The notes under the pieces were generated by a model. It did no database searches, was not told the DNA's origin, and worked only from the letters and a program-made list of their open reading frames with translations. Of a stretch of 64,000 nucleotides of DNA, positions 1 through 64,000 are shown piece by piece; positions within the stretch are counted from its first letter, which is position 1; every line of letters starts with the position of its first letter. This DNA is from Microbacterium sp. LWO12-1.2 (GTDB taxonomy: Bacteria > Actinomycetota > Actinomycetes > Actinomycetales > Microbacteriaceae). Where the stretch lies: contig NZ_JBEGII010000001.1 of NCBI RefSeq assembly GCF_040675875.1, positions 3,100,001 through 3,164,000 of the forward strand, given 5' to 3'. The position numbers were made by a program, and so were the translations under genes.

Positions 1-653
1 GAGAGGCCCTCCGCCTGAGCCAGCCGCAGTGCGAGAGCGGACTTGCTCTCGTTCTCGATGCCGCCCGGCGAGACCATGTTGACGCGCACTCCACGCGGAG
101 CGAGTTCGTTCGCGAGTCCCTTGCTGTACGTGCGAAGCGCCGCCTTGGCTGCGGCATACGCGAGCGTGCCGTCGTGGATCGGCATCCGCGCCTGGATCGA
201 ACCCACATGCACGATCGCTCCCCGGTCTGTGGCTGCGCTCAATGCGGGGACCAGCGCACGGTCGATACGGACCGCCGTGAGGAGGTTGATCTCGAGCTCC
301 CTCTGCCAGTCCGCATCCGTCAGCGCGGCATGACCTCCGGCGGGCGCGCTGGAGCCACCGACGACGTGCACGAGAATGTCCAGTCCGCCGGCCTCGGCGA
401 CAGCGTCGGCGAGGAGGCCAGGTGCCTCCGCTGCGGTGGCGTCGAGGAGGAGGAGACGAGCAGGCAGTGCTGTCGGAGGCGCCGAGCGCCCCGCTGCCCA
501 GACGTCCGCACCGGCAGCGGCGAGCCGTCGCACGACGGCAGCGCCGAGCCCGCGAGTGCCGCCGACGACGAGGGCGCGGGAGCCGACGAGTGCGAGGGCG
601 GGAGGGTAACCGGCCCCTGGGTCCGGTCGTGAAGGGGGTGTGTTCTCCTGCAT
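1..653 (-). CDS. SDR-family oxidoreductase, 3' end cut by the window edge
   Basis: The frame starts at an ATG at 653 and stays open to the left edge, so the C-terminus is missing. The translation has the nucleotide-binding stretch VVGGTRGLG near residue 29, an NNAG-equivalent LVHVVGG, and the catalytic YAAAK (Tyr-x-x-x-Lys) followed by RVNMVSPGGI, which is typical of classical short-chain dehydrogenases. It should therefore be an NAD(P)H-dependent cytoplasmic oxidoreductase; the substrate cannot be told. The first 20 residues before the Rossmann fold are Pro-rich, so a start further in is possible. The MerR gene on the same strand lies 53 bases upstream, which makes this SDR a plausible target of that regulator. 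Confidence 0.85.
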   Translation of the reverse strand, partial: MQENTPPSRPDPGAGYPPALALVGSRALVVGGTRGLGAAVVRRLAAAGADVWAAGRSAPPTALPARLLLLDATAAEAPGLLADAVAEAGGLDILVHVVGGSSAPAGGHAALTDADWQRELEINLLTAVRIDRALVPALSAATDRGAIVHVGSIQARMPIHDGTLAYAAAKAALRTYSKGLANELAPRGVRVNMVSPGGIENESKSALALRLAQAEGL

Positions 654-706
654 GCCTCCACACTGAGCCTTCCCCTCGGGGGAAGGTCAAGCGGTGACGG
701 CATCCG

Positions 707-1534
707 TCATCGGAACACGCGGAAGATCGGCCATCCGATGTCGATGACGCAGTGCTGATCGATGCCGGGGAAGCCCTGGATGTAGGTCTCACGCACGGGA
801 GCATCGATGCGGAGTTCGTGCCGCGCGACGTGCGCGCCCAGCGCCGCGTAGACCTGAGGGACCAGCGCGTCGGACCCTTCGTGCCGTGCGACCGCGAGTT
901 CGACGGCCGGAAGGACCAGCACCTCTGCACCGGAGCGGAGGGCGTGCTCATCGAAGCCGTTCTGGATCGCGAAGTACAGGGTCGCGGTTCCTCGGCCGTC
1001 GACGAGCAGGTCATCCGGCCATACGCCGCCGAACGAACCGATCGCGTCAGGGTCGGCGCTGTCGGCGATGCCCTGCAGTGTCGACACGGATCGGCGGAAC
1101 CACGTGCCGAGGTCGCGCAGGTCGATGCACTCGCGGATCGCCACCACACGGGTCTCCGCGACGCTGCGATGGACGATCTCCGGTTGAGGACGAGGCCGCT
1201 CCAGCATCGCTCTCAGGCTCTCGACGGCCGCTCTGGTCTCTTCGAGCTTGTCCTCCATCCGCGCGAGATGATCCGAGATCAGCTCGGCGCGCAGCTCGAC
1301 GTCGGGCGTCGAGACCACCTCGCGGATCACCTCGACCGGCACATCTAGGGTGCGCAGGGTGCGCACCGTCTGAGCATCCGGGATCTGTTCCGGGGTGTAC
1401 AGCCGGTAGCCGTTGTGGTCGTCGACATGGGCAGGCACGAGCACACCGTTGCGGTGATAGAAGCGGAGCGCCTTGGCGGTCAGGCGCACGGCTCGCGAGA
1501 AGTCGCCGATCGTCATCAGGGAAGCCACAGTCAC
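707..1534 (-). CDS. MerR-family transcriptional regulator with effector-binding domain
   Basis: The 275-aa product begins with a MerR winged helix (TIGDFSRAVRLTAKALRFYHRNGVL, then GYRLYTPEQ), followed by a coiled-coil linker around residues 85-115 and a C-terminal half that looks like the GyrI/BmrR effector-binding fold. MerR proteins bind distorted operators as dimers and activate when the effector binds; BmrR-like members sense lipophilic cations. There is no Cys pattern for metal sensing. It is transcribed toward the partial SDR at the left edge, which may be its target. The ligand is not deducible from sequence. Confidence 0.85.
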   Translation of the reverse strand: MTVASLMTIGDFSRAVRLTAKALRFYHRNGVLVPAHVDDHNGYRLYTPEQIPDAQTVRTLRTLDVPVEVIREVVSTPDVELRAELISDHLARMEDKLEETRAAVESLRAMLERPRPQPEIVHRSVAETRVVAIRECIDLRDLGTWFRRSVSTLQGIADSADPDAIGSFGGVWPDDLLVDGRGTATLYFAIQNGFDEHALRSGAEVLVLPAVELAVARHEGSDALVPQVYAALGAHVARHELRIDAPVRETYIQGFPGIDQHCVIDIGWPIFRVFR

Positions 1535-1569
1535 GATTATGTCGTCCGTGGAAGGTGCCGGGCCCGGAC

Positions 1570-1650
1570 GGATCGCGGAGGTCGTGACGGATCGCGGAGA
1601 GATCGCCGCAGATTCTTCCGCGATCCGTCATCCTCTCCGTGATTCGTCAC
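1570..1650. repeat. Nested intergenic palindrome, GACGGATCGCGGA family, copy 1
   Basis: TGACGGATCGCGGA at 1585-1598 is matched perfectly by its reverse complement at 1617-1630. A second, imperfect pair flanks it (GGATCGCGGAG near 1570; CTCCGTGATTC near 1634). A near-copy lies at 11505-11591 with ACGAATCGCGGA arms. The element sits between the divergent MerR and Fur genes. It is best read as a dispersed REP-like element or hairpin; a regulatory role is only possible. Confidence 0.6.
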
Positions 1651-1711
1651 CGGATCCCGGGCCGGATGACGGGAAGGATGACGGCGGATGACACGCCCAC
1701 CGGCATCCTTC

Positions 1712-1728
1712 TTTTGAATCACTCAAAA
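1712..1728 (+). promoter_or_regulatory. Candidate Fur-type operator upstream of the Fur gene
   Basis: TTTTGA-N5-TCAAAA is a perfect inverted repeat (TTTTGAATCACTCAAAA) in an AT-rich patch 19 bases before the Fur start codon. Redox-responsive Fur proteins in actinobacteria commonly repress themselves and a downstream catalase through such AT-rich sites. Assigning this site to this Fur protein is inference. Confidence 0.6.
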
Positions 1729-1747
1729 CAACAGGTAGGGTCGAGGC

Positions 1748-2170
1748 ATGGAGACAGAACTCGACTCGGCGCTTCGCGGCGCCGGGCTGCGCGCGACCGC
1801 GGGCCGCGTCGCCGTGCTCGAGGCGCTGACCTCCATGGCCCATACGGATGCGGAGCGGCTCTACCGCGCCGTGTCCGAAGTGCTGCCGACCACGTCGATC
1901 CAGTCGGTGCACAACATCCTCGCGGACCTGACGACGGCGGGACTCATCCGCCGGATCGAACCGGCAGGCTCCGCAGCCCTCTATGAGCGGCGCATCGGCG
2001 ACAACCACCACCACGTCGTCTGCACCTCCTGCGGTGCGGTCGGCGATGTGGACTGCGTGGTCGGCGATGCACCGTGCCTCACGCCGTCCTCGGCCGGGGG
2101 TTTCACCGTCCAGACAGCCGAAGTCACCTTCTGGGGCCTCTGCCCCAGCTGCCAGAACGCCGCGCAGTAG
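1748..2170 (+). CDS. Fur-family peroxide/metal-responsive repressor
   Basis: The 140-aa product has the Fur winged helix (LRATAGRVAVLEAL, TSIQSVHNILADLTTAGLI) and a metal-binding C-terminal half with HHH at about residues 87-89, CTSC at 92-95, and a late CPSC for the structural zinc. Fur proteins of this length next to a catalase usually act as metal-dependent peroxide sensors (FurA/CatR type). The gene is 75 bases upstream of the catalase on the same strand and has a palindromic AT-rich operator in front of it. The likely role is autorepression and repression of the catalase until peroxide oxidises the sensor. An iron-only Fur role is less likely given the neighbour. Confidence 0.88.
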   Translation: METELDSALRGAGLRATAGRVAVLEALTSMAHTDAERLYRAVSEVLPTTSIQSVHNILADLTTAGLIRRIEPAGSAALYERRIGDNHHHVVCTSCGAVGDVDCVVGDAPCLTPSSAGGFTVQTAEVTFWGLCPSCQNAAQ

Positions 2171-2245
2171 TCCGACGCGCCCGCCCCATCTCGTCATCCA
2201 CGAGACAGGGATGCTCGTCGCGCCTGCGCGCAGAAGGAGAAGAAC

Positions 2246-3712
2246 ATGACGAATCCTGCCACCAACCAGCCCGCCACCACGACGCAGACCGGCACCCCGG
2301 TCGCCAGCGACGCGCACTCGCTCACCGTCGGGGCCGACGGTCCCACCGTGCTCCACGACCGCTACCTGGTCGAGAAGCTCGCCTCGTTCAACCGCGAGCG
2401 CGTGCCGGAGCGCAACCCGCACGCCAAGGGCGGCGGCGCGTTCGGAGAGTTCGTCGTGACCGAAGACGTCTCGGCCTACACCCGGGCCGCGGCGTTCCAG
2501 CCCGGCGCCACCAGCGAGACGCTGCTGCGGTTCTCGTCGGTCGCCGGCGAGCAGGGCTCCCCCGACACCTGGCGTGATGTGCGCGGCTTCGCCCTGCGCT
2601 TCTACACGTCGGAGGGAAACCTCGACATCGTCGGCAACAACACCCCGACGTTCTTCCTGCGCGACGCGATGAAGTTCCCCGACTTCATCCACTCGCAGAA
2701 GCGCCTCGGCGACTCGGGTCTGCGCGACGCCGACATGCAGTGGGACTTCTGGACCCTCTCGCCCGAGACCGCCCACCAGGTGACGTACCTCATGGGCGAC
2801 CGCGGCCTGCCCCGCAGCTGGCGCCACATGAACGGCTACGGCTCGCACACGTATCAGTGGATCAACGCCGAGGGTGAGCGCTTCTGGGTGCAGTACCACT
2901 TCCTCTCGAAGCAGGGCGTGGAGGAGATGGGTGCCGACGAGGCGCAGCAGCTCGCCGGATCGGATGCCGACTACTACCGCCGCGACCTGTTCGATGCGAT
3001 CGACCGCGGCGAGCACCCCTCGTGGGACGTGTACGTGCAGGTCATGCCGTACGACGAGGCGAAGGACTACCGGTTCAACCCGTTCGACCTCACCAAGACC
3101 TGGTCGAAGAAGGACTACCCGCGCATCAAGGTGGGTACGTTCACGTTGAACCGCAACCCGCAGAACTTCTTCGCCGAGATCGAGCAGGCCGCGTTCTCGC
3201 CCGGGAACCAGGTGCCCGGCACCGGCATCTCCCCCGACAAGATGCTCATGGCGCGCGTGTTCGCGTACTCCGACGCCCAGCGCTACCGGATCGGTGCGAA
3301 CTACAACCAGCTGCCCGTGAACCAGGCGCACGCCGCCGAGACGCGCAACTACATGCACGAGGGTCAGATGCAGTACCGGCACAACGACGCCGCGCACCGC
3401 GTCTACACGCCGCACTCCTTCGGGGCGGCCGGCGGCCCGGTGGCCGACCCGGTCGCGGGGGTCGAGGCGAGCTGGGAGTCCGACGGCGAGCTGATGCGCG
3501 CGGCCGCGACCCTCCACCTCGACGACGATGACTTCGGTCAGGCGGGCACGCTCTACCGCACGGTCTTCGACGACGCGCAGCGGGCCCGGTTCCTCGAGAC
3601 CCTCACCGGCCAGGGGCGCTCGATCACGATCGACGTCATCCGCGAGCGCTTCTTCCAGTACTGGACGAACGTGGATGCCGCTCTCGGCGAGGCCCTGCGC
3701 GCGCAGGTCTGA
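2246..3712 (+). CDS. katA: Monofunctional haem catalase
   Basis: The 488-aa protein converts hydrogen peroxide to water and oxygen in the cytoplasm. The distal His is in RNPHAKGGG (about His59), the distal Asn is in the GNNTP motif (about 131-132), and the proximal haem-ligand Tyr is in [12 protein letters not shown] (about Tyr341). The length fits the small-subunit clade 3 catalases. AAGGAG sits seven bases before the ATG. It follows the Fur gene directly, which suggests peroxide-responsive control. There is a 14-residue Thr/Gln-rich N-terminal extension and no sign of frameshift. Confidence 0.96.
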
Positions 3713-3745
3713 GTCGAGGCTCGATCAGCCTCACGGCTGCCCCCA

Positions 3746-3825
3746 CCGAGACCCACCGCTCCCGCCCAGGCCCACCACCCCGCGCGTCGCAGGTGGTGGG
3801 TCTCGGCGGGAGTGGTGGGTTTCGG
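3746..3825. repeat. Long imperfect inverted repeat after the catalase
   Basis: The left arm at 3746-3779 (CCGAGACCCACCGCTCCCGCC, then CCCACCACC) pairs with 3792-3825, whose reverse complement reads CCGAAACCCACCACTCCCG and continues in step with only a few mismatches. It lies between the converging catalase and HxlR genes, so it could act as a bidirectional terminator. The length and internal CCCACC repetition also fit a dispersed palindromic repeat. Confidence 0.55.
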
Positions 3826-3879
3826 CGCACGGCAACCGCGCGCGCTGCTCCCGGCGCGCGGCCGGGGCGGGAGTGCGCG

Positions 3880-4296
3880 CTAGGAGTGCGCGGCGTCGTA
3901 GCGGGCGCGGGAGTCCTCGATCGCGGCGTGGTTCGCAAGCGCCCAGTCGCCGATGGTGCGGGCCATCGGGATGAGCGTGGCGCCGAGGTCGGTGAGCTCG
4001 TACTCCACCCGCGGCGGCACCTCGGCGTAGGCGGTGCGCGTGACCAGACCATCACGCTCGAGCTGGCGGAGCGTCAGCGTCAGCATCCGCTGGGAGATAC
4101 CGGGGATGTGCTTCAGGAGCTCCGTGAACCGCAGCCGGTCTCCGCGCAGCGTGGCGATGACGAGCAGAGACCACTTGTCGCCGACCCGGTCGAGCACCTC
4201 GCGGATCGCGCGACCCGCGTTCTCATCGAGCGAGCAGGAACTCTCGTAGCCCGGGAACCCGGCAACGTTGCGCTCGTCGATGTGGGTCAGTGACAT
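3880..4296 (-). CDS. HxlR-family transcriptional regulator
   Basis: The winged-helix protein carries the HxlR (DUF24) signature: a Cys near the N-terminus (ESSCSLDENAG), GDKWSLLVIATLRGDRLRF, then GISQRMLTLTLRQLERDGLVTRTAYAEVPPRVEYELTDLG. The start at 4296 (MSLTHIDER) is chosen because AAAGG sits seven bases before it; a start 10 codons upstream lacks a good ribosome site. HxlR proteins often sense electrophiles or redox stress through the N-terminal Cys. It is divergent from a DoxX-type membrane protein, with a perfect palindrome in the gap, so it probably represses that gene and itself. Confidence 0.87.
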   Translation of the reverse strand: MSLTHIDERNVAGFPGYESSCSLDENAGRAIREVLDRVGDKWSLLVIATLRGDRLRFTELLKHIPGISQRMLTLTLRQLERDGLVTRTAYAEVPPRVEYELTDLGATLIPMARTIGDWALANHAAIEDSRARYDAAHS

Positions 4297-4338
4297 CGGT
4301 GTGCCTTTTGCAGCCGCCATCCGCATGCTCCATTCTTG

Positions 4339-4353
4339 GTTACTGATCGTAAC
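4339..4353. promoter_or_regulatory. Candidate HxlR operator
   Basis: GTTACTGATCGTAAC is a perfect 5+5 inverted repeat in the AT-rich gap between the divergent HxlR and DoxX genes. The GTTAC/GTAAC half-sites resemble known HxlR/YodB-type operators. Its position lets one site control both promoters. Confidence 0.55.
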
Positions 4354-4382
4354 AAAGTCACAGAACAGAACCTAGGAGTTCC

Positions 4383-4748
4383 ATGCTCATCGCCCTCTGG
4401 ATCGTCAACGGCCTGCTGGCCCTCGCCATGCTGGGCGGAGGCGGCATGAAGCTCGTCACGCCGAAGTCCACACTCGCCGAGCGGGGTATGGCCTGGACCG
4501 AAGACTTCTCGGCACCGGTGGTCAAGCTCATCGCCGGCCTCGAGGTCGTCGGCGCCATCGGTCTGATCCTGCCCCTGCTGACCGGGATCGCCCCGATCCT
4601 CACCCCGCTCGCAGGCACCGGCCTCGCGATCATCATGATCGGGGCGACCATCGTCCACGTGCGCCGCAAGGAGCCCTTCGCTCCTGCACTGGTGCTCGCG
4701 CTGCTGGCCATCGCGAGCGCGGTGCTCGGCTTCCTCGTCGTCGCCTGA
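4383..4748 (+). CDS. DoxX-family membrane protein
   Basis: The 121-aa product has four predicted membrane helices (about residues 3-20, 42-65, 70-88, 98-120) and the DoxX-like layout seen in many small quinone- or redox-linked membrane proteins. AGGAG precedes the ATG. Expression is probably controlled by the divergent HxlR regulator, which often pairs with DoxX or oxidoreductase genes in actinobacteria. The biochemical role is unknown. Confidence 0.75.
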   Translation: MLIALWIVNGLLALAMLGGGGMKLVTPKSTLAERGMAWTEDFSAPVVKLIAGLEVVGAIGLILPLLTGIAPILTPLAGTGLAIIMIGATIVHVRRKEPFAPALVLALLAIASAVLGFLVVA

Positions 4749-4807
4749 GGCTCAGCGCGTCGGGTGGCGGGCGTGGTTCACGCTCGCTGCCCGGCGGGAT
4801 CCGCGGG

Positions 4808-5530
4808 TCAGAGATCGACGACCCTGGCGAACTCCTCGCTCGTCGTGCGCAGATGGGCGCGCATCGCTGCGGCAGCACCCTCGGCGTCGCCCCGGCGCAC
4901 GGCGTCCAGGATCTTCTCGTGCGCTCCCCAGCTCGACTCCTTGACGAACTCGAAGCTCATCAGGTCGACGGACTCGAACATGCGCACCCGCGCCTCTTCC
5001 ACGGCATCCCGCACCAGGGCATTCCGCGACGCTTCTGCGAGAGCGATGTGGAAGTCGGTGTCGGCGATGCGGGAGTCCGCCTTGGTCTCGGACTCGGCGA
5101 GATCGCGCTGAGCGAGCTCCATCGCCTCGAGGTCGTCGTCGGTGCGCCGAGTCGCGGCGAGCGCAGCCCCGCCCGACTCCACGATCACGCGGAACTCCGT
5201 AAGCTCGCCGATCTCCGCCGAGCGCGTGCGCACCTCCTCGCGGATCAGGCGCGGATCCAGCGCGGCATCCTGCACGATGGCACCGCCCGATGCTCCTCGG
5301 GAGATCACGATCTGGCCGCTGCCCTCCAGGATGCGCAGCGCCTGCCGCAGCGTCTCTCGGGCGACGCCCAGCTGCTCGGCGAGGCGTCGCTCCGGCGGCA
5401 GGCGGTCACCGGGACGGATGCGACCGAGCGCCATCTCGCGGCGCAGGAACCCCACCACGGCCTGATACCCCGACACGGGTTGCAGCACAGCGCGGGAGAA
5501 GTCGCGGTGCGCCTCGTCGCGCTCGCCCAT
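4808..5530 (-). CDS. FadR/GntR-family regulator of the amine catabolism operon
   Basis: The 240-aa product has an N-terminal GntR winged helix (LPPERRLAEQLGVARETLRQALRILEGSGQIV) and an all-helical FCD ligand domain with Asp and His residues (DTDFHIALAEASRN, and a late AHEKIL) in the positions that bind metal or ligand. It is the last gene of the minus-strand operon with permease, hydrolase, SDR, ligase and aldehyde dehydrogenase, 15 bases after the dehydrogenase. It is the obvious candidate to bind the large palindrome at 11415-11451 in front of the permease, and the inducer would be a pathway substrate. Confidence 0.88.
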   Translation of the reverse strand: MGERDEAHRDFSRAVLQPVSGYQAVVGFLRREMALGRIRPGDRLPPERRLAEQLGVARETLRQALRILEGSGQIVISRGASGGAIVQDAALDPRLIREEVRTRSAEIGELTEFRVIVESGGAALAATRRTDDDLEAMELAQRDLAESETKADSRIADTDFHIALAEASRNALVRDAVEEARVRMFESVDLMSFEFVKESSWGAHEKILDAVRRGDAEGAAAAMRAHLRTTSEEFARVVDL

Positions 5531-5545
5531 GCGTACTCCGTCCGC

Positions 5546-6988
5546 CTAGAGGGGGAGACCCGGCCTGTCCACGCCCACGATCTGCTTCCCCACGAAGAAG
5601 TCAAGCACATCGTCGTCGCCGTGGCCCCCGAGTCCGCTGGCACCGAAGAAGCTCTGCGCCGACTGCGGAGACATGTCGAGAACGCTCGTGCCGTTCACCT
5701 TGACCTCGCCCGCGATGAGCCGCGTACCCAGAGCGGCAGCGGCCGCTTCATCCTCACCGAAGACGTAGCCGGCGAGGCCGACCTGACCGGTGTTGGCGAT
5801 GCGCACGGCTTCGTCCTCGTCGCGGTAGCCACCGACCTGGAGCATGGGCCCGAACACCTCGTCGGCGAGCCCGGGGCCGTCGAGCACCGCCACGCTCGGC
5901 GCGAAGAACCAGCCGCCCTGCGGCACGCCATCGACGCGGTGGACCTCCGCCCCCTGCTGCACGAGGCGGTCACGCTGCTCCTCCAGCTCGGTGCGGCGCG
6001 CGGCGAACGCCACCGGCCCCACCTCCGTCGCCTCGTCCAGACTCGACCCGATCACCCGGCGTCCGAACTCCTCGGCCAGCAGCGCGGCGAGCTCGTTCCT
6101 GCGCGCACGGTCGACGAGTACGCGCCGCGGCGCCTCACACCACTGACCGGAGAGCTTCAACACGCCATCCGCCAGCGCCTTCGCCGCCGCAGGGAGATCC
6201 GCATCGGCACGCACGATCGCGGCGTTGTTCGAGCCCAGTTCGAGCTGCAACCGGGCGAAGCGCGCCGCGGCCGTCGCGGCGATCGCCCTGCCGGTGGGCG
6301 TGGAGCCGGTCATCGAGATCGCCGCGATGCGCTGATCGGCCACCAGCCGTCGTCCGACACCGCCGCTCCCCTGCACCAGGCTGACGACGCCGTCGGGGAT
6401 GCCGACCGCGTGCGCACCCTCCAGCAGCAGCTGGGCGCTCCACGGTGAGAACGACGACGGCTTGAGCACCACGACAGCACCGGCGGCGAGCGCGAACGCG
6501 GTCTTCTTCACCGCCATCGCCGACGGCGCGTTCCACGGCAGGATGAGGGCGGTCGGCCCCCAGGGGACACGGTGCAGCCGCACGTCGCCCTGCTCTGCGG
6601 GGAGCGCGCGGGAGTCCTGAACCGCGACGGCCCGACGCCCCGCATCGCGCAGCGTGGCGCCGTTCGCCCCGCCGAAGAGCCTCGTGACGGAGATCGGGAC
6701 CCCGCTGTTGAGCGCGTCGAGCCGAGCGATCTCCTCGGCACGGGCATCGATCCACTCGGCCAGTGCATCGAGCAGCTCCGCCCGACGCTCAGGCGCCAGT
6801 CCCCGCCAGCGCCGATCGTCGTGCGCCGCCTGCGCGGCATCCACGGCACGATCCACCTGGCCGGTCGAGCTCGACAGGGAAGGAGCGAGCACCTCCCCCG
6901 TGTTGGGGTCGTGCAGCCAGGAGCCGTCAGATTCGGGGCTCTCCTCGGCGACGCCGCCGATCCAGGTGCGCAGAGCGGGGTACGTCAT
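5546..6988 (-). CDS. NAD(P)-dependent aldehyde dehydrogenase (PuuC-like role)
   Basis: The 480-aa protein oxidises an aldehyde to a carboxylate. The fold marks are ILPWNAPSAMAVKK, a cofactor-loop stretch ending MTGSTPTGRAI, the general base Glu in LELGSNN, and the catalytic Cys in SGQWCEAPRR. The start lies one base after the stop of the ligase gene, so the two are tightly coupled. In a gamma-glutamyl pathway this enzyme would oxidise gamma-glutamyl-aminoaldehyde, the PuuC step. Substrate assignment rests on operon context. Confidence 0.88.
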   Translation of the reverse strand: MTYPALRTWIGGVAEESPESDGSWLHDPNTGEVLAPSLSSSTGQVDRAVDAAQAAHDDRRWRGLAPERRAELLDALAEWIDARAEEIARLDALNSGVPISVTRLFGGANGATLRDAGRRAVAVQDSRALPAEQGDVRLHRVPWGPTALILPWNAPSAMAVKKTAFALAAGAVVVLKPSSFSPWSAQLLLEGAHAVGIPDGVVSLVQGSGGVGRRLVADQRIAAISMTGSTPTGRAIAATAAARFARLQLELGSNNAAIVRADADLPAAAKALADGVLKLSGQWCEAPRRVLVDRARRNELAALLAEEFGRRVIGSSLDEATEVGPVAFAARRTELEEQRDRLVQQGAEVHRVDGVPQGGWFFAPSVAVLDGPGLADEVFGPMLQVGGYRDEDEAVRIANTGQVGLAGYVFGEDEAAAAALGTRLIAGEVKVNGTSVLDMSPQSAQSFFGASGLGGHGDDDVLDFFVGKQIVGVDRPGLPL

Positions 6989-6989
6989 G

Positions 6990-8363
6990 TCAGATCCGAT
7001 CGAAGTAGCGGTGCAGGTCCCAGTCGGTCACCCGAGACATGAACGTCGTCCACTCGTGCTCGAGCAGTACCTGCTGGTGCGAGATGAGGTCGGGCGTGAG
7101 GAGTTCACGGACGAGGCTGCTCGCGCCGAACAGTTCGGCGGCACGGCGGGGGTCGGTCGGCATCGCCCCGTCGCCCGCGAGCTCGTATGCACTCCCGCGC
7201 ACGGGGTCGCCGAGCTCGGCTCCCCTGGCCATGCCGTCGCGCGCCGAGGCGAGCACGCCGGTGAGCGTGAAGTACGGGTTCGTGTCGGCACCGGGGAGCC
7301 GGAACTCGAAGCGAAGCGCCGACGGGGTGTGTCCCACCACCCGCACCGTCGTGGTGCGGTTGTCGAAGCCCCAGGTGCGCCCACTACCCGCGACGTCGGT
7401 GGAGTTGCTACGGCGATACGCGTTCACGGTCGGGGCGTACCAGGCCATGAACGCCGGAGCGTGCTCCAGTGCGCCGGCGATCGCCGACCGCATCCGCGGA
7501 CTCAGATGCTCGGGGTCATCCTCGTCCCAGAACGCCTCCGTGCCGTCTTCGCCGAGGAACGACACGTGCACATGACAGGAGGAGCCGGGCTGGTCGTTCA
7601 GCGGGCGGGCCATGAACGTCGCCGACATGCCGGCGCGCGCCGCGGTGTCGCGCACCGCGAGCTTGTACAGGGCGTGCCGGTCGGCCATCTCCAGCGGGTC
7701 ACCGTAGGTGAACGTCATCTCCCACTGCCCGAGCCCCCATTCGCTCTGCGCGGCTTCGACGAGGATGCCGCTGGCCCGCAGGTCGGCCCGCAGCTTCTGG
7801 AAGAACGGCTCGTACAGGTTCCCCTCGTGGATCATGAAGTCCGAGGGGGTGAGCGTGGTCGGATCCAGATCGCGGAATCCCGATTTGCGCAGCTCGCGGG
7901 GGTCGTTGCGGAACAGGTAGAACTCCAGCTCCGTGCCCACCTGCGGAGTGAGCCCGATTTCGCGGATGCGAGCGAGCTCCTGCTTGAGGATCACGCGGGG
8001 CGAGAGCGGCAGCGGTTCCTTGGTGTGCACGTCGACCGGATCGGCGAGGCAGATCGCGACGCCGTCGAGCCAGGCGGCAGGGCGCAGGGTCTCCAGGTCG
8101 GGGATCAGCGTCACATCCGGCACTCCGTTGTGCATCCCGCAGACCGCGAACTTGTTGGCGTCGATCAGCTCGAGACCCTGATCGATGTCCCACGCCCAGG
8201 CGCAGGTGCAGATGTCGACGCCGTTCGCGACGACCCGACCGAATCCCTCGACGGGGATGCGGCGGCCGACCAGACGTCCCTGCATGTCGGGCGTCGCCAC
8301 GATGACGGTGCGGATGCCTGCGGCCTCGAGATCGTCGGGCGCGAGCCGCACGTCGTCGATCAT
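6990..8363 (-). CDS. Glutamine synthetase-like gamma-glutamyl amine ligase
   Basis: The 457-aa protein has the GS beta-grasp and catalytic halves: VGTELEFYLF (metal-binding Glu), EAAQSEWGLGQWE, SSCHVHVSF, and an NRTTTVRV-FEFRLPGADTNPY stretch equal to the substrate/ATP region. It differs from housekeeping GlnA and resembles PuuA/GlnA3-type enzymes that glutamylate polyamines or amino alcohols. The ATG at 8363 overlaps the SDR stop as ATGA; an apparently longer frame upstream is only the shadow of the SDR. It likely forms the gamma-glutamyl adduct in the first catabolic step. Which amine is used cannot be told. Confidence 0.88.
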   Translation of the reverse strand: MIDDVRLAPDDLEAAGIRTVIVATPDMQGRLVGRRIPVEGFGRVVANGVDICTCAWAWDIDQGLELIDANKFAVCGMHNGVPDVTLIPDLETLRPAAWLDGVAICLADPVDVHTKEPLPLSPRVILKQELARIREIGLTPQVGTELEFYLFRNDPRELRKSGFRDLDPTTLTPSDFMIHEGNLYEPFFQKLRADLRASGILVEAAQSEWGLGQWEMTFTYGDPLEMADRHALYKLAVRDTAARAGMSATFMARPLNDQPGSSCHVHVSFLGEDGTEAFWDEDDPEHLSPRMRSAIAGALEHAPAFMAWYAPTVNAYRRSNSTDVAGSGRTWGFDNRTTTVRVVGHTPSALRFEFRLPGADTNPYFTLTGVLASARDGMARGAELGDPVRGSAYELAGDGAMPTDPRRAAELFGASSLVRELLTPDLISHQQVLLEHEWTTFMSRVTDWDLHRYFDRI

Positions 8364-9124
8364 CGCGTCAGCCACCCTCCGTCGACGGGCAGCTGGATGC
8401 CGTCGATCCAGGCGGCCTCGTCGCTGAGCAGCCAGGAGACCGCCGAGGCGATGTCGGAGGGCAGACCCACGCGCGGCACCAGCAGGCGCTGCTTCATGAA
8501 CTCCAGGCCCTCGGCGCTCGTGACGCTCTCGTAATCGAAGAAGTCGGTGGCGATCGGACCCGGTGCCACGCAGTTCACGCGGATGTTCTTCGACGCGAGT
8601 TCGACGGCGAGAGCCTTGGTCAGCATCGGCACTCCGGCCTTGCTGGCGTTGTAGTGCGGCTGCGCCGTGCCGGTGCTGGTGACGACGACCAGCGCTTCGA
8701 CGGTCGAGAGGTTCACGATCGCGCCGCCTCCGGACTCCGCGATCAGCGGGGCGACCTCCTGGGCGACCAGGAACTGCCCCTTCAGGTTGATGTCGAAGAC
8801 GAAGTCCCACGCCTCTTCCGTGAGGGTCTCGAACGAGTGCTCCGTGACCACGCCGGCGTTGTTCACGAGCAGGTGCAGCGCACCCCAGGATTCACGTGCG
8901 ACATCGACCGCGGCGCGGATCTGCTCACGCGAACGCACGTCGACCTTCGCCGCGAGCGCCGTGCCGCCGGCCGCCTCGATCAGTGCGACCGTCTCCGCCG
9001 CCCCGTCGAGCGATACGTCGGTGACGAGCACGCGCGCGCCCTCCGATGCCAGACGGAGTGCGGTCTCGCGTCCGATTCCCGACCCTGCCCCGGTGAGGAA
9101 GGCGTTCTTGTCTGCATGTCTCAT
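8360..9124 (-). CDS. SDR-family dehydrogenase in amine operon
   Basis: This 254-aa classical SDR has LTGAGSGIGRE near the N-terminus, NNAGV, the active-site Tyr and Lys in YNASK, and the usual RVNCVAPG. The start at 9124 has AGGAG upstream and overlaps the previous stop as ATGA. Bacterial Puu pathways use a flavin oxidase (PuuB) to oxidise the glutamylated amine, and none is seen in this operon. An SDR here may act on a hydroxylated adduct, as expected if the substrate is an amino alcohol. That idea is inference. Confidence 0.87.
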   Translation of the reverse strand: MRHADKNAFLTGAGSGIGRETALRLASEGARVLVTDVSLDGAAETVALIEAAGGTALAAKVDVRSREQIRAAVDVARESWGALHLLVNNAGVVTEHSFETLTEEAWDFVFDINLKGQFLVAQEVAPLIAESGGGAIVNLSTVEALVVVTSTGTAQPHYNASKAGVPMLTKALAVELASKNIRVNCVAPGPIATDFFDYESVTSAEGLEFMKQRLLVPRVGLPSDIASAVSWLLSDEAAWIDGIQLPVDGGWLTR

Positions 9125-9879
9125 TTCGTCTCCTTGCTCTTCGTCGAGTACTGGACGGCCTGCTCCACGAGCCAGCCGAAGACGGGGTCTCCCCCGAAGG
9201 TCTCCGGGTGCCACTGCACTCCGATCGCGGGAACGCCGCTGACCTCGATGGCCTCGATGATCCCGTCCGGCGCGGTTCCGGTGACCACGATGCCGTCACC
9301 GGGCACATCGACGGCCTGGTGATGGAAGGAGTTCACGCGTGTCGTCTCACCGTAGAGGGCCTGCGCGACGCTCCCCGGAGTGGTGTGCACATCATGCACG
9401 CGGTGGGCCCGCGGGTAGGCGTAGGAACCGTGCGACTCACCCTCGCCGAGCGGGAGGTGCTGATGCAGCGTTCCTCCCCGCACGACGTTGAGCAGTTGCG
9501 CCCCTCGACAGATGCCGAGCACGGGGACGCCGCTCGCGATTCCCGCCGCGATGAGCGCCGACTCGAACTCGTCCCGCTCGGGATCGATCAGGAACGTGTG
9601 CGGACCGGGGGCCTGTCCGTAGCGACGCGGATCCACGTCGTCGCCGCCCGAGATCACGATCCCGTCGAGGCGCGCGACGAACTCCTCGGGCGCAGCATCC
9701 ATCGGCAGGTGCACCGGCAAGCCGCCGGCCCTGACGACCGAGGTCGCGTACTCGCTCATGTACGCCTCCAACGGGGCATCGACGAAGCCGTGGGGCGCTC
9801 CGACGATGCCGGCAGACTTGCGCCGTCCGGTGATCCCGATGAGCGGTGGGTGCGGTGTGCGGGTAGTGATGATGTCCAT
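9121..9879 (-). CDS. Gamma-glutamyl hydrolase, peptidase C26 family (PuuD-like)
   Basis: The 252-aa class I glutamine-amidotransferase-like protein has the nucleophile Cys in GICRGAQLLN (about Cys124), an ISGGDDVDP loop, and the His of the triad in VQWHPE. Such enzymes remove the gamma-glutamyl group from the oxidised product (for example gamma-glutamyl-GABA). The chosen ATG at 9879 follows an AAGG that is very close, so the exact start is less certain; longer upstream frames are out-of-frame readings of the permease. It is coupled to the following SDR by an ATGA overlap. Confidence 0.87.
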   Translation of the reverse strand: MDIITTRTPHPPLIGITGRRKSAGIVGAPHGFVDAPLEAYMSEYATSVVRAGGLPVHLPMDAAPEEFVARLDGIVISGGDDVDPRRYGQAPGPHTFLIDPERDEFESALIAAGIASGVPVLGICRGAQLLNVVRGGTLHQHLPLGEGESHGSYAYPRAHRVHDVHTTPGSVAQALYGETTRVNSFHHQAVDVPGDGIVVTGTAPDGIIEAIEVSGVPAIGVQWHPETFGGDPVFGWLVEQAVQYSTKSKETK

Positions 9880-9910
9880 CCTTCGTGGAGAGCGGGCGGG
9901 TGTCGAGATC

Positions 9911-11395
9911 TCAGGCGTTCTCGTCGAAACGGCGGGCGATCTGGGCGTAGGACTCCGGGGTCTTCCGGCGCATGATCGCAGCCTGGACGAGTCCGGCGAT
10001 GGGGGCGAGCACGACCACAGCGACGAGCGTGATGCTGATCGGTCCCCACGCTGGCGCGCCCGTCTCATCGACGTCGCTCACCAGCAGCGGGAAGTTGGCG
10101 GCGATGAGCACGGCCGAGACCGCGAGACCGAGGAACCCGAGACCCGGAGCGATCACGGTGTGCCAGGGGCTGCGCAGCACGCGATGGCGGGCGAAGTAGA
10201 CGATCACCGCGAGGCAGGTCACGGCCATCAGGATGACGATCGCCAGGGTTCCGATGCCCGCGAACCAGGAGAAGATGTTCTCCGGCGCGAAGCCGATGAG
10301 GGCCAGGATGACGATCGCGAGACCTGATGTCACCACCTGCACGATCGAGGCCACGTGCGGCGAGCCGTGCCGGGTGTGCACGCTGCCGACGCGGTCGGGC
10401 AGGAGCCGCGCGTTCGCCATGGCGTGGTGATAGCGGGTCAGCACGTTGTGCAGCGAGAGCACGGCCGCGAACATGCTCCCCAGGAAGAGCAGCGCCACGA
10501 TGACCGAACCCACCGGCCCGAGGTACTGCTCGGTGACGCGGGTGATCAGCGTGGTCGGATCCGCCGCTGCTTCCTCGACGATCGAGCCTTCTCCGACGCC
10601 GACCACGATCGTCCACGAGGCGAAGGCGTAGAAGAGGCCGATCACGATCGCCGACGCGTAGGTGGCGCGCGGGATGGTCCGCTCCGGGGTGCGCACCTCA
10701 TCGCGGTAGACCACGGTCGATTCGAAACCGATGAAGCTCGCGATCGCGAACATGAGTCCGAGTGCCGGGGCCCCGGAGAGGATGTTCTGCAGCACGAACG
10801 TGCCGAAGGTGACCCCGTCGGCGCCACCCGTGGCGAGGATGACGACGCCGAGCAGGACCACGATGCCGATCTCGGCCAGCAGCACGACGACGAGCACGCG
10901 GGAGCTGAGCTCGATGCGCCGATACCCGAGGCTGCCGACGATGGCGACGTTGGCGAGCGTGAGCAGCCACCACGGGATCTCGGGTCCGCCCAGCAGCACG
11001 ATGCTCGAGCTGATGGTCGCACCGAGGTAGGAGAAGACGGCGATCTGCACGGTCGTGTAACAGACCAGCGCGAGATAGGCGGTCGCGAGGCCCGGTGTGC
11101 GACCGAGTCCGTGGGTGGCGAAGACGAAGAACGAACCGGCCTTGGGCAGGTAGCGGCTCATCGCGGTGAGGCCCACGGAGAAGAGCAGCAGGATGACGGT
11201 GGCCACGAGGAACATGACCGGGAAACCGATCCCGTTGCCGATCAGGTAGCCGATCGGCACGAGGCCGCCGACCACGGTGAGGGGAGCTGCGGCCGCGATC
11301 ACCATGAAGGTGACGGCCACCGCCCCGAGGTTTCCTCGCAGGTCGCGATCCCGTGTCGTTCCCGCGCTCTGCGACGTCGTTGTCGAAGCATCCAT
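9911..11395 (-). CDS. APC-family amino acid/polyamine permease
   Basis: The 494-aa membrane protein has about 12 hydrophobic helices and the APC features: an unwound first helix with AAAAPLTVVGG, and IGFESTVVYRDEVRTPERTIPRA in the middle, typical of the amino acid-polyamine-organocation superfamily. The ATG at 11395 is preferred because AAAGGATGG lies just upstream. It is the first gene of the catabolic operon and is presumably the uptake system (PuuP-like) for the amine or amino acid degraded by the downstream enzymes. The charged tail RRKTPESYAQIARRFDENA ends the protein in the cytoplasm. Confidence 0.9.
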   Translation of the reverse strand: MDASTTTSQSAGTTRDRDLRGNLGAVAVTFMVIAAAAPLTVVGGLVPIGYLIGNGIGFPVMFLVATVILLLFSVGLTAMSRYLPKAGSFFVFATHGLGRTPGLATAYLALVCYTTVQIAVFSYLGATISSSIVLLGGPEIPWWLLTLANVAIVGSLGYRRIELSSRVLVVVLLAEIGIVVLLGVVILATGGADGVTFGTFVLQNILSGAPALGLMFAIASFIGFESTVVYRDEVRTPERTIPRATYASAIVIGLFYAFASWTIVVGVGEGSIVEEAAADPTTLITRVTEQYLGPVGSVIVALLFLGSMFAAVLSLHNVLTRYHHAMANARLLPDRVGSVHTRHGSPHVASIVQVVTSGLAIVILALIGFAPENIFSWFAGIGTLAIVILMAVTCLAVIVYFARHRVLRSPWHTVIAPGLGFLGLAVSAVLIAANFPLLVSDVDETGAPAWGPISITLVAVVVLAPIAGLVQAAIMRRKTPESYAQIARRFDENA

Positions 11396-11414
11396 GTGAA
11401 CCATCCTTTGCGGA

Positions 11415-11451
11415 TTGGGCTAATGGTCTACTTTCTAGTCCATTAGCCCAA
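11415..11451. promoter_or_regulatory. Large palindromic operator before the amine operon
   Basis: TTGGGCTAATGG (11415-11426) is the exact reverse complement of CCATTAGCCCAA (11440-11451), and the 13-base spacer TCTACTTTCTAGT extends the symmetry with a single mismatch. It lies 20 bases upstream of the permease start codon, where a repressor would block transcription. The operon's own FadR-type regulator is the likely ligand. Confidence 0.65.
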
Positions 11452-11504
11452 TGCAGCACAAGGGGTCGACGGAAATCGCTCTGCGACGACGGTGTGCGGC
11501 CGGT

Positions 11505-11591
11505 CGACGATCCGCGGACGGAACGACGAATCGCGGACGAATCGGGCAGATTTCCTCCGCGATTCGTCACCCCCTCCGCGATTCGTCGGGC
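11505..11591. repeat. Nested intergenic palindrome, GACGGATCGCGGA family, copy 2
   Basis: GACGAATCGCGGA at 11525-11537 pairs perfectly with 11556-11568. Imperfect outer arms (CGACGATCCGCGGA near 11506; TCCGCGATTCGTCG near 11575) repeat the motif. The layout and sequence match the element at 1570-1650. The rest of the roughly 370-base gap between the permease and the hydrolase (11396-11768) holds the operator at its left end and a GC-rich stretch in which I see no gene. Confidence 0.6.
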
Positions 11592-11768
11592 TGCTGTCGG
11601 CGTCCGCGCCGGCCGCCGCCGCGGTGGCGAGGTGCGCGGCATCCGCAGCGCGCAGCCCGTAAGAGACGGCGAGAGCAAGCGCGAGCCTCGCTGTCACGTG
11701 ATCGAACGGTCGAAGATCGAGGCGGCACATATGTCCGGAAGGCCCTGGCCCCGCATCAGAGGGCCAGA

Positions 11769-12578
11769 ATGGATGCCGTGGCTGTTCCTCTCTCCGACCT
11801 CACCCGCATGCCCGAACCGCAGCAGGTCTACGCGGCTGACGGCACTCGGCTCGCCACGTACACCTGGGGTGAACTCGACGCCCCTGTCGCCGTCACGGTG
11901 CACGGCTTCGCGTCGAGCGCCCGCGACAACTGGGTGCTCACCGGGTGGGTGCGCGAACTGACGAACGCCGGGTACCGCGTGCTCGCTCTCGATCAGCGCG
12001 GGCACGGACACAGCGAGAAGCCGCACCAGCCCGAGGACTACAGCATCCGCACGCTCGTCACCGACGTCGAATCCGTCATGGACGCCTACCTCGTCGACGA
12101 CGCCGTCTACATCGGCTACTCCCTCGGCGCCCGCGTGGGGTGGGAAGTCGTGCGCGACCTGCCGCAGCGCATCGGCAGGGCGGTGCTCGGCGGCGTGCCG
12201 GACGGCATCCCCCTCGCCCGCCTCGACCTCGATCAGGTGCGCGCTTACATCGCCGACGGCACCCCGGTCAGCGACACCACGACGCAGAACTACATCGCCC
12301 TCACCGAGCGCGTGCCCGGCAACGACTTGAGCGCCCTGGTCGCTCTCGCCGAGGGCATGCGGTCGTCCGGGGCGATCGACCCCGACCCCGCGGATGCTCC
12401 GACCCGCCCGATCCTGTTCGCGACCGGATCGAAGGACGCCATCATCGAAGGCTCGCGTGCCCTGGCATCCGCCGCGCCCGACGCCCGCTTCTTCGAGATC
12501 CCGAACCGGAACCACTTCAACGCCCCCGGCTCGCGCGACTTCAAGGAAGCGGCGCTGGAGTTCCTCGGCGAGCGCTGA
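11769..12578 (+). CDS. Alpha/beta-fold hydrolase
   Basis: The 269-aa protein has the alpha/beta hydrolase order: oxyanion-hole HGFASS, LDQRGHGHSEKP, nucleophile elbow GYSLGAR, a late Asp in ATGSKDAI and the catalytic His in NRNHFNAP. Likely an esterase or related hydrolase of small substrates. The ATG at 11769 was chosen because the homologous fold starts close after it; the GTG four codons later is possible. It stands alone, convergent with the channel gene, so context gives no substrate. Confidence 0.85.
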   Translation: MDAVAVPLSDLTRMPEPQQVYAADGTRLATYTWGELDAPVAVTVHGFASSARDNWVLTGWVRELTNAGYRVLALDQRGHGHSEKPHQPEDYSIRTLVTDVESVMDAYLVDDAVYIGYSLGARVGWEVVRDLPQRIGRAVLGGVPDGIPLARLDLDQVRAYIADGTPVSDTTTQNYIALTERVPGNDLSALVALAEGMRSSGAIDPDPADAPTRPILFATGSKDAIIEGSRALASAAPDARFFEIPNRNHFNAPGSRDFKEAALEFLGER

Positions 12579-12586
12579 CGCGGCCG

Positions 12587-12635
12587 TTCGACAAGCTCAG
12601 GGCCCCAGAACCCTGGGTTGCTGAGCCTGTCGAAG
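12587..12635. repeat. REP-like palindrome TTCGACAAGCTCAGG, copy 1
   Basis: Forty-nine bases beginning TTCGACAAGCTCAGGGCC and ending GCTGAGCCTGTCGAAG form a stem-loop with a CCAGAACCCTGGG centre. The same sequence with minor changes recurs at 19267-19315. This is a widespread palindromic repeat type in high-GC actinobacteria; here it lies directly after a stop codon, as REP elements often do. Confidence 0.8.
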
Positions 12636-12660
12636 CGCCCGCCCTCCCGTCCCGAAGGAG

Positions 12661-12713
12661 ATCGCGCGGAATGACGGAGCGGATGCCGTATCCGCTCCGT
12701 CATTCCGTGCGAT
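12661..12713. terminator. Perfect long hairpin between convergent genes
   Basis: The 24-base arm at 12661-12684 (ATCGCGCGGAATGACGGAGC and GGAT) pairs with 12690-12713 with one mismatch around a five-base loop. It sits between the converging alpha/beta hydrolase and GlpF genes and could stop transcription from both sides, although no T-run follows. The sequence also shares the GACGGA core with the palindromes at 1570 and 11505. Confidence 0.6.
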
Positions 12714-12760
12714 CACCTGCATTCCGCGGGTCGCCCGGTGTGCGCGGGGGCCCTGAGTCG

Positions 12761-13519
12761 TCAGTTGATGATCGGCAGGAGGATCGTCGATGCCCATCCG
12801 GCGAGACAGCCGCCGAGGATCGGACCGACGATCGGCACCCATGAGTACGCCCAGTCCGAAGACCCCTTGCCCTTGATCGGCACGAGAGCGTGGACGATGC
12901 GGGGGCCGAGGTCACGCGCCGGGTTGATCGCGTAGCCCGTCGGGCCTCCGAGCGAGGCACCGATGCCGATCACCAACAGCGCCACCGGGAGAGCGCCGAG
13001 GGCCGCGAGCCCCGATGCGTCGCCATTGCGGCCGAACCCCAGCACGACGAAGACCAGCACGAAGGTCGCGATGACCTCTGTGGCAAGGTTGGTGCCGTAG
13101 CTGCGGATGGCGGGACCCGTCGAGAACACCGCGAGCTTGCTGCCCGCTTCCGGTTCGGCGTCGAAGTGCTGCCGGTAGACCACCCACGCGAGGAACGCGC
13201 CGACGATCGCGCCGAGCATCTGCGCCCCGACGTATGTCGCGATCGTGAGGAGGTTCACCGGCACACCGGGCACGAACTCGGTCGCACCGCTCGAGACGAT
13301 ACCCAGGGTGACAGCGGGGTTCAGATGCGCACCAGACCGGTACGCGACGATGACGCCGGCGAAGACCGCGATTCCCCACCCGATGTTGATGAGCAGGAAA
13401 CCGCCCGCGTGCCCCTTGGCCTTCGCGAGCACGACGTTGGCGACCACACCACAGCCGAGCAGGATGAGGATGGCGGTCCCGACGATCTCAGAAACGAATA
13501 CTCCAGTGAGAGTGTCCAT
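12761..13519 (-). CDS. glpF: MIP-family channel, aquaglyceroporin (GlpF) type
   Basis: The 252-aa membrane protein has six helices and both half-helix motifs: HLNPAVT and INPARDLGPR. The Asp after the second NPAR is characteristic of glycerol-conducting members. It should pass glycerol or small polyols and alcohols across the membrane. It is the last gene of the operon, 26 bases after the GldA-like dehydrogenase, which fits uptake of a polyol or diol that the operon oxidises. Confidence 0.9.
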   Translation of the reverse strand: MDTLTGVFVSEIVGTAILILLGCGVVANVVLAKAKGHAGGFLLINIGWGIAVFAGVIVAYRSGAHLNPAVTLGIVSSGATEFVPGVPVNLLTIATYVGAQMLGAIVGAFLAWVVYRQHFDAEPEAGSKLAVFSTGPAIRSYGTNLATEVIATFVLVFVVLGFGRNGDASGLAALGALPVALLVIGIGASLGGPTGYAINPARDLGPRIVHALVPIKGKGSSDWAYSWVPIVGPILGGCLAGWASTILLPIIN

Positions 13520-13545
13520 GATCCCGTTCTCTTCGTCAGCGCCGG

Positions 13546-14694
13546 TCAGTGGCGCGCGATGTAGGCGACGGGTTCAGGGAGCTTCGCCTCGGCCCGCACG
13601 CGACGGGAGAGCCGCTCGATGGACTTGAGAGCGGCGACGACCTCGGCGGGACGCACTTCGAAAGGCATGCTGTGGATGGTCTCACCCGGGACCGTGGCGA
13701 GCTCGGCGACCTGGGTCAGTTCCACGGAGTCCGCATCCAGACCGATCTCCGTCAGAGTCGTGGGCAGACCGACCCGGGTGGTGAACTCGATGAAGTCGCG
13801 GATGTCGGAGCTCGGGGCCCCCTCCATCACAAGCTGCGTCACGGATCCGATGTTGACCTTCTGTCCGTGCGCGAGCCCGTGCGTCTGCGGAGCGGCCGTG
13901 AGCCCGTTGTGGATAGCGTGTGCGGCGGCCAGACCGCCGGATTCGAATCCGAGCCCGGACAGCAGGGTGTTCGCCTCGATGACCTTCTCCACGGCTGGGG
14001 TGACGACGTGGTCGCGCACCGCATCCAGCGCCGGCAGCGCGTTCTCCCACAGCACGTCCCAGCTCAGTCTCGCCAGGGCGGTGCCGGTCTCGGTCGGAAG
14101 ACCGCCGGCCATGGTGTTCGAGTGCGAGCGAGAGGTGGCTCGTGCTTCCAGCCACGTCGCCAAGGCGTCGCCGACACCGGCCGCCAGGAACGCGGCGGGC
14201 GCGTTGGCGATCAGCTGGGAGTCGACGAGGACCAGGTCGGGGTTGCGGGGGAAGAATCGGTACTCCTCGAACGCACCGTCTTCGGTGTAGACGACCGCGA
14301 GCGCAGAGGTCGGCGCATCCGTCGAGGCGACGGACGGGACGGTCACCCATCGGATACCGGCGAGGTGACCGGCCGACTTCACTGCATCGATCGTGCTGCC
14401 TCCGCCGACCGCGACGACGACGTCGGAGCCAGCTTCCTCGATGATCGCGACGAGTCTGTTGATCTCGATCGCGCTGGGGATGCCGTTGAACTTCTCCCGG
14501 CGCGCGGGGAGACCGGCGCCGGCGAGTGACGCCTCGACGTCATGACCGACGAAACCCCAGACGACGTCGTCTGCCACGATCAAGGGGGTGGTGCCGATGG
14601 GGGCGAGATATTCACCGAGACGGGTGATCGCTCCGGGGCCTTGAACGTAGCGTCCGGGGCTGATGACGGTGCGGATGGGAAGGGCAGTGGACAT
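13546..14694 (-). CDS. gldA: Glycerol dehydrogenase-like iron/zinc alcohol dehydrogenase
   Basis: This 382-aa group III alcohol dehydrogenase has the NAD-binding GGGSTIDAVK and metal ligands in GVGDALATWLEAR (Asp), AAHAIHNGL and THGLAHGQKV (His). GldA oxidises glycerol to dihydroxyacetone; relatives act on 1,2-diols. Pairing with a GlpF channel supports a polyol substrate. It is 54 bases downstream of the zinc alcohol dehydrogenase in the same operon, so the physiological substrate may be a diol or hydroxyketone produced there rather than glycerol. Confidence 0.88.
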   Translation of the reverse strand: MSTALPIRTVISPGRYVQGPGAITRLGEYLAPIGTTPLIVADDVVWGFVGHDVEASLAGAGLPARREKFNGIPSAIEINRLVAIIEEAGSDVVVAVGGGSTIDAVKSAGHLAGIRWVTVPSVASTDAPTSALAVVYTEDGAFEEYRFFPRNPDLVLVDSQLIANAPAAFLAAGVGDALATWLEARATSRSHSNTMAGGLPTETGTALARLSWDVLWENALPALDAVRDHVVTPAVEKVIEANTLLSGLGFESGGLAAAHAIHNGLTAAPQTHGLAHGQKVNIGSVTQLVMEGAPSSDIRDFIEFTTRVGLPTTLTEIGLDADSVELTQVAELATVPGETIHSMPFEVRPAEVVAALKSIERLSRRVRAEAKLPEPVAYIARH

Positions 14695-14748
14695 GTTCTT
14701 TCCTCACAGGGTTGATGAGTGCGGCGTCGTTGCCGCGGGATAGATGGG

Positions 14749-15783
14749 TCAGGGAACCAGGATTGCTCGTCCGCGCACGCGGCCGGCGTTCAGGTCGTCG
14801 ATCGCCTGCTGGAATTCATCGAGCGGATACTTCACGGTGTGCAGCGTCACGAGTCCGCGCGCGGCCAGCACCATCAGCTCCGTGAGATCGGTGTAGCTGC
14901 CGACCAGGTTGCCGATGAAGTTGATCTCCGCCGAGATGATGTCGATCGTCGGCACGTCGATGTTCTCGCCGTAGCCCACGACGTAGTAGTCGCCGGCGGG
15001 GCGCAGCATCTTCACACCGTCCGATGTCGAGCCGCCTTCACCGACGAAGTCGATGACCGCCTCAGCCCCCACGCCTCCGGTGAGCCGGAGCACGGCCTCG
15101 ACATGTGAGCCGTCGGCGATGACCGTGTGGTCCGCACCGAGCGCGGAGGCCAGTTCGAGCGCTGCGGCGCTGCGGTCGATCACGATCAGCTCCGACGCCG
15201 TGAGCGCCTTGAGCACCTGGATCCCGATGTGTCCGAGTCCACCCGCGCCGATGACGACGCACCGGTCAGCGGGGCCCAGCGTGCGCGCCGCCTTCGCGGC
15301 CGCGTGGTACGCGGTGAGTCCTGCGTCTGCGAGCGCCGCGACGTCGGCGGGCTCGAGCGCATCCGCGATGCGCACGACGCTGCGGGCGGAGGTCTTGAGG
15401 TACTCCGCGTATCCGCCGTGCGTGTCGATCCCGGGGAAGGCGCTCTGCTCGCAGTGCACATCGTCACCCGAGCGGCACGCTCGGCACAGTCCGCACGTGA
15501 TCAGCGGATGCACGATGACCTTGTCGCCGACGGCGACGTTCGTGACGGCGCTGCCGATCGCATCGACCCAGCCGGCATTCTCGTGACCGATCGTGTACGG
15601 CAACGCGACGCCCGACTTCTGCTCCCACTGTCCTTCGAGGATGTGCAGATCCGTGCGGCACACTCCCGCGCCACCGACCCGCACGATCACGTCGTACGGT
15701 TGCACGACCTCGGGCTTTGCCACCTCCGCCATCTGGAGGTCGTGGTGGTATCCGATGACCTGAACGGCCTTCATCGTGCTCAT
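14749..15783 (-). CDS. Zinc-dependent alcohol dehydrogenase (MDR family, PrmE-like context)
   Basis: The 344-aa medium-chain dehydrogenase has catalytic zinc ligands in GVCRTDLH and GHENAGWV, the structural-zinc Cys set CGLCRACRSGDDVHC, and the Rossmann GAGGLGHIG. It oxidises primary or secondary alcohols with NAD(P). Start and upstream stop overlap as ATGA with the DUF59 gene. In propane monooxygenase operons of Rhodococcus and mycobacteria an alcohol dehydrogenase follows the same amidohydrolase and DUF59 genes, which suggests action on a small alcohol. Confidence 0.9.
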   Translation of the reverse strand: MSTMKAVQVIGYHHDLQMAEVAKPEVVQPYDVIVRVGGAGVCRTDLHILEGQWEQKSGVALPYTIGHENAGWVDAIGSAVTNVAVGDKVIVHPLITCGLCRACRSGDDVHCEQSAFPGIDTHGGYAEYLKTSARSVVRIADALEPADVAALADAGLTAYHAAAKAARTLGPADRCVVIGAGGLGHIGIQVLKALTASELIVIDRSAAALELASALGADHTVIADGSHVEAVLRLTGGVGAEAVIDFVGEGGSTSDGVKMLRPAGDYYVVGYGENIDVPTIDIISAEINFIGNLVGSYTDLTELMVLAARGLVTLHTVKYPLDEFQQAIDDLNAGRVRGRAILVP

Positions 15784-16586
15784 GCGATCTTCTTTCCCGT
15801 GTTTCGGATGACGGTGGAGAGCGGGAAGAACGCCTCTTCCGCGCGGGGCGCCTGATCCGCTTCCGCACCGGGGTAGCGGGTGGCGAGCAGGCCTCGGCAG
15901 AAGTGCGCATTGCCTTCGATCGAGATGCGGGTCGCCCGCGCCCGGCGCAGCGCCAATGCAGCGGCTGCCGAGGTGACGGGGACGCCGCGCTCGTCGACCA
16001 GCACCAGCGCAGACCCTTCTATCCCCAACCCGATGGCGGATCGTCGCCGGATCAGAGCGGCCTTCGCGTCGTCATCGGGGAGGTCCCCGAGAGTGATCGC
16101 CGCGATCTCCTCCTCCGCTGCATCCGGAAGGCCACGGAGCAGGGCGGTCAGTGCCCGTTCCATCGCGGCGACATGCGCCTTGCGCTGAAAAGTGCGACGC
16201 AGGTCATCGAGGTCGCTCTCCGCCTCGTGCAGGAAAGTGCCCCGGTATCCGGCATCCGCCGCCAGGCCCACGTTGATGATGTCGGAGTCGTGATGATCAT
16301 CGAGCTCGACGACGACGACACCCGACTCAGGAAGCGCCGTCACCGCGTCCTTGGCATCTGAGGCCATGAGATACGCGAAGTTCGGGGCGCAGAACGAGGT
16401 GGGCAGGCGCAGATGCACCTCGATCCCCTCATCTGTGAACTGCACGGACCGGACGAATCCGAGATCGGTGATCGGCTCGTCGAGCTCGGGGTCGATCACC
16501 GCGTCGAGGGCACGCAGCACGTCGCTCTCCGTGAGCGCGAGCAGCTGCGGCCGCTCGATGACCGTGTGAGCGGTTGCGGACGTCAT
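15780..16586 (-). CDS. MIP18/DUF59 (PaaD-like) metal-sulfur assembly family protein
   Basis: The 268-aa protein starts with a MIP18-type domain (DVLRALDAVIDPELDEPITDLGFVRSV, then LRLPTSFCAPNFAYLMASDA with the conserved Cys), followed by a helical C-terminal part without clear family. MIP18 proteins help to insert Fe-S clusters or metals. Homologues of this fused length sit in propane monooxygenase operons between the amidohydrolase and the alcohol dehydrogenase, exactly as here. The coupling is by ATGA overlaps on both sides. The client protein is not obvious because no monooxygenase is present. Confidence 0.82.
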   Translation of the reverse strand: MTSATAHTVIERPQLLALTESDVLRALDAVIDPELDEPITDLGFVRSVQFTDEGIEVHLRLPTSFCAPNFAYLMASDAKDAVTALPESGVVVVELDDHHDSDIINVGLAADAGYRGTFLHEAESDLDDLRRTFQRKAHVAAMERALTALLRGLPDAAEEEIAAITLGDLPDDDAKAALIRRRSAIGLGIEGSALVLVDERGVPVTSAAAALALRRARATRISIEGNAHFCRGLLATRYPGAEADQAPRAEEAFFPLSTVIRNTGKKIA

Positions 16587-17617
16587 GCCGTCACCAGGTC
16601 CGCCCCACGGGGCCCGGTCGCGGTCTCGTCGGCTGCGGGCAGCTGAAGCTCCGCAGGAACAGGGATCCCGTACATCTTCGCGGCGTTCAGACCCAGGATC
16701 TTCCGCTTCTGATCGAGCGTGATCTGCGGATACTCGGTCATGTCCTCAGGAATCTGGAAGTCGACGAACGCCTCGATCAGCCACCGCGGTGTCCACAGCG
16801 CATAGTCCGACGAGAACTGGATGCGGTCCTCGCCGATCCAGTACAGGAGCTCCCCGATGATCTGAGCGAAGTACCGCGGTCGGGTGTGGATGAAAGGCAT
16901 CGCGACGGCGAGCCCGCCATGCACATTGGGCTCCTGTGTGGCGATCCAGCAGAAGTCCTCGAGCCGTGGCAGCCCGACGTGTTCGACGATGAAGTTCAGG
17001 TCGGTGAAGTCGGTCGCCGCGTGGTCCACATCCGCGACGTCGAAGGCGTCGCGGTCGAGCGGACGGATGGTCGGCCCCTTGTGCACGTGGATGTTGCGGA
17101 TGCCGAGTTCGCGGCACACCTCGAAATAGCGATACGCCCAAGGGTCGTCGAGCTTCCACCCGCGCGAGTCGCCGTTCCATTCGGCGGTGTAGAGCTTGAC
17201 TCCCTGCAGGCCGAACCGCTCGGCATCCGCCCGCAGGCGATCGAGACCGGCTTCGCCGTTGCGCGGATCGAAGTTGTGGTTGTAGGTGAGCTTGTCCGGG
17301 TGGGCCTGCGCCAGGGCGAACGCCTCGTCGGTCTGCCCGAATCCGCGGTGGTAGAACTCACCGAGTCGAGCCGGCTGGAAGATCGCGTGGTCGACGTATC
17401 CATCCGTGAAGAGGTCCTTCATGAACCGCTCGCCGCCCTGGTAGAGGTACTCCTCGTACGACCACTTCTCCGAATCCGGCGAGAGGTTGGCGTGATAGTC
17501 GTAGAAGCAGTCGATGAACTGCTTGCCGTGGATGTTGCGCTGGTTCTCGGGTCGCGCGTCCCACAGCGCCACGTGCGCATCGACGATGAAGAAACTCTCG
17601 CCATTCTTCTGATACAT
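16583..17617 (-). CDS. Amidohydrolase-family (TIM-barrel) protein of propane-operon type
   Basis: The 344-aa amidohydrolase_2-type protein starts with FIVDAHVALWD, where classical members have a D-x-H metal motif, and has HVHKGPTI, FIVEHVGLPRLEDF and a late FSSDYALW (Asp) motif. AAAGGAG lies upstream of the ATG at 17617; longer upstream frames have no support. The same protein follows the monooxygenase genes in propane-oxidation operons, where its exact job is unknown. It is the first gene of the operon and is divergent from the AcoR/MimR-type regulator. The 159-base gap between them must hold both promoters; I see no clear -10/-35 pair. Confidence 0.85.
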   Translation of the reverse strand: MYQKNGESFFIVDAHVALWDARPENQRNIHGKQFIDCFYDYHANLSPDSEKWSYEEYLYQGGERFMKDLFTDGYVDHAIFQPARLGEFYHRGFGQTDEAFALAQAHPDKLTYNHNFDPRNGEAGLDRLRADAERFGLQGVKLYTAEWNGDSRGWKLDDPWAYRYFEVCRELGIRNIHVHKGPTIRPLDRDAFDVADVDHAATDFTDLNFIVEHVGLPRLEDFCWIATQEPNVHGGLAVAMPFIHTRPRYFAQIIGELLYWIGEDRIQFSSDYALWTPRWLIEAFVDFQIPEDMTEYPQITLDQKRKILGLNAAKMYGIPVPAELQLPAADETATGPRGADLVTA

Positions 17618-17776
17618 GTTTGCTCCTTTGCCGCATGTAAGGAATCCCATTTCCTGGCGCAACGATATGCGGGTGCCGACCGTCCAGGACCGCCGGTCCG
17701 TCTCACTTTGAGATCGGCAGGGAGACACCGGGCGCAGCGGCGTAAGCTGACGCCACGAACAACTGCGAAGGCGCTG

Positions 17777-19243
17777 ATGGACGCTCACGATCTACCCGCT
17801 CGTGCGCAGGTGGACAACACCGCGCTCCGTGACGTTCCGCCGCGCCTGATGGCCTCCTGGCAGCGCAGCCAGACCTACGGCATCTCGCTCGAAGCGATCA
17901 ACCCCGTCTTCTCCGGCACCTACGACGACGAGTCGCTGTTCTACGAGTGCGGGCGTCAGATCCTCGCCGACCTGCACAGCACGCTCTCCGCGGAGCCTGT
18001 GGGGCTGATGCTGACCGACGCCGACGGACTCGTGCTCAACCGGATCAGCGGCGACACCGCACTCCTGCAAGCTCTCGACCAGGTGCATCTCGCTCCGGGT
18101 TTCACCTACTCGGAGCGAGAAGTCGGAACCAACGGTCTCGGACTGGCGCTGGCTGATCGGGTGCCGTCGCTGGTGCGAGCGGATGACCACTACACGCTGA
18201 GCCTCTGCGGATACACCTGCGCCGCCGCACCTGTCTTCGACCCGCAGAGCGGGCGGCTGGAAGGCGCAATCAACCTCACCACCTGGTCCGATGCCCGGCC
18301 CGATCTGCTGCTCGCACTGGCCCAATCCGCGGCGACCTCGACGGCGAATCTGATGCTGGCGCGCGGTCAGGGGCATCGACCGCGTCGGGTGTCCCGTGGC
18401 CACGTGTTCCGTGTCGAGGCGGTCCAGCCGGAACCCGGGAGTGCCTCCGTGCACGCGCTGTCAGACGCCTGGAACAATGCCGTCGCGCAAGCGGCCGCAG
18501 CGGTGAAGGCCGGCCGCACCGTCGCCGCCGTCGGCGAGTGGGGATCCGGACGAGCCACCGTCCTCGCGCAGGCGCAGCGGATCGCACACCCGCGCGACCG
18601 CCTCCTCGCCGTGCGTGCGCCGGAACCGCACGACATCGACACCTGGCTGTCGCTCTGGACGCCGGAGCTCAGCCATGCCGACACCGGAGTCGTGGTCTGC
18701 AACGTCGACGAACTACCGGACAGGGCAGCCCACGAGCTTCACGACCTGCTGGTGAGCGCACACGCGAAGACCGGGAGAAGCCATACGATCTCCGCCGAGC
18801 GATTCGATGAGATCCCGACGCCCCTCGCCGAGCTGGTGGACACCGTCGTCCACGTCCCGTCCCTGCGCGAACGTCCCGACGACATCCTTCCCCTTGCCGA
18901 GGCTCTCGCGCGACGCGCTCGAGGAAGGCCGATCGACTTCACCCCCGCGGCGGTGCGGATACTCGTCGACTACGCCTGGCCGGGGAACGTCGCAGAGCTC
19001 TACGCCGCGGTGAAGGAGGCAGCGATTCGCACCGACACCATCGACGCACAGCATCTTCCTCCGGAGATGCTGGCGCGCAGCGCACACCTGCCCCGCATCC
19101 GGGCGTTCGAACGCGAAGAGATGGTGAGAGTTCTCACCCGCCCTGGTGCGACGATCGAGAACGCCGCACGTGAGCTGGGGATGAGCCGCGCGACCATCTA
19201 CCGCAAGCTCGCGCAGTACGGCATCCAGCTTCCCCGCCACTAG
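17777..19243 (+). CDS. AcoR/MimR-type GAF-AAA-Fis transcriptional activator
   Basis: The 488-aa regulator has an N-terminal helical part with RLMASWQRSQTYGIS, a GAF-like sensor (about 55-190, with GFTYSEREVGTNGLGLAL), a degenerate AAA+ domain (GEWGSGR replaces a normal Walker A; VPSLRERPDDILPLAEAL and YAWPGNVAELYAAV are kept) and a Fis-type HTH at the C-terminus (NAARELGMSRATIYRKLAQYGI). The GAFTGA sigma-54 contact loop is absent, as in actinobacterial members that lack sigma-54. MimR-type proteins activate alkane or ketone monooxygenase operons. It is divergent from the amidohydrolase operon, its probable target. GAAGG precedes the ATG at 17777. Confidence 0.88.
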   Translation: MDAHDLPARAQVDNTALRDVPPRLMASWQRSQTYGISLEAINPVFSGTYDDESLFYECGRQILADLHSTLSAEPVGLMLTDADGLVLNRISGDTALLQALDQVHLAPGFTYSEREVGTNGLGLALADRVPSLVRADDHYTLSLCGYTCAAAPVFDPQSGRLEGAINLTTWSDARPDLLLALAQSAATSTANLMLARGQGHRPRRVSRGHVFRVEAVQPEPGSASVHALSDAWNNAVAQAAAAVKAGRTVAAVGEWGSGRATVLAQAQRIAHPRDRLLAVRAPEPHDIDTWLSLWTPELSHADTGVVVCNVDELPDRAAHELHDLLVSAHAKTGRSHTISAERFDEIPTPLAELVDTVVHVPSLRERPDDILPLAEALARRARGRPIDFTPAAVRILVDYAWPGNVAELYAAVKEAAIRTDTIDAQHLPPEMLARSAHLPRIRAFEREEMVRVLTRPGATIENAARELGMSRATIYRKLAQYGIQLPRH

Positions 19244-19266
19244 GACGGCCGAACGCCGACCTGCCC

Positions 19267-19315
19267 CTCGACAAGCTCAGGGACCCAGAACCCTGGGTTG
19301 CTGAGCCTGTCGAAG
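19267..19315. repeat. REP-like palindrome TTCGACAAGCTCAGG, copy 2
   Basis: Sequence from CTCGACAAGCTCAGGGACC to GCTGAGCCTGTCGAAG forms the same stem-loop as 12587-12635 and differs at a few bases. It sits between the converging activator and msrA genes and could double as a terminator. Confidence 0.8.
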
Positions 19316-19326
19316 CAGCCGGACGG

Positions 19327-19875
19327 TCAGACCGCCGCGCTCTCCTCGCGCTTCGGGAGCACCCATCCCGCGCGCGGGAAGTGGCAGGTGTAGCCGTTCG
19401 GATACTTGATCAGGTAGTCCTGGTGCTCTTCCTCGGCCTCCCAGAACGGCCCCACGGGCTCGATCGTGGTGACGGCCTTGCCCGGCCAGAGACCCGAGGC
19501 GTCGACGTCGGCGATCGTGTCGCGCGCCACGGTCTCCTGCTCGGGGCTGAGCGGGAAGATCGCGGAACGGTAGCTCGATCCGATGTCGTTTCCCTGACGG
19601 TCCTTGGTCGAGGGGTCGTGGATCTGGAAGAAGAACGCCAGGATGTCGCGGTACGTGGTCTTGGTCGGATCGAACACGATCTCGACCGCCTCGGCGTGAC
19701 CCGGGTGGTTGCGGTACGTCGCATGCGCGTTCGAGCCGCCGGTGTAGCCGACCCGGGTGCCGAGCACTCCGGGCTGGCGGCGGATCAGGTCTTCCATGCC
19801 CCAGAAACAGCCGCCGGCGAGCACGGCGGTCTCGGCTCCGGGGGTGCGGGTGATGGTTCCGGTGTCGTCGGTCAT
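19327..19875 (-). CDS. msrA: Peptide-methionine (S)-S-oxide reductase
   Basis: The 182-aa protein reduces the S-epimer of methionine sulfoxide, free or in proteins. The catalytic Cys is in [10 protein letters not shown] (about Cys23), with [20 protein letters not shown] and a late [18 protein letters not shown]. The ATG at 19875 overlaps the msrB stop as ATGA, so the reductases for the two epimers are co-translated. Resolving Cys candidates in the C-terminal part are few (one in YTCHF). Confidence 0.95.
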
Positions 19876-20348
19876 GACTGCTCCTCGGCGTTGTCGGTGG
19901 TCTGGTGTGTGAAGAGGGCGCTGTAGCGACCGTACCCTTCCTCCTCGAGCCGGTCGGCCGGCACGAAGCGAAGAGCGGCGGAGTTCATGCAGTACCGCAA
20001 TCCTCCCGCGTCTCGGGGTCCGTCGTCGAAGACGTGCCCGAGGTGGCTGTCGGCACCGGTCGAGCGCGCCTCGGTGCGCGTCATGAACAGCTTCCGATCG
20101 GTGCGGGTCGTGACGGCATCCGGCTCGATGGGCTTGGTGAAGCTCGGCCATCCGGTGCCGCTGTCGAACTTGTCGATCGAGGTGAACAGGGGCTGGCCGG
20201 AGACGACGTCGACGTAGATGCCGTCTTCATGGTTGTTCCAGTACGCATTGCGGAAGGGGGGCTCGGTGCCGTCCTCCTGCGTGACCTCGTACTGCAGGTG
20301 GGTGAGGTCGCTGACGGCCTCGGAAGTCTTGCGGTAGTCGTTCGACAC
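19872..20348 (-). CDS. msrB: Peptide-methionine (R)-S-oxide reductase
   Basis: The 158-aa protein reduces the R-epimer of methionine sulfoxide. It has [20 protein letters not shown] and the catalytic Cys in [12 protein letters not shown]. The two CxxC zinc-binding pairs of many MsrB proteins are absent, so this is a zinc-free form. The start is GTG at 20348 with AAGGAG seven bases before it; the longer ATG frame upstream reads through the leader of the next gene. It is followed directly by msrA. Confidence 0.94.
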
Positions 20349-20493
20349 GATCTGTCTCCTTGTCTGACGCGGCTGGCTGCAGCGTCTGATGATCACAACC
20401 AGCGGGGCGTCCGTTTTGGTCCCGCAGGGCTGGGAGCGCGCTGTGAGTTTCTGCGGACCACCCGAACGCCCCGAACATGAGACGATGCCGGGG

Positions 20494-21357
20494 ATGGATG
20501 CCGTTGACGAAGAACTCCGCACGCTACGAGCACGTGCCTACGGTCCGCACGCCGACATCACGGACGATCCGGCGGCCGTCCGGCGCCTTCATGAGCTCGA
20601 GGGCCTCCGCGCTGCGCGCCGCGCGGAGACGATGAGCGCGGATGCCGCATCGCCGGTGGCGGTCGACGTCGTGCCGGTGGACGAGCGGATGCCGGATGAG
20701 CTCACCCCTGGCCTCTCCGACCTCGACGCGCTGTTCCCGGTAGTGCCGGAGCTTCCCTCGTCGACAGAGCTTCCCGCGTCGCCGCAGCTTCCCGCGTCGG
20801 CAGAGCATCCTGTCGCCGCAGAGGAGACGACCACGCCGCAGGAGCCCGCCGGTCCGCGTCGCTACCGACGCCGCGCGCTGTGGATCACCGCCGTGGCCGC
20901 GGCAGCGCTGAGCGCCGGCGTCACGTACGCCGTGGTCTCATTCGCCCCGGTCTCGGCATCGTCCGGGGCTCCGCAGATCTCCACGTTGCCCCCCACCAAC
21001 GCGATCGAGGTTCCGGTGGGGTTCATCGGAGCCGCGGAGGACTCTCCTGTCTTCGAGTTCCACGGCATGACGCTCTTCGTGGGCGGAGGGTTCGGCGGCG
21101 CGGCTGCCCCCGGGGCTGCCTGCCTTCTCGCGCTCGACACCGATCAGATCCCGGCCGTCGCCGACTTCGACTCTTCCGGATGGAGCATCGACGGGAACGT
21201 CTACAGTGGCTGCGGCGTCGGCGCATTCCCTGCGACGGTCGAGGTTCCGATCACCGCCGAAGCGCCCGGCGATCTCACGGCGGCCTTCCCCGACGGCACC
21301 GCACTGCAGTTCGTGCTCGATGGCGACCGGGTCGGCGTCTTCCTCGACAGCGAGTAG
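20494..21357 (+). CDS. Hypothetical single-pass membrane protein
   Basis: I do not recognise a named family. The 287-aa product starts with a charged helical stretch ([13 protein letters not shown], then [14 protein letters not shown]), continues with a Pro/Glu/Ser-rich linker with a [14 protein letters not shown] repetition, crosses the membrane once at about residues 130-155, and ends in a roughly 130-residue extracytoplasmic domain with two Cys that could form a disulfide. The start could also be the ATG three codons upstream. An [18 protein letters not shown] N-terminus is familiar from other Microbacteriaceae, where it is also uncharacterised. Confidence 0.75.
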
Positions 21358-21437
21358 CCGACACCTCCGCCGACACCGCCGCCGACACACGATGTGGATA
21401 TAGTTTCTCGTCTGCACATTGAACCTGGGGGACGCAC

Positions 21438-22355
21438 ATGTCGGTTGGTCTGCTCGCCGTCGTCGACGACATCCTGAGCGCGGCGATGAAGGCTTCGGCC
21501 AAGGCCGCAGGCGTCGTGATCGATGACGCCGCCGTCACGCCGCAGTACGTGCAGGGCATCACTCCCGCACGCGAACTGCCCGTGGTCGCGAAGATCGCGG
21601 TCGGATCACTGGCGAACAAGTTCGTCATCATCATCCCGATCGCCCTGCTCCTCACCGCCTTCGCGCCGTGGGTGCTGCCATACCTGCTGATCCTGGGCGG
21701 TGCGTACCTCTGCTTCGAAGGCGCCGAGAAGGTGCTCGAATGGTTCGGCGTGCAGCACGGCCACGCAGAAGAAGGCGACCGCAACGAGAACAAGCTGGTG
21801 TGGGGCGCGGTGCGCACCGACCTGATCCTCTCGACCGAGATCATGCTCATCTCGCTCGCGAACCTCGAGGCCGGCCTCGACATCTGGACGACCCTCGCAA
21901 TCCTGGCCGTCATCGCGCTCATCATGACCGGTGTCGTCTACGGCGCCGTCGCGCTGCTGGTGAAGATCGACGACATCGGCCTCAAGATGGCCAAGAACCC
22001 GGTGCAGCGCGTGCGACACACCGGCACCCGGATCGTGCGCTCGATGCCTGCAGTCTTCCGCTTCATCAGCGTCCTCGGCACCGTCGCCATGCTCTGGGTC
22101 GGCGGCCACCTGCTGCTCGTGAACCTCGGCGAGGTCGGCCTGCACTTCGGTGCCGATGTGCTGCACGGCATCGAGCACCTGCTCGAGCCGCTCGGACCGG
22201 TGATCGTCTGGATCGGCGACACCCTGTTCTCGGCCGTCGCCGGACTCGTGGCCGGGATGATCATCGTCGGCATCGTGCTGGGCGTCGCGCGGATGCTGGG
22301 CAAGAAGCCGAACTTCCACGAGGGCGAGGAGTCCCCCGCCGACGTGCACGTCTGA
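21438..22355 (+). CDS. DUF808 (YedI-like) inner membrane protein
   Basis: The 305-aa protein begins SVGLLAVVDDILSAAMKASAKAAGVVIDDAAVTPQYV, the hallmark opening of the DUF808 family, and has five to six hydrophobic helices plus the conserved charged loop KLVWGAVRTDLILSTEIMLISL. The function of the family is unknown. GGGGGA precedes the ATG. It is a stand-alone gene here. Confidence 0.9.
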   Translation: MSVGLLAVVDDILSAAMKASAKAAGVVIDDAAVTPQYVQGITPARELPVVAKIAVGSLANKFVIIIPIALLLTAFAPWVLPYLLILGGAYLCFEGAEKVLEWFGVQHGHAEEGDRNENKLVWGAVRTDLILSTEIMLISLANLEAGLDIWTTLAILAVIALIMTGVVYGAVALLVKIDDIGLKMAKNPVQRVRHTGTRIVRSMPAVFRFISVLGTVAMLWVGGHLLLVNLGEVGLHFGADVLHGIEHLLEPLGPVIVWIGDTLFSAVAGLVAGMIIVGIVLGVARMLGKKPNFHEGEESPADVHV

Positions 22356-22375
22356 GCGGACACGTCACCGGGGCG

Positions 22376-23074
22376 TCAGAGCCGTCGGCGCACGACGATC
22401 TTCTTCTCGTCGCCCGGGTTCATCCGGTCGTACCAGACATCGACCCGCTCGCCCTCGACGATCGGCGCGGTCACATCGATGACCGCCGGGCGCTGCACGA
22501 ACCGCTGCGTCCCCTGCGCATCGACGAACGCGTAGGTCACCGCCGTCAGGATCCTGCTCGAGTCGCCGAAGTGTGTGTACCCCTGGTTCGTCACGACGCC
22601 CTCGACAGGGTCGGACTCACGCATGAGCCTCTCCTCGGTGTCGAGCCGTACTGTGCGGCGACGCAGCGCGGCGACGGCGGCCACGGCGAACACGACACCG
22701 ATGCCGATCAGCACGCTGGCCAGCACGACCCTCATGCTCACCGACAGGACGGCGATCCCCGCGCCGCCGAACCCGAGAGCCAACGGCGCCGCCCATCCCG
22801 GAAGTCGGCGGTTCTTGATCGAGAGCCGCAGCCAGAGGAAGAACCCTCCGAGGGTCGCGAGGGCACCGAGCGTGGTGCCGCCGGCGCCCAGAAGCAGCCG
22901 GACCGTGCTCTGGGCGACATCGCCGTCCCCCGGCTCCCCTGCCATCGACATGAGCGATCCGACCAGGATCGCGGGGCCGACGAAGGCGAGTATGCCGGGC
23001 AGGATGAGGTCCTTCCCGGCAGGAACTCGGGCGGCGCGTGCGCGGCGGGCGGCATCGGGATCGACGGTGCTCAT
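22376..23074 (-). CDS. Membrane protein with DUF3592-like C-terminal domain
   Basis: The 232-aa product has four hydrophobic helices in residues 25-140 followed by a soluble domain with GVVTNQGYTHFGDSSRI, VTYAFVDAQG and VDVWYDRMNPGDEKKIV, resembling the small beta domain of DUF3592-type membrane proteins. The ATG at 23074 is the only start that leaves the upstream region free. No functional clue comes from its neighbours, DUF808 (convergent) and an SDR (same strand). Confidence 0.7.
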   Translation of the reverse strand: MSTVDPDAARRARAARVPAGKDLILPGILAFVGPAILVGSLMSMAGEPGDGDVAQSTVRLLLGAGGTTLGALATLGGFFLWLRLSIKNRRLPGWAAPLALGFGGAGIAVLSVSMRVVLASVLIGIGVVFAVAAVAALRRRTVRLDTEERLMRESDPVEGVVTNQGYTHFGDSSRILTAVTYAFVDAQGTQRFVQRPAVIDVTAPIVEGERVDVWYDRMNPGDEKKIVVRRRL

Positions 23075-23126
23075 GCGTCCATCAGAGCACACCGAGCCCC
23101 GCGCGCTCCAGAGCCCGTGCGCCTTC

Positions 23127-23882
23127 TCACACCCGGACGTGGTCTGCGCTGCGCAGCCATTCGTCGAAGGTGATCTTGCCCCGGAGCGCATCCGCCCCTC
23201 CGCGCAGCGAGCCTGACGCGAGCCCCCGGCCGTAGGCACCGGGGAGCCGGATGTCGAGCACCCGGCGGTGGATGCCGTCGAACGCGAGCTGCCGTCGAGC
23301 CACGTCAGCGAGTGTCTCATCGCGCGGTCCGACCAGGTCGGGCGCCCGACCGACCGCTCCGGTCTCAGCGACCCGCACGAGGTGCGCGGCGACTTCGCGG
23401 GCCGCGACCGGCCGCATGAGCGTGCGGGGCATCGGCGCGAACGGTCCGCTCACCAGGCCGAGGATCTGCCCCGCGAACTCGTGGAACTGGCCCGCCCGGG
23501 CGATCGTGAACGGCACGGGTCCTGCGGCGACGGCCCGCTCCTGGGCGAGCTTTCCCGCGTAGTACGAGGTGTCGATGTCGTCGATCCCGACGATCGACAG
23601 CACGACGTGATGACCGACGCCGGCCTGCCGCTCGGCTGCGAGCAGGTGGTGCGCCGCGGTCTCGAAGAAGCGCCTCGACTTCTTCGCCGAGAGCGTGGTG
23701 GCGAGGTTGGTGACGTCGATGACGGCATCCGCTCCGGCGAGCGCAGCGGCGAGCCCCCTGCCCGTGAGGACATCTGCGCCGTTCGCCCTGCTGAGCACGA
23801 CGACCTCGTGACCGGCTGCGCGCGCGGACTCCGTGACGTGGCGCCCGACGGTTCCGGTTCCTCCTGCGATGGCGATCCTCAT
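23127..23882 (-). CDS. NmrA/epimerase-like atypical SDR
   Basis: The 251-aa protein has the atypical SDR glycine motif AGGTGTVGRHV at its N-terminus and a VLSIVGIDDIDTSYYAGKLAQE segment with Tyr and Lys in the active-site position. It is divergent from an ECF41-type sigma factor. ECF41 sigma factors typically neighbour carboxymuconolactone decarboxylase, oxidoreductase or epimerase genes and control them, so this gene is the expected target. A match to the ECF41 promoter lies upstream at 23932-23958. Confidence 0.85.
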   Translation of the reverse strand: MRIAIAGGTGTVGRHVTESARAAGHEVVVLSRANGADVLTGRGLAAALAGADAVIDVTNLATTLSAKKSRRFFETAAHHLLAAERQAGVGHHVVLSIVGIDDIDTSYYAGKLAQERAVAAGPVPFTIARAGQFHEFAGQILGLVSGPFAPMPRTLMRPVAAREVAAHLVRVAETGAVGRAPDLVGPRDETLADVARRQLAFDGIHRRVLDIRLPGAYGRGLASGSLRGGADALRGKITFDEWLRSADHVRV

Positions 23883-23931
23883 GGGGTTCCCTTCGTTCGG
23901 GGTGCTCTGCGCGTCACCCTGTCACATCTCC

Positions 23932-23958
23932 GACGATGGAACGCGGGCAGGTGTGAGG
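23932..23958 (-). promoter_or_regulatory. Candidate ECF41 (SigJ) promoter of the SDR gene
   Basis: On the minus strand CCTCACA (23958-23952) is followed after exactly 16 bases by CGTC (23935-23932), close to the known ECF41 consensus TGTCACA-N16-CGTC (5 of 7 and 4 of 4). The -10 box lies about 50 bases from the SDR start. The only exact TGTCACA nearby, at 23920 on the plus strand, has no CGTC at the right distance. Confidence 0.5.
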
Positions 23959-23996
23959 TCGGTAGTCTTCGAGTGCATCCGCTGCGAGGAGAGAAC

Positions 23997-24944
23997 GTGC
24001 ACGACGACCTGGATGAGGTGTTCCGCGAACGCCGTCGGCTGCTGGCCGTCGCCTACCGCATGACGGGAACCCTCGCCGATGCGGAGGACGTCGTGCAGGA
24101 GACGTTCGTGCGCTGGTACCGGCAGACGGATGCCGAACGCGACGCCATCCTGAACCTCGGCGCCTGGCTGACGACCGTCGCCAGCCGGATCTCGCTCGAT
24201 CTGCTGACCTCGGCCCGGCGACGCCGTGAGCAGTACGTGGGTCAGTGGCTGCCTGAGCCGGTGCCCTCCGACGCGTTCGCGGACAGCGGCCGGGTGTCCG
24301 CGTCATCGCGCGAGATCACCGACCCCTTGGAGCGCGTGTCGTTCGACGATTCGGTGTCGACGGCTCTGCTGGTCGTGCTGGAGTCGATGACCCCGTCGGA
24401 GCGCGTGGCCTTCGTACTGCACGACATCTTCGACGTACCGTTCCCCGAGATCGCCGACATCCTCGGGCGCTCCCCTGCCGCCGTACGCCAACTGGCGACC
24501 TCGGCGCGACGCCACGTACGCGAGAACCGCGCGACGGCAGTACCTCGGGCGGAGCATGACCGGGTGGTGCGTGCGTTCCGCGCCGCGACGCTCACAGGAG
24601 GTGTCGACGAGTTGATCCGGGTGCTCGCACCGGATGTCGAGCTGCGCAGCGACGGCGGCGGAGTCGTGCGCGCCGCACTCAACATCGTCAGCGGCGCCGA
24701 TCGGGTCGCCCGTTTCCTGCTCGGGATCGCTCAGAAGAACCCTCAGCTCGAGGCCGCCGAGCTGGAGACCGGAGACGGCCTCGCCTTCGTGTTCCGCGCG
24801 GCGGGCGAAGTCGCATCCGTCATGAACTTCGCAGTCGAGAACCGCCGCATCAGCCGGGTGTGGATCATGATGAATCCGGCGAAGCTGACCTCGTGGCGTG
24901 GCGGTTCGGGCGCGGACGGGATTTCATCGTCGCTGCGACCATGA
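23997..24944 (+). CDS. sigJ: ECF41-group RNA polymerase sigma factor
   Basis: The 315-aa protein has sigma-70 region 2 (AYRMTGTLADAEDVVQETFVRWYR), region 4 (MTPSERVAFVLHDIFDVPFPEIADILGRSPAAVRQLATSARRHV) and a C-terminal SnoaL-like domain of about 110 residues that modulates activity in ECF41 members in place of an anti-sigma factor. GTG at 23997 is chosen because GAGGAG lies seven bases before it. It is divergent from the NmrA-like SDR. The linker between regions 2 and 4 carries the WLPEPVP motif of SigJ-type proteins. Confidence 0.9.
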   Translation: MHDDLDEVFRERRRLLAVAYRMTGTLADAEDVVQETFVRWYRQTDAERDAILNLGAWLTTVASRISLDLLTSARRRREQYVGQWLPEPVPSDAFADSGRVSASSREITDPLERVSFDDSVSTALLVVLESMTPSERVAFVLHDIFDVPFPEIADILGRSPAAVRQLATSARRHVRENRATAVPRAEHDRVVRAFRAATLTGGVDELIRVLAPDVELRSDGGGVVRAALNIVSGADRVARFLLGIAQKNPQLEAAELETGDGLAFVFRAAGEVASVMNFAVENRRISRVWIMMNPAKLTSWRGGSGADGISSSLRP

Positions 24945-25017
24945 GATCGACCGCAGCGAGCACCTGTTGCCTGCAGGTGACAGGCGATCAACAACTAGCC
25001 CATCGGCCACCCATACG

Positions 25018-25046
25018 TTGGCTTCGCATCACTCCCCAGTTATAGG
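25018..25046 (+). promoter_or_regulatory. Candidate promoter of the N-hydroxylase/ATP-grasp operon
   Basis: TTGGCT (25018-25023) and TATAGG (25041-25046) are separated by 17 bases, a good fit to a housekeeping promoter, in the AT-rich gap left of the island. It would leave a leader of about 95 bases before the ATG at 25145. I see no iron-box-like palindrome nearby. The 200-base gap after sigJ otherwise holds only an imperfect hairpin near 24966. Confidence 0.4.
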
Positions 25047-25144
25047 TGTTCTACCGGAGTTCGCCTTCTGCGCGCCAGAAATTGACTTACGCTCCTTGTG
25101 ATCGCGCCCAGACTGGCGAGATCCAGTGGGATATTGGGGGAAGA

Positions 25145-26416
25145 ATGGATCGCTTCGACGTTGCCGGAATCGGCTTCGGTCCGTCAAACATCTCGGTCGC
25201 CGTGGCTCTTGCCGAATTGCATCCGGAATTGTCGTGCCGCTTCATCGACAGGAAGCTTGATTTCTCGTGGCATGAGGACTTGATGTTCCCTGAGGCCGAG
25301 ATGCAAGTGCCTTTTCTGAAGGACATTGTGTCGCTGAGGAACCCTCAAAGCGAGTTCTCATTTCTTGCATACCTAAAAGACCGGGGCAGATTGCATGAGT
25401 TCATCAACCTTCGCACATTCTATCCATCCAGAAGAGAGTTCGATGACTACTACAGATGGGTCGCTGGACGGTTTGACGCAAGCACGCAGTGGGGCCGAAA
25501 CGTCACGAGCGTTGAAGCTGATGGCGAGTATCTCGTTGTTTCTTCGGTAGATGTGTCAGGGAACGATCTTCAACGTATCCAAACAAGGGCCCTGGTCATC
25601 GCAAACGGTGGGACTCCAAAGATTCCCGCGGACACTGTAGTTGGATCGCGCCTTTTCCATGCCTCTGAATCGCTGGGTCGACTGCGAGCAGGATACCCGG
25701 ATCGGACCGCGCCCTACCGCTTCAACATTGTCGGCTCTGGTCAGACAACTGCAGATCTGTTCACCTACCTCCGCGTTGAGTATCCCAACGCGAGCATCAC
25801 CATCACCTCTCGATCCTTCGCGATGCGACCTGAGGACGACACCCACTTTGTCAACGAACTCTTCTTCCCGGAAACGACTGACTGGTTCTACGGCGCCAAT
25901 TCGTCTGTACGCGAGCGCGTTCTGCGCGAACACTCGTCGGCCGCCCATTCCGGCGCGAGCTATGACCTGATCCCGCGAATCTACCGCGCTCGGTACGAAG
26001 CACGAGTGGCTGGCTCGAACAACTACCAGTTCGAGCGTCTCGTCGAATTCATCGGCGGGTCCTCTTCCGGGAATGTTGCCCGAGGACGCTACCGATCTCT
26101 CGAAGATGGCACAGAGCGCGAAGAATCCTACGACGCCATCATCCTCGGCACTGGATACACCTACCCAATGCCCTTGCCTCTCCTTGAAGGCGTCTCCGGA
26201 ATGTTCGATCTTGGTCCGAACGGTTGCTATCAAATCGATCGTGACTACAGTATCCGCACGCAGAAGATTTCGGCTCCTCAGATCTACCTTCAAGGCTATG
26301 CGGAGGCGACCCACGGATTCAGCGAGGTTCTGCTCTCGTTGATGCCTATTCGGGCTGCAGAGATTGCCGAGAATGCGGCGCGCGCTTCGATCGAACCTGC
26401 GTGCACGCAGATATGA
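25145..26416 (+). CDS. SidA/PvdA/IucD-family amino acid N-hydroxylase, atypical substrate site
   Basis: The 423-aa FAD- and NADPH-dependent monooxygenase adds a hydroxyl to a side-chain amine. FAD motif GIGFGPSN (8-15), FSWHEDLMFPEAEMQVPFLKDIVSLRNP (Lys59 equals the substrate-binding Lys of SidA), NADPH motif GSGQTTAD (197-204), FVNELFFP (Asn237) and LGTGY (334-338) are present. The T-N-Y motif that carries the second substrate-contacting Asn in ornithine/lysine hydroxylases is replaced by A-A-H (266-268), so the natural substrate may differ. GGGGG lies upstream of the ATG. It is the first gene of a six-gene coupled operon and has lower GC than flanking genes. Without acyltransferase or NIS synthetase nearby, a standard hydroxamate siderophore is unlikely. 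Confidence 0.9.
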   Translation: MDRFDVAGIGFGPSNISVAVALAELHPELSCRFIDRKLDFSWHEDLMFPEAEMQVPFLKDIVSLRNPQSEFSFLAYLKDRGRLHEFINLRTFYPSRREFDDYYRWVAGRFDASTQWGRNVTSVEADGEYLVVSSVDVSGNDLQRIQTRALVIANGGTPKIPADTVVGSRLFHASESLGRLRAGYPDRTAPYRFNIVGSGQTTADLFTYLRVEYPNASITITSRSFAMRPEDDTHFVNELFFPETTDWFYGANSSVRERVLREHSSAAHSGASYDLIPRIYRARYEARVAGSNNYQFERLVEFIGGSSSGNVARGRYRSLEDGTEREESYDAIILGTGYTYPMPLPLLEGVSGMFDLGPNGCYQIDRDYSIRTQKISAPQIYLQGYAEATHGFSEVLLSLMPIRAAEIAENAARASIEPACTQI

Positions 26417-27777
26417 CCACTTCAGGCATGACGCCCGCTTGCGTGACTGAGGCGACGACGCCATCTCCGACGGAGGCCATCTTGCGGGATGCAACGCAGC
26501 GCGCGGATGAACTTGGCTCTAGCGTCATCTTTCGACTGCTTCCTCCCCCGAACTCTGACCGCACCGAGGTGACCGTCACAACCGGTGCACGGACTTCACG
26601 ACTTACGGTCGCCAACGACGCAGCGAGCATCACCGGCGCTGTTGAGCAACTCTGTGTCGATGCATGGCTCGATATGGCATCCATAGAGCCTGGCGTGATC
26701 GTGAGTCGATACCCGCGGGGCGCCGATTCGCTCATGATCGTGAGAGTTGACGGGTCGGCGGAAGCCCGAGTTGTCAAGGTGGGGCCCGTCGAAATCGTGC
26801 GGGCCGAGGTCGACTTAGTTCGGGCGGTCAATGACCATCACTGCGCTGAGAGGATCGTCTTCCCTCGCGTTCTCGCCTTTGTTGAGCATGCGGGGATCGG
26901 AGTCAACGTGATGGAAGCAGCGCGCGCCGAGCCCCTCGATGAAGATCTGTTCTGCGACGGGGACCGAACTACTCCGGTTCACAATGCCATTTCCCGACTC
27001 GAACCGTTCTTGGAGCTCCTCGGGAATCTCCATCGGAGGACGGTGGCGCCCGGGGTCCCCGAGGTGGCCGCCTATCTGTACAGGGGCAGATTCTCCGCTG
27101 TACCACACGAGCCCGGTTTCATTCAGGCAGCAGAGCGTGTGCTTGGAGACAGGAACGGCGAGGCACTGGGGCTTCTTCCGTGGATTAGCGCTGAGTATGC
27201 CGTCGAAGGGCTCGCGTCTCTCCGTACACGCCTTGCTCGACATATCCCGGAGCTGTTGCCGGAATCAAGTTCCGTGGTGCACGGAGACCCCCACCTGCGC
27301 AACATGCTGAGGCGGGTAGACGGCACTCCCTGCTTCATCGACCCGCGGACGGTCTGGGACGGTCGACGGCGAAGAGATGAAGGCCGCGGAGATCCGACCT
27401 ACGACTTCGCTACCTTGCTCCACAGCATTTGGCCAATGAGCTCAGTACTGCACTCAGTGGAGAGCGGACGACGCGGACCGGTTTGGGATGTGACTGCAAA
27501 TGCGGACGCCGTCCACTTCTCCAGTCTCCTGCCACAGACTGCCCTGATCAACGCGATCGAGGCGTGCTTCGTCGACCAGCTTGATTGGTTTGACGATGCA
27601 TCACGGAGCGTAAGAGTGGCGCGATTGCGGATCGGGGCGGCAGCCGCGCTTGCGGGCTGGTTGAAGTACCCCGCGGCACTGCCGACTGTCGAATCATGGT
27701 CGGCGACCTATTTCGCGATGTTGTGGTACCTCCAGCGTGGGATCGAGGAGATGGAGCAGCATGACGAAGAGGAATGA
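26413..27777 (+). CDS. APH/choline kinase-fold phosphotransferase family protein
   Basis: The C-terminal half of the 454-aa protein has the Brenner motif HGDPHLRN (290-297) and a metal-binding Asp in FIDPR (Asp310), as in aminoglycoside phosphotransferases and related small-molecule kinases; ARVVKVG near residue 122 may be the ATP Lys region. The N-terminal 90 residues are not recognised. The start overlaps the hydroxylase stop as ATGA; a GTG 12 bases upstream is possible. Inside a biosynthetic operon the protein could phosphorylate an intermediate to activate it, or modify the product for self-protection. There is no ground to call it an aminoglycoside resistance gene. Confidence 0.8.
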   Translation: MTTSGMTPACVTEATTPSPTEAILRDATQRADELGSSVIFRLLPPPNSDRTEVTVTTGARTSRLTVANDAASITGAVEQLCVDAWLDMASIEPGVIVSRYPRGADSLMIVRVDGSAEARVVKVGPVEIVRAEVDLVRAVNDHHCAERIVFPRVLAFVEHAGIGVNVMEAARAEPLDEDLFCDGDRTTPVHNAISRLEPFLELLGNLHRRTVAPGVPEVAAYLYRGRFSAVPHEPGFIQAAERVLGDRNGEALGLLPWISAEYAVEGLASLRTRLARHIPELLPESSSVVHGDPHLRNMLRRVDGTPCFIDPRTVWDGRRRRDEGRGDPTYDFATLLHSIWPMSSVLHSVESGRRGPVWDVTANADAVHFSSLLPQTALINAIEACFVDQLDWFDDASRSVRVARLRIGAAAALAGWLKYPAALPTVESWSATYFAMLWYLQRGIEEMEQHDEEE

Positions 27778-29050
27778 CATTCCGCAGGGAATCGAAGCGA
27801 TGCATCAGGATCGCGCTGGCGTCGTGGTTCTGGTCAACACGGGAAAGTCAGAGGCGCTGGAACGCTTGCAGCGAGTCGCCGCGAACGCAACCGTGCATGT
27901 CGTCACTGAGGCAGCGTACGTGTCGAAATATCCCAGAGGAACACCGATGACCATAGTGAAGGACGTCGGGCGCGTAAGCGACGTGCTTGATGCAGTGGCT
28001 GCTGTGCATCGCGGTAGCACTGTTACACACGTCGTTTCCCCGTCAGAGCGCAGTATGCCTGCCGGCGGGTACGTACGAGACGTGTTCGCGCTCGGCGGCA
28101 TCGGTTCCACCACTGCAAACCTCTTGACCAACAAGTTCGCGATGAAGCAGCGCCTCGTCGAGCATGGTCTTCCCGTCGCCGAGCACCGGGTGACTGTGGG
28201 GCGCGAGCAATTGTCGGCCGCCGCGCGAATGATCGGCTTCCCCGTGATCATCAAGCCTGCGTTCGGAACGGGCTCAATGGACACTCATGTCCTCGCCGAC
28301 GAAGACACACTCGCGCGACTACTGGCGTCCGAGTCGGGCGACCGGATCTCCGACTCAACCCGGCTGATGATCGTCGAGCGATACATGACCGTCGGCGATG
28401 AGTTGACCTGCGATGGGATCGTGGTGCGTGGGAAGGTCGAATTTGCTCTTGCGTCGCTCTACAACACTCCTCTCCTCGGCGGGATCGGCCAGATGCTCGG
28501 CGCCTCCACTCTCCGCGGCGCCGATGCGCTCGCGCAAGAAGTTCGTGAGCTCCATGCTCGCACCGTCTCTGCGCTCGGCATCGAGGAAGGTGTGACCCAC
28601 ATGGAAATGCTACGTACCTCCGACGGATTGCTTGTTGGTGAGATCGCGTGTCGACCAGGCGGCGCTGGCGTCGTCGATAGCGCTCGTCTGTCGACCGGCG
28701 TCGACCTCTGGGATGCATTCATGTCGTTGTCGCTCGGGCATGCCCCGGAGATCGCGAACGACGGGTCGGATCCCGCACCGTTGATGTGGACTACTCTGCC
28801 CACCTGGCCCGGCAGGGTAGTTTCGCTCGCAGACGAGAATGCCTTTCGCTCGGTCGACGGGATGCAATTCGTTGACATGCACATAAGGGTGGGCGATGAA
28901 ATCAGCTCACGAATGCACAGCTCGACGACAACAGGAATCGTCTACTGCAGACTTGACGCGCCCGACCGAAGACAGGTCGCGGATCGTCTCCGCCAGATCG
29001 AGAACGCCTATTTCCTCGATACGCGCCCACCCGCAGAGGAGCAACGATGA
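27761..29050 (+). CDS. ATP-grasp ligase 1 (amino acid/peptide ligase type)
   Basis: The 429-aa protein has an ATP-grasp domain: NKFAMKQRLVEHGLPVAEH, the ATP Lys in FPVIIKPAFGTGSMDTH (Lys165), IVERYM (Glu206), and the metal/substrate region HMEML (Glu282), VGEIACRPGGAG (Glu294, Arg298). This HxE...GE...RPGG pattern is that of carboxylate-amine ligases that form peptide bonds via acyl phosphates. The ATG at 27761, with GGAG upstream, overlaps the previous gene by 17 bases; a GTG start at 27737 is an alternative. The N-terminal 90 residues contain VSKYPRG, echoing VSRYPRG in the kinase-like neighbour. Substrates are unknown. Confidence 0.85.
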   Translation: MTKRNDIPQGIEAMHQDRAGVVVLVNTGKSEALERLQRVAANATVHVVTEAAYVSKYPRGTPMTIVKDVGRVSDVLDAVAAVHRGSTVTHVVSPSERSMPAGGYVRDVFALGGIGSTTANLLTNKFAMKQRLVEHGLPVAEHRVTVGREQLSAAARMIGFPVIIKPAFGTGSMDTHVLADEDTLARLLASESGDRISDSTRLMIVERYMTVGDELTCDGIVVRGKVEFALASLYNTPLLGGIGQMLGASTLRGADALAQEVRELHARTVSALGIEEGVTHMEMLRTSDGLLVGEIACRPGGAGVVDSARLSTGVDLWDAFMSLSLGHAPEIANDGSDPAPLMWTTLPTWPGRVVSLADENAFRSVDGMQFVDMHIRVGDEISSRMHSSTTTGIVYCRLDAPDRRQVADRLRQIENAYFLDTRPPAEEQR

Positions 29051-29574
29051 CGCAGGACAGTTCGGGCCGGCTGATAGGTCGGCGAATGCCGACGACGGCG
29101 CTGACAACCACCGACGGAGATCGGGTGGACCTATCAGATCCGGCGCTCGGTGCGTTCGCGCTGTTCATCTATCCACGCACCGGAGACCCCAACAAGCCTG
29201 ATGACGCCTCGTGGGCTGCTATCCCCGGGGCAAAGGGGTGCACCGTTGAAGCCTGCGCTATCCGTGATCTCTACAGCGCATTTCGCGAACTCGGGCTCGG
29301 CGTCTACGGTCTCTCAACCCAAAGCACCGAGTATCAGTCTGAGGCGGTCGAACGGCTCCATCTCCCGTACCCGATACTGTCGGACCCGAGCTTGGCACTT
29401 CGACGGCTCGGCCTCGACACGTTTCGATTCGATGGTGAGGAGCTGTATACGCGGGTCACTCTGTTAGTCGCAGGTGGATCTGTCGTAGATGTCGTGTGGC
29501 CGACCAGCAACACCATCGCGCACGTATCGGACGTTCTTGCCTCTGCCCGTTCGGCCTACGGAAGTGCAGGTTGA
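29047..29574 (+). CDS. Peroxiredoxin (AhpC/TSA, BCP-like) in biosynthetic operon
   Basis: The 175-aa thioredoxin-fold protein has FIYPRTGDPN, then a WAAIPGAKGCTVEACAIRD segment with the peroxidatic Cys in GCT and a second Cys five residues later, as in PrxQ/BCP proteins, and ends with a TRVTLLVAGGSVVDVVWP strand. It would reduce peroxides or another oxidised small molecule in the cytoplasm. Coupling to both ligases (ATGA and TTGA overlaps) makes a pathway role likely: a redox step on the N-oxygenated intermediate, or disposal of peroxide leaked by the flavin monooxygenase. Which one is inference. Confidence 0.82.
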   Translation: MTQDSSGRLIGRRMPTTALTTTDGDRVDLSDPALGAFALFIYPRTGDPNKPDDASWAAIPGAKGCTVEACAIRDLYSAFRELGLGVYGLSTQSTEYQSEAVERLHLPYPILSDPSLALRRLGLDTFRFDGEELYTRVTLLVAGGSVVDVVWPTSNTIAHVSDVLASARSAYGSAG

Positions 29575-30710
29575 GTCGAGTTCTTGTCATCGAGGGAACA
29601 CCTGCGCTTGTGCTCGCAGCACGTCGCGCTGGGCACGATGTCGTTGTGATCGGGAGTGGCACCGGTCACGACGTGGATGTCCCTGACCGGCGACTGATCG
29701 TTCAGACCGCAATCGGCTTGCACGAGCGATTGCCGTTCGACGCCGCAATCAGCCTCACAGAGCAGGGACTGCTTCCTGCCGCGGAGGTGGCCGAGTCCCT
29801 CGGGTTGTGGGGCGCTGGCCTAAAAACCGCGCAGCTGCTGATGGACAAGGTGCTCATGCGAAGACACCTCGCCCGCTTCTCCGGCATGGAGGTGCGCTTC
29901 TGGGAAGCGCGCTGCCAGGCTGACGTTGCTACCGCTCTGGCGGAGAACGGCGCACCGGTCGTTGTCAAGCCTTCGCAAGGCACTGCAAGCACCGGGGTCT
30001 CGGTCGTCCGGGAATCGAGTGAGGCGGAGCGAGCCTGGCGCAGGGCGGCTGGGGCGGCAACCGGCAGCGTACTCATCGAGGAGTTCCTCGATGGACCTGA
30101 GTTCAGTGTTGAGGCATTCTCGGTGTCCGGCGAACATCGGATTGTTGCGCTCACGGAGAAGACCGTCGACCCCGCAAGCTCGGTTGAAATGGGGCATACC
30201 ATTCCCGCCCGCGTCTCGCCTGCCGACTCAGCCGCGCTCGCTGAGCATGCCCGTGGAGTTCTGGACGCCCTCGGCCTGAGGGATGGACCATCACACACTG
30301 AATTGCGCCTCACGAGCAGGGGGCCCAGGCTGATCGAATCGCACAATCGGGTAGGCGGTGACAAGATCCGCGAGCTAGTACATCACGCGACCGGAGTCGA
30401 CTACCTCGACCTCATCATTCGCGCCGCAACGGGTGCCCCCGTCCTGCCAACCGAGCTCATCTATCGCGGCGGCGCGGCGATTCGGTTCCTTGTCGCACCA
30501 CCCGGCGCCGTGCTCCACGTGTCTGTCCCGAATTGGATCGAACCCGAGACTCAGGTGCACATCGGCGTGCAGTCAGGGAATGTCGTAGGCGCGCTCAGAT
30601 CCTCGCACGACAGAGTTGGACATGTCATAAGCAGCGGCAGAGACGCGAGCAGTGCAAGTAGCCGCGCAGAGAAGGTGGTTGCTGCAGTCTTGATCAGGAC
30701 ACAAGCGTGA
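29571..30710 (+). CDS. ATP-grasp ligase 2 (BacD-like L-amino acid ligase)
   Basis: The 379-aa protein has MDKVLMRRHLARFSG, ATP Lys in APVVVKPSQGTASTGVSVV (Lys133), LIEEFLDGPEFSVEAF, and HTELRLTSRGPRLIESHNRVGGDKI (Glu244, Glu256, Asn259, Arg260), the signature of BacD/RizA-type L-amino acid ligases that make alpha-dipeptides. The start is TTG at 29571, overlapping the peroxiredoxin stop as TTGA; no ATG or GTG fits as well, and the Rossmann-like strand VLVIEGTPALVLAARRAG begins three codons later. Two different ligases in one operon suggest a product with two amide bonds, or one ligase acting on a non-peptide amine. Confidence 0.86.
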   Translation: MSRVLVIEGTPALVLAARRAGHDVVVIGSGTGHDVDVPDRRLIVQTAIGLHERLPFDAAISLTEQGLLPAAEVAESLGLWGAGLKTAQLLMDKVLMRRHLARFSGMEVRFWEARCQADVATALAENGAPVVVKPSQGTASTGVSVVRESSEAERAWRRAAGAATGSVLIEEFLDGPEFSVEAFSVSGEHRIVALTEKTVDPASSVEMGHTIPARVSPADSAALAEHARGVLDALGLRDGPSHTELRLTSRGPRLIESHNRVGGDKIRELVHHATGVDYLDLIIRAATGAPVLPTELIYRGGAAIRFLVAPPGAVLHVSVPNWIEPETQVHIGVQSGNVVGALRSSHDRVGHVISSGRDASSASSRAEKVVAAVLIRTQA

Positions 30711-31951
30711 ATCCAGACGGACGCAGAGCGTGGTCGCCCGTATTTCAGCGCTTTGCATGGAGCCAGGCTTCCTCCCAGTTCGCGGCGCAGACTGCATCTG
30801 CAGCGATCCCACTCCTTGCCTTGACAACCTTGCACGTCCAGGACACTCAGGTCGGCCTGATCTCGTTCGCGCAGTTCTTGCCGGTGATCCTCCTGACGCT
30901 ACTCCTTGGTGCCATCATCGACTCGACATCGAAGGTCACCCCGATGCTCATCGGGCACGCTGGGCGCGCCCTCGTGTTCGCGCTGCTTGCGGTTCTCGCT
31001 TCGACCGGCAGGTTGCAACTGTCCACCCTACTTGTCGCCGTGTTTCTTGCCGGAGCACTAACCGCAGCATTCGATGTCGCCGTCCAAGGAGTCGTTCCCT
31101 ATCTCGCGCCCTCGGCGAAGTTGGTGGAGGCTAATCGGCGCATCCAACTGACTTACTCGCTGGCGCAGGTGCTCGGACCGACAGCTGCCGGCGCCTTGGT
31201 CGGCCTGGGGTATCCGGCGCTTGCGTTTGCTGCGATCAGCATCGTGTATGCGGGCGCGTTCTTCCTCCTCCTACCCGTGCGAGCAACGCCCACGAAGCCG
31301 GAATCGCCCCTCAACGCCTCCGTGTTTCGGCGACTCAATGCTGGGCTGCGATTCAGTTTCTCCGATCGGGTACTCAGACGTCTTCTGATCGCGGGGAGCA
31401 TCTTCAACCTGACCGAACAGGCACTCATCACAACATTTCTGGTTCGGGCAAGTCGCGATCTTGGGATCTCTGCCGGGCTACTCGGCGTGATCCTCTCGGC
31501 TGGAGGGCTCGGAGCAGTCGCCGCCGCGGCAGCGATGCGTCACGCGAAACCCCGATCTCCGGCTGTTCTGATGGTCGTCGCAATGAGCGGGGCCACTCTG
31601 TCGCCTATTCTGCTACTTTTCGTCAGCGACGCCGGCGTGTTCGATCAGGTACTGGCAATCATGGTGTTCTTCCTCTATGGGTCGGGACTTGTGATCTACA
31701 ACGTGCTGGCGGTCACCCTGCGGCAGCAGAGAGCTCCTCTGGTGATGAGAAGCCGAATAGGTGCGGTCTATCGCTTCTTCGCGTACGGTTCTCTGGGGTT
31801 CGGAGGGCTGGTCTCCTCAGCGCTCATCGCAGTCGCAGGTGCCGCGTTAGCGTTGGTGTTGATTGTCGCAGGCATGGCCGTTGCTACGGTCGTGTATGCC
31901 AGCTCGTTGTTGCGGGTCCGACACGAGATCGACGATGGGCTCGTGGCGTAG
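30707..31951 (+). CDS. MFS exporter of the island operon
   Basis: The 414-aa membrane protein has about 12 hydrophobic helices and MFS traits: a RFAWSQASSQFAAQTASAAIPLLAL first helix, the loop LGAIIDSTSKVTPMLIGHAGRAL in the motif A position, and EANRRIQLTYSLAQVLGPTAAGALV near helix 5. It resembles drug or siderophore exporters of the enterobactin-exporter/macrolide-efflux type. GTG at 30707 overlaps the ligase stop as GTGA. As last gene it most likely exports the product and may give self-resistance. No uptake receptor or binding protein accompanies it. Confidence 0.87.
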   Translation: MNPDGRRAWSPVFQRFAWSQASSQFAAQTASAAIPLLALTTLHVQDTQVGLISFAQFLPVILLTLLLGAIIDSTSKVTPMLIGHAGRALVFALLAVLASTGRLQLSTLLVAVFLAGALTAAFDVAVQGVVPYLAPSAKLVEANRRIQLTYSLAQVLGPTAAGALVGLGYPALAFAAISIVYAGAFFLLLPVRATPTKPESPLNASVFRRLNAGLRFSFSDRVLRRLLIAGSIFNLTEQALITTFLVRASRDLGISAGLLGVILSAGGLGAVAAAAAMRHAKPRSPAVLMVVAMSGATLSPILLLFVSDAGVFDQVLAIMVFFLYGSGLVIYNVLAVTLRQQRAPLVMRSRIGAVYRFFAYGSLGFGGLVSSALIAVAGAALALVLIVAGMAVATVVYASSLLRVRHEIDDGLVA

Positions 31952-32089
31952 TTGAAGTGTCCAGTACGCGGGCGTGCGAATCACTTAAGGCATCCTGATC
32001 TCCTGACCTCCTGTCCCCGTGATCCGTCACCCTTCGCATCCTGCTAACGTCAGCGTTGCGCGCCCGAAGCGCAGACGCAGGAGACCCCA

Positions 32090-32608
32090 GTGCAGATCAG
32101 GGATGCGGTCGTCGCCGACCTCGAGAAGATCACCGAGATTCACAACCACGCCGTGGTGCACACCACCGCGATCTGGAACGACGATGCCGTCGGCATAGCC
32201 GATCGTGCGGCCTGGCTCGCGGATCGCACTGCGCACGGCTTCCCTGTGATCGTCGCCGCGGATGACTCCGGCGTGATCGGCTATGCCTCCTTCGGCGGCT
32301 TCCGCCCGCACACCGGATTCCGGCGCACCGTCGAGCACTCGGTGTACGTGCGGGGCGACCAGCAGGGACGCGGCGTCGGCAAGACGCTCATGCAGGAGCT
32401 CATCGCGAGGGCGCGCGCGCAGGGTGTGCACGTCATGGTCGCTGCGGTCGAGAGCGGCAACGTCGGATCGATCCGCCTGCACGAGAAGCTCGGCTTCCGC
32501 GAGGTGGGGCGCATGCCGCAGGTCGGCGCGAAGTTCGGTCGCTGGCTCGACCTGAGCCTGCTGCAGCTGATCCTCGACGAGCGCACCGCTCCCGACGCCG
32601 CGTCCTGA
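32090..32608 (+). CDS. GNAT N-acetyltransferase, phosphinothricin/methionine-sulfoximine type
   Basis: The 172-aa protein has the opening IRDAVVADLEKITEIHNHAVVHTTAIW and the acetyl-CoA motif EHSVYVRGDQQGRGVGKTLMQELI, followed by MVAAVESGNVGSIRLHEKLGFREVG and GRWLDLSLLQLIL, the layout of Pat/MddA-like acetyltransferases. Such enzymes acetylate amino acid analogues such as methionine sulfoximine or phosphinothricin. GTG at 32090 with AGGAG upstream is the start. It lies just outside the low-GC island and has the host's high GC. Detoxification of amino acid analogues is likely but the substrate is unproven. Confidence 0.88.
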   Translation: MQIRDAVVADLEKITEIHNHAVVHTTAIWNDDAVGIADRAAWLADRTAHGFPVIVAADDSGVIGYASFGGFRPHTGFRRTVEHSVYVRGDQQGRGVGKTLMQELIARARAQGVHVMVAAVESGNVGSIRLHEKLGFREVGRMPQVGAKFGRWLDLSLLQLILDERTAPDAAS

Positions 32609-32619
32609 ACGGAGACACG

Positions 32620-33333
32620 ATGGATGCGCTGCAGTGGCTCGTCGATGCGTTCAACTCGCAATGGATGCTGCCCGGCGGGCAGACCCTGTTGGTGCGCGAA
32701 GTCGTCGGCAACGTCTTCGGACTCGCGAGCGCGATCGGCGGCATGCGCCGCAAGATCTGGGCATGGCCGGTGGGCATCGTCGGCAACCTGCTGCTGCTGA
32801 CCGTGTTCCTCGGTTCGATCCTCAGCCCCGATCAGTCGCTGCCGCATCTGCTCGGGCAGGCGGGCCGCCAGGTCATGTTCATCGCCGTCGCGATCTACGG
32901 CTGGATCCGCTGGCGCAACGCCTCCGGTGGCCGCGTGACCCCGCGCTGGGCCCCCACCGGCGCCCGCATCGGCATGGTGCTCGTCATGATCGTCGGCACG
33001 GTCGCACTGACGCCGCTGTTCCGCGCGCTCGGCTCCTGGGAGCCGGTGTGGGCGGACGCCTGGACCTTCGTCGGCTCACTGCTCGCGACCTACGGCATGG
33101 CGCGGGGGTGGACCGAGTTCTGGCTCGTCTGGATCGCCGTCGATGTGGTGGGCGTGCCGCTCCTGTTCAGCTCGGGCTACTACGCCACCGGGTTGATGTA
33201 CGTCTTCTACGGCCTCTTCACCGCGACCGGGTTCGTGATCTGGTGGCGCGCACAGGTGAAGGCCTCCGCGACGCCGGTCGAGATCCTGCCCCCGGACCCG
33301 AGTCCGCGGCGCGCGGAAGGTGACGACGGCTGA
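32620..33333 (+). CDS. pnuC: Nicotinamide riboside transporter
   Basis: The 237-aa membrane protein of the PnuC family has seven to eight helices and typical conserved segments (VREVVGNVFGLASAIGGMRRKIWAWPVGIVGNLLL, GRQVMFIAVAIYGWIRWR and a late YYATGLMYVFYGLFTATGFVIWW). It moves nicotinamide riboside by facilitated diffusion, feeding NAD salvage. It starts 11 bases after the acetyltransferase stop, so both may share a transcript. No NiaR-like operator or riboswitch was seen upstream. Confidence 0.92.
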   Translation: MDALQWLVDAFNSQWMLPGGQTLLVREVVGNVFGLASAIGGMRRKIWAWPVGIVGNLLLLTVFLGSILSPDQSLPHLLGQAGRQVMFIAVAIYGWIRWRNASGGRVTPRWAPTGARIGMVLVMIVGTVALTPLFRALGSWEPVWADAWTFVGSLLATYGMARGWTEFWLVWIAVDVVGVPLLFSSGYYATGLMYVFYGLFTATGFVIWWRAQVKASATPVEILPPDPSPRRAEGDDG

Positions 33334-33336
33334 CGT

Positions 33337-33750
33337 TCAGGCGCGTCGTGACGGCATCCGTTCGGGGAGCAGCAGCACGGCACCCAGCAGCAGGCTGACC
33401 CCCAGGGCGACCATCACGCCGATCACGGATGCCGGTGACATGTGCTCGAGGTGCAGCGCGTGGTACGCGAAGTGCAACAGCCCGAACACGGTCCAGGCGA
33501 TGCCGAGGATGCGGAAGACGACCTCGTTCCGCCAGATCAGTCCGCCGATGCTGGCCGCGGCGAGCGCCAGGTACATGGCACCGACATCGCGGATCAGGTG
33601 CTCGTTGTAGGGCCCGTCGACCGAGACCCACGAGCCGAGCACACCGGGGAACGAGTCGTAGAAGCCGGCGGAGGCGAAGTACGCCCATCCGCCGACGAAG
33701 AGTCCGAGCGCGGCCGAAGCGGAGAGGGCGAGGATGTGGAGTCGTCTCAT
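33337..33750 (-). CDS. Small four-helix membrane protein, unknown function
   Basis: The 137-aa product has four hydrophobic helices (about 5-25, 52-72, 80-100, 108-128) and ends in the basic tail ERMPSRRA. GGWAYFASAGFYDSFPG after the first helix is a pattern of DoxX/DUF4345-like small membrane proteins. The ATG at 33750 is the first Met of a hydrophobic N-terminus; longer frames overlap the regulator upstream. It converges with pnuC with only three bases between stops. No function can be assigned. Confidence 0.7.
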   Translation of the reverse strand: MRRLHILALSASAALGLFVGGWAYFASAGFYDSFPGVLGSWVSVDGPYNEHLIRDVGAMYLALAAASIGGLIWRNEVVFRILGIAWTVFGLLHFAYHALHLEHMSPASVIGVMVALGVSLLLGAVLLLPERMPSRRA

Positions 33751-33818
33751 ACCCGGATGACGATGCAGCGGCCGGCATCGTGAGGCGGCGGCATCCGGTT
33801 CGGGAGGGCGCACTCCCG

Positions 33819-34664
33819 TCAGGACGAGAGCGTTCGCGGGCTGAGCGCCGAGAGCAGCCGCAGCTTCTCCTGACTCTCCGAACCTGGCACTGCGGTGTAG
33901 ACGAGCAGTGCGTGGGACTGCTCCGGATCGAGCAGGCTCTGGCAGGTGAGTTCGAGCGGCCCGAGCTCGGCGTGCACGAAGTGCTTCGTCGCGCGGGGCC
34001 GCAGACCCACCTCGTGCCGATCCCAGAGCTCCCGGAACTCGGCGCTGCGCGGGAGCAGCGCCTCGACGAACTCCGCGGCGCGCGACCCGCTCCCCCTCCG
34101 CGCACTGACCTCTCGCAGACCCGAGACCCACAGCCGGGAGAGGAAGTCGTGCTCTTCCTCGGCATACAGCGCCCGCGTGCGTGGATCACTGAACCAGCGA
34201 TATCCGAGGCTCCGTTCCGGTCCACGGATGCCGGCGGTGTCGCCCGTGAGCGCGACTCCCAGAGGTGTCTGGCGCAGGGTCTCCCCGAGCTCGGTCACGA
34301 TCTCCGCCGGAGTGTCCTGCAGACGGTCGAGGATCCGCAGCATGCCGGGGCTGACGTGCTCGCTCGCCCCTCCGCGCGCCGGCGGCTGATGTCCGGCCAG
34401 GCGGAACAGGTGGTCGCGCTCGTCGACCGTGAGGTGCAGGCCCTGGGCGATGGAGGCGAGCATCTGCGCCGAAGGCAGTGGCCCGTCGCCGCGCTCCAGG
34501 CGGGCGTAGTAGTCCGCCGACATGTGGCTGAGAGCGGCGACCTCCTCGCGCCGCAGACCCTCGGTGCGCCGCCGCTGACCACGGCCCAGCCCCACGTCCT
34601 CGGGCTGAAGGCTGTCGCGGCGCAGACGCAGGAAACCCGCCAGGGCCGCTCTGTCGATCGCCAT
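33819..34664 (-). CDS. XRE-type regulator with MmyB-like ligand-binding domain
   Basis: The 281-aa protein has an HTH (RRTEGLRREEVAALSHMSADYYARLERGDGPLPSAQMLASIAQGL) and a C-terminal MmyB-like domain that resembles a PAS fold and often binds fatty-acid-like ligands. Many actinobacteria pair this family divergently with a short-chain dehydrogenase, and here it is divergent from the SDR at 34789. It is the likely regulator of that gene. The 124-base gap shows no strong palindrome by eye. Confidence 0.88.
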   Translation of the reverse strand: MAIDRAALAGFLRLRRDSLQPEDVGLGRGQRRRTEGLRREEVAALSHMSADYYARLERGDGPLPSAQMLASIAQGLHLTVDERDHLFRLAGHQPPARGGASEHVSPGMLRILDRLQDTPAEIVTELGETLRQTPLGVALTGDTAGIRGPERSLGYRWFSDPRTRALYAEEEHDFLSRLWVSGLREVSARRGSGSRAAEFVEALLPRSAEFRELWDRHEVGLRPRATKHFVHAELGPLELTCQSLLDPEQSHALLVYTAVPGSESQEKLRLLSALSPRTLSS

Positions 34665-34788
34665 CTCATCTCCTCGCTGTGCCGATCACGATCCTCGCAC
34701 CGTCGCGGTGCGCGCATCCACTGCATGAGGAGTCCTGGATGCGGTCGCGGCAGGCACACATGCTGGAGGCGACCCTCGAAGGAGCATC

Positions 34789-35730
34789 ATGACGCGCAGC
34801 ATCATCGACATCGACATCCCGTCCCTCACCGGAAAGACGGCCGTGGTCACCGGCGGCAGCGACGGGATCGGGCTGCGCATCGCGACGCGGCTCGCCCAGG
34901 CCGGAGCGGAGATCGTGCTCCCCGTGCGCAACGCCCAGAAGGGCGCGGCGGCGGCGGCCGGCATCCGCGAAGCCGTCCCGCATGCCCGAGTCCGCACCGC
35001 CCCGCTCGACCTCTCGTCACTGGAGTCCATCGCCGCCTTCGGCGAAACCATGAACGCCGATGCGCAGCCGGTGCATCTGTTGATCAACAATGCGGGCGTG
35101 ATGACGCCGCCCTCCCGGCAGACGACCACCGATGGGTTCGAACTGCAGTTCGGCACGAACCACCTCGGTCACGTCGCGCTCGTCGCGCACCTGCTTCCCG
35201 TGCTTCGGGCTGGTCGCGCACGGGTGACGTCGCAGGTGAGCGTCGCGGCGAGCAGCGGACGCATCAACTGGTCCGACCTGCAGTGGGAGCGGTCATACGA
35301 CGGCATGCGCGCCTACCGTCAGTCGAAGATCGCCTTCGGGCTGTTCGGCCTCGAACTCGACCGTCAGAGCGAAGTGCACGGCTGGGGCATCACGAGCAAC
35401 CTGTCGCACCCGGGTGTCGCTCCGACGAGCCTGCTGGCGGCGCGGCCGGAACTCGGGCGTGCCACCGACACCCTCGAGGTGCGGGTGATCCGGTGGGCTT
35501 CCGCGCGCGGACTGATCGTCGGCACTCCCGAGAGCGCGGCACTCCCTGCCCTCATGAGTGCCACCGCGCCGGAATCACGCGGCGGGCGACTGTACGGGCC
35601 CCGCGGCGCCGGCCACGTGGGCGGGGCGCCCGCGGAACAGCGGCTCTACGCACCACTCACGAACGGAGAGGATGCGTCGCGGATCTGGCAGATCTCGGAG
35701 GAACTGGTCGGCGTGACGTTCCCGCGATGA
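34789..35730 (+). CDS. SDR-family oxidoreductase under the XRE regulator
   Basis: The 313-aa protein has TGGSDGIGLRIA, LINNAGVM, FGTNHLGH and the active-site YRQSK, as in retinol dehydrogenase/WW-oxidoreductase-like SDRs. The Ser of the catalytic triad lies in VSVAASSG. The length exceeds classical SDRs by about 60 residues because of an extended C-terminal substrate region. AAGGAG lies five bases before the ATG. The substrate is unknown; many homologues are controlled by the divergent XRE/MmyB protein. Confidence 0.87.
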   Translation: MTRSIIDIDIPSLTGKTAVVTGGSDGIGLRIATRLAQAGAEIVLPVRNAQKGAAAAAGIREAVPHARVRTAPLDLSSLESIAAFGETMNADAQPVHLLINNAGVMTPPSRQTTTDGFELQFGTNHLGHVALVAHLLPVLRAGRARVTSQVSVAASSGRINWSDLQWERSYDGMRAYRQSKIAFGLFGLELDRQSEVHGWGITSNLSHPGVAPTSLLAARPELGRATDTLEVRVIRWASARGLIVGTPESAALPALMSATAPESRGGRLYGPRGAGHVGGAPAEQRLYAPLTNGEDASRIWQISEELVGVTFPR

Positions 35731-35739
35731 GCGGCTCGC

Positions 35740-35919
35740 TCAGTCGTCGCTGCGGCTGAACACCGAACGCAGGAAGAAGAACACGCCGGCGGCGACCACC
35801 AGCACGATGGCCAGCTTCGCGATGAACCACAGCACCGAGAAGAGCGCACTGACCAGCCACCACGCGATCACCACGGCGAGGACGACACCGACGACGGTCC
35901 AGAGCGAGTTCTTGGTCAT
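35740..35919 (-). CDS. Small 59-aa single-helix membrane protein
   Basis: A short frame reads MTKNSLWTVVGVVLAVVIAW and continues as one or two hydrophobic helices to RSVFSRSDD and a TGA at 35740. Codon use is as in its neighbours and the C-terminus is charged, as expected for a real small membrane protein. It sits 26 bases downstream of the ABC ATPase stop on the same strand, so it may belong to the end of that operon. No function is known; hydrophobic proteins of this size are easily missed. Confidence 0.6.
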   Translation of the reverse strand: MTKNSLWTVVGVVLAVVIAWWLVSALFSVLWFIAKLAIVLVVAAGVFFFLRSVFSRSDD

Positions 35920-35945
35920 GACTCCAGCCTAGGCAGGTCCGAGCC

Positions 35946-36683
35946 TCAGTGCCGCACGCGGGAGAGGAACTCGGCGGTCGCGGCCTGCTGCGGGGCATCG
36001 AACACCTGCGATGGGGGCCCCTGCTCGACGATGACGCCGTGCTCGAGGAACACGATGCGGTCGCCGACCTCACGCGCGAACGACATCTCGTGCGTGGCCA
36101 TGACGATCGTCGAACCGCGCTCCTTCAGCGTGCGGACGAGGTCGAGCACCTCACCCACCAGCTGCGGGTCGAGTGCGCTCGTGATCTCATCGAGCAGCAG
36201 CACCTCGGGCTCGGTGAGAATTGCGCGCACGATCGCCACGCGCTGCTGCTGGCCGCCGGAGAGCCGATCGGGGTACTCGTCGGCCTTGGCGCCCAGCCCG
36301 AGGGTCTCGAGCAGCTCGCGTCCGCGCGCGCGGGCATCCGCCTTCGACATGCCGTGCACGCGTCGAGCCGCAAGGGTGACGTTGTCGAGCACGGTGAGAT
36401 GCGGGAACAGGTTGAAGTGCTGGAACACCACGCCGATGCGGGCGCGCACACCGTCGGCATCCACGCGTGGGTCGGTGATGTCTTCACCCGACAGGAAGAT
36501 CTGCCCGTCGTCGACGCGCTCGATCAGGTTCATGGTCTTGAGCAGCGTGGACTTGCCCGACCCGGATGCTCCGATCAGCACGACGACCTCATGCGCGTCG
36601 ACCGAGAGATCGACGCCACGCAGCACGTCGTGGTCGCCGAAGCGCTTGCGCACTCCCCTGGCTTCGATCACAGGAACGGTCAT
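35946..36683 (-). CDS. Polar amino-acid-type ABC importer, ATPase
   Basis: The 245-aa GlnQ-like ATPase has Walker A GASGSGKST, Q-loop VFQHFNLFPH, signature LSGGQQQRVAI, Walker B VLLLDEITSALDP and the switch His in ATHEMSFA. The ATG at 36683 overlaps the permease stop as ATGA. It energises import with the permease and binding protein directly upstream. The substrate is predicted from context to relate to homocysteine or nucleoside metabolism, but amino acids are the family norm. Confidence 0.93.
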   Translation of the reverse strand: MTVPVIEARGVRKRFGDHDVLRGVDLSVDAHEVVVLIGASGSGKSTLLKTMNLIERVDDGQIFLSGEDITDPRVDADGVRARIGVVFQHFNLFPHLTVLDNVTLAARRVHGMSKADARARGRELLETLGLGAKADEYPDRLSGGQQQRVAIVRAILTEPEVLLLDEITSALDPQLVGEVLDLVRTLKERGSTIVMATHEMSFAREVGDRIVFLEHGVIVEQGPPSQVFDAPQQAATAEFLSRVRH

Positions 36684-37546
36684 ACGACTCCTCCGGCCTG
36701 CTCGCGCTTGTTGAGGCGTGCCGTGACGACATCGGTCAGTCGGATCATCGGCCAGCTCAGGATGATGAACATCAGCCCGGCGACGACGTAGGGCGTGAAG
36801 TTGTAGCTCTCCGCGACCTGCAGCTGCGCGGCGCGCACGGCATCGACGGCGCCCAGCACCGAGATCAGGCCGACATCCTTCTGCATCGACACGAAGTCGT
36901 TCATGAGTGCGGGAACGACCTTGCGCACGCCCTGCGGGATCACGACGATCCGCAGGGTCTGACCGTGCGAGAGACCGAGCGAGCGGGCGGCGACACGCTG
37001 CGACGGGTGCACCGCCTCCATCCCGGCGCGCAGCACCTCGGCGACGTACGCGGAGTAGGTGATCACCAGCGCGATGGTTCCCCAGAACACGGCGGGCATG
37101 CGGGGGAAGATCATCAGCGCGGGGATGCCGAAACCGACGAGGTACAGCACGATCAGCAGCGGCACCCCGCGGAAGAAGTCGGTGTAGGCCGCGGCGAGCG
37201 CACGGAGCGGGAAGAAGACCGGTCCACGCAGCGAGCGCATCGTGGCGAGGAGCGTGCCGAGGATCGCGACGCACACCGCCGCGATCACGAGCACCAGGAG
37301 GTTGAGGAGCAGACCCTGGAAGATCGGGCCGATGCTCTTGATCGCGACCTGCGGATCGAAGAACGTCTCGCGGACGATCGCCCATCCCGGGGTGTTGACG
37401 ACGACCGCGATCAGCACTCCGGCGAGCAGCACGCTGCTGCCCAATGCGATCAGGACCGACTTCTTCGTCGCCCGGCGCCGCAGAGCGCGGCGTGACAGCT
37501 CGAGCTGGCTCGGCTGCCACTCCGCCTCGACGGTTTGCGAGGTCAC
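36680..37546 (-). CDS. Polar amino-acid-type ABC importer, permease
   Basis: The 288-aa HisM/GlnP-type permease has five to six helices and the ATPase-contact EAA loop (EVLRAGMEAVHPSQRVAARSLGLSHGQTLRIVVIPQ). GTG at 37546 overlaps the binding-protein stop as GTGA. A cytoplasmic N-terminal extension of about 35 residues rich in Arg precedes the first helix. Only one permease gene exists, so the channel is a homodimer. Confidence 0.92.
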   Translation of the reverse strand: MTSQTVEAEWQPSQLELSRRALRRRATKKSVLIALGSSVLLAGVLIAVVVNTPGWAIVRETFFDPQVAIKSIGPIFQGLLLNLLVLVIAAVCVAILGTLLATMRSLRGPVFFPLRALAAAYTDFFRGVPLLIVLYLVGFGIPALMIFPRMPAVFWGTIALVITYSAYVAEVLRAGMEAVHPSQRVAARSLGLSHGQTLRIVVIPQGVRKVVPALMNDFVSMQKDVGLISVLGAVDAVRAAQLQVAESYNFTPYVVAGLMFIILSWPMIRLTDVVTARLNKREQAGGVV

Positions 37547-38397
37547 TTCAGGACGGGCACGTCGACGGCGTCGCTGAGCCACTTCTGCTGCAGCTCGTCG
37601 AGAGTGCCGTCTTCGCGCAGCGCATCGACGGCCGCGGTGACCGCGGTCGTGAGCGCCGAGCCCTTGGGCAGTACGATGCCGAACTCGTCGCCGCCGTCGC
37701 TCTCGGCGAACTGGCCGGTGACCACGCCATCGTCGAGCTGGGCGCCCACCACGTAGAACGCGCCGGGCAGGTCGGTGATCATGGCGTCGATCTGGCCACC
37801 CTTGAGGGCGAGCACCACGTCGTCGACCGAGTTGAAGACGCTGAGGTTGCCTTCGCCGAGCTGCGCCTTGGCGACCGTGTAGCTGGTGGTACCGCTGGCG
37901 ACGCCGACTGTGACCTTCTTGAGCTCATCGATCGTGGTCGCCGACGCGGCGGGAGAGTCGCCCTCAGCCACGACCGCCTGAGTGGTCGTGTAGTACGGCG
38001 AGGAGAAATCCACGGCCTTCTTGCGGTCGTCGGTGATCGAGAACTGCTGGAGGTTGATGTCCCAGTCCTTCGGTCCCGGCGCGATCGCGCCGTCGAACGT
38101 GGTGCGTACCCACACGATGTCGTCAGCCGAGAAGCCGAGCTGCTCGGCGACGGCGTTCGCGACCGCACCTTCGAAGCCCTCGCCGTTGGAGGGGTCGTCG
38201 TCGACGAACCACGGCTCGTAGTTGGGTTCGCCGGTCGCGATGGTGAGCTTGCCCTCGGTCACCGTCTGCAAGGTCCCATCCGACGATTCGGTGCCGGCAT
38301 CAGTCGAGGTGGACGGGCTGCACGCGGCGAGCGAGGCGACGACAGCGATGGCCGCGACCGCGGTGGCGGCACGACGAAGCGAGGGGGCGAAGGGCAC
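37543..38397 (-). CDS. ABC importer substrate-binding lipoprotein
   Basis: The 284-aa family 3 solute-binding protein has a signal peptide ending in a lipobox (VVASLAACSPS), then LTIATGEPNYEPWF, GFEGAVANAVAEQLG, DDRKKAVDFSSPYY and VTVGVASGTTSY, the order found in amino-acid-binding proteins. GTG at 38397 is chosen for its AGGAG five bases upstream; longer frames lack a signal peptide at the N-terminus. The ligand pocket is not decidable from sequence. It follows the cupin gene by 31 bases in the same operon. Confidence 0.9.
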   Translation of the reverse strand: MPFAPSLRRAATAVAAIAVVASLAACSPSTSTDAGTESSDGTLQTVTEGKLTIATGEPNYEPWFVDDDPSNGEGFEGAVANAVAEQLGFSADDIVWVRTTFDGAIAPGPKDWDINLQQFSITDDRKKAVDFSSPYYTTTQAVVAEGDSPAASATTIDELKKVTVGVASGTTSYTVAKAQLGEGNLSVFNSVDDVVLALKGGQIDAMITDLPGAFYVVGAQLDDGVVTGQFAESDGGDEFGIVLPKGSALTTAVTAAVDALREDGTLDELQQKWLSDAVDVPVLK

Positions 38398-38428
38398 GGC
38401 GACTCCTGTGCGAAGAAGGACGGGTTGG

Positions 38429-38857
38429 TTACAGAGTAGGTGATGCGGCGAGTCGCCAATCAGCGAAGTCGAAACCTGGGGAAACGACGCACGAGACGAG
38501 TACTTCCGCATCATCGAGCGGGCGGGCCGCCTGCCAGACCCCGGCGGGCACGAGCACCTGGGCGGCGTGCTTCGGACCGAGAATGACCGTGGACGCGGAG
38601 CCCGGTTCGGCACCGTCCCCGCCGAGGCTGAGTTCGAGGCTGCCCGGCCCGTGCCACAACCACATCTCGTCGCTCATGACCACATGCCACTCGCTCCGCT
38701 CAGAAGGCAGCAAGAGGTAGTGGATGCAGGTGGCGGCGGGGCGCACGCCGTTCGACGTCTCGACGGGGTGCGGGCTCGTCCACGTGCGGCGGAACCAGCC
38801 GCCCTCCGGGTGGGCGGCGAGGTCGAGGCGTTCGGCGGTGGCGGGGCGCTGGGTCAT
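38429..38857 (-). CDS. DUF985 cupin-fold protein
   Basis: The 142-aa cupin has LDLAAHPEGGWFRRTWTSP, TCIHYLLLPSERSEWHVVMSDEMWLWHGPGSLEL and a late VVSPGFDFADWRL, the pattern of the DUF985 family, whose members bind sugars or nucleotides in structural studies but lack a firm function. Metal-binding His residues are reduced compared with canonical cupins. The start overlaps the upstream amidohydrolase stop as ATGA, so it is part of the SAH-linked operon. Confidence 0.85.
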   Translation of the reverse strand: MTQRPATAERLDLAAHPEGGWFRRTWTSPHPVETSNGVRPAATCIHYLLLPSERSEWHVVMSDEMWLWHGPGSLELSLGGDGAEPGSASTVILGPKHAAQVLVPAGVWQAARPLDDAEVLVSCVVSPGFDFADWRLAASPTL

Positions 38858-40167
38858 CGGACTCCTCGGGATTCGGTGGTGAGGGCGGAGGTGTCGAACG
38901 AGGCGGCGGCGTAGCGGATCTCGCCTGCGACGACCGTCGCCGCGGCACGACCGGCGCCGTGCTCGACGAGGTCAGCCACGGCATCCTCCCCTGCCGGCAC
39001 GTCGAAGAACGTCAGGTCGGCCAGGGCCCCGACGGCGAGGTATCCGGTGCGGTCGGGGCCGACATCGATGCCCATCGCGTGCGCACCGCCGAGGGTGGCT
39101 GCGCCGAGCAGCCGGGCGTGCAGGTCGCGGTCGGTGTATCCCTGCGAGCGTGCGATGCGAGCGAGCGCGGCGACATCGGCCAGCACGTCGAGCGACGGAC
39201 TCGACGACAGGGAGTCCGTTCCGACGGCGATGGGACTTCCCTCGCGCAGATAGGCGGCGATCGGGGGCTCTTCGAGTCCGATCACGGCGTTCGACCGCGG
39301 GCACAGGGCCACGGTCGTGCGGCGCTCCCGCAGCACAGCGCGGTCGCGAGCGCTCATGTACACACCGTGGGCGATGTGGCAGTCGGGCCCGAGCACCCCG
39401 AGCTGATCGACGAACTCGGTGGCGCTGGTGCCGAATCCGGCGTCGCGCAGTGCCTGGAAGCTGGCGAGCCCGGCGGTGTGCCACGCCTGCGGATGCTCGT
39501 GGGCGAACTCGCTCTCGAACGCAGCCTCGCCGAGGTGGATATGGATGCGGCCGCCCCGCTCGCGCACGATGTCGGGGATCTCGAGCAGCGGCTCGATGTC
39601 GAGCGAGTACGGGGCATGCGGCGAGAGCCCGGTACCCGGTGGAGTCGGGAGTGCGTCCAACGCCTGCTCGACCTGCGCGCGTCCGGTGCGGGCCCAGTCG
39701 GCGTTGGTCCAGCTCATCACCTCCCAGTAGGTGATGCCGTGCAGCCGTGCATCGTGCAGCGCAGTCGCGGCGGAACGGTCGGTGACGACGTCCGCCACGG
39801 CGGTCGTGCCGAAGCGCAGCGCCTGCTGGGCGCCGGCCGCGGCATCCGCCGCCCAATCACGGCCGGCCTCGTAGACCGGATCGAACGCCCGCACCCAGTC
39901 GTCGAAGCCGTCGTACTGACCTCGACCCACCTCTGCCATGCCGGTGTACTGCAAATGGGTGTGCGCGTTCACCAGCCCAGGAGTGAGAACACCCGGCCAG
40001 TGGATCTCGATCGCCGCGATGCCGCGCTCGGACAGTGAACGGAGCACCCACGCGCGCTCACCGACGTGCATGATGCGCCCATCGCGCACCGCGACCGCGC
40101 CATCGGGGATCGCCGGCGCGGTGATCGGCACGACGAGCCCGGCCGAGAAGACGGTGACGGCACTCAT
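38854..40167 (-). CDS. Amidohydrolase, MTA/SAH deaminase-like
   Basis: The 437-aa metal-dependent hydrolase has NAHTHLQYTGM (metal His pair), GLSPHAPYS, RIHIHLGEAAFE and the metal Asp in VGTDSLSSSPSLD, as in 5-methylthioadenosine/S-adenosylhomocysteine deaminases and related aminohydrolases (TrzN/AtzB group, aminofutalosine deaminase). It is coupled to an adenosylhomocysteinase homologue by an ATGA overlap, which favours an adenosine-containing substrate. The ATG at 40167 begins the usual leading strand VTVFSAGLVVP. Other purine or aminofutalosine substrates stay possible. Confidence 0.82.
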   Translation of the reverse strand: MSAVTVFSAGLVVPITAPAIPDGAVAVRDGRIMHVGERAWVLRSLSERGIAAIEIHWPGVLTPGLVNAHTHLQYTGMAEVGRGQYDGFDDWVRAFDPVYEAGRDWAADAAAGAQQALRFGTTAVADVVTDRSAATALHDARLHGITYWEVMSWTNADWARTGRAQVEQALDALPTPPGTGLSPHAPYSLDIEPLLEIPDIVRERGGRIHIHLGEAAFESEFAHEHPQAWHTAGLASFQALRDAGFGTSATEFVDQLGVLGPDCHIAHGVYMSARDRAVLRERRTTVALCPRSNAVIGLEEPPIAAYLREGSPIAVGTDSLSSSPSLDVLADVAALARIARSQGYTDRDLHARLLGAATLGGAHAMGIDVGPDRTGYLAVGALADLTFFDVPAGEDAVADLVEHGAGRAAATVVAGEIRYAAASFDTSALTTESRGVR

Positions 40168-41633
40168 GCCTTCGCTCCGACGAATCGCGGCGAACGCCAC
40201 TCCCGTTGCGCCTGGACCTGCGCGCGACCGAGCTCGTCGATGCACTCGCCCCGCGCGAGGAGCGCAGCCTCGGCGATCTCCCGATCGGCGGCGGCCGGGA
40301 AGGCATGCACGCCCGGAGGAAGCGTCGACGTGAGCAGGTGTTCGACGGCGCGCAACTGCACGGCGAACGACAGGTCCATGATCTCGATCGGGTTGCCCTC
40401 CCCCGCAGCGAGGTTCACGCAGCCGCCCCGCGCGATCAGCAGAGCACCGTCGCCCGCACGCTCCACGAAGGGAGAGGTCGCGCCCCCGACTCCGACGTAG
40501 GGTCGCAGGCTCTCGAGGTCGACGTCGACCTCGTGCGGCACCCCACCCGCGACCGCGACGATCGCCGCTGTGGCGACGATGCCGGCGTCGATCGTGTGCG
40601 GAGCGCCGGTCGCCGAGATCACGAGCGCGCCGGGCGCCGACTCGCGCAGCGGTGCGACGGCGTATCCGTCATGCGCCGCGCGCAGAGCCCGTACCGGATC
40701 AGCCTCGGCCACAGCGACCCGCACACCGAGCGCAGCGAGGTGCGCGGCGACGCCTTCGCCGACGGGACCGTAGCCGACCACGACAGCCGGCTGATCGCGC
40801 AGACCGATGCCGACCGAGTCGAGAGCATCGGCGATCGCGAAAACACACGACTGGCCGGTGCCGTAACGGTTGTCGAAGGAGGTCTTGGTCGGCGCATCGT
40901 TCACCGCGATGACCGGGATCTCGAGCACGCCTTCGCTCTGCATCAGTCGCAGCGGAGTGAGTCCGCTCGTGGTCTCCTCTGCCGCCCCCCGCAGACCCGT
41001 GGCGAGTCCTTCCTCATGCGCGAGTCGGATCAGGTGCGAACCGTCGTCGAGCAGCAGATCGAAGCCGCTGCGCAGGAAGGCGACGGCAGCCGCGCGTTCT
41101 GCGGCACCGGAGAGGTCGGGATCGCCATCCACCGCGATCCCACGCGCCCGGAGGACCGCGGCGACCTCGACGTCGATCTCGTCCGGGTGGGCGTACACGA
41201 CGACCTCGGCACCGGCGTCACGCAGCAACAGGGCGAGCTGAGCGGTCTTCGGTTCGAGCACCATGGCGATACCGATCCGCACGCCGCGCACCGTGCCTCT
41301 CTCGCGCAGTCCGCCGGCCCACTCGGTGGAGACCCGCATGTGATGACCGGCCAGGTCCACGCGCTTCTCCGCGCTGTCGCGCACCGGCAGCGGGTGCCCG
41401 TCGAGCAGGATGTCGACCGTGCCCCCAGGGACGAAGACCACGCCGCCGTCACCCAGATGGGCTCCGAGAGAGGTGAGCATCAGGCGCAGCGCCTCGGCGA
41501 CGGCATCCGTCCCGGCCACGGAGAAACTCCGGCCGGAGACGAGCAGATTGGTCTCGCGGGCGAAACGGCGTACGAGCCGCTCCGCGGTCGTGGTCGCGTC
41601 GTTCACTCGTTCAGCGTAGACGCCCGCGGACAT
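40164..41633 (-). CDS. S-adenosyl-L-homocysteine hydrolase family protein
   Basis: The 489-aa protein has the SAHH segments EETTSGLTPLRLMQSEGVLEIPVIAVNDAPTKTSFDNRYGTGQS and the NAD fold [30 protein letters not shown]. Canonical enzymes have KSKFDNLYGCRES and GDVGKGCA, so this is a divergent member. Its N-terminal domain is also unusual, with a beta-rich stretch (VFVPGGTVDILLDGHPLPV) before the substrate domain. AAGGGA precedes the ATG. It leads an operon with an amidohydrolase, a cupin and an ABC importer, so it may act on a modified nucleoside rather than on SAH. Confidence 0.82.
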   Translation of the reverse strand: MSAGVYAERVNDATTTAERLVRRFARETNLLVSGRSFSVAGTDAVAEALRLMLTSLGAHLGDGGVVFVPGGTVDILLDGHPLPVRDSAEKRVDLAGHHMRVSTEWAGGLRERGTVRGVRIGIAMVLEPKTAQLALLLRDAGAEVVVYAHPDEIDVEVAAVLRARGIAVDGDPDLSGAAERAAAVAFLRSGFDLLLDDGSHLIRLAHEEGLATGLRGAAEETTSGLTPLRLMQSEGVLEIPVIAVNDAPTKTSFDNRYGTGQSCVFAIADALDSVGIGLRDQPAVVVGYGPVGEGVAAHLAALGVRVAVAEADPVRALRAAHDGYAVAPLRESAPGALVISATGAPHTIDAGIVATAAIVAVAGGVPHEVDVDLESLRPYVGVGGATSPFVERAGDGALLIARGGCVNLAAGEGNPIEIMDLSFAVQLRAVEHLLTSTLPPGVHAFPAAADREIAEAALLARGECIDELGRAQVQAQREWRSPRFVGAKA

Positions 41634-41686
41634 CGCGCGTTCCCTTCATAAGAACCCCAGGTCAGAAGGGGTGGTTAAGCATTCTG

Positions 41687-41738
41687 TTATCTCACGCTGA
41701 GAAATCGAACTAGCTGCTTATGCACCCCGACGAGATAA
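41687..41738. promoter_or_regulatory. Inverted TTATCTC/GAGATAA pair between divergent operons
   Basis: TTATCTC (41687-41693) and GAGATAA (41732-41738) face each other across 38 bases in an AT-rich stretch of the 233-base gap between the SAHH operon and the peptide-type importer operon. Separated half-sites could belong to a LysR- or other dimeric regulator acting on both promoters. The rest of the gap shows no gene or riboswitch-like structure that I can recognise. Confidence 0.3.
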
Positions 41739-41866
41739 TCAATCACGAAAGGTCTTGTCCCACTCAGACCTTCACACCCGACGAGCAACGGAGCCGTCGA
41801 TGATGACGTTCCGTGCTTCGTGACATTCGAGCGATGGTGCGCCCTGCACCATGGAAGGACTCTGTC

Positions 41867-43441
41867 ATGCCCATTTCACAGCACCTCCGCCGGCCCGAGA
41901 GCCGCACGGCCCACCGCTGGATCGGTGCCGTCGCTTTCGGCGCCGCATCCATCCTCGTCCTCGCCGGCTGTGGCGGATCGGGCGGATCGGGCGACTCCGG
42001 ATCCGCATCGCAGACGCTGACCTTCGGCCTGTCCGCCGAACCAGCCACCCCGATCACCGGCATGCAGCAGGGTGGTGCGGTGAACCAGCTGCTCACCATG
42101 GTGCACCGCGGCCTGATGACCTACGACGAGAGCGGGGCCGTCACTCCGGGCCTCGCCGAATCCGTCGATACCACCGACCCCACGAGCTACGTGTTCACCC
42201 TGCGCCCCGACCTCACCTTCCACGACGACACGCCCCTCACCGCCGAGAACGTCAAGAACTCGCTGGACTACTACCGCGACCCCGCGAACGGCTCCCAACT
42301 CGCCGCCGGGCTCAAGGACATCACCGACATCGCCACCGACGGCGACACGGTCACGATCACCCTCGCGCAGCCGAACACCGCGTTCCTGCAGTACCTCGCG
42401 CTCCCGTTCGCCGCGATCGTGCCCGACGCGTCGCTCAACGCCGACACTCCGAACTGGGTCGGCGCCGGTCCGTTCGAGATGACGGATCTCGAGCAGGGCA
42501 TCGGGCTCACCGTCGAGAAGAGCGACAACTACTACGATGCGGATGACGTGGCGCTCGACAGCATCGAGGTGAAGTTCTACCCCGACGGGGAAGCACGCAC
42601 CAACGCACTGCTCAGCGGCGACGTCGACATGATCGAGTACGTGCCGTGGGAGAACTTCCAGCGCGTGTCGGATGCCGGTCTCACGGTCGACGCCCAGCAG
42701 GGTCCTTTCCAGTACGTGCAGTTCAACGTCACCGACGGCCCGTTCGCCGAGCCGAAGGTACGCCAGGCCGTCGCCTACGCCCTCAACCGTGAGAACGCGG
42801 TGCTCGCGGCCTTCCAGAGCAACGGCGCCCCACTGAACGGCATCGTCATCCCCGAAGATGACCCCGCCTATGACCCCGCCGCGGCCGACCTGTGGAGCTA
42901 CGACCCCGAGAAGGCGAAGGAGCTCCTCGCGGAGGCCGGCTACCCCGACGGCTTCTCCGCGACGCTGCTGTCGACCTCGCAGTACACCTTCCTGCAGGAC
43001 AACGCCCTCTCGGTGCAGGAGGATCTGCGCGCGATCGGCATCGACGTCACGCTCGACGCCCCCGACTGGTCGACGCGCGTCAGCAAGGGCAACGCGGGCG
43101 AGTACGACATCGCGGTCTCCGGTGATGCCGGTGTCGTCACCGACCCGTCGTACCTGTTGAACTGGGTCGTCGACAGCCGCAACTTCAACGTCGGCTGGGG
43201 CTACTCCAACGACACCCTGCGCGGACTCATCGAAGAGGGGCTCCGGTCCAGCGACGACGACGCCAAGCGCGACATCTACGCGCAGGTCGCCGAGCTCTGG
43301 GCCGAGGAGGTGCCGTTCGCCTCGATCAACACCCGGGAGCAGGCGTACGCGTACAACGACAAGGTGAGCGGGTTCGAGACCCTGCCAGGGTTCCTCGTCT
43401 TCTACAGCTCGCTCAACCTCGCGCACGCCTCGGTGGAGTAA
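41867..43441 (+). CDS. Peptide-type ABC importer, substrate-binding lipoprotein
   Basis: The 524-aa family 5 solute-binding protein has a signal peptide with lipobox VLAGCGG, then LTFGLSAEPATPITGMQQGG, LADLTFHDDTPLTAENVKNSL-like core text and YDPEKAKELLAEAGYPDG, all typical of DppA/OppA-type binding proteins. AAGGA eight bases before the ATG at 41867 decides the start. Ligands of this family include peptides, nickel complexes, opines and sugars. Downstream amidase and aldolase genes suggest a catabolised amide-containing compound. Confidence 0.92.
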   Translation: MPISQHLRRPESRTAHRWIGAVAFGAASILVLAGCGGSGGSGDSGSASQTLTFGLSAEPATPITGMQQGGAVNQLLTMVHRGLMTYDESGAVTPGLAESVDTTDPTSYVFTLRPDLTFHDDTPLTAENVKNSLDYYRDPANGSQLAAGLKDITDIATDGDTVTITLAQPNTAFLQYLALPFAAIVPDASLNADTPNWVGAGPFEMTDLEQGIGLTVEKSDNYYDADDVALDSIEVKFYPDGEARTNALLSGDVDMIEYVPWENFQRVSDAGLTVDAQQGPFQYVQFNVTDGPFAEPKVRQAVAYALNRENAVLAAFQSNGAPLNGIVIPEDDPAYDPAAADLWSYDPEKAKELLAEAGYPDGFSATLLSTSQYTFLQDNALSVQEDLRAIGIDVTLDAPDWSTRVSKGNAGEYDIAVSGDAGVVTDPSYLLNWVVDSRNFNVGWGYSNDTLRGLIEEGLRSSDDDAKRDIYAQVAELWAEEVPFASINTREQAYAYNDKVSGFETLPGFLVFYSSLNLAHASVE

Positions 43442-43446
43442 GTCCT

Positions 43447-44400
43447 GTGCTGTTCTTCATCCTGAAGCGGATGGCGATGGGGGTGGGGCTGGTCCTGCTG
43501 GTCCTCACCCTCATCTTCTCCGCACTCCAACTCGTTCCGGGCGACCCCGCCGTGCTGCTTCTCAGCACCGGCGACGGCGGGGCGCCCAGCCCGGAGGCCG
43601 TCGAGAAGCTGCGGGAGCAGCTGGGACTCAACCAGCCGCTGCTCACCCAGTACTTCTCGTTCCTCAGCGGCGTGTTCACGGGAGACCTCGGCGAATCGTT
43701 CCGCACCTCCCAGCCCGTGCTCGAGGCCATCGGCGCCCGACTCCCCCGCACTCTGATGCTGGTCGTGTTCGCCACCGTGCTGTCGATCGTGATCGGCGTC
43801 GCGATGGGCGCCATCGCCGCACGACGGGGCGGATGGGTCGACACGCTGGTCACCGCGCTCAGCTCTATCGGTGTCGCCCTGCCGGTGTTCGTGTTCGGCG
43901 CCGTGCTGATCCTGCTCTTCTCGATCACGCTGAAGTGGTTCCCGGCCGGAGGCTATGTGGACCCATCGAAGGATCTGCTCGGCTCGCTCGCCAGCCTCAC
44001 CCTGCCGGCGATCTCGCTCGCGGTCGGGTTCGCGGCGCAGATCGCCCGGATGACACGATCGGCCGTGCTGGAAGTGCAGACGCAGGACTGGGTCCGCACT
44101 GCGAAGTCGATCGGTCTCGCACCCTTCACCGTGTTCCGCCGGCACGTACTGCGCAACTCGCTCACGCCCGTCGTGACGGTCGTCGGCATCGGCTTCGGCA
44201 CCCTGCTCGGTTCGACGGTCCTCGTCGAACGTGTCTTCAACTACCCCGGCCTGTCGAGCCTGCTCGTCGACGGCGTCACCACCCGTGACTACCCCGTGGT
44301 CCAGGGCGTGGTGATCGTGATCGCCCTGCTGTTCATCGCGATCAACATCGTCGTCGACATCGTCTATGGAATCCTCGACCCCCGAGTGAGGCGAGCATGA
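43447..44400 (+). CDS. Peptide-type ABC importer permease 1 (DppB/OppB type)
   Basis: The 317-aa permease has six helices and family marks: LVPGDPAVLLLSTG, LGLNQPLLTQYFSFLSGVFTGDLGESF, the EAA-like loop VLEVQTQDWVRTAKSIGLAPFTVFRRHVLRN, and FNYPGLSSLLVDGVTTRDYPVVQG near the end. GTG at 43447 starts five bases after the binding-protein stop. It forms a heterodimeric channel with the next gene product. Confidence 0.93.
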   Translation: MLFFILKRMAMGVGLVLLVLTLIFSALQLVPGDPAVLLLSTGDGGAPSPEAVEKLREQLGLNQPLLTQYFSFLSGVFTGDLGESFRTSQPVLEAIGARLPRTLMLVVFATVLSIVIGVAMGAIAARRGGWVDTLVTALSSIGVALPVFVFGAVLILLFSITLKWFPAGGYVDPSKDLLGSLASLTLPAISLAVGFAAQIARMTRSAVLEVQTQDWVRTAKSIGLAPFTVFRRHVLRNSLTPVVTVVGIGFGTLLGSTVLVERVFNYPGLSSLLVDGVTTRDYPVVQGVVIVIALLFIAINIVVDIVYGILDPRVRRA

Positions 44401-45242
44401 AACTCAGCCCCCGCATCCGCCAGGCGATCACGCCCCTGCGGACCGTCATGGTCGTCTACCTCCTGGTGATCATCATCCTGATGGCGTTCGCACCGCTGCT
44501 CGCGCCGTACGACCCGATCGCCCAGAACGTCGCGATGCGTCTGCAGCCGATGTTCAGCCCCGGTCACCTGCTCGGCACCGACGAACTGGGGCGCGACATC
44601 CTCTCGCGCATCATGTTCGGTGCGCAGGTCGAGCTGTTCATCGCCCTCGGCGCCACTCTGCTCGCCACCGTGCTGGGCACGCTCCTCGGCCTGCTCGGCG
44701 GCTACTTCAACGGACTCACCGAAGTCGTCACGATGCGGCTCATCGTCGACGTTATCCTGGCGTTCCCGCCGATCGTGCTCGCGCTCCTCGCCGTCACCCT
44801 GTACGGACCAGGACCGATCACGCTCATCATCGCGATGGGCGTGCTGTTCGCCCCGATCTTCGCCCGCATCACCTACGGGCAGGTGTTGTCGACCAAACGC
44901 GAGGAATACGTCGACGCCGCCCGCACCTTCGGCGCCCCGACGATTGTGATCCTGTTCCGCACGGTGCTGGCGAACGTCTCCGCACCGATCATCGTGCAGT
45001 TCTCGCTCACGATGGCCGCCGCGATCCTCATGGAGTCCGGACTCAGCTACCTGGGTCTCGGCGTGGTGCCGCCCACCCCGTCGTGGGGCTCCATGGTCGC
45101 CGCGGGGCAGCGGTACCTCACCACCGACCCGCATGTGCTGCTCGTGCCGGGTGCCGTCATCGTGCTGACGATCCTCGCGTTCGGCATCCTCGGCGACGCC
45201 CTGCGCGATCTCCTCGACCCGAAAGCGAAGAAGCGCTCATGA
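44397..45242 (+). CDS. Peptide-type ABC importer permease 2 (DppC/OppC type)
   Basis: The 281-aa permease has the DppC features HLLGTDELGRDILSRIMFGAQVEL, an EAA loop (VLSTKREEYVDAARTFGAPTIVILFRTVLAN) and SGLSYLGLGVVPPTPSWGSMVAAG. It overlaps the previous gene as ATGA and the following ATPase in the same way. Five to six helices are predicted. Confidence 0.93.
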   Translation: MKLSPRIRQAITPLRTVMVVYLLVIIILMAFAPLLAPYDPIAQNVAMRLQPMFSPGHLLGTDELGRDILSRIMFGAQVELFIALGATLLATVLGTLLGLLGGYFNGLTEVVTMRLIVDVILAFPPIVLALLAVTLYGPGPITLIIAMGVLFAPIFARITYGQVLSTKREEYVDAARTFGAPTIVILFRTVLANVSAPIIVQFSLTMAAAILMESGLSYLGLGVVPPTPSWGSMVAAGQRYLTTDPHVLLVPGAVIVLTILAFGILGDALRDLLDPKAKKRS

Positions 45243-46924
45243 ACGAACCGCTGCTGCAGGTCGACGGCCTCTCCGTCGAGTTCCAGACGCCGGACGGCTG
45301 GCGTCAGGTCACGTACGACGTGTCGTTCCGCGTCGATCGGCGCAAGACCCTCGCCCTGGTCGGCGAATCGGGGTCGGGCAAGTCGGTCACCGCGATGTCG
45401 ATCCTGGATCTGCTCCCCGCCAACGCCCGGCGTACCGGACGCATCCTGTTCGACGGTGTCGACCTCGTCCCGATGCGCGACAAAGGGCTCCGGCCACTGC
45501 GCGGCTCCCGGATCGCGACGATCTTCCAGGAGCCGATGACCGCGCTGAACCCGGTGTACACGATCGGCCACCAGTTGGCCGAGGCGCTCACCAGCCATCA
45601 CGACCTCGATCGGAAGACCGTCAGGGACCGCGCGATCCAGCTGCTGCGGGACGTGCACATGCCCGACCCGGAGGAGAAGGTCGATCACTATCCGCACCAG
45701 CTCTCGGGAGGGCAGCGCCAGCGCGCCATGATCGCGATGGCGATCTCGTCCGAGCCAGACCTCCTGATCGCCGACGAGCCGACCACGGCTCTCGACGTCA
45801 CGGTGCAGGCCGAGATCCTCGACCTAATCTCCGAGATCCAGGAGCGGATGGGGATGGCGGTGCTGATCATCACCCACGACATGGGCGTGGTCGCCGATGT
45901 CGCCGACGACGTCGTGGTCATGAAGGACGGCCGCGTGGTGGAGGGCGCCCCCTCGGCGGAACTGTTCCGTTCCCCGAAGGAGGAGTACACGCAGGCGCTC
46001 CTCGCCGCGGTGCCGCACCTCGGCAAGGCCGACGATTTCCTCTCGGCCGCGCGCAACAAGCTGCGCATCGACGGGGTGACCGCGGCCACGCCGCTGCCCG
46101 AGACGGTGCTGCGGCTGCAGGACGCCGTCATCCGCTACCCCGGTCGCTGGCGCCGCCCCGGGTTCCAGGCCATCAACGGCATCGACCTGGAGGTCGCGCG
46201 CGGTGAGATCGTCGGTCTGGTGGGCGAATCCGGCTCTGGCAAGTCGACGATCGGCAAGGCCGCGATCGGCCTGCTGCCCGTGACCGAAGGGGTGTTGGAG
46301 GTACGCGGCGAGCGCATCACCGGCCGCCCTGGTCGCGCCCTGCGGCAGCTGCGGCGACACGTGACGATGGTGTTCCAGGACCCCGCGTCGTCGCTGAACC
46401 CGCGGCGCACGATCGGCCAGGCCATCTCCGACCCGCTGCTCTGGCAGGGGCTCGTGCGAGACCCCCGGGCGCGCAGGAAGCGGGCGAAGGAACTGCTCGA
46501 GCAGGTGCAGTTGAACCCGGACTGGTGCGACCGCTTCCCGCACGAGCTGTCAGGCGGACAGCGTCAGCGCATCGGCATCGCCAGGGCGATCGCCACCGAC
46601 CCGGTGCTCATGATCGCCGACGAGCCGACCTCCGCGCTCGACGTATCGGTGCAGGCGCAGGTGCTCGATCTGTTCCTCGCCCTGCAGCGCGAACTCGGAT
46701 TCTCGTGCCTCTTCATCAGCCACGACCTCTCGGTGGTCGAGACGCTGTCGAACCGGGTCGTGGTGCTGCGGCACGGTGACGTGATCGAGGAGGGCCCGAC
46801 GGAAGAGGTGCTGCACCATCCGTCCGACGAGTACACGAGACGCCTGATCGCCGCCGCGCCGGTGCCCGATCCCGAGATCCAGCAGGTGCGTCGCGCCGAG
46901 CGGCTCGCGCTGAGGAGGGGGTAG
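45239..46924 (+). CDS. Fused dual ABC ATPase (DppD-DppF type)
   Basis: The 561-aa protein holds two complete nucleotide-binding domains, about 1-265 and 285-561. Both have Walker A (GESGSGKSV, GESGSGKST), Q-loops (FQEPMTALNP, FQDPASSLNP), signature LSGGQRQR and Walker B with ADEPT. DppD and DppF are separate proteins in many bacteria; fusion is common in actinobacteria and fixes a 1:1 ratio. The ATG overlaps the permease stop. It powers the importer encoded just upstream. Confidence 0.94.
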   Translation: MNEPLLQVDGLSVEFQTPDGWRQVTYDVSFRVDRRKTLALVGESGSGKSVTAMSILDLLPANARRTGRILFDGVDLVPMRDKGLRPLRGSRIATIFQEPMTALNPVYTIGHQLAEALTSHHDLDRKTVRDRAIQLLRDVHMPDPEEKVDHYPHQLSGGQRQRAMIAMAISSEPDLLIADEPTTALDVTVQAEILDLISEIQERMGMAVLIITHDMGVVADVADDVVVMKDGRVVEGAPSAELFRSPKEEYTQALLAAVPHLGKADDFLSAARNKLRIDGVTAATPLPETVLRLQDAVIRYPGRWRRPGFQAINGIDLEVARGEIVGLVGESGSGKSTIGKAAIGLLPVTEGVLEVRGERITGRPGRALRQLRRHVTMVFQDPASSLNPRRTIGQAISDPLLWQGLVRDPRARRKRAKELLEQVQLNPDWCDRFPHELSGGQRQRIGIARAIATDPVLMIADEPTSALDVSVQAQVLDLFLALQRELGFSCLFISHDLSVVETLSNRVVVLRHGDVIEEGPTEEVLHHPSDEYTRRLIAAAPVPDPEIQQVRRAERLALRRG

Positions 46925-46926
46925 CC

Positions 46927-47844
46927 ATGGAGACCCGACGACTGGAGATCTTCGTCGCGCTGGTCGACGCCGGTGGCTTCAAGCAGGCCGCCGCGAGCCT
47001 CTTCATCACGCCGCCGGCACTGTCGCAGCAGATCTCACGACTCGAGAAGGACGTCGGCGTCGCGCTGATCGACCGCACGATGCGCCCGATCGTGCCCACC
47101 GAGGCGGGGCGGGAGTTCTACTTCCGCTGCCGTCGGGTGCTCGAGGCGATGCAGCACATCACCCAGCTGCTCGACGACGAGCGCAGCCACGAGTTCGGCC
47201 GCGTGCGCGTGGGCATCGTGCCCGCCATGATGTACAGCACGCCGGCGAAAGCGGTGCGCCGGTTCATCCGTGAGCACCCCGCCGCCAATGTGCAGGTGTG
47301 CAGCATCGCGACCTCACTGCTGATCGATGAGCTCGAGCAGGGGTCCATCGATGTCGCGGTGCTGCTCACCCAGCCCGATCTGAAGGACCTGTCCTCGACG
47401 ACGCTGTTCAGCGAGGAGTACCTCGCCTGCCTGCCGGTGGACCACGCGCTGGCCGACCAGGAGGAGATCAGCTTCGCGGAGCTGCGCAGCGAGCGCATCC
47501 TCCAAGGTCCGCGTGTGGCCAACCCGGCCGGCTACGACGCGGTCGTCACCGCGTGCATGCGCGCCGGCTTCTCACCGCGGACTCTCGAGGTGATGGGTTC
47601 CTACATGGACCACGCCGCGATGGTGTCGGCCGGCATGGGCGTGGGGTTCATGCCGGAGTCGCTGTCCGACATCCACCCGCATGACGTCGTCTACCGGCGA
47701 CTGGTCAATCCGTCCGTGGGGCTCACGGCGTCGATCTCGTGGTTCGAGCGCCGTCTCGACTCCGTGGGGCGGGCGTTCGTCCGTCACTGCATCACCGAGC
47801 TCTCCGATCTGGAGGGCCTCACCCCAACCGAAGGAGAATCATGA
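46927..47844 (+). CDS. LysR-family regulator inside the importer operon
   Basis: The 305-aa LTTR starts with the HTH METRRLEIFVALVDAGGFKQ, with APPALSQQISRLE-like recognition helix text (TPPALSQQISRLEKDVG), and has a two-lobed co-inducer domain. It begins three bases after the ATPase stop and overlaps the amidase gene as ATGA, an unusual place for an LTTR, which is more often divergent from its target. It should sense a transported compound or its breakdown product and control the operon promoter near 41.7-41.86 kb. Confidence 0.9.
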   Translation: METRRLEIFVALVDAGGFKQAAASLFITPPALSQQISRLEKDVGVALIDRTMRPIVPTEAGREFYFRCRRVLEAMQHITQLLDDERSHEFGRVRVGIVPAMMYSTPAKAVRRFIREHPAANVQVCSIATSLLIDELEQGSIDVAVLLTQPDLKDLSSTTLFSEEYLACLPVDHALADQEEISFAELRSERILQGPRVANPAGYDAVVTACMRAGFSPRTLEVMGSYMDHAAMVSAGMGVGFMPESLSDIHPHDVVYRRLVNPSVGLTASISWFERRLDSVGRAFVRHCITELSDLEGLTPTEGES

Positions 47845-48638
47845 AGTTCGCGATCGGCCAGATGGTCTCCGGTGTAGACAAGGCCGCCAACCTCGCGGAG
47901 ATCGCGCGGTTGACCGAAGAGGCGGCCGCCGCCGGCGCACGCCTCGTGGTCTTCCCCGAGTTCGCCATGTTCGATGCGCCGAAGCTCGACGAGGAGTTCA
48001 TCAAGGAGGGCGAGTCGCTCGACGGTCCGTTCGTGTCCGGTCTCGCCGCCCTCGCGCGCAGGACCGGGGTCGCGATCGTCGCCGGCATGCTCGAGACGAT
48101 CGAGGGCGAGTCCCGCGGCTACAACACCCTGGTGCTCGTGACCCCCGAGGAGGGTCTGTCGCGGGTCTATCACAAGCTCCACCTGTACGACGCGTTCGGC
48201 TTCCTCGAATCGGACCACATCCGCCCTGGCGACATCGCGGGGCCGGTGACGTTCACGATCGACGACGTCACCGTCGGGATGCTCACCTGCTACGACCTGC
48301 GCTTCCCCGAAGTCGCACGCGAGCATGCGGATGCCGGAGTCGACCTGCTGCTGTACCCCGCGGCCTGGATGCCCGGCGCCCGCAAGGAGGATCACTGGAA
48401 CACCCTCGCCCGCGCACGGGCGATCGAGAACACGCTCTATGTCGCCGCCGTCTCGCAGGGGCCGGCGGTCGGCACCGGCGGCAGCATCATCGTCGATCCC
48501 ATGGGCATCACGCTCGGGGAGATCGGCGAGCAGAGCGGCATCGCGGTGGCGGACGCCACACCGCAGCGCGTCGCCCAGGTGCGCTCGGTGAACCCCTCAC
48601 TCGCCAACCGTCGATTCACCGTGGTCGCCTCGGCGTGA
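47841..48638 (+). CDS. Carbon-nitrogen hydrolase (nitrilase-superfamily amidase)
   Basis: The 265-aa enzyme has the Glu-Lys-Cys triad of the superfamily: VVFPEF (about Glu40), VYHKLHLYD (about Lys112) and MLTCYDLRFPE (about Cys150), plus MPGARKEDHWNTLARARAIEN. Length and CYDLRFPE motif resemble deaminated glutathione/omega-amidase (Nit1/Nit2) branches. AAGGAG precedes the ATG. In this operon it would hydrolyse an amide of the imported compound before the aldolase step. Exact substrate unknown. Confidence 0.9.
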   Translation: MKFAIGQMVSGVDKAANLAEIARLTEEAAAAGARLVVFPEFAMFDAPKLDEEFIKEGESLDGPFVSGLAALARRTGVAIVAGMLETIEGESRGYNTLVLVTPEEGLSRVYHKLHLYDAFGFLESDHIRPGDIAGPVTFTIDDVTVGMLTCYDLRFPEVAREHADAGVDLLLYPAAWMPGARKEDHWNTLARARAIENTLYVAAVSQGPAVGTGGSIIVDPMGITLGEIGEQSGIAVADATPQRVAQVRSVNPSLANRRFTVVASA

Positions 48639-48669
48639 CGCCGTCACCACAGAACTGAAAGGAAGAAAC

Positions 48670-49431
48670 ATGTCTCACACGCTCAAGCAGGGTGCCTGGC
48701 TGTCGGATGGAAGCAGCGCGATCGGCGAGATCGTCGCAGGGCTCGGCTACGACTTCGTCGTGCTCGACATCGAGCACGGATCCTTCGACCTCTCGATCCT
48801 CGAGCGCTTCATCCCGCTGCTCAAGGGCCTCGGCCTGGAAGTGCTGTCGAAGGTTCTCGTGCCCGAGCGCGGCGCGATCCAGCAGGCCCTCGACTTCGGC
48901 TCGGACGGCGTGATCATCCCCCACATCGAGAGCGTCGAGCACGCCAAGCGCATCACCGACTTCGCGAAGTTCCCCCCTCTCGGCTCGCGCAGCCTCGCGG
49001 GTGGTCGCACCATGAGCTACCGCGGATACTCCGACGAGTGGATCGCCGCGCAGGATCGCGACATCAAGGTGTTCCCGATGGTGGAGGACCCGGGAGCGCT
49101 CCGCGACGTCGAGGCGATCGCCGCGCTGCCGACCGTCGACGGCATCTTCATCGGCCCCGGCGACCTTGCCGCCATGAGCGGTCGTGGCGCCTACCGCCAG
49201 ACCGAGGCGGACTTCGACGACTTCCGCAAGGTCATCGCCGCGGCCCGCGCGAACGACAAGCCCTGGGTGCTGCCGGCCTGGACCACCGTCGAGAAGGAGT
49301 TCGCGATCGCCGAGAACGCCGACTACGTGCTGCTCACGATGCAGCACGCCGCGATCTCGGAAGGCTACGGCAACGCCCGCGCACTGATGGACGACCTCAT
49401 CGCGAACGCGTCCGTCCCCGCCGCGTCCTGA
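48670..49431 (+). CDS. HpcH/HpaI-family class II aldolase
   Basis: The 253-aa TIM-barrel protein has YDFVVLDIEHGSFDL, the metal Glu in a VFPMVEDPGALRDVEAIAALPTVDGIFIGPGDLAA segment (Glu and Asp ligands), and the usual LTMQHAA end. These enzymes cleave 4-hydroxy-2-oxoacids to pyruvate and an aldehyde, or related 2-oxo-3-deoxy acids. It is 31 bases after the amidase with its own AGGAA ribosome site, closing the importer operon. The pathway is likely degradation of an amide-linked hydroxy acid or sugar acid. Confidence 0.88.
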   Translation: MSHTLKQGAWLSDGSSAIGEIVAGLGYDFVVLDIEHGSFDLSILERFIPLLKGLGLEVLSKVLVPERGAIQQALDFGSDGVIIPHIESVEHAKRITDFAKFPPLGSRSLAGGRTMSYRGYSDEWIAAQDRDIKVFPMVEDPGALRDVEAIAALPTVDGIFIGPGDLAAMSGRGAYRQTEADFDDFRKVIAAARANDKPWVLPAWTTVEKEFAIAENADYVLLTMQHAAISEGYGNARALMDDLIANASVPAAS

Positions 49432-49452
49432 GCCCGCCCCGGCCCACACCCC

Positions 49453-49485
49453 GAAGCCCCCGCGCACCCCCGGCGTGGGGGCTTC
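49453..49485 (+). terminator. Hairpin after the aldolase gene
   Basis: GAAGCCCCC (49453-49461) pairs with GGGGGCTTC (49477-49485), with extra CG pairs inside, followed by GTCGTGCGT without a clear T-run. Position 21 bases after the stop fits termination of the importer operon. Confidence 0.65.
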
Positions 49486-49511
49486 GTCGTGCGTGGTGCG
49501 TGGCTTCGACG

Positions 49512-49596
49512 GTTCACAACTCCTCAAGAACGCGTGCGATAAGCCTGACAACCGCGTCCCCCGCGCCGAACGAGCGATTTCTGAGGAGTTGTGAAC
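49512..49596. repeat. Inverted repeat GTTCACAACTCCTCA flanking a 55-base centre
   Basis: GTTCACAACTCCTCA (49512-49526) and its exact reverse complement TGAGGAGTTGTGAAC (49582-49596) bracket 55 GC-rich bases with no gene. The arms are AT-richer than the surroundings. It resembles a MITE-like or REP-like dispersed element in shape, though I see no target duplication and no second copy in the window. The remaining gap to 49676 holds only the ribosome site of the next gene. Confidence 0.6.
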
Positions 49597-49676
49597 GCGC
49601 ACGACGTCACACATCCGCGACCTGCGCCGTCGTACCTGGTGGAGGCGCGCACGCGCCCCGGAACGAAGGAGATGAC

Positions 49677-50126
49677 GTGTCGCACGTGAACATCGGCAAG
49701 GTCTACGCAGAGCCTTACAAGGCGATGCTCGAGTTCAGCGCCCAGGCCAGTGCCGCGGGAGTGGATGCCGGGCTTTCGCCGCTGCTGGTAGAGCTGGTCA
49801 AGATCCGCGCCTCGCAGCTCAACGGCTGTGCGTTCTGCCTGAAGATGCACGCCGCCGATGCCGTCGCGGCCGGCGAGACCGCCGACCGCCTCGCCGTGCT
49901 CGCTGGGTGGTGGGAGTCGCAGTACTTCAGCGCCGAGGAGCAGGCCGCACTGCAGATCGCCGAGCGCGTGACCCTGCTGAGCGACCACGGACGCCTCGCC
50001 GATCGCGGTGTCGACGTCGATGGCGTGCTGACCGAGAAGCAGATCGCCGCGGTCACCTGGCTCACGGTCGTGATCAACAGCTGGAACCGCATCGCGGTCA
50101 GCAGCCACTACCCCGTCGCACCCTGA
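49677..50126 (+). CDS. AhpD-like carboxymuconolactone decarboxylase family protein
   Basis: The 149-aa protein has the AhpD-type redox motif NGCAFCLKMH (Cys-x-x-Cys, His) and an ELVKIRASQLNGC helix. Members reduce peroxides or act as disulfide partners; others are decarboxylases lacking the CxxC. GTG at 49677 is preferred because AAGGAG is six bases upstream; reading from an earlier ATG is out of family. It is 96 bases before the iron redox enzyme gene. Confidence 0.87.
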   Translation: MSHVNIGKVYAEPYKAMLEFSAQASAAGVDAGLSPLLVELVKIRASQLNGCAFCLKMHAADAVAAGETADRLAVLAGWWESQYFSAEEQAALQIAERVTLLSDHGRLADRGVDVDGVLTEKQIAAVTWLTVVINSWNRIAVSSHYPVAP

Positions 50127-50222
50127 GAGCTGCGCGGACCCGAACGAGCGGCGGGAGTCAAGACCCTTCCCGCCGCCGTTCGGGCGGGTCAGACTGCCCC
50201 CATCCGATCGATGGGAAGAACC

Positions 50223-51263
50223 GTGAGCCCGACCGCCGTCCGCACAACGACAACCACAGACCTGCACGAGCGAGGTCCGCTGAGCGCCGCGCTCATCCGC
50301 AACCTCATCGGCGACGAGGAGTCCGACCACGCCGCGCAGGCCGAGGCGGCGATCGCCCGGACCGACGACATCGTGCGCGACGACGACATCCAGCTCGCGC
50401 TCTTCCTGTTGTTCGCCTCGTCCTATGGGGCGCTCCCGCAGATCGACCCGGCCCTGGAATGGGACCCGGACCTGATCGCGACGCGACGCCTTTTGGAGAC
50501 GGCGTTCGAGCGCGCCCTGCGGACATCCGTGCCGCAGCCGCACCTCCCCGAGGCGACGGTCGACACGGTCGGTCGCGCGCTGTTCGCCCTCGCGGAGGCC
50601 GACACCGGCCCCAGCCTGTCGCGGTACGTCGCGAAGAAGGCGACGCCGGAGCAGGCGCGGGAGTTCTTCATCCAGCGCTCGATCTACACGCTGCACGAGG
50701 CCGATCCGCACTCCTGGGCGATCCCCCGCCTGCACGGCCGCGCCAAGGCCGCGCTCGTCGAGATCCAGTCCGACGAGTACGGCGGCGGGCGACCCGACCG
50801 CGTGCACGCCACGATCTTCGCGAAGGCGATGCGGGGCGCGGGACTCGACGACACCTACGGCGCCTTCCTCGACGCGGTGCCCGCCATCACGCTCGCCTCG
50901 CACAACATGATGTCGATGTTCGGGATCAACCGCCGTCTGGTCGGGGCAATCGTCGGCCACCTGGCGGCCTTCGAGATCACCTCCTCGATCCCCAACCGCC
51001 TCTACGGCGACGGGATGCGACGGCTGGGCTTCGGAGACGACGTGACCGACTACTTCGACGAGCACGTCGAGGCGGATGCCGTGCACGAGCAGATCGCCGC
51101 GCGCGATCTCGCCGGCGGTCTGGCCGAGGACCACCCCGCGCTGCTGTCCGACATCATGTTCGGTGCATCCGCCTGCCTGACCGTCGACGGCTGGGCCGCC
51201 GGGCACATGCTCGACGCCTGGGAGCGCGGAGAGTCCTCCCTGCGAACGGATGACCCCCGATGA
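50223..51263 (+). CDS. Haem-oxygenase-fold iron-containing redox enzyme
   Basis: The 346-aa protein matches the family annotated as iron-containing redox enzyme: a helical C-terminal half with AKAALVEIQSDEYGGGRPDRVHATIFAKAMRGAGLDDTYG, whose Glu, His and later Asp residues are expected diiron ligands, and SHNMMSMFGINRRLVGAIVGHLAAFE with the second His/Glu set. GTG at 50223 has GGGAAG upstream. Haem-oxygenase-like diiron enzymes do N-oxygenation or C-C cleavage in other pathways. It is coupled by ATGA to a CDGSH protein, a likely electron donor. Substrate unknown. Confidence 0.82.
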   Translation: MSPTAVRTTTTTDLHERGPLSAALIRNLIGDEESDHAAQAEAAIARTDDIVRDDDIQLALFLLFASSYGALPQIDPALEWDPDLIATRRLLETAFERALRTSVPQPHLPEATVDTVGRALFALAEADTGPSLSRYVAKKATPEQAREFFIQRSIYTLHEADPHSWAIPRLHGRAKAALVEIQSDEYGGGRPDRVHATIFAKAMRGAGLDDTYGAFLDAVPAITLASHNMMSMFGINRRLVGAIVGHLAAFEITSSIPNRLYGDGMRRLGFGDDVTDYFDEHVEADAVHEQIAARDLAGGLAEDHPALLSDIMFGASACLTVDGWAAGHMLDAWERGESSLRTDDPR

Positions 51264-51466
51264 GCGCCGCCGACCGAGAAGCCACCATCACGCCCTACCC
51301 CGACGGCCCCCTGCTGGTACGCGGCGCTGTCGAGCTGCGCACCGCCGACGGCGAGCCCATCGAACCCCGCCGCCGCACGGTCGCCCTCTGCCGCTGCGGG
51401 CTCTCCACCATCAAGCCGTTCTGCGACGGCACGCACAAGGCCGCGGGGTTCCGCACCGACGTGTGA
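51260..51466 (+). CDS. CDGSH-type iron-sulfur protein
   Basis: The 68-aa protein has the cluster-binding signature C-x-C-x2-(S/T)-x3-P-x-C-D-G-(S/T)-H as CRCGLSTIKPFCDGTH, which binds a [2Fe-2S] cluster with three Cys and one His. The start overlaps the redox enzyme stop as ATGA, so both are made together; the CDGSH protein is probably its electron-transfer partner. Confidence 0.93.
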   Translation: MSAADREATITPYPDGPLLVRGAVELRTADGEPIEPRRRTVALCRCGLSTIKPFCDGTHKAAGFRTDV

Positions 51467-51562
51467 CCGCGACGGCCGCGGCAGGGCTCAGCCGCCGGCC
51501 AGAGGACCACGCCGATCCGAGAACTCCAGGACGGCATCGCGCTTTCCGCGCCCTGCCCCCCG

Positions 51563-51579
51563 CTTCAGCCCCGATTCAG
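51563..51579 (+). promoter_or_regulatory. CTTCAG direct repeats before the response regulator
   Basis: CTTCAG (51563-51568) and ATTCAG (51574-51579) are spaced 11 bases apart start to start, one helical turn, 24 bases before the response-regulator ATG. The same hexamer occurs three times with 10-11 base spacing at 53620-53646. OmpR-type regulators bind such tandem repeats, so this is a likely autoregulatory site. Confidence 0.5.
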
Positions 51580-51602
51580 CCGCCGCCCGCCACACTGGAG
51601 GA

Positions 51603-52280
51603 ATGCGGATCCTGGTGGTGGATGACGAGGTGCGTCTGGCGGACGGCGTCCGGCGTGGACTCGAGGCGGAAGGCTTCGCGGTCGACGTCGTGCACAACGG
51701 CGTCGACGGTCTCTGGCGTGCCCGCGAGACCCGCTACGACGCGATCGTTCTCGACCTCATGATGCCGGGGATGAGCGGGTGGAAGGTGTGCGAAGCGCTG
51801 CGCGCCGAGGAGAACTGGACCCCGGTGCTCATGCTCACCGCGAAGGACGGCGAGTGGGACCAGGTCGAGGCGCTCGAGACCGGCGCCGACGACTACGTCA
51901 CGAAGCCCTTCTCGTTCGCGATCCTCGTCGCCCGCATCCGCGCCCTCGTGCGACGCGGTGCCGTCGCACGACCCACGATCCTGGAGGCGGGTGATCTGCG
52001 GCTCGATCCCGCCGCGCATCGCGTGTGGCGCGGTGAGACGCCCGTAGCGCTGACGGCACGCGAGTTCGCCGTGCTCGAGTACCTGCTCCGCCATCGCGGC
52101 CAGGTGCTGTCGAAGCGTGCGCTGATCGAGGGCGTCTGGGATGACGACTTCGACGGCGACCCGAACATCGTCGAGGTCTATGTCGGGCATCTGCGCCGCA
52201 AGCTCGACAAGCCGTTCGGCCGCGAGGCGATCGAGACGATCCGTGGCGCGGGATACCGGCTGGCGGCCGACGGTGGCTGA
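51603..52280 (+). CDS. OmpR-family response regulator
   Basis: The 225-aa regulator has a receiver domain (acidic pair near residues 7-8, phosphoacceptor Asp51 in DLMMPG, Lys in VTKPFSF) and a C-terminal winged helix (PVALTAREFAVLEYLLRHRGQVLSKRALIEGVWD, VYVGHLRRKLDKPFG, IRGAGYRL). It overlaps the kinase gene by eight bases. With the CTTCAG tandem repeats before itself and before the PepSY-like gene, it probably activates both. Confidence 0.94.
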   Translation: MRILVVDDEVRLADGVRRGLEAEGFAVDVVHNGVDGLWRARETRYDAIVLDLMMPGMSGWKVCEALRAEENWTPVLMLTAKDGEWDQVEALETGADDYVTKPFSFAILVARIRALVRRGAVARPTILEAGDLRLDPAAHRVWRGETPVALTAREFAVLEYLLRHRGQVLSKRALIEGVWDDDFDGDPNIVEVYVGHLRRKLDKPFGREAIETIRGAGYRLAADGG

Positions 52281-53589
52281 GCGCGGCTGGCGCTCGGTCC
52301 GCGGGCGCACCACGCTCGGCGCGACCCTCGTCGTCGCCGCCGCTCTGCTGGTCGGGGCGTTCTCCTTCTACGGTGTGCTCAGCGCCAGCGTGCACGGCAG
52401 TGCCGAGCGTGCGGCGGAGCTGCGGCTCTCCGAGCTCACCGAGCGTGGCGACGGTCCGGGAGGACGGTCGGTCGATTCGCTGGATGACGAGATCGTGCAA
52501 CTCATCGGCGCCGACGGTTCCGTACGGGCCGCCAGCGAGGATGCCCGCGAGGCGCTCGGGTCGACACCCCTCCCCCTGTCCGACGACCCGCAGACCATGA
52601 CGATCGACGGCGAGCCGATGCTGGTCGTGTCGGATGACCTCGACGACGATCAGATGCTCGTGCTGGCGGTGTCGATCGAAGACGGCGCCGAGACCCTGGC
52701 GACAGTCGCGACCCTGCTCGCTGTCGCGGTTCCGCTGCTCCTGCTCCTGGTCGCCGTGACGACCTGGCTCGTGGTCGGTCGCGCCCTGCGCCCGGTGACC
52801 CGTATTCGCCAGGAGGTCGACGGCATCACCGCGGAACGACTGCATCAGCGCATCGCCGTGCCGGAATCCGCAGACGAGATCGCCGCACTCGCGACGACCA
52901 TGAACCGGATGCTGGACCGCCTCGACGCGTCCGCCGCGGCCCAGCGGCGGTTCATCTCCGACGCCTCGCACGAGCTGCGGTCCCCGCTCGCGACGATCCG
53001 TCAGCACGCGGAACTCGCGCAGGCCCATCCGTCGACCACCAGCATCGGCGAACTGTCCGAGGTCGTCTCCGAGGAGGGGCTCCGGTTGCAGGGGATCGTC
53101 GAGTCATTGCTGCTCCTCGCCCGCCTCGACGAGGGGGTGAGCGGGCGCGCGGAGCCGGTCGACCTCGACGACATCGCACTCGGCGAGGTGCGGCGGCTCC
53201 GCGCCTCCGGACTCGATGTCGACGGCGCCGGCATCCGTGCCGCGCGTGTGAACGGTGATCCGCGCCTGCTCGGACAGCTGCTGCGCAACCTCGCCGACAA
53301 CGCCGCCCGCCACAGCCGCGGGCGCATCGCGATCGGGGTGGCGCCTTCCGACGCGCACGTGTTCGTGATGATCGAGGATGACGGCGCCGGGGTGCCGTCC
53401 GAGGAGCGCGAGCGCATCTTCGAGCGCTTCGTGCGCCTCGACGAGGCCCGCAGCCGGGACGCCGGCGGGAGCGGTCTCGGGCTGGCGATCGTGCGTGGCA
53501 TCGCGGCCGCCGCAGGCGGAACCGTGATCGTCGACGAGTCCCGCTGGGGCGGCGCCCGGTTCGTCGTCACGCTCCCGCTCGCCCGCTGA
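52273..53589 (+). CDS. Membrane sensor histidine kinase
   Basis: The 438-aa kinase has two transmembrane helices (about 15-38 and 140-168) flanking a 100-residue extracytoplasmic sensor rich in Asp, a HAMP domain, the phospho-His in SDASHELRSPLATI (about His233), and the ATPase boxes LLRNLADNAARHS, DDGAGVPSEERERIFERF and GGSGLGLAIVRGIAAAAGG. GTG at 52273 is the start, inside the regulator's last codons. The Asp-rich sensor resembles PhoQ-like loops that bind cations or cationic peptides, by appearance only. Confidence 0.93.
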   Translation: MAERGWRSVRGRTTLGATLVVAAALLVGAFSFYGVLSASVHGSAERAAELRLSELTERGDGPGGRSVDSLDDEIVQLIGADGSVRAASEDAREALGSTPLPLSDDPQTMTIDGEPMLVVSDDLDDDQMLVLAVSIEDGAETLATVATLLAVAVPLLLLLVAVTTWLVVGRALRPVTRIRQEVDGITAERLHQRIAVPESADEIAALATTMNRMLDRLDASAAAQRRFISDASHELRSPLATIRQHAELAQAHPSTTSIGELSEVVSEEGLRLQGIVESLLLLARLDEGVSGRAEPVDLDDIALGEVRRLRASGLDVDGAGIRAARVNGDPRLLGQLLRNLADNAARHSRGRIAIGVAPSDAHVFVMIEDDGAGVPSEERERIFERFVRLDEARSRDAGGSGLGLAIVRGIAAAAGGTVIVDESRWGGARFVVTLPLAR

Positions 53590-53619
53590 GCGAGAGGGAG
53601 CAGGCATTCCTGAAGAGGT

Positions 53620-53646
53620 CTTCAGGACGCTTCAGGGTGGCTTCAG
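53620..53646 (+). promoter_or_regulatory. Three CTTCAG direct repeats before the PepSY-like gene
   Basis: CTTCAG starts at 53620, 53630 and 53641, 10-11 bases apart, with an inverted CCTGAAG just upstream at 53609-53615. This spacing puts all copies on one helix face, as for OmpR-type binding arrays. The adjacent two-component system carries two related hexamers in front of its own operon. Confidence 0.55.
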
Positions 53647-53669
53647 CGCCTCCGCGGGAGCATCGATGC

Positions 53670-54512
53670 ATGGACGACAAGAACCAGAACCAGAACCACG
53701 ACCTCACCCCCGACCAGACCCCCGAGCCCACGGCAGCCTCCGCGCCCGACGCCCCGACCGTTCCGGTCGCCCCGGCAGCAGCATCCGACGCCACAGCGCA
53801 GTATCCGGCTGCGGGCCAGCATCCCGCGCCCGCAGCGCCTGCCGCTGACGCACCGAAGCCGCGCCGCACCCGCGCCCTGCTCATCGGAGGAGGCATCGCC
53901 GCCGCCGTGCTCCTGGCGGGCGGAGGGATCGCCGTCGGCGCCGCGATCGGCGACGAGTTCGGCGATGACGATGATCGCTCCTCGGTCTCCGACGATGCAC
54001 GCCATGACGACGCCCCCGCCGATCGCGGCGACCAGCGTGGCGACCGGGACGACGATGGAGGCGCCGGCTCGAACCGCGGCGCGGCGGTGACCGGCATCGG
54101 CACCGCCTCCGCCGACGAGCTCGTGGCGATCGCCGACGCCGCCCGCCGCGCCGCCGAGGGCGATGTCACCTCGATCGACGCGAAGCGCGACGGCACCTGG
54201 GAGGTGCAGCTCACCGCCGCGAACGGCGACGAGACCGATGTGCGTGTCGACGCGGACCTCGGCACGAGCATCGTCTCGACGGATGCCGCCGACGGCGATG
54301 ACACCGGCCCCGCGCTCATCCTCGACGAGGCGACCATCCGCTCGCTCGTGGCCGCCGCGCTCGACGAGGCCGACGGGATGATCACCGACCTCGACGTGGA
54401 CAGCGACGACGTCAGCCCCTACGACGCCTCGGTGCTCACCACCGACAACCGTTCGATCGACATCGACTTCGACTCCGCGTTCGCGGTGGTCGGCACCGAC
54501 ATCGACGACTGA
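53670..54512 (+). CDS. Acidic membrane-anchored PepSY-like protein
   Basis: The 280-aa protein has a Pro/Ala/Gln-rich cytoplasmic stretch of about 70 residues, one transmembrane helix (LLIGGGIAAAVLLAGGGIAVGAAIG), an extremely Asp-rich linker, and two units that look like PepSY domains (ELVAIADAARRAAEGDVTSIDAKRDGTWEVQLTAANG and a second to the C-terminus). PepSY domains often inhibit proteases or bind cations. The ATG at 53670 gives MDDKNQNQN. It lies directly after the two-component genes behind CTTCAG repeats and is probably their main target; the acidic ectodomain might buffer metal ions. Confidence 0.75.
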   Translation: MDDKNQNQNHDLTPDQTPEPTAASAPDAPTVPVAPAAASDATAQYPAAGQHPAPAAPAADAPKPRRTRALLIGGGIAAAVLLAGGGIAVGAAIGDEFGDDDDRSSVSDDARHDDAPADRGDQRGDRDDDGGAGSNRGAAVTGIGTASADELVAIADAARRAAEGDVTSIDAKRDGTWEVQLTAANGDETDVRVDADLGTSIVSTDAADGDDTGPALILDEATIRSLVAAALDEADGMITDLDVDSDDVSPYDASVLTTDNRSIDIDFDSAFAVVGTDIDD

Positions 54513-54572
54513 GTCCGAGCGTCCGGCACTCGTGGTCGCGCCCGGTGCGCACCTGGACCTCGGGCGCGAGCC

Positions 54573-55718
54573 CTACGGTGCGCGATAGTCGACCGGGAAC
54601 TCCACCGCGTTGTTGGTGGTGTCGGATTCGAGCAGCAGTCCGCCCGGATCCACCGTGATGCGGACCCAGTAGTCCCCTGAGGGGAGGCCGGTGACGTCGA
54701 TCCACTGGTCGGGTAGGTCAGCGCCGTAGTAGTCCGCGTAGCCCGTGTTGATCCCCTGCTCCTCGATCCCGCACTCGAAGGGAGGCAGCTCGAGGAACAC
54801 GTCGCCGTCCGCGCGCGCTGGCGGATCCACCGGGACGACATCGGTCAGACAGAAGCTGATCTTGGTGCTGGACGCCACCACCGTTCGGCGATCGGCGGCC
54901 AGCAACTCGTAGCTCTCGAACTCGTCCAGATGGAAGTGGTGATGCTCGGCGTGATACACGAAGTGCCCGGCATCGCGCACCAGCACCTGCCCGGGCGCAT
55001 AGATCCGCTGCTGCACGTCCTGCATCCCGCTGTCGGCGCTGACCGCACCGGCGGTGACATGCAGCAGCCCGCCGAGGTTGGCGGTGGACGAGGCGAAACG
55101 CAGCAGCACCCGTCCGGGCTGGGTCTCGGTGTCGACCAGAGTCTCGGTCGGGGGCGGGTTGTCGTCGCCGAGTACTGTCAGCTGCGGAGCCAGGTCCGGC
55201 AGGGCGAGGTCGGGGCACTGCTCTTCCGAAAGGCACGGGGCGAGGGCGGTGACCGGTACCGCCCGGCTGCTGCCGAGCGTGAACGTGAACGACTGGGTCA
55301 GCGCCGTGGGCTGCGGCAGGTGGGTGACGGCCGGCCCCTCGACCACCGGCTGCACCCGCACGTCTACCGTGGTCTCACCCGGCGTCAGGTTCTCGATCTC
55401 CGGGAACACGAACACCCCCGACGCGTCGGTCTCGGCCGTCGCGAGCGCCACGGGTCCCGTCGAATGCACCCGCACGGTCCAGCCGCTCAGCACCGGCTCT
55501 CCACGGCCCTGCGCACCGTCGCCGTCCCGGTCCTGGAAGAGGAGGCCGGAGATCCCGGATGCCGATGGCGACGGCAGCGCCGGAGGGGGCGGGGTGCCCG
55601 CGGACTTCGCATTCCACACCATGAGACCCCCCACGACCGCGACGACGAGCACCGCCGCACCCCCGACGATCCAGAGCAGGCGACGCGAAGACCGCGTGCT
55701 CTGGACGGTACGCGTCAC
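54573..55718 (-). CDS. Membrane-anchored lysyl oxidase homologue with SdrD_B-like domain
   Basis: The 381-aa protein has an N-terminal anchor helix (about 13-36), a collagen-binding B-type fold (GISGLLFQDRDGDGAQGRGEPVLSGW, 55-80), and a C-terminal lysyl oxidase domain. The copper-talon His residues appear as H259, H261 and H263 in YHAEHHHFHLDEF; the Lys of the lysyl-tyrosylquinone site is K286 in STKISFCLTD, and the Tyr is Y331 before GAD in GYADYYGADLPDQW; GDYWVRITVDP and ESDTTNNAVEF close the domain. Such enzymes oxidatively deaminate lysine or amines outside the cell. It is 49 bases after the sortase gene on the same strand, so it appears to be the last gene of the pilus operon. It may oxidise pilin lysines. 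Confidence 0.85.
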   Translation of the reverse strand: MTRTVQSTRSSRRLLWIVGGAAVLVVAVVGGLMVWNAKSAGTPPPPALPSPSASGISGLLFQDRDGDGAQGRGEPVLSGWTVRVHSTGPVALATAETDASGVFVFPEIENLTPGETTVDVRVQPVVEGPAVTHLPQPTALTQSFTFTLGSSRAVPVTALAPCLSEEQCPDLALPDLAPQLTVLGDDNPPPTETLVDTETQPGRVLLRFASSTANLGGLLHVTAGAVSADSGMQDVQQRIYAPGQVLVRDAGHFVYHAEHHHFHLDEFESYELLAADRRTVVASSTKISFCLTDVVPVDPPARADGDVFLELPPFECGIEEQGINTGYADYYGADLPDQWIDVTGLPSGDYWVRITVDPGGLLLESDTTNNAVEFPVDYRAP

Positions 55719-55767
55719 CGCGGCACCTCGGCACCGGAGCGGCGGTACTCGTCAGGCGAGAGACTTC

Positions 55768-56745
55768 TCATGAGACCCGATCGTGCCGTATCGGACGCCG
55801 CCGCGCATCCGGAACCGCCTCCCTGGTCCGCCCCGCCCACCCGGCATAGCCGGCGATAGCAGCCAGTGCAGCACCGTAGCCGAGGAGCCACCAGGGGAAT
55901 CCGGGTGCCTCGGAGGGGCCGGTGGCCGCTTCGAGCGCGCCAGGGGGCGTCGGAGTCGCGCGCTCACCGGTGACGAGGATGCGGTGGCTGTTGATGCCCA
56001 GTGGCGTGCAGGTCACGAGCGTGACGAGGTCCCGTCCCGCCTCCTGCCGGATGCTGGTGGTATCGGCCGGATCCACGACGCGCGTGTCGACCACCCGATA
56101 GGTCAGCACCTCGCCGAAGGTGTTGACGGTGAAGAGATCGCCCACCTCGACGCGGTTCAGGTCGGTGAACATCGTGGCATCGGCGAGTCCGCGGTGCGCG
56201 GTGATGACGGCGTGAGTGCTTTCACCACCGATCGGGAGGGATGTTCCTTCGAGGTGACCGGCACCACGCAGCAGGGTCTGCTCACTCGTTCCGTGGTAGA
56301 CCGGCAAGTCGACGCCGATTCCGGGAATCTGAATGCGGGACATCACGCCTGAGGGCGTTCGCAGCACGTTGTCGTAGTCGAATCCGCCCTCGATGACACC
56401 GTCGCCTTCCGGCACATTGGCGTGCGCAGCGAGCAGCGCTCCCGACGAGAGTGCGTCGTTGTAGCGGTGCGCCTCGGCGAGCTGCGCCGCCGGACCAGGG
56501 GCAGCAGCATCCACGTCGTCGCCGTAGTCTCCGACGAGAAGGGACTGGTTGTAGGAGGAGAGCCAGCTCGCTGCCGGCGAGTAGGTGAGCACGGTCGCAC
56601 CGGCGACCGCCGCGATGACGGTCAGGATGAGGAGCGCGCTCGGCCGCCAGCGCCGACTCGGACGGCGCTGCTCCCGACGAGCGTGCGTCGCCGGGGGCGG
56701 AGGGAGTGCGCCCTCCTGAGAGTCACTGGTGATCATCGTCATCAT
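55768..56745 (-). CDS. Class C (pilus-assembly) sortase
   Basis: The 325-aa transpeptidase has an N-terminal helix (about 38-58), the active-site His in VITAHRGL, the Cys in TLVTCTPLG and the Arg in NSHRILVTGER, and a C-terminal helix (WWLLGYGAALAAIAGYAGWAG), the arrangement of class C sortases. It cuts LPxTG between Thr and Gly and joins the Thr to the pilin Lys of the next subunit. Two or three Met codons in a row at the start leave the exact N-terminus uncertain. It follows the pilin gene after a strong hairpin. Confidence 0.94.
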   Translation of the reverse strand: MMTMITSDSQEGALPPPPATHARREQRRPSRRWRPSALLILTVIAAVAGATVLTYSPAASWLSSYNQSLLVGDYGDDVDAAAPGPAAQLAEAHRYNDALSSGALLAAHANVPEGDGVIEGGFDYDNVLRTPSGVMSRIQIPGIGVDLPVYHGTSEQTLLRGAGHLEGTSLPIGGESTHAVITAHRGLADATMFTDLNRVEVGDLFTVNTFGEVLTYRVVDTRVVDPADTTSIRQEAGRDLVTLVTCTPLGINSHRILVTGERATPTPPGALEAATGPSEAPGFPWWLLGYGAALAAIAGYAGWAGRTREAVPDARRRPIRHDRVS

Positions 56746-56760
56746 GCTCCGGTGTTCACG

Positions 56761-56799
56761 GCCTCGGGGCAAGTGGCACTGGGCCACTTGCCCCGAGGC
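56761..56799 (-). terminator. 16-bp perfect hairpin between pilin and sortase
   Basis: GCCTCGGGGCAAGTGG (56761-56776) pairs fully with 56784-56799 around a seven-base loop. It lies between the pilin stop and the sortase start on the operon strand. No T-run follows, so it may act as a leaky terminator or mRNA 3'-end protector that keeps sortase expression below pilin. Confidence 0.7.
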
Positions 56800-56814
56800 G
56801 TCGGGCGTCGCTGG

Positions 56815-58410
56815 TCAGGCCTGAGCCTGAGCGCGACGGCGAGTGATCAGCACACCGCCGACGGCGATCGCAGCCAGCGCGATGCCGGCGATCGTGAGAG
56901 CGAGCTGACCGTCAGCACCGGTGAAGGGCAGCGTCGGGACGCCCTGCTGCGTGTTGTCGATCGCGATCAGCGGCACGGTGCCGTTGTCACCTGCGGCGAC
57001 GATGACCTCTGTGAGTGCCGCAGCGCCGATCGGCAGGACGAAACCGGCCGGGGCGGCGATCTCCTTGAGCACGTAGCAGCGCTCGGAGTAGTCGTGACCA
57101 GGCGTGTTCACGTCGGTGACCGTGCCGTCTGCGGCGATCTCGAGCTCGGTGTCGCCGACCCACAGACCGGGGAACACCACCGTGCCGTCGGCAGCGGAGG
57201 TCACCACGAGGGGGGTCGTGGTGCCGGGTTCGGTGACGACGTCGAGAGTGTCGATGTCGGCGGCGCAACCGGCGCCTTCCGTCAGACCCATGTAGATCTC
57301 GAACTGTGCGCCCGCAAGACCATCGGTCTCATCGGAGGCGTTCACCTTGATCGCGGTCAGGTTGCCCCATCGCGTGCTGACCTCGTTCGTCGGCGAGCCA
57401 CCAGGGCCGTTCGGCGTTCCCGGAGTCAGTTCGAAGTCGTTGATGTTCACGTACGCGATGTTGACGATGTCGCCGACGGCGTTCGCGGCGGCCTCGAACG
57501 CCACGACGACGTTCTGGTCGGCAGCGAGCTTCGCGAGTCCGGTCGGGGTGAAGGTGACCGTCAGGGTCTGCCCCGCCCACGCCGGCGTGTAGTCCGTACC
57601 CTGCACGAAGGTCGCCCCACCGAAGACCGAGACGCTCACGGTGGTGAGGTCGGTGTTCGGGGTGAGCTTCGAGTCGAGCGTGTCGGTGAGAACGAACGAG
57701 TCGTACGTCTGCCCCTCCGCCAGTGCCGGGATCTTCGTCGTCACCTGGTAGTCGATCGCAGCGCCCAGAGCGGCTCCGTTCTCCTCCTGGTCGACGATGT
57801 TCTTTCGCGGGCCCTCGGCGATCGTGTTCTTCGGGTAGACGTGCACGTCGTAGACCCACTCACCGTCGAGCGGATCACCTGCGACGCCCTCGTTCACCGC
57901 CGGCGTCGGAACCGTCACGATGAACGGGAGGGCGGGTGCGACCACATTGCTCGGTGCGTCGATCTCGCGCACGAAGTACGGTCCCGTCGCCAGATCAGGG
58001 GTCGTGACCGTGCCGTCGACTCCGGTGGTCACCGTCTGGCACCCGGTCAGGTCGTAACCGGCGAGCGTCGCACCGGTCTGTGCGGCGTTCTTCTGAGCCT
58101 GGGTGATCGCGTTGATCGCGTCCCACCCGGTGTTGGTGCCGTCGAACAGGTCGATACCGTTGATCAGGCAGTACTCGAACACCACATCGGCGATCGGGTC
58201 CGTGTTCGGCTGCGTGCCGGTTCCATCAGGGTTCGCCGCACCGTTGCCCGGGTTCGCGAACTTGTGGATCGTGATCGATCCGAGCTGATCGGGGTCGATC
58301 TCCGCCGCCTGGGCCGCAACCCCCGCGGTCAGGACGCCCAGCGCCCCGAGCGACAGCGCTGCAGTCAGCGCGGTGGCCCGACGCACACGCGTACGTGTGA
58401 GTGAAGTCAT
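56815..58410 (-). CDS. Major LPFTG pilin (SpaH/EbpB type)
   Basis: The 531-aa shaft pilin has a signal peptide (cleavage near VAAQAA-EI), an N-terminal domain starting SITIHKFANPG, the pilin motif with the linking Lys in VYPKN (Lys194), Cna-B-type domains with the E-box YVLKEIAAPAGF, and a sorting signal LPFTG (494-498), helix and RRRAQAQA tail. Polymerises through sortase-made isopeptide bonds from Lys194 to the Thr of LPFTG. GAAAGGA lies upstream of the ATG. It sits between the adhesin and the sortase genes, each time separated by a hairpin. Confidence 0.94.
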   Translation of the reverse strand: MTSLTRTRVRRATALTAALSLGALGVLTAGVAAQAAEIDPDQLGSITIHKFANPGNGAANPDGTGTQPNTDPIADVVFEYCLINGIDLFDGTNTGWDAINAITQAQKNAAQTGATLAGYDLTGCQTVTTGVDGTVTTPDLATGPYFVREIDAPSNVVAPALPFIVTVPTPAVNEGVAGDPLDGEWVYDVHVYPKNTIAEGPRKNIVDQEENGAALGAAIDYQVTTKIPALAEGQTYDSFVLTDTLDSKLTPNTDLTTVSVSVFGGATFVQGTDYTPAWAGQTLTVTFTPTGLAKLAADQNVVVAFEAAANAVGDIVNIAYVNINDFELTPGTPNGPGGSPTNEVSTRWGNLTAIKVNASDETDGLAGAQFEIYMGLTEGAGCAADIDTLDVVTEPGTTTPLVVTSAADGTVVFPGLWVGDTELEIAADGTVTDVNTPGHDYSERCYVLKEIAAPAGFVLPIGAAALTEVIVAAGDNGTVPLIAIDNTQQGVPTLPFTGADGQLALTIAGIALAAIAVGGVLITRRRAQAQA

Positions 58411-58429
58411 TGCATTTCCTTTCGAAGTT

Positions 58430-58449
58430 TTCACCACAGCCGTGGTGAA
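58430..58449 (-). promoter_or_regulatory. Short hairpin in the pilin leader
   Basis: TTCACCAC (58430-58437) pairs with GTGGTGAA (58442-58449) with a four-base loop, ending about 20 bases before the pilin start, immediately before the ribosome site. It could stabilise the 5' end of a processed pilin message or modulate initiation. Confidence 0.45.
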
Positions 58450-58485
58450 GGTGATTCCGGCGCCGACGCTCGGGCCGGAGAAGGG

Positions 58486-58521
58486 CCGGGGCGGGCGGAG
58501 GGGAGATCCTTCCCGCCCCGG
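58486..58521 (-). terminator. GC-rich hairpin after the adhesin gene
   Basis: CCGGGGCGGG (58486-58495) pairs with CCCGCCCCGG (58512-58521), starting five bases after the adhesin stop and followed on the minus strand by CCCTTCTCC. It is a plausible partial terminator that separates the rare adhesin from the abundant pilin. Confidence 0.5.
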
Positions 58522-58526
58522 GGCTT

Positions 58527-61500
58527 TCATGCGGTGCGTCGGCGGCGGATCGCCTGCCACGCACCGAGTCCTGTCATCAGCACCAGGAGGCCGCCACCGA
58601 TCATCAGCAGATGGTCAGCGCCGAACCCACCCGTGAACGGCAGCACGGGCGTCGGCTGCTGAGTGTTGACGATGTCGTCGAGCACCGTGACAGAGGTCGT
58701 ATCGAGCACCGTCACGAGAATCGGCGTGGGATCGAGCACGAACCCGACCGGAGCGCGCGTCTCAACGAGGCGGTACTCGCCCGGAGTCAGTCCCTCGACG
58801 AGGAACTGACCACCCACCGGATCGGTGTCCGTTCCGGTGCACGGAACCTCGACGCAGTCCACGACGGCGACCGCGGGACCGGCCGGTTCACCGTCACCGT
58901 CCAGCGGAGTCAGCTCCCACTCGGCGCCGGTCAACAGCTCGGCATCGGCCGTGTCGCCGACCTTGTTCCACTGCAGGGCTGCCGAGATCGGGTTCACGAC
59001 AGTCGTATCGAAGAACGCGTTGCGGAGTTCACCGGCCGCATCCTCGTCCACCACCACCGCGTAGCTGACCTCCACCGTCTCGCCCGCAGGCAGAGCACCC
59101 GTCCACGTCAGCGTCTCCGCCACCGGGTCGAATACGACCACACCCAGACCCGCCGGGCTGACCGCGATCGAACCGACATCGAGCGTCGCATCGTCGACCA
59201 CATCACTCAGGTCATCGACAGCTGAGAACGATGCCGCGTCGACCGCGCCCGTGTTCGACACCGAGATCGTGTAGATCACCGTGTCTCCCGGTGCGACGAG
59301 CACACCGTCGCCGACATCGCTCGTCTTCGACCACTCGATGATCGGATGCTCCACCCGCACGTCCGGCTCCACCAGCAGGTTTCCCACCGTGCCCGTCGCA
59401 TCATCATCGATGAGCACCGTGTAGGTCACCATCGCCGTCGTCCCGCCGTCCATCGGCACCGCAGGCGTCGACTGCCAGCTGAACTCCGTGTCACCACCCG
59501 TGAAGAGGACCTCGCCACACGAGTTCGCAACCGGTGCACACGTGACCGAAGGAGGAGCCACAAGTGTCGCCTTGTCGAGCACTTCCGACATGTCATCCGT
59601 GACCAGGCCGTCTTCCGACACCACCGTGCCGGTGTTCTCGATCGTGACCGCATACGTGATCTCATCGCCCGGCTTCACCGCCGTGCCGGGGGTCGGATCA
59701 GACGACTTGTCGAACGTGAGCTCCGGCACCTGGAGGGGGCTCACGCAGCCGAGGCCCGTGCCGCCGGCACCACCGGTCCCCGAGGGCAGGTTGTTCTTCG
59801 GGTTCGTGATCGACGTGCCGCCGTTGCCACCACCGAGCTCGAACGTCACGTTCGGGGCACCATCGGCCGGGCAGCTCGTCGGTGCGTCGAGCAGCTCGAC
59901 CCAGATGCCTCCGGCCCCACCGCCGCCTCCTGAGACACCGGCGTGGTAGAGGTTCGCCGTCGGCGCGCCACCGATCCCGCCGTTCGCGGTCAGCAGCAGC
60001 GGCGCATCCACCGACTGCGCGCGTACGCGCATCTGGCCACCCGCGCCGCCCCCCGAACCGGAATGGGCACCTCCTCCGGCCGGACTCGCGCCCTGGCCGC
60101 CGTCGGCGCGGACGGCACCCGCACCCTCGATCGAGGCGAAGTCGAGGAACACGATGCCGCCACCGGCACCCCCATCGCTGAAGCCGGACTCCTGACTACC
60201 GCGTCCGCCGGCACCGCCCATCATGAGACGCGGGTTCGCCAGGTTCAGGTAGTGGGCGGAATCAGGGAGCGGCGCCGCGACGGCGGTGTTGCCGTCGCCT
60301 CCTGCCGGGTACGGCACGTTCGCCTGTCCGACACCGCCGGTACCACCGGATCCGCCGCCGGTCCAGCTGCCGCCGCCACCACCGCCGGAGGAGTCGTCGC
60401 CCCCGGAGCTGTTCGACGGCGCGCCGCCGCCTCCGCCGTAGGACCCGCCTCCGCCGCCGGCACTGCCTTCGTTGGCACTCGTGATCGGGTCGGAACCGCT
60501 CGCCCCGCCGATCAGACCGTCGCCGCCGTTCGCCACTCCGCGAGTTCCACCGCCACCGGCGCCGATGTATCGCGCCAGGTTCTCGGCGATGACGTCACCG
60601 CCGGCGCCACCGCCATCGGTGCCGCCACCACCACCCGATGCGCCGGACGAGATGCTCGCGACGACGTCTGCGCCACCGCCGCCCCCGCCGCCGATCACTC
60701 CACCGCCGCCGCCGGCGCCGCTGGGTGTACCACCGTAGAAGAATGGAGTTCCCGCCGCCGCGCCGTTCGTGCCCGGGGCTTCGGCGGCTGATTCTGCCGA
60801 CCCTCCCCCGGCGATTCCGCCACCCGCACCGGCGGTGCCGACGGCGCCACCGCCACCACCGCCGACGCCGCCTCCGCCCGCTCCGGCGATGTTCGCCGCG
60901 GGACCGGAGATCGACCCATTCTGACCACGCCCTGTCGGCGTTCCGGGCCCGGTGCTGGCGCTGGTGGTCACAGCGCTGGTCGGCGGCAGGGCGCTCGTGA
61001 ATCCGGCACCGCTGGCGTCGATATCGCCGTCGAGCTCGAGCGCTCCCCCCGACAGGGCGATCACTCCCCCCGTGGCGCCGTCCCACGGGGCGGCGGTGAT
61101 GTCGCCCACGATCGTCGTGCTGGCGGGATCGTGCACCAGGCGCACCAACTGCACCGCCTCCGAGCCCGGGGAGTACGTGCGCGTGATCGCGGAGAGACCG
61201 ATGTCCGCCCCCGAGATCGAGGTGATGGTCGCGACGTCGTAGTTGCCCATGTTCGACCCCGCCACGGCGGGCGAGACACCCGTCATCTGCACGAGCATCA
61301 CCCGATCGCCGACAGCGAAGGAAGCGGATGCTCCGCGCGGCGCACCGCTGACGGTGACGACCCCTCCGGCGATACCGGAAACGGCCTGATACGTGTTCAC
61401 GACACCACTGACGGGCGCGGCGACAGCCGAAGAGGCCCCGATCACCGAGGGCACCAGCGCCCCCGCCGCGATCGCGCATGCTAGCGGGATCACCTGCCAG

Positions 61501-61577
61501 GCGCGAACCCTGGACAGTGGTCTACGGTTGCCGGGTCGCGGCGCCCGGCGACGGCGCGGTGCATGGCTCATGGACAT
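58527..61577 (-). CDS. Large Gly-rich LPFTG surface adhesin (probable pilus tip protein)
   Basis: The 1016-aa protein has a signal peptide, an N-terminal beta domain of about 150 residues (VNTYQAVSGIAGGVVTVSG), a long Gly-rich region (about 200-560) with GGGGG-type runs like fungal or plant Gly-rich surface proteins, two DUF11-type repeats (TPGTAVKPGDEITYAVTIENTG; DGVLVAPGDTVIYTISVSNTG), a Cna-B domain with E-box YRLVETRAPVGF, and LPFTG (979-983) plus membrane tail. The ATG at 61577 has GGAG eight bases upstream; MSHAPRR two codons in is possible. It is the first gene of the pilus operon and likely the tip or minor subunit. Confidence 0.9.
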   Translation of the reverse strand: MSMSHAPRRRRAPRPGNRRPLSRVRAWQVIPLACAIAAGALVPSVIGASSAVAAPVSGVVNTYQAVSGIAGGVVTVSGAPRGASASFAVGDRVMLVQMTGVSPAVAGSNMGNYDVATITSISGADIGLSAITRTYSPGSEAVQLVRLVHDPASTTIVGDITAAPWDGATGGVIALSGGALELDGDIDASGAGFTSALPPTSAVTTSASTGPGTPTGRGQNGSISGPAANIAGAGGGGVGGGGGGAVGTAGAGGGIAGGGSAESAAEAPGTNGAAAGTPFFYGGTPSGAGGGGGVIGGGGGGGADVVASISSGASGGGGGTDGGGAGGDVIAENLARYIGAGGGGTRGVANGGDGLIGGASGSDPITSANEGSAGGGGGSYGGGGGAPSNSSGGDDSSGGGGGGSWTGGGSGGTGGVGQANVPYPAGGDGNTAVAAPLPDSAHYLNLANPRLMMGGAGGRGSQESGFSDGGAGGGIVFLDFASIEGAGAVRADGGQGASPAGGGAHSGSGGGAGGQMRVRAQSVDAPLLLTANGGIGGAPTANLYHAGVSGGGGGAGGIWVELLDAPTSCPADGAPNVTFELGGGNGGTSITNPKNNLPSGTGGAGGTGLGCVSPLQVPELTFDKSSDPTPGTAVKPGDEITYAVTIENTGTVVSEDGLVTDDMSEVLDKATLVAPPSVTCAPVANSCGEVLFTGGDTEFSWQSTPAVPMDGGTTAMVTYTVLIDDDATGTVGNLLVEPDVRVEHPIIEWSKTSDVGDGVLVAPGDTVIYTISVSNTGAVDAASFSAVDDLSDVVDDATLDVGSIAVSPAGLGVVVFDPVAETLTWTGALPAGETVEVSYAVVVDEDAAGELRNAFFDTTVVNPISAALQWNKVGDTADAELLTGAEWELTPLDGDGEPAGPAVAVVDCVEVPCTGTDTDPVGGQFLVEGLTPGEYRLVETRAPVGFVLDPTPILVTVLDTTSVTVLDDIVNTQQPTPVLPFTGGFGADHLLMIGGGLLVLMTGLGAWQAIRRRRTA

Positions 61578-61826
61578 GGCGTGTTCTCCCCCAGAATGTG
61601 GCGAGGACGGCACGGCGATCATTCACCGGCTCCTCGTGCGGCGGTTCAGGCTAGAACGACCGACCATCACGCCGGAACAGTGCCGAGACTGCGCCACCGT
61701 TGCGCCACCGAACTCACCGTGATCCCGCGGGATGCGGGCGTGCTCCGCCGTCCGCATCCGACGCTTCGCCGCACTCTTCCGCTGCCTCGGCCCGCGTCAC
61801 TATGCTGTGGCTGGGAAGGCTGGGGC

Positions 61827-62537
61827 ATGACCGATCTGAGTGAACAAGCCGGCGATGCCGCACGGCGCCGGCTGACTCTGCTGCTGCGCGCCGCGATCAC
61901 CCGGGGGGACTATCCCGACCGTCTGCCGACCGACGATGAGCTCGCGGCTGCCTACGATGTGCCGCGCGCCGTGGTGCGCGATGCGCTGACCGCACTGTCG
62001 GATGTCGGCATCCTCACCCGCACCCGTGGCATGGGGACCCTGCCGACCGACAACCGGCCCGCGTCCTTCAACCTGCTGTCGATGCAGGTCGAAGGCGGGG
62101 TGCCGCAGTACAGCATGCATCCGCGCGTGATCGACATCGCCACGGTGCCGACTCCGGAGATGGTGGCGGCACGTCTGCCCACTGCGGGCGCTGAGGTGCT
62201 GCGCGTCGAGTACCTCTCGATGCCCGATGAGCAGATCGACGGCGTCTCGACCGGGTTCTTCGTGCTGCCGAAGGCCGAGCCCTTGCGGACCGCCGACTTC
62301 GGAGACAACGTCTACAGCTTCCTGGCCGCGGCGGGGCTCGCCGTGTCGGCGACCGACTTCGTGATCGGAGCGATCACGGCCGGCGACTCCCTGGCGCTGC
62401 GGCTGCGGGCCCGAGCCGCGAGTGCCGTGCTGTTCCTCGAACAGACCATCTACGACGACGCGGGTGATCCGCTGAGCTTCTCGGTGGTCGCGATGCGGGG
62501 CGACAGACTGGCCGTGTTCTCGCACGCCCACGGCTGA
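61827..62537 (+). CDS. GntR/HutC-family regulator with UTRA-like domain, paralogue 1
   Basis: The 236-aa protein has a GntR winged helix (ITRGDYPDRLPTDDELAAAYDVPRAVVRDALTALSDVGIL) and a C-terminal UTRA-like ligand domain (EVLRVEYLSMPDEQIDGVST, then FVIGAITAGDSLALRLRARAASAVLFLEQTIYD). It is divergent from the pilus adhesin gene, separated by 249 bases that show no gene or clear palindrome, so pilus control is conceivable. GGGAAGG precedes the ATG. It is clearly homologous over its full length to the second regulator at 62798. Confidence 0.87.
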   Translation: MTDLSEQAGDAARRRLTLLLRAAITRGDYPDRLPTDDELAAAYDVPRAVVRDALTALSDVGILTRTRGMGTLPTDNRPASFNLLSMQVEGGVPQYSMHPRVIDIATVPTPEMVAARLPTAGAEVLRVEYLSMPDEQIDGVSTGFFVLPKAEPLRTADFGDNVYSFLAAAGLAVSATDFVIGAITAGDSLALRLRARAASAVLFLEQTIYDDAGDPLSFSVVAMRGDRLAVFSHAHG

Positions 62538-62544
62538 CGCCGGC

Positions 62545-62581
62545 GCTCACCCGCCGGCGAGGTGGGGTCCGGCGGGTGAGC
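62545..62581. terminator. Perfect 13-bp hairpin between the two GntR genes
   Basis: GCTCACCCGCCGG (62545-62557) pairs fully with 62569-62581 eight bases after the stop of the first GntR gene, between two converging genes. It can serve as a terminator in both directions. The rest of the 260-base gap shows nothing recognisable. Confidence 0.7.
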
Positions 62582-62797
62582 GGTCGTCGCCGGTGCCTGC
62601 ACCATCGACGACGGCGGCCATAGGAATCTCCGCTGGGCCGGAGATTCTTCGGGTCGCGCTGCTCCCCTCCGGATCTCCGAAGGTGGATCATCGCTCGCCA
62701 CGAGGCTACGACGCTCCGCGCCATGACGACAACGGCGCCGCGACTGCGCCTGGATTGCGCCGCTCGATGCCGCAAGAACACCGGGTGGAAGCGGATG

Positions 62798-63589
62798 CTA
62801 CGCCGTCGGAGCGCCCTCTTCCGCGGCATCCTGAACGGCATCTCCGTCGACGGGTCGCACGCCTGCCGTGACGTTGTGGGCGAAGTAGCGCACCCGGTCA
62901 CCGCGTTGGGCGACGGTCGAGAAGCAGATCGCCACACCCGCCTCGTCGTACATGATCTGCTCGAGGGTGAGCACCGGCGCTCCCGGTTCCATGGCCAGAC
63001 GCCCGGCCGTGAACGGGTCGGCCTCGGCCGCACCGATGAGCAGTTCACTCGCCGACAGGCGGATGCCACCGTTCGCGAGGAATGCGTAGATGTTGTGGCC
63101 GAAGTCCGCATCGCGCAGCGCATCGGCACGCGGCAGCACGAAGTAGTTGGTCGACACGGCCCCGGGGAACTCCTGCGCCACCGCGATGTACTCGACGCGC
63201 AGCACCTCAGGCCCGCACTCCGGGATCCGTGCGGCGACCACCGGCGGGGTACGGATCACCGACCGGTCCGTCACGCGCGGATAGGTGGACTGCTCGGGGA
63301 CCCCGTCGACGCCGTGGAACGCCCGGAGGCCGAAGATCGACGGAAGCACCCCGGTGCGGGTGCCCAGCCCTGGCTCTCGGGACACGACCCCCGACTCGGC
63401 CAGCTCGCGCAGCGAGTCCCGCACGACCGCGCGCGTGGCACCGGCCGCGTCCATCAGTTCCCATTCCCGAGGAAGCCGACCTCGGGGATAGTCGCCGCGG
63501 CCGATCGCCGACCGCAGCAGAAGGTTCAGTCTGCGCCGTTCGGCATTGCCGTCCGGTTCGCGCAGATGCTGCGATGCATCCCGTTTCAC
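62798..63589 (-). CDS. GntR/HutC-family regulator with UTRA-like domain, paralogue 2
   Basis: The 263-aa protein parallels the regulator at 61827: HTH (IGRGDYPRGRLPREWELMDAAGATRAVVRDSLRELAESGVV) and ligand domain with matching text (NYFVLPRADALRDADFGHNIYAFLANGGIRLSASELLIGAAEADPF). A charged 17-residue C-terminal extension is unique to it. The pair probably arose by inversion-duplication, since they face each other. The ligand is unknown; HutC-type domains bind sugars, histidine intermediates or other small molecules. Confidence 0.86.
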   Translation of the reverse strand: MKRDASQHLREPDGNAERRRLNLLLRSAIGRGDYPRGRLPREWELMDAAGATRAVVRDSLRELAESGVVSREPGLGTRTGVLPSIFGLRAFHGVDGVPEQSTYPRVTDRSVIRTPPVVAARIPECGPEVLRVEYIAVAQEFPGAVSTNYFVLPRADALRDADFGHNIYAFLANGGIRLSASELLIGAAEADPFTAGRLAMEPGAPVLTLEQIMYDEAGVAICFSTVAQRGDRVRYFAHNVTAGVRPVDGDAVQDAAEEGAPTA

Positions 63590-63644
63590 GACGCTCAGTG
63601 TAGCCAGCGAGGTGCGCCGCGCGACAGGCCGTTAGCATTCAAGG

Positions 63645-63872
63645 ATGACGAACTCCGCTCCGATCGACGACGTATCCATCGGCGGCGACATGATCCGCCT
63701 CGGCCAGTTCCTGAAGTACTCGGGTCTGCTCGACTCCGGCGGCGACGCCAAGGAGGTCGTGATCGACGGCTACGTGACCGTCAACGGCGAGGTCGACCGC
63801 CGCCGCGGGCGCCAGTTGCACGACGGCGACCTGGTGAGCTTCGAAGGCCGCACGGTCCGCGTCCGCCCCTGA
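63645..63872 (+). CDS. S4-domain RNA-binding protein (YbcJ/YaaA type)
   Basis: The 75-aa protein is almost only an S4 fold: IRLGQFLKYSGLLDSGGDAKEVVIDGYVTVNGEVDRRRGRQLHDGDLV. Small free-standing S4 proteins bind structured RNA and are linked to ribosome quality control or assembly in other bacteria. The ATG at 63645 follows a divergent gap of 55 bases from the GntR gene. No operon partner is visible within the window. Confidence 0.88.
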   Translation: MTNSAPIDDVSIGGDMIRLGQFLKYSGLLDSGGDAKEVVIDGYVTVNGEVDRRRGRQLHDGDLVSFEGRTVRVRP

Positions 63873-63906
63873 CCGGGCATCGCCACCGAAGAGCAGATGA
63901 TCGCGT

Positions 63907-64000
63907 TCAGGGCACCCGTGACCCTGAGGTCTTCTCGCTGAGGAACTGCGCCGAGAGCGACGTGTTCACGTAAGTCTCCCCCAACGCCCCGCCGGCGGTC
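63907..64000 (-). CDS. Possible C-terminal end of a gene cut by the right edge
   Basis: The minus-strand frame ending in TGA at 63907 reads GGALGETYVNTSLSAQFLSEK before TSGSRVP and is open to the edge of the window. Codon positions look coding (many G/C third bases, few stops in 31 codons), but the stretch is too short to assign a family. The plus strand here is also open, so the call is weak. Confidence 0.3.
   Translation of the reverse strand, partial: TAGGALGETYVNTSLSAQFLSEKTSGSRVP

Follow-up and report, generated by a model that had tools for sequence, protein, structure and literature searches.

What does an operon that sets an N-hydroxylase beside a kinase, a peroxiredoxin and two ATP-grasp ligases make, and which of its genes form its core? 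The question arises from a 64,000-nucleotide stretch of the Microbacterium sp. LWO12-1.2 genome (the window), in which six intact ORFs without internal stops lie on the + strand at 25145..31951. Each gene overlaps the next, as the initial annotation had described, by 4 (A/B), 17 (B/C), 4 (C/D), 4 (D/E) and 4 (E/F) bases, and the gene families that it had assigned were borne out by Pfam matches:

25145..26416, + strand: gene A, SidA/IucD/PvdA-type flavin N-hydroxylase with an altered substrate site (PF13434, Lys_Orn_oxgnase, E = 3.3e-91)
26413..27777, + strand: gene B, APH-fold kinase of a rare family, in this copy without a peroxiredoxin domain (PF01636, APH, E = 2.4e-11)
27761..29050, + strand: gene C, ATP-grasp ligase, a relative of the L-amino acid ligase 4wd3 (Pfam ATP-grasp, E = 4e-9)
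29047..29574, + strand: gene D, PrxQ-like peroxiredoxin (PF08534, Redoxin, E = 5.7e-13)
29571..30710, + strand: gene E, second ATP-grasp, an L-amino acid ligase of the BL00235/BacD type (ATP-grasp_4, E = 2.6e-21)
30707..31951, + strand: gene F, predicted MFS exporter (MFS_3, E = 1.7e-26)
22356..32039, no strand: variable stretch containing the operon, with a GC dip across the operon (comparison with relatives and GC profile)

Where B begins is uncertain; the ATG at 26413, within the ATGA overlap, was used, and the database copy P0001 begins 23 codons downstream. A scan of the operon for promoters and terminators returned 0 and 3 sites, respectively, no excess over shuffled sequences. The probable product of the cluster, which it would also export, is a small amino acid or peptide with an oxidised nitrogen on which an unusual kinase then acts.

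The operon is a horizontally acquired insertion of low GC content. It is missing from all six relatives compared, of which five align on both flanks and one (L039) on the right flank only, and window positions 22355 and 32040 lie just 22 bases apart in the relative L037. GC content is 0.555-0.641 across the operon and 0.66-0.72 outside it. The family of kinase B was found in one of 149 genomes sampled from Microbacterium, that one being the host itself.

A constant core with variable ligases

Comparison of 13 loci (the window counted), twelve of them the window or matches to the kinase bait and one (L063) reached via SidA, revealed a core of N-oxygenase, peroxiredoxin, kinase and MFS exporter that is constant in all 13. 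The N-oxygenase is of the SidA type in 11 loci and HrmI-like in two. The loci come from actinobacteria, from plasmids of Agrobacterium and Vibrio and from two further proteobacteria, and the conservation across scattered bacteria that had been anticipated was thereby found. Two Agrobacterium plasmids repeat the order A-B-C-D-x-F, so the gene set is not a product of chance, and the kinase directly follows the N-oxygenase in all 12 loci that have both on one contig. The genes are co-inherited: pairwise identities of A, B and C correlate at 0.98-0.99 (21 pairs from seven loci), and at 0.97-0.99 when Agrobacterium is left out (15 pairs), the pairs being non-independent in both cases.

The number of ATP-grasp ligases, in contrast, ranges from 0 to 3 per locus. 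The six genes can for this reason no longer be taken as a conserved unit, and the initial view of the ATP-grasps as central and of kinase and peroxiredoxin as accessory is reversed, since the latter two are constant and are fused to each other in nine of the 13 loci. In these two respects the earlier reading of an operon for an N-oxygenated peptide did not stand; its gene families, its ligases and exporter and the absence of NRPS and NIS synthetases did.

Both ligases are of the L-amino-acid-ligase type, which, with the exporter, agrees with the first description of the locus and is supported by LAL_C2 and MFS_3 domain matches. Ligase C matches PDB entry 4wd3 (E = 3.8e-47 across 398 residues) with a borderline LAL_C2 domain (29.5 bits against a cut-off of 29.4), and ligase E carries LAL_C2 at 46.6 bits (E = 4.3e-12) and matches 3vot (BL00235; E = 6.7e-24) and BacD (E = 2.9e-16). 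An ATP-grasp gene lies immediately 3' of the kinase in 11 of the 13 loci, seven of which have the C type. Ligase C is not clearly one orthologue everywhere, however: the post-kinase ATP-grasps of Agrobacterium and Vibrio show only 17-21% identity and group apart from the C clade, although the tree carried a long-branch warning. Nor is a linked ligase indispensable, because neither the Spongiihabitans locus nor the two Roseibium contigs yielded an ATP-grasp within 10 kb. The Spongiihabitans genome is not devoid of such ligases, as one LAL_C2 protein is encoded on another contig.

Bacilysin and rhizocticin are NRPS-independent peptide antibiotics made with ATP-grasp L-amino acid ligases and an MFS protein, and the window likewise pairs such ligases (C and E) with an MFS exporter. 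Its six genes include no anticapsin or phosphonate genes, however, and what is constant in its family is N-oxygenase, kinase and peroxiredoxin, the ligases numbering 0-3.

Each locus was counted once, G342/L022/L042, L043/L047 and L044/L048 being left out as duplicates of L009, L011 and L015, respectively. Kinases P0002-P0027, whose context was unread and several of which come from genomes already counted, did not enter the locus counts. In both protein searches with the kinase, scoring was limited to the 8000 candidates with the most shared words. Genes in unannotated loci were called by a composition-based script, and their starts and small genes are approximate.

The N-oxygenase and its substrate site

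The closest PDB relative of A is L-ornithine 5-monooxygenase (3s5w, E = 1.1e-83). Like the SidA/PvdA ornithine and lysine N-hydroxylases, whose fold it shares, A keeps the positions Lys107 (FLKD), Asn293 (FVNE) and Ser469 (LLS) in verified SidA numbering. It reads AAH, however, where SidA has TNY, which places Ala at the position of Asn323, a substrate contact in SidA according to PMC7347517. All 11 linked SidA copies have Ala, Thr or Val for Asn323 and His for the Tyr that follows. The initial assignment to the SidA family stands, with a substrate site that sets the enzyme apart from ordinary ornithine and lysine N-hydroxylases. Loss of Asn323 is not unique to the kinase operons; among the matches listed, two Stappiaceae SidA genes that adjoin NRPS genes share it without a kinase, so that this loss alone is no marker of kinase chemistry. 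SidA counts refer to 120 listed of 158 matches plus nine operon copies, some of the proteins being identical (e.g. P0028, P0047, P0048, P0053 and P0068).

A SidA-type enzyme could also point to a hydroxamate siderophore, as could an exporter that is weakly EntS-like (53.9 bits against the NCBIfam EntS model, under its cut-off of 324). No IucA/IucC synthetase and no NRPS condensation domain, however, was found in the whole host genome by searches that were positive in two and four of 14 control genomes, respectively, which led us to reject this reading and agrees with the pathway without NRPS or NIS synthetase proposed at the outset. With no acyltransferase among the six proteins and an altered SidA substrate site besides, a siderophore is highly improbable.

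In the two Vibrio loci an HrmI-like iron enzyme unrelated to SidA (HrmI match, E = 1.4e-35) stands in its place. HrmI N-oxygenates lysine to a nitro amino acid in hormaomycin biosynthesis; unlike that system, the Vibrio loci have no annotated NRPS gene within ~9 kb of the kinase. A TauD/TfdA dioxygenase gene is located ~4 kb upstream on the opposite strand.

Kinase, peroxiredoxin and the proposed pathway

Kinase B has intact HGDPHLRN and FIDPR motifs, presumably the catalytic loop (HxDxxxxN) and the metal-binding Asp of APH-fold kinases. Lys122, Glu132, Asp292, Asn297 and Asp310 are invariant across nine aligned kinases; in another alignment, the window kinase is just 23-38% identical to the 12 other kinases. 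No PDB relative of B was found by sequence or by kinase profile. Omitted from the kinase tree were P0001, P0009 and P0013, which duplicate the kinases of the window, L008 and L019; P0017 and P0020, which were not entered; the chimeric or decayed pieces P0026 and P0027; and L007, which shares 99.6% identity with L005.

Its APH fold would suit a self-resistance enzyme that inactivates the product inside the producer, APH-type resistance kinases being common in producers. B matches no curated NCBIfam model at E 0.01, however, known antibiotic-resistance APH models included; no solitary, resistance-like kinase occurs in the 20 loci examined (the 13 core loci and seven hydrazine loci, described below), and the related kinases of the latter seven accompany a different gene set. 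Together with the direct succession of N-oxygenase and kinase in 12 loci and the frequent peroxiredoxin fusion, this makes a pure resistance role unlikely.

Peroxiredoxin D, which matches PDB entry 5enu (E = 8.8e-10), carries both cysteines of the PrxQ motif (GCTVEAC), in which we take the peroxidatic Cys to lie within GCT and the resolving Cys five residues further on. The peroxiredoxin is a separate gene in the four loci without the fusion, and fused and separate forms are homologous (hhalign probability 96.8, E = 2.7e-10). The GCT motif is absent from the L015 and L016 kinases, longer reading frames included. In L019, the Agrobacterium peroxiredoxin has a weak 48-residue match outside the kinase (15891-16034, E = 0.002), which we took for chance.

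The peroxiredoxin might merely clear H2O2 leaked by the oxygenase, unrelated to the kinase reaction, which would otherwise be compatible with the pathway proposed here. It accompanies a SidA- or HrmI-like oxygenase in 13 of 13 loci versus none of the seven hydrazine loci (tblastn and motif searches), and PMC7347517 reports strongly uncoupled SidA variants. The fusion partner is the kinase, however, and not the oxygenase, and of the two cysteines, just the first is kept in the actinobacterial fusions listed. We regard such a housekeeping role as a serious possibility, though less likely than not.

On balance we favour a pathway of N-oxygenation, a step by kinase and peroxiredoxin, wrapping by ATP-grasp ligases and MFS export. 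The modified SidA-type enzyme would hydroxylate a nitrogen of an amino acid other than ordinary ornithine or lysine, or of one that is differently held. The kinase, with the peroxiredoxin, might then put a phosphate on the new N-O group or activate it with ATP, which would yield an N-O-phosphate amino acid or a derivative thereof; that the kinase acts on the N-O group at all is plausible, if somewhat short of an even prospect. One or more ATP-grasp ligases would wrap the modified residue into a di- or tripeptide, which the MFS protein would export, as with bacilysin and other peptide-masked antimetabolites. We infer the peptide nature of the product, as we do the substrate, the N-O phosphorylation, the role of the peroxiredoxin and that of an antimetabolite.

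By description alone, the guanitoxin-type pathway is similar, its kinase being thought to phosphorylate an N-OH produced by an oxygenase. No described cluster with the present gene set was found in the open-access papers searched, within which the novelty first suggested for it holds, and the coupling of N-oxygenation to a kinase may be chemistry as yet undescribed. If true, a compact cassette would achieve it, small enough to be expressed whole in a laboratory host. Small polar peptides of this type are readily overlooked in usual screens.

Related kinases in hydrazine clusters

To our knowledge, kinases with N-O or N-N groups as their targets are hardly known. A related clade of the window's kinase family lies beside the five fosfazinomycin/kinamycin hydrazine gene classes (glutamine synthetase, amidase, hypothetical, GNAT and adenylosuccinate lyase) in seven of seven other loci, and the family therefore tracks N-O or N-N chemistry. 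The window differs in that nine hydrazine-cassette proteins have no match in its positions 15001-45000. No SidA- or HrmI-like gene was found in the seven hydrazine loci; as the queries used there were of these two types only, the loci may carry another N-oxygenase, e.g. of the FzmM/CreE type.

We tentatively suggest that the family is dedicated to nitrogen-heteroatom groups, phosphorylating N-OH where it occurs with N-oxygenase and peroxiredoxin (often fused) and a hydrazine nitrogen where it occurs with the hydrazine set. The results could be N-O-P or N-N-P amino acids, or bonds formed via a phosphate leaving group, wrapped into short peptides by ATP-grasp ligases; as a whole this is doubtful. 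In an alternative to the favoured pathway, phosphate would turn the N-O into a leaving group. Its displacement by an amine, internal or external, or by the thiol of the peroxiredoxin would give an N-N or N-S bond, e.g. in a cyclic hydrazine amino acid, with no need for KtzT, cupin-MetRS or nitrite. Such a route would account for the shared operon of N-oxygenase and kinase, for related kinases in hydrazine clusters and for a reactive-thiol protein with some form of N-oxygenase in all 13 loci. The hydrazine loci, however, already hold the five classes of gene that the known hydrazine route uses, so that the kinase is not required there for the N-N bond, and a 2024 review on enzymes that form N-N bonds offers no precedent, lacking the terms kinase, phosphoryl and leaving group. 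We consider this displacement distinctly unlikely. The six operon proteins lack a KtzT/PipS domain (PF04299, which we take to mark the piperazate pathway).

With one kinase family in two contexts, N-O and N-N, the kinase substrate question becomes testable with two substrate classes. An ATP-grasp gene is present in two of the hydrazine loci (L016 and L049).

Operon genes and their setting in the host genome

The initial annotation described six overlapping genes (25145..31951), and a direct reading of the window bears this out: there are six intact open reading frames on the forward strand, with overlaps of 4, 17, 4, 4 and 4 bases. Family searches of the six proteins confirmed the gene families it had named:

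Gene A: SidA-type N-hydroxylase; the closest solved structures are ornithine and lysine hydroxylases
Gene B: APH-fold kinase; APH is its sole family match
Gene C: ATP-grasp protein; nearest is the L-amino acid ligase 4wd3
Gene D: PrxQ-like peroxiredoxin with a GCTVEAC motif
Gene E: ATP-grasp protein; nearest are BL00235 and BacD
Gene F: MFS protein

The catalytic motifs of the kinase are intact; searches returned no NCBIfam family for it and no solved relative, either by sequence or as a profile.

The operon is an insertion. Its GC content ranges from 0.555 to 0.641, compared with 0.66-0.72 outside, and it is missing from all six genus relatives whose surroundings were compared and which carry the flanking GNAT gene (which 13 of 59 genomes of the genus share at E 1e-60, the host included). 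Both flanks match in five of these relatives and the right flank only in the sixth (L039); in L037, 22 bases separate the counterparts of window positions 22355 and 32040. The kinase occurs in one of 149 genus genomes, the host itself, and in two of 394 class genomes, the host and one Streptomyces. An NmrA-like SDR gene and an ECF sigma-factor-like ORF (23127-24944; both named by eye) adjoin the operon. They have normal GC, lie in a region that varies among genus relatives, and are probably unrelated to it.

A constant core with variable ligases

Scored over the 8000 candidates that had most words in common with the query, the kinase retrieved 7 proteins as a protein query and 22 as a profile. 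Of 157 candidate stretches in 84,980 species genomes, 12 were confirmed as loci; plasmid records contributed two Agrobacterium and two Vibrio loci, and 392 Streptomyces genomes yielded five, three of them already known. One Streptomyces protein (P0027, strain NBC_01435), in which the tail of a SidA gene is joined to the head of a peroxiredoxin-kinase gene, looks like a decayed copy.

Thirteen loci contain an N-oxygenase: the window, the Agrobacterium (L004, L006) and Vibrio (L005, L007) plasmids, Actinoplanes flavus (L008), Spongiihabitans (L018), Roseibium (L017 and L060, two contigs whose linkage is inferred), L009, L010, L012, L019 and L063, the last found with SidA as bait and all others with the kinase. 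An N-oxygenase (SidA in 11, HrmI-like in 2), a peroxiredoxin, the kinase and an MFS protein are present in all 13; since these parts never change, they would set the core chemistry. The ATP-grasp genes range, as seen, from none (L018, within 10 kb, and the Roseibium contigs) through one (Agrobacterium, Vibrio) and two (window, L019, L063) to three (L008, L009, L010, L012); Spongiihabitans has one LAL-type protein, on a different contig from its kinase locus. Immediately after the kinase stands an ATP-grasp gene in 11 of the 13 loci, of the C type in seven (window, L008, L009, L010, L012, L019, L063). Those of Agrobacterium and Vibrio have only 17-21% identity to C, and the tree, which carries a warning for long branches, places them outside its clade. 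The Agrobacterium plasmids (SidA, kinase, ATP-grasp, peroxiredoxin, dipeptide epimerase, MFS) share the gene order of the window, with the epimerase in place of E. The Vibrio plasmids encode an MFS protein, a Haem_oxygenas_2 protein, the kinase and an ATP-grasp; the second of these is nearest to HrmI (E 1.4e-35), a lysine N-oxygenase.

Peroxiredoxin and kinase go together. In nine loci (L005, L007, L008, L009, L010, L012, L018, L019, L063) the kinase is extended at its N terminus by a domain containing a GCT motif, the fusion in L007 being assigned through 99.6% identity to L005. Compared by hhalign, the extension matches the separate peroxiredoxins with a probability of 96.8 (E 2.7e-10); the top PDB matches of its profile are AhpC/peroxiredoxins, albeit weak (best E 0.002), and seven of the nine members hit AhpC-TSA when E values up to 1 are admitted (best 6.7e-6). 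By tblastn, no separate peroxiredoxin was found in the nine fused loci except for a weak match in L019 (48 residues, E 0.002), which we take for chance. The four loci whose kinase has no GCT motif (window, L004, L006, Roseibium) all have a separate peroxiredoxin gene, which in Roseibium overlaps SidA.

Possible roles of the kinase

In the pathway we propose, the N-oxygenase would oxygenate a nitrogen, the kinase would act ATP-dependently on the N-O product in the presence of the peroxiredoxin, and the MFS protein would export the product, the ATP-grasp ligases serving as decoration. That the kinase phosphorylates the N-O group is the reading we tentatively favour as the likeliest. One main alternative is self-resistance. 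The pairwise identities of A, B and C run in parallel (correlations 0.98-0.99 for 21 non-independent pairs from seven loci; 0.97-0.99 for 15 such pairs without Agrobacterium), and a solitary kinase was found in none of the 20 loci examined, which together argue against a free-standing resistance gene. The other main alternative to N-O phosphorylation as such is that the phosphate serves as a leaving group for N-N or N-S bond formation.

A separate clade of related kinases (support 100/99) lies in seven actinobacterial loci (L011, L013, L014, L015, L016, L049, L050) that also encode methyltransferase, adenylosuccinate-lyase-like, GNAT, C26 peptidase, amidase and glutamine-synthetase-like proteins and a 566-residue protein with no Pfam match; L015, L049 and L050 additionally encode an HPPD-like protein, and L016 and L049 an ATP-grasp. 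According to PMC6133997, fosfazinomycin and kinamycin share five gene classes for hydrazine, and all five recur in these seven loci, the 566-residue protein being a candidate FzmP. In the stretches examined, none of the seven gave a match to the SidA- and HrmI-like queries used for N-oxygenases, a peroxiredoxin match or a GCT motif; another N-oxygenase, such as one of FzmM type, may be present in them. Thus one kinase family goes with N-O chemistry, where a peroxiredoxin accompanies it, and also with N-N chemistry, where none does.

The proposal that no described cluster has the six-gene set holds within the open-access papers searched, where none was found, and the words kinase, phosphoryl, ATP-grasp and peroxiredoxin are all absent from a 2024 review of N-N enzymes. 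We assign the cluster to the ATP-grasp peptide kind, and there is a real chance that its core chemistry is new.

The N-hydroxylase and its substrate site

Judged by alignment, the SidA-type N-hydroxylases of the operons form a distinct subfamily. In SidA, Asn323 contacts the substrate and the NADPH ribose, and ornithine binding is weaker in N323A, as PMC7347517 reports. The residue maps to the TNYS loop (numbering checked). It is replaced in all nine aligned operon copies, as well as in L060 (Thr) and L063 (Val), and PDB entry 5cku has Ala here; the positions of Lys107, Asn293 and Ser469 are conserved. Across 129 rows (120 homologues among the matches listed plus the nine copies from the operons, some proteins occurring more than once), the position is Ala or Thr before a His in 65, Asn in 61, another residue in 2 and a gap in 1. 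Two Stappiaceae genomes (L057, L058) carry a SidA of this Asn323-less subfamily within NRPS clusters, with no kinase in the stretch examined, which suggests that the change reflects a different substrate and not the kinase step itself. A third SidA adjoining NRPS genes (L059) retains Asn. In the host, a genome-wide search found no condensation domain and no IucA/IucC, in agreement with the earlier suggestion of a route without NRPS or NIS synthetase.

Two further SidA proteins were seen with a canonical TNY loop. P0129 (663 residues) fuses its SidA domain to PF04299, the piperazate synthase (KtzT) domain. The other is a second SidA of Actinoplanes flavus (L008, 18683-20014), which adjoins genes that by eye are carrier-protein-like and MbtH-like; this region is perhaps a siderophore cluster.
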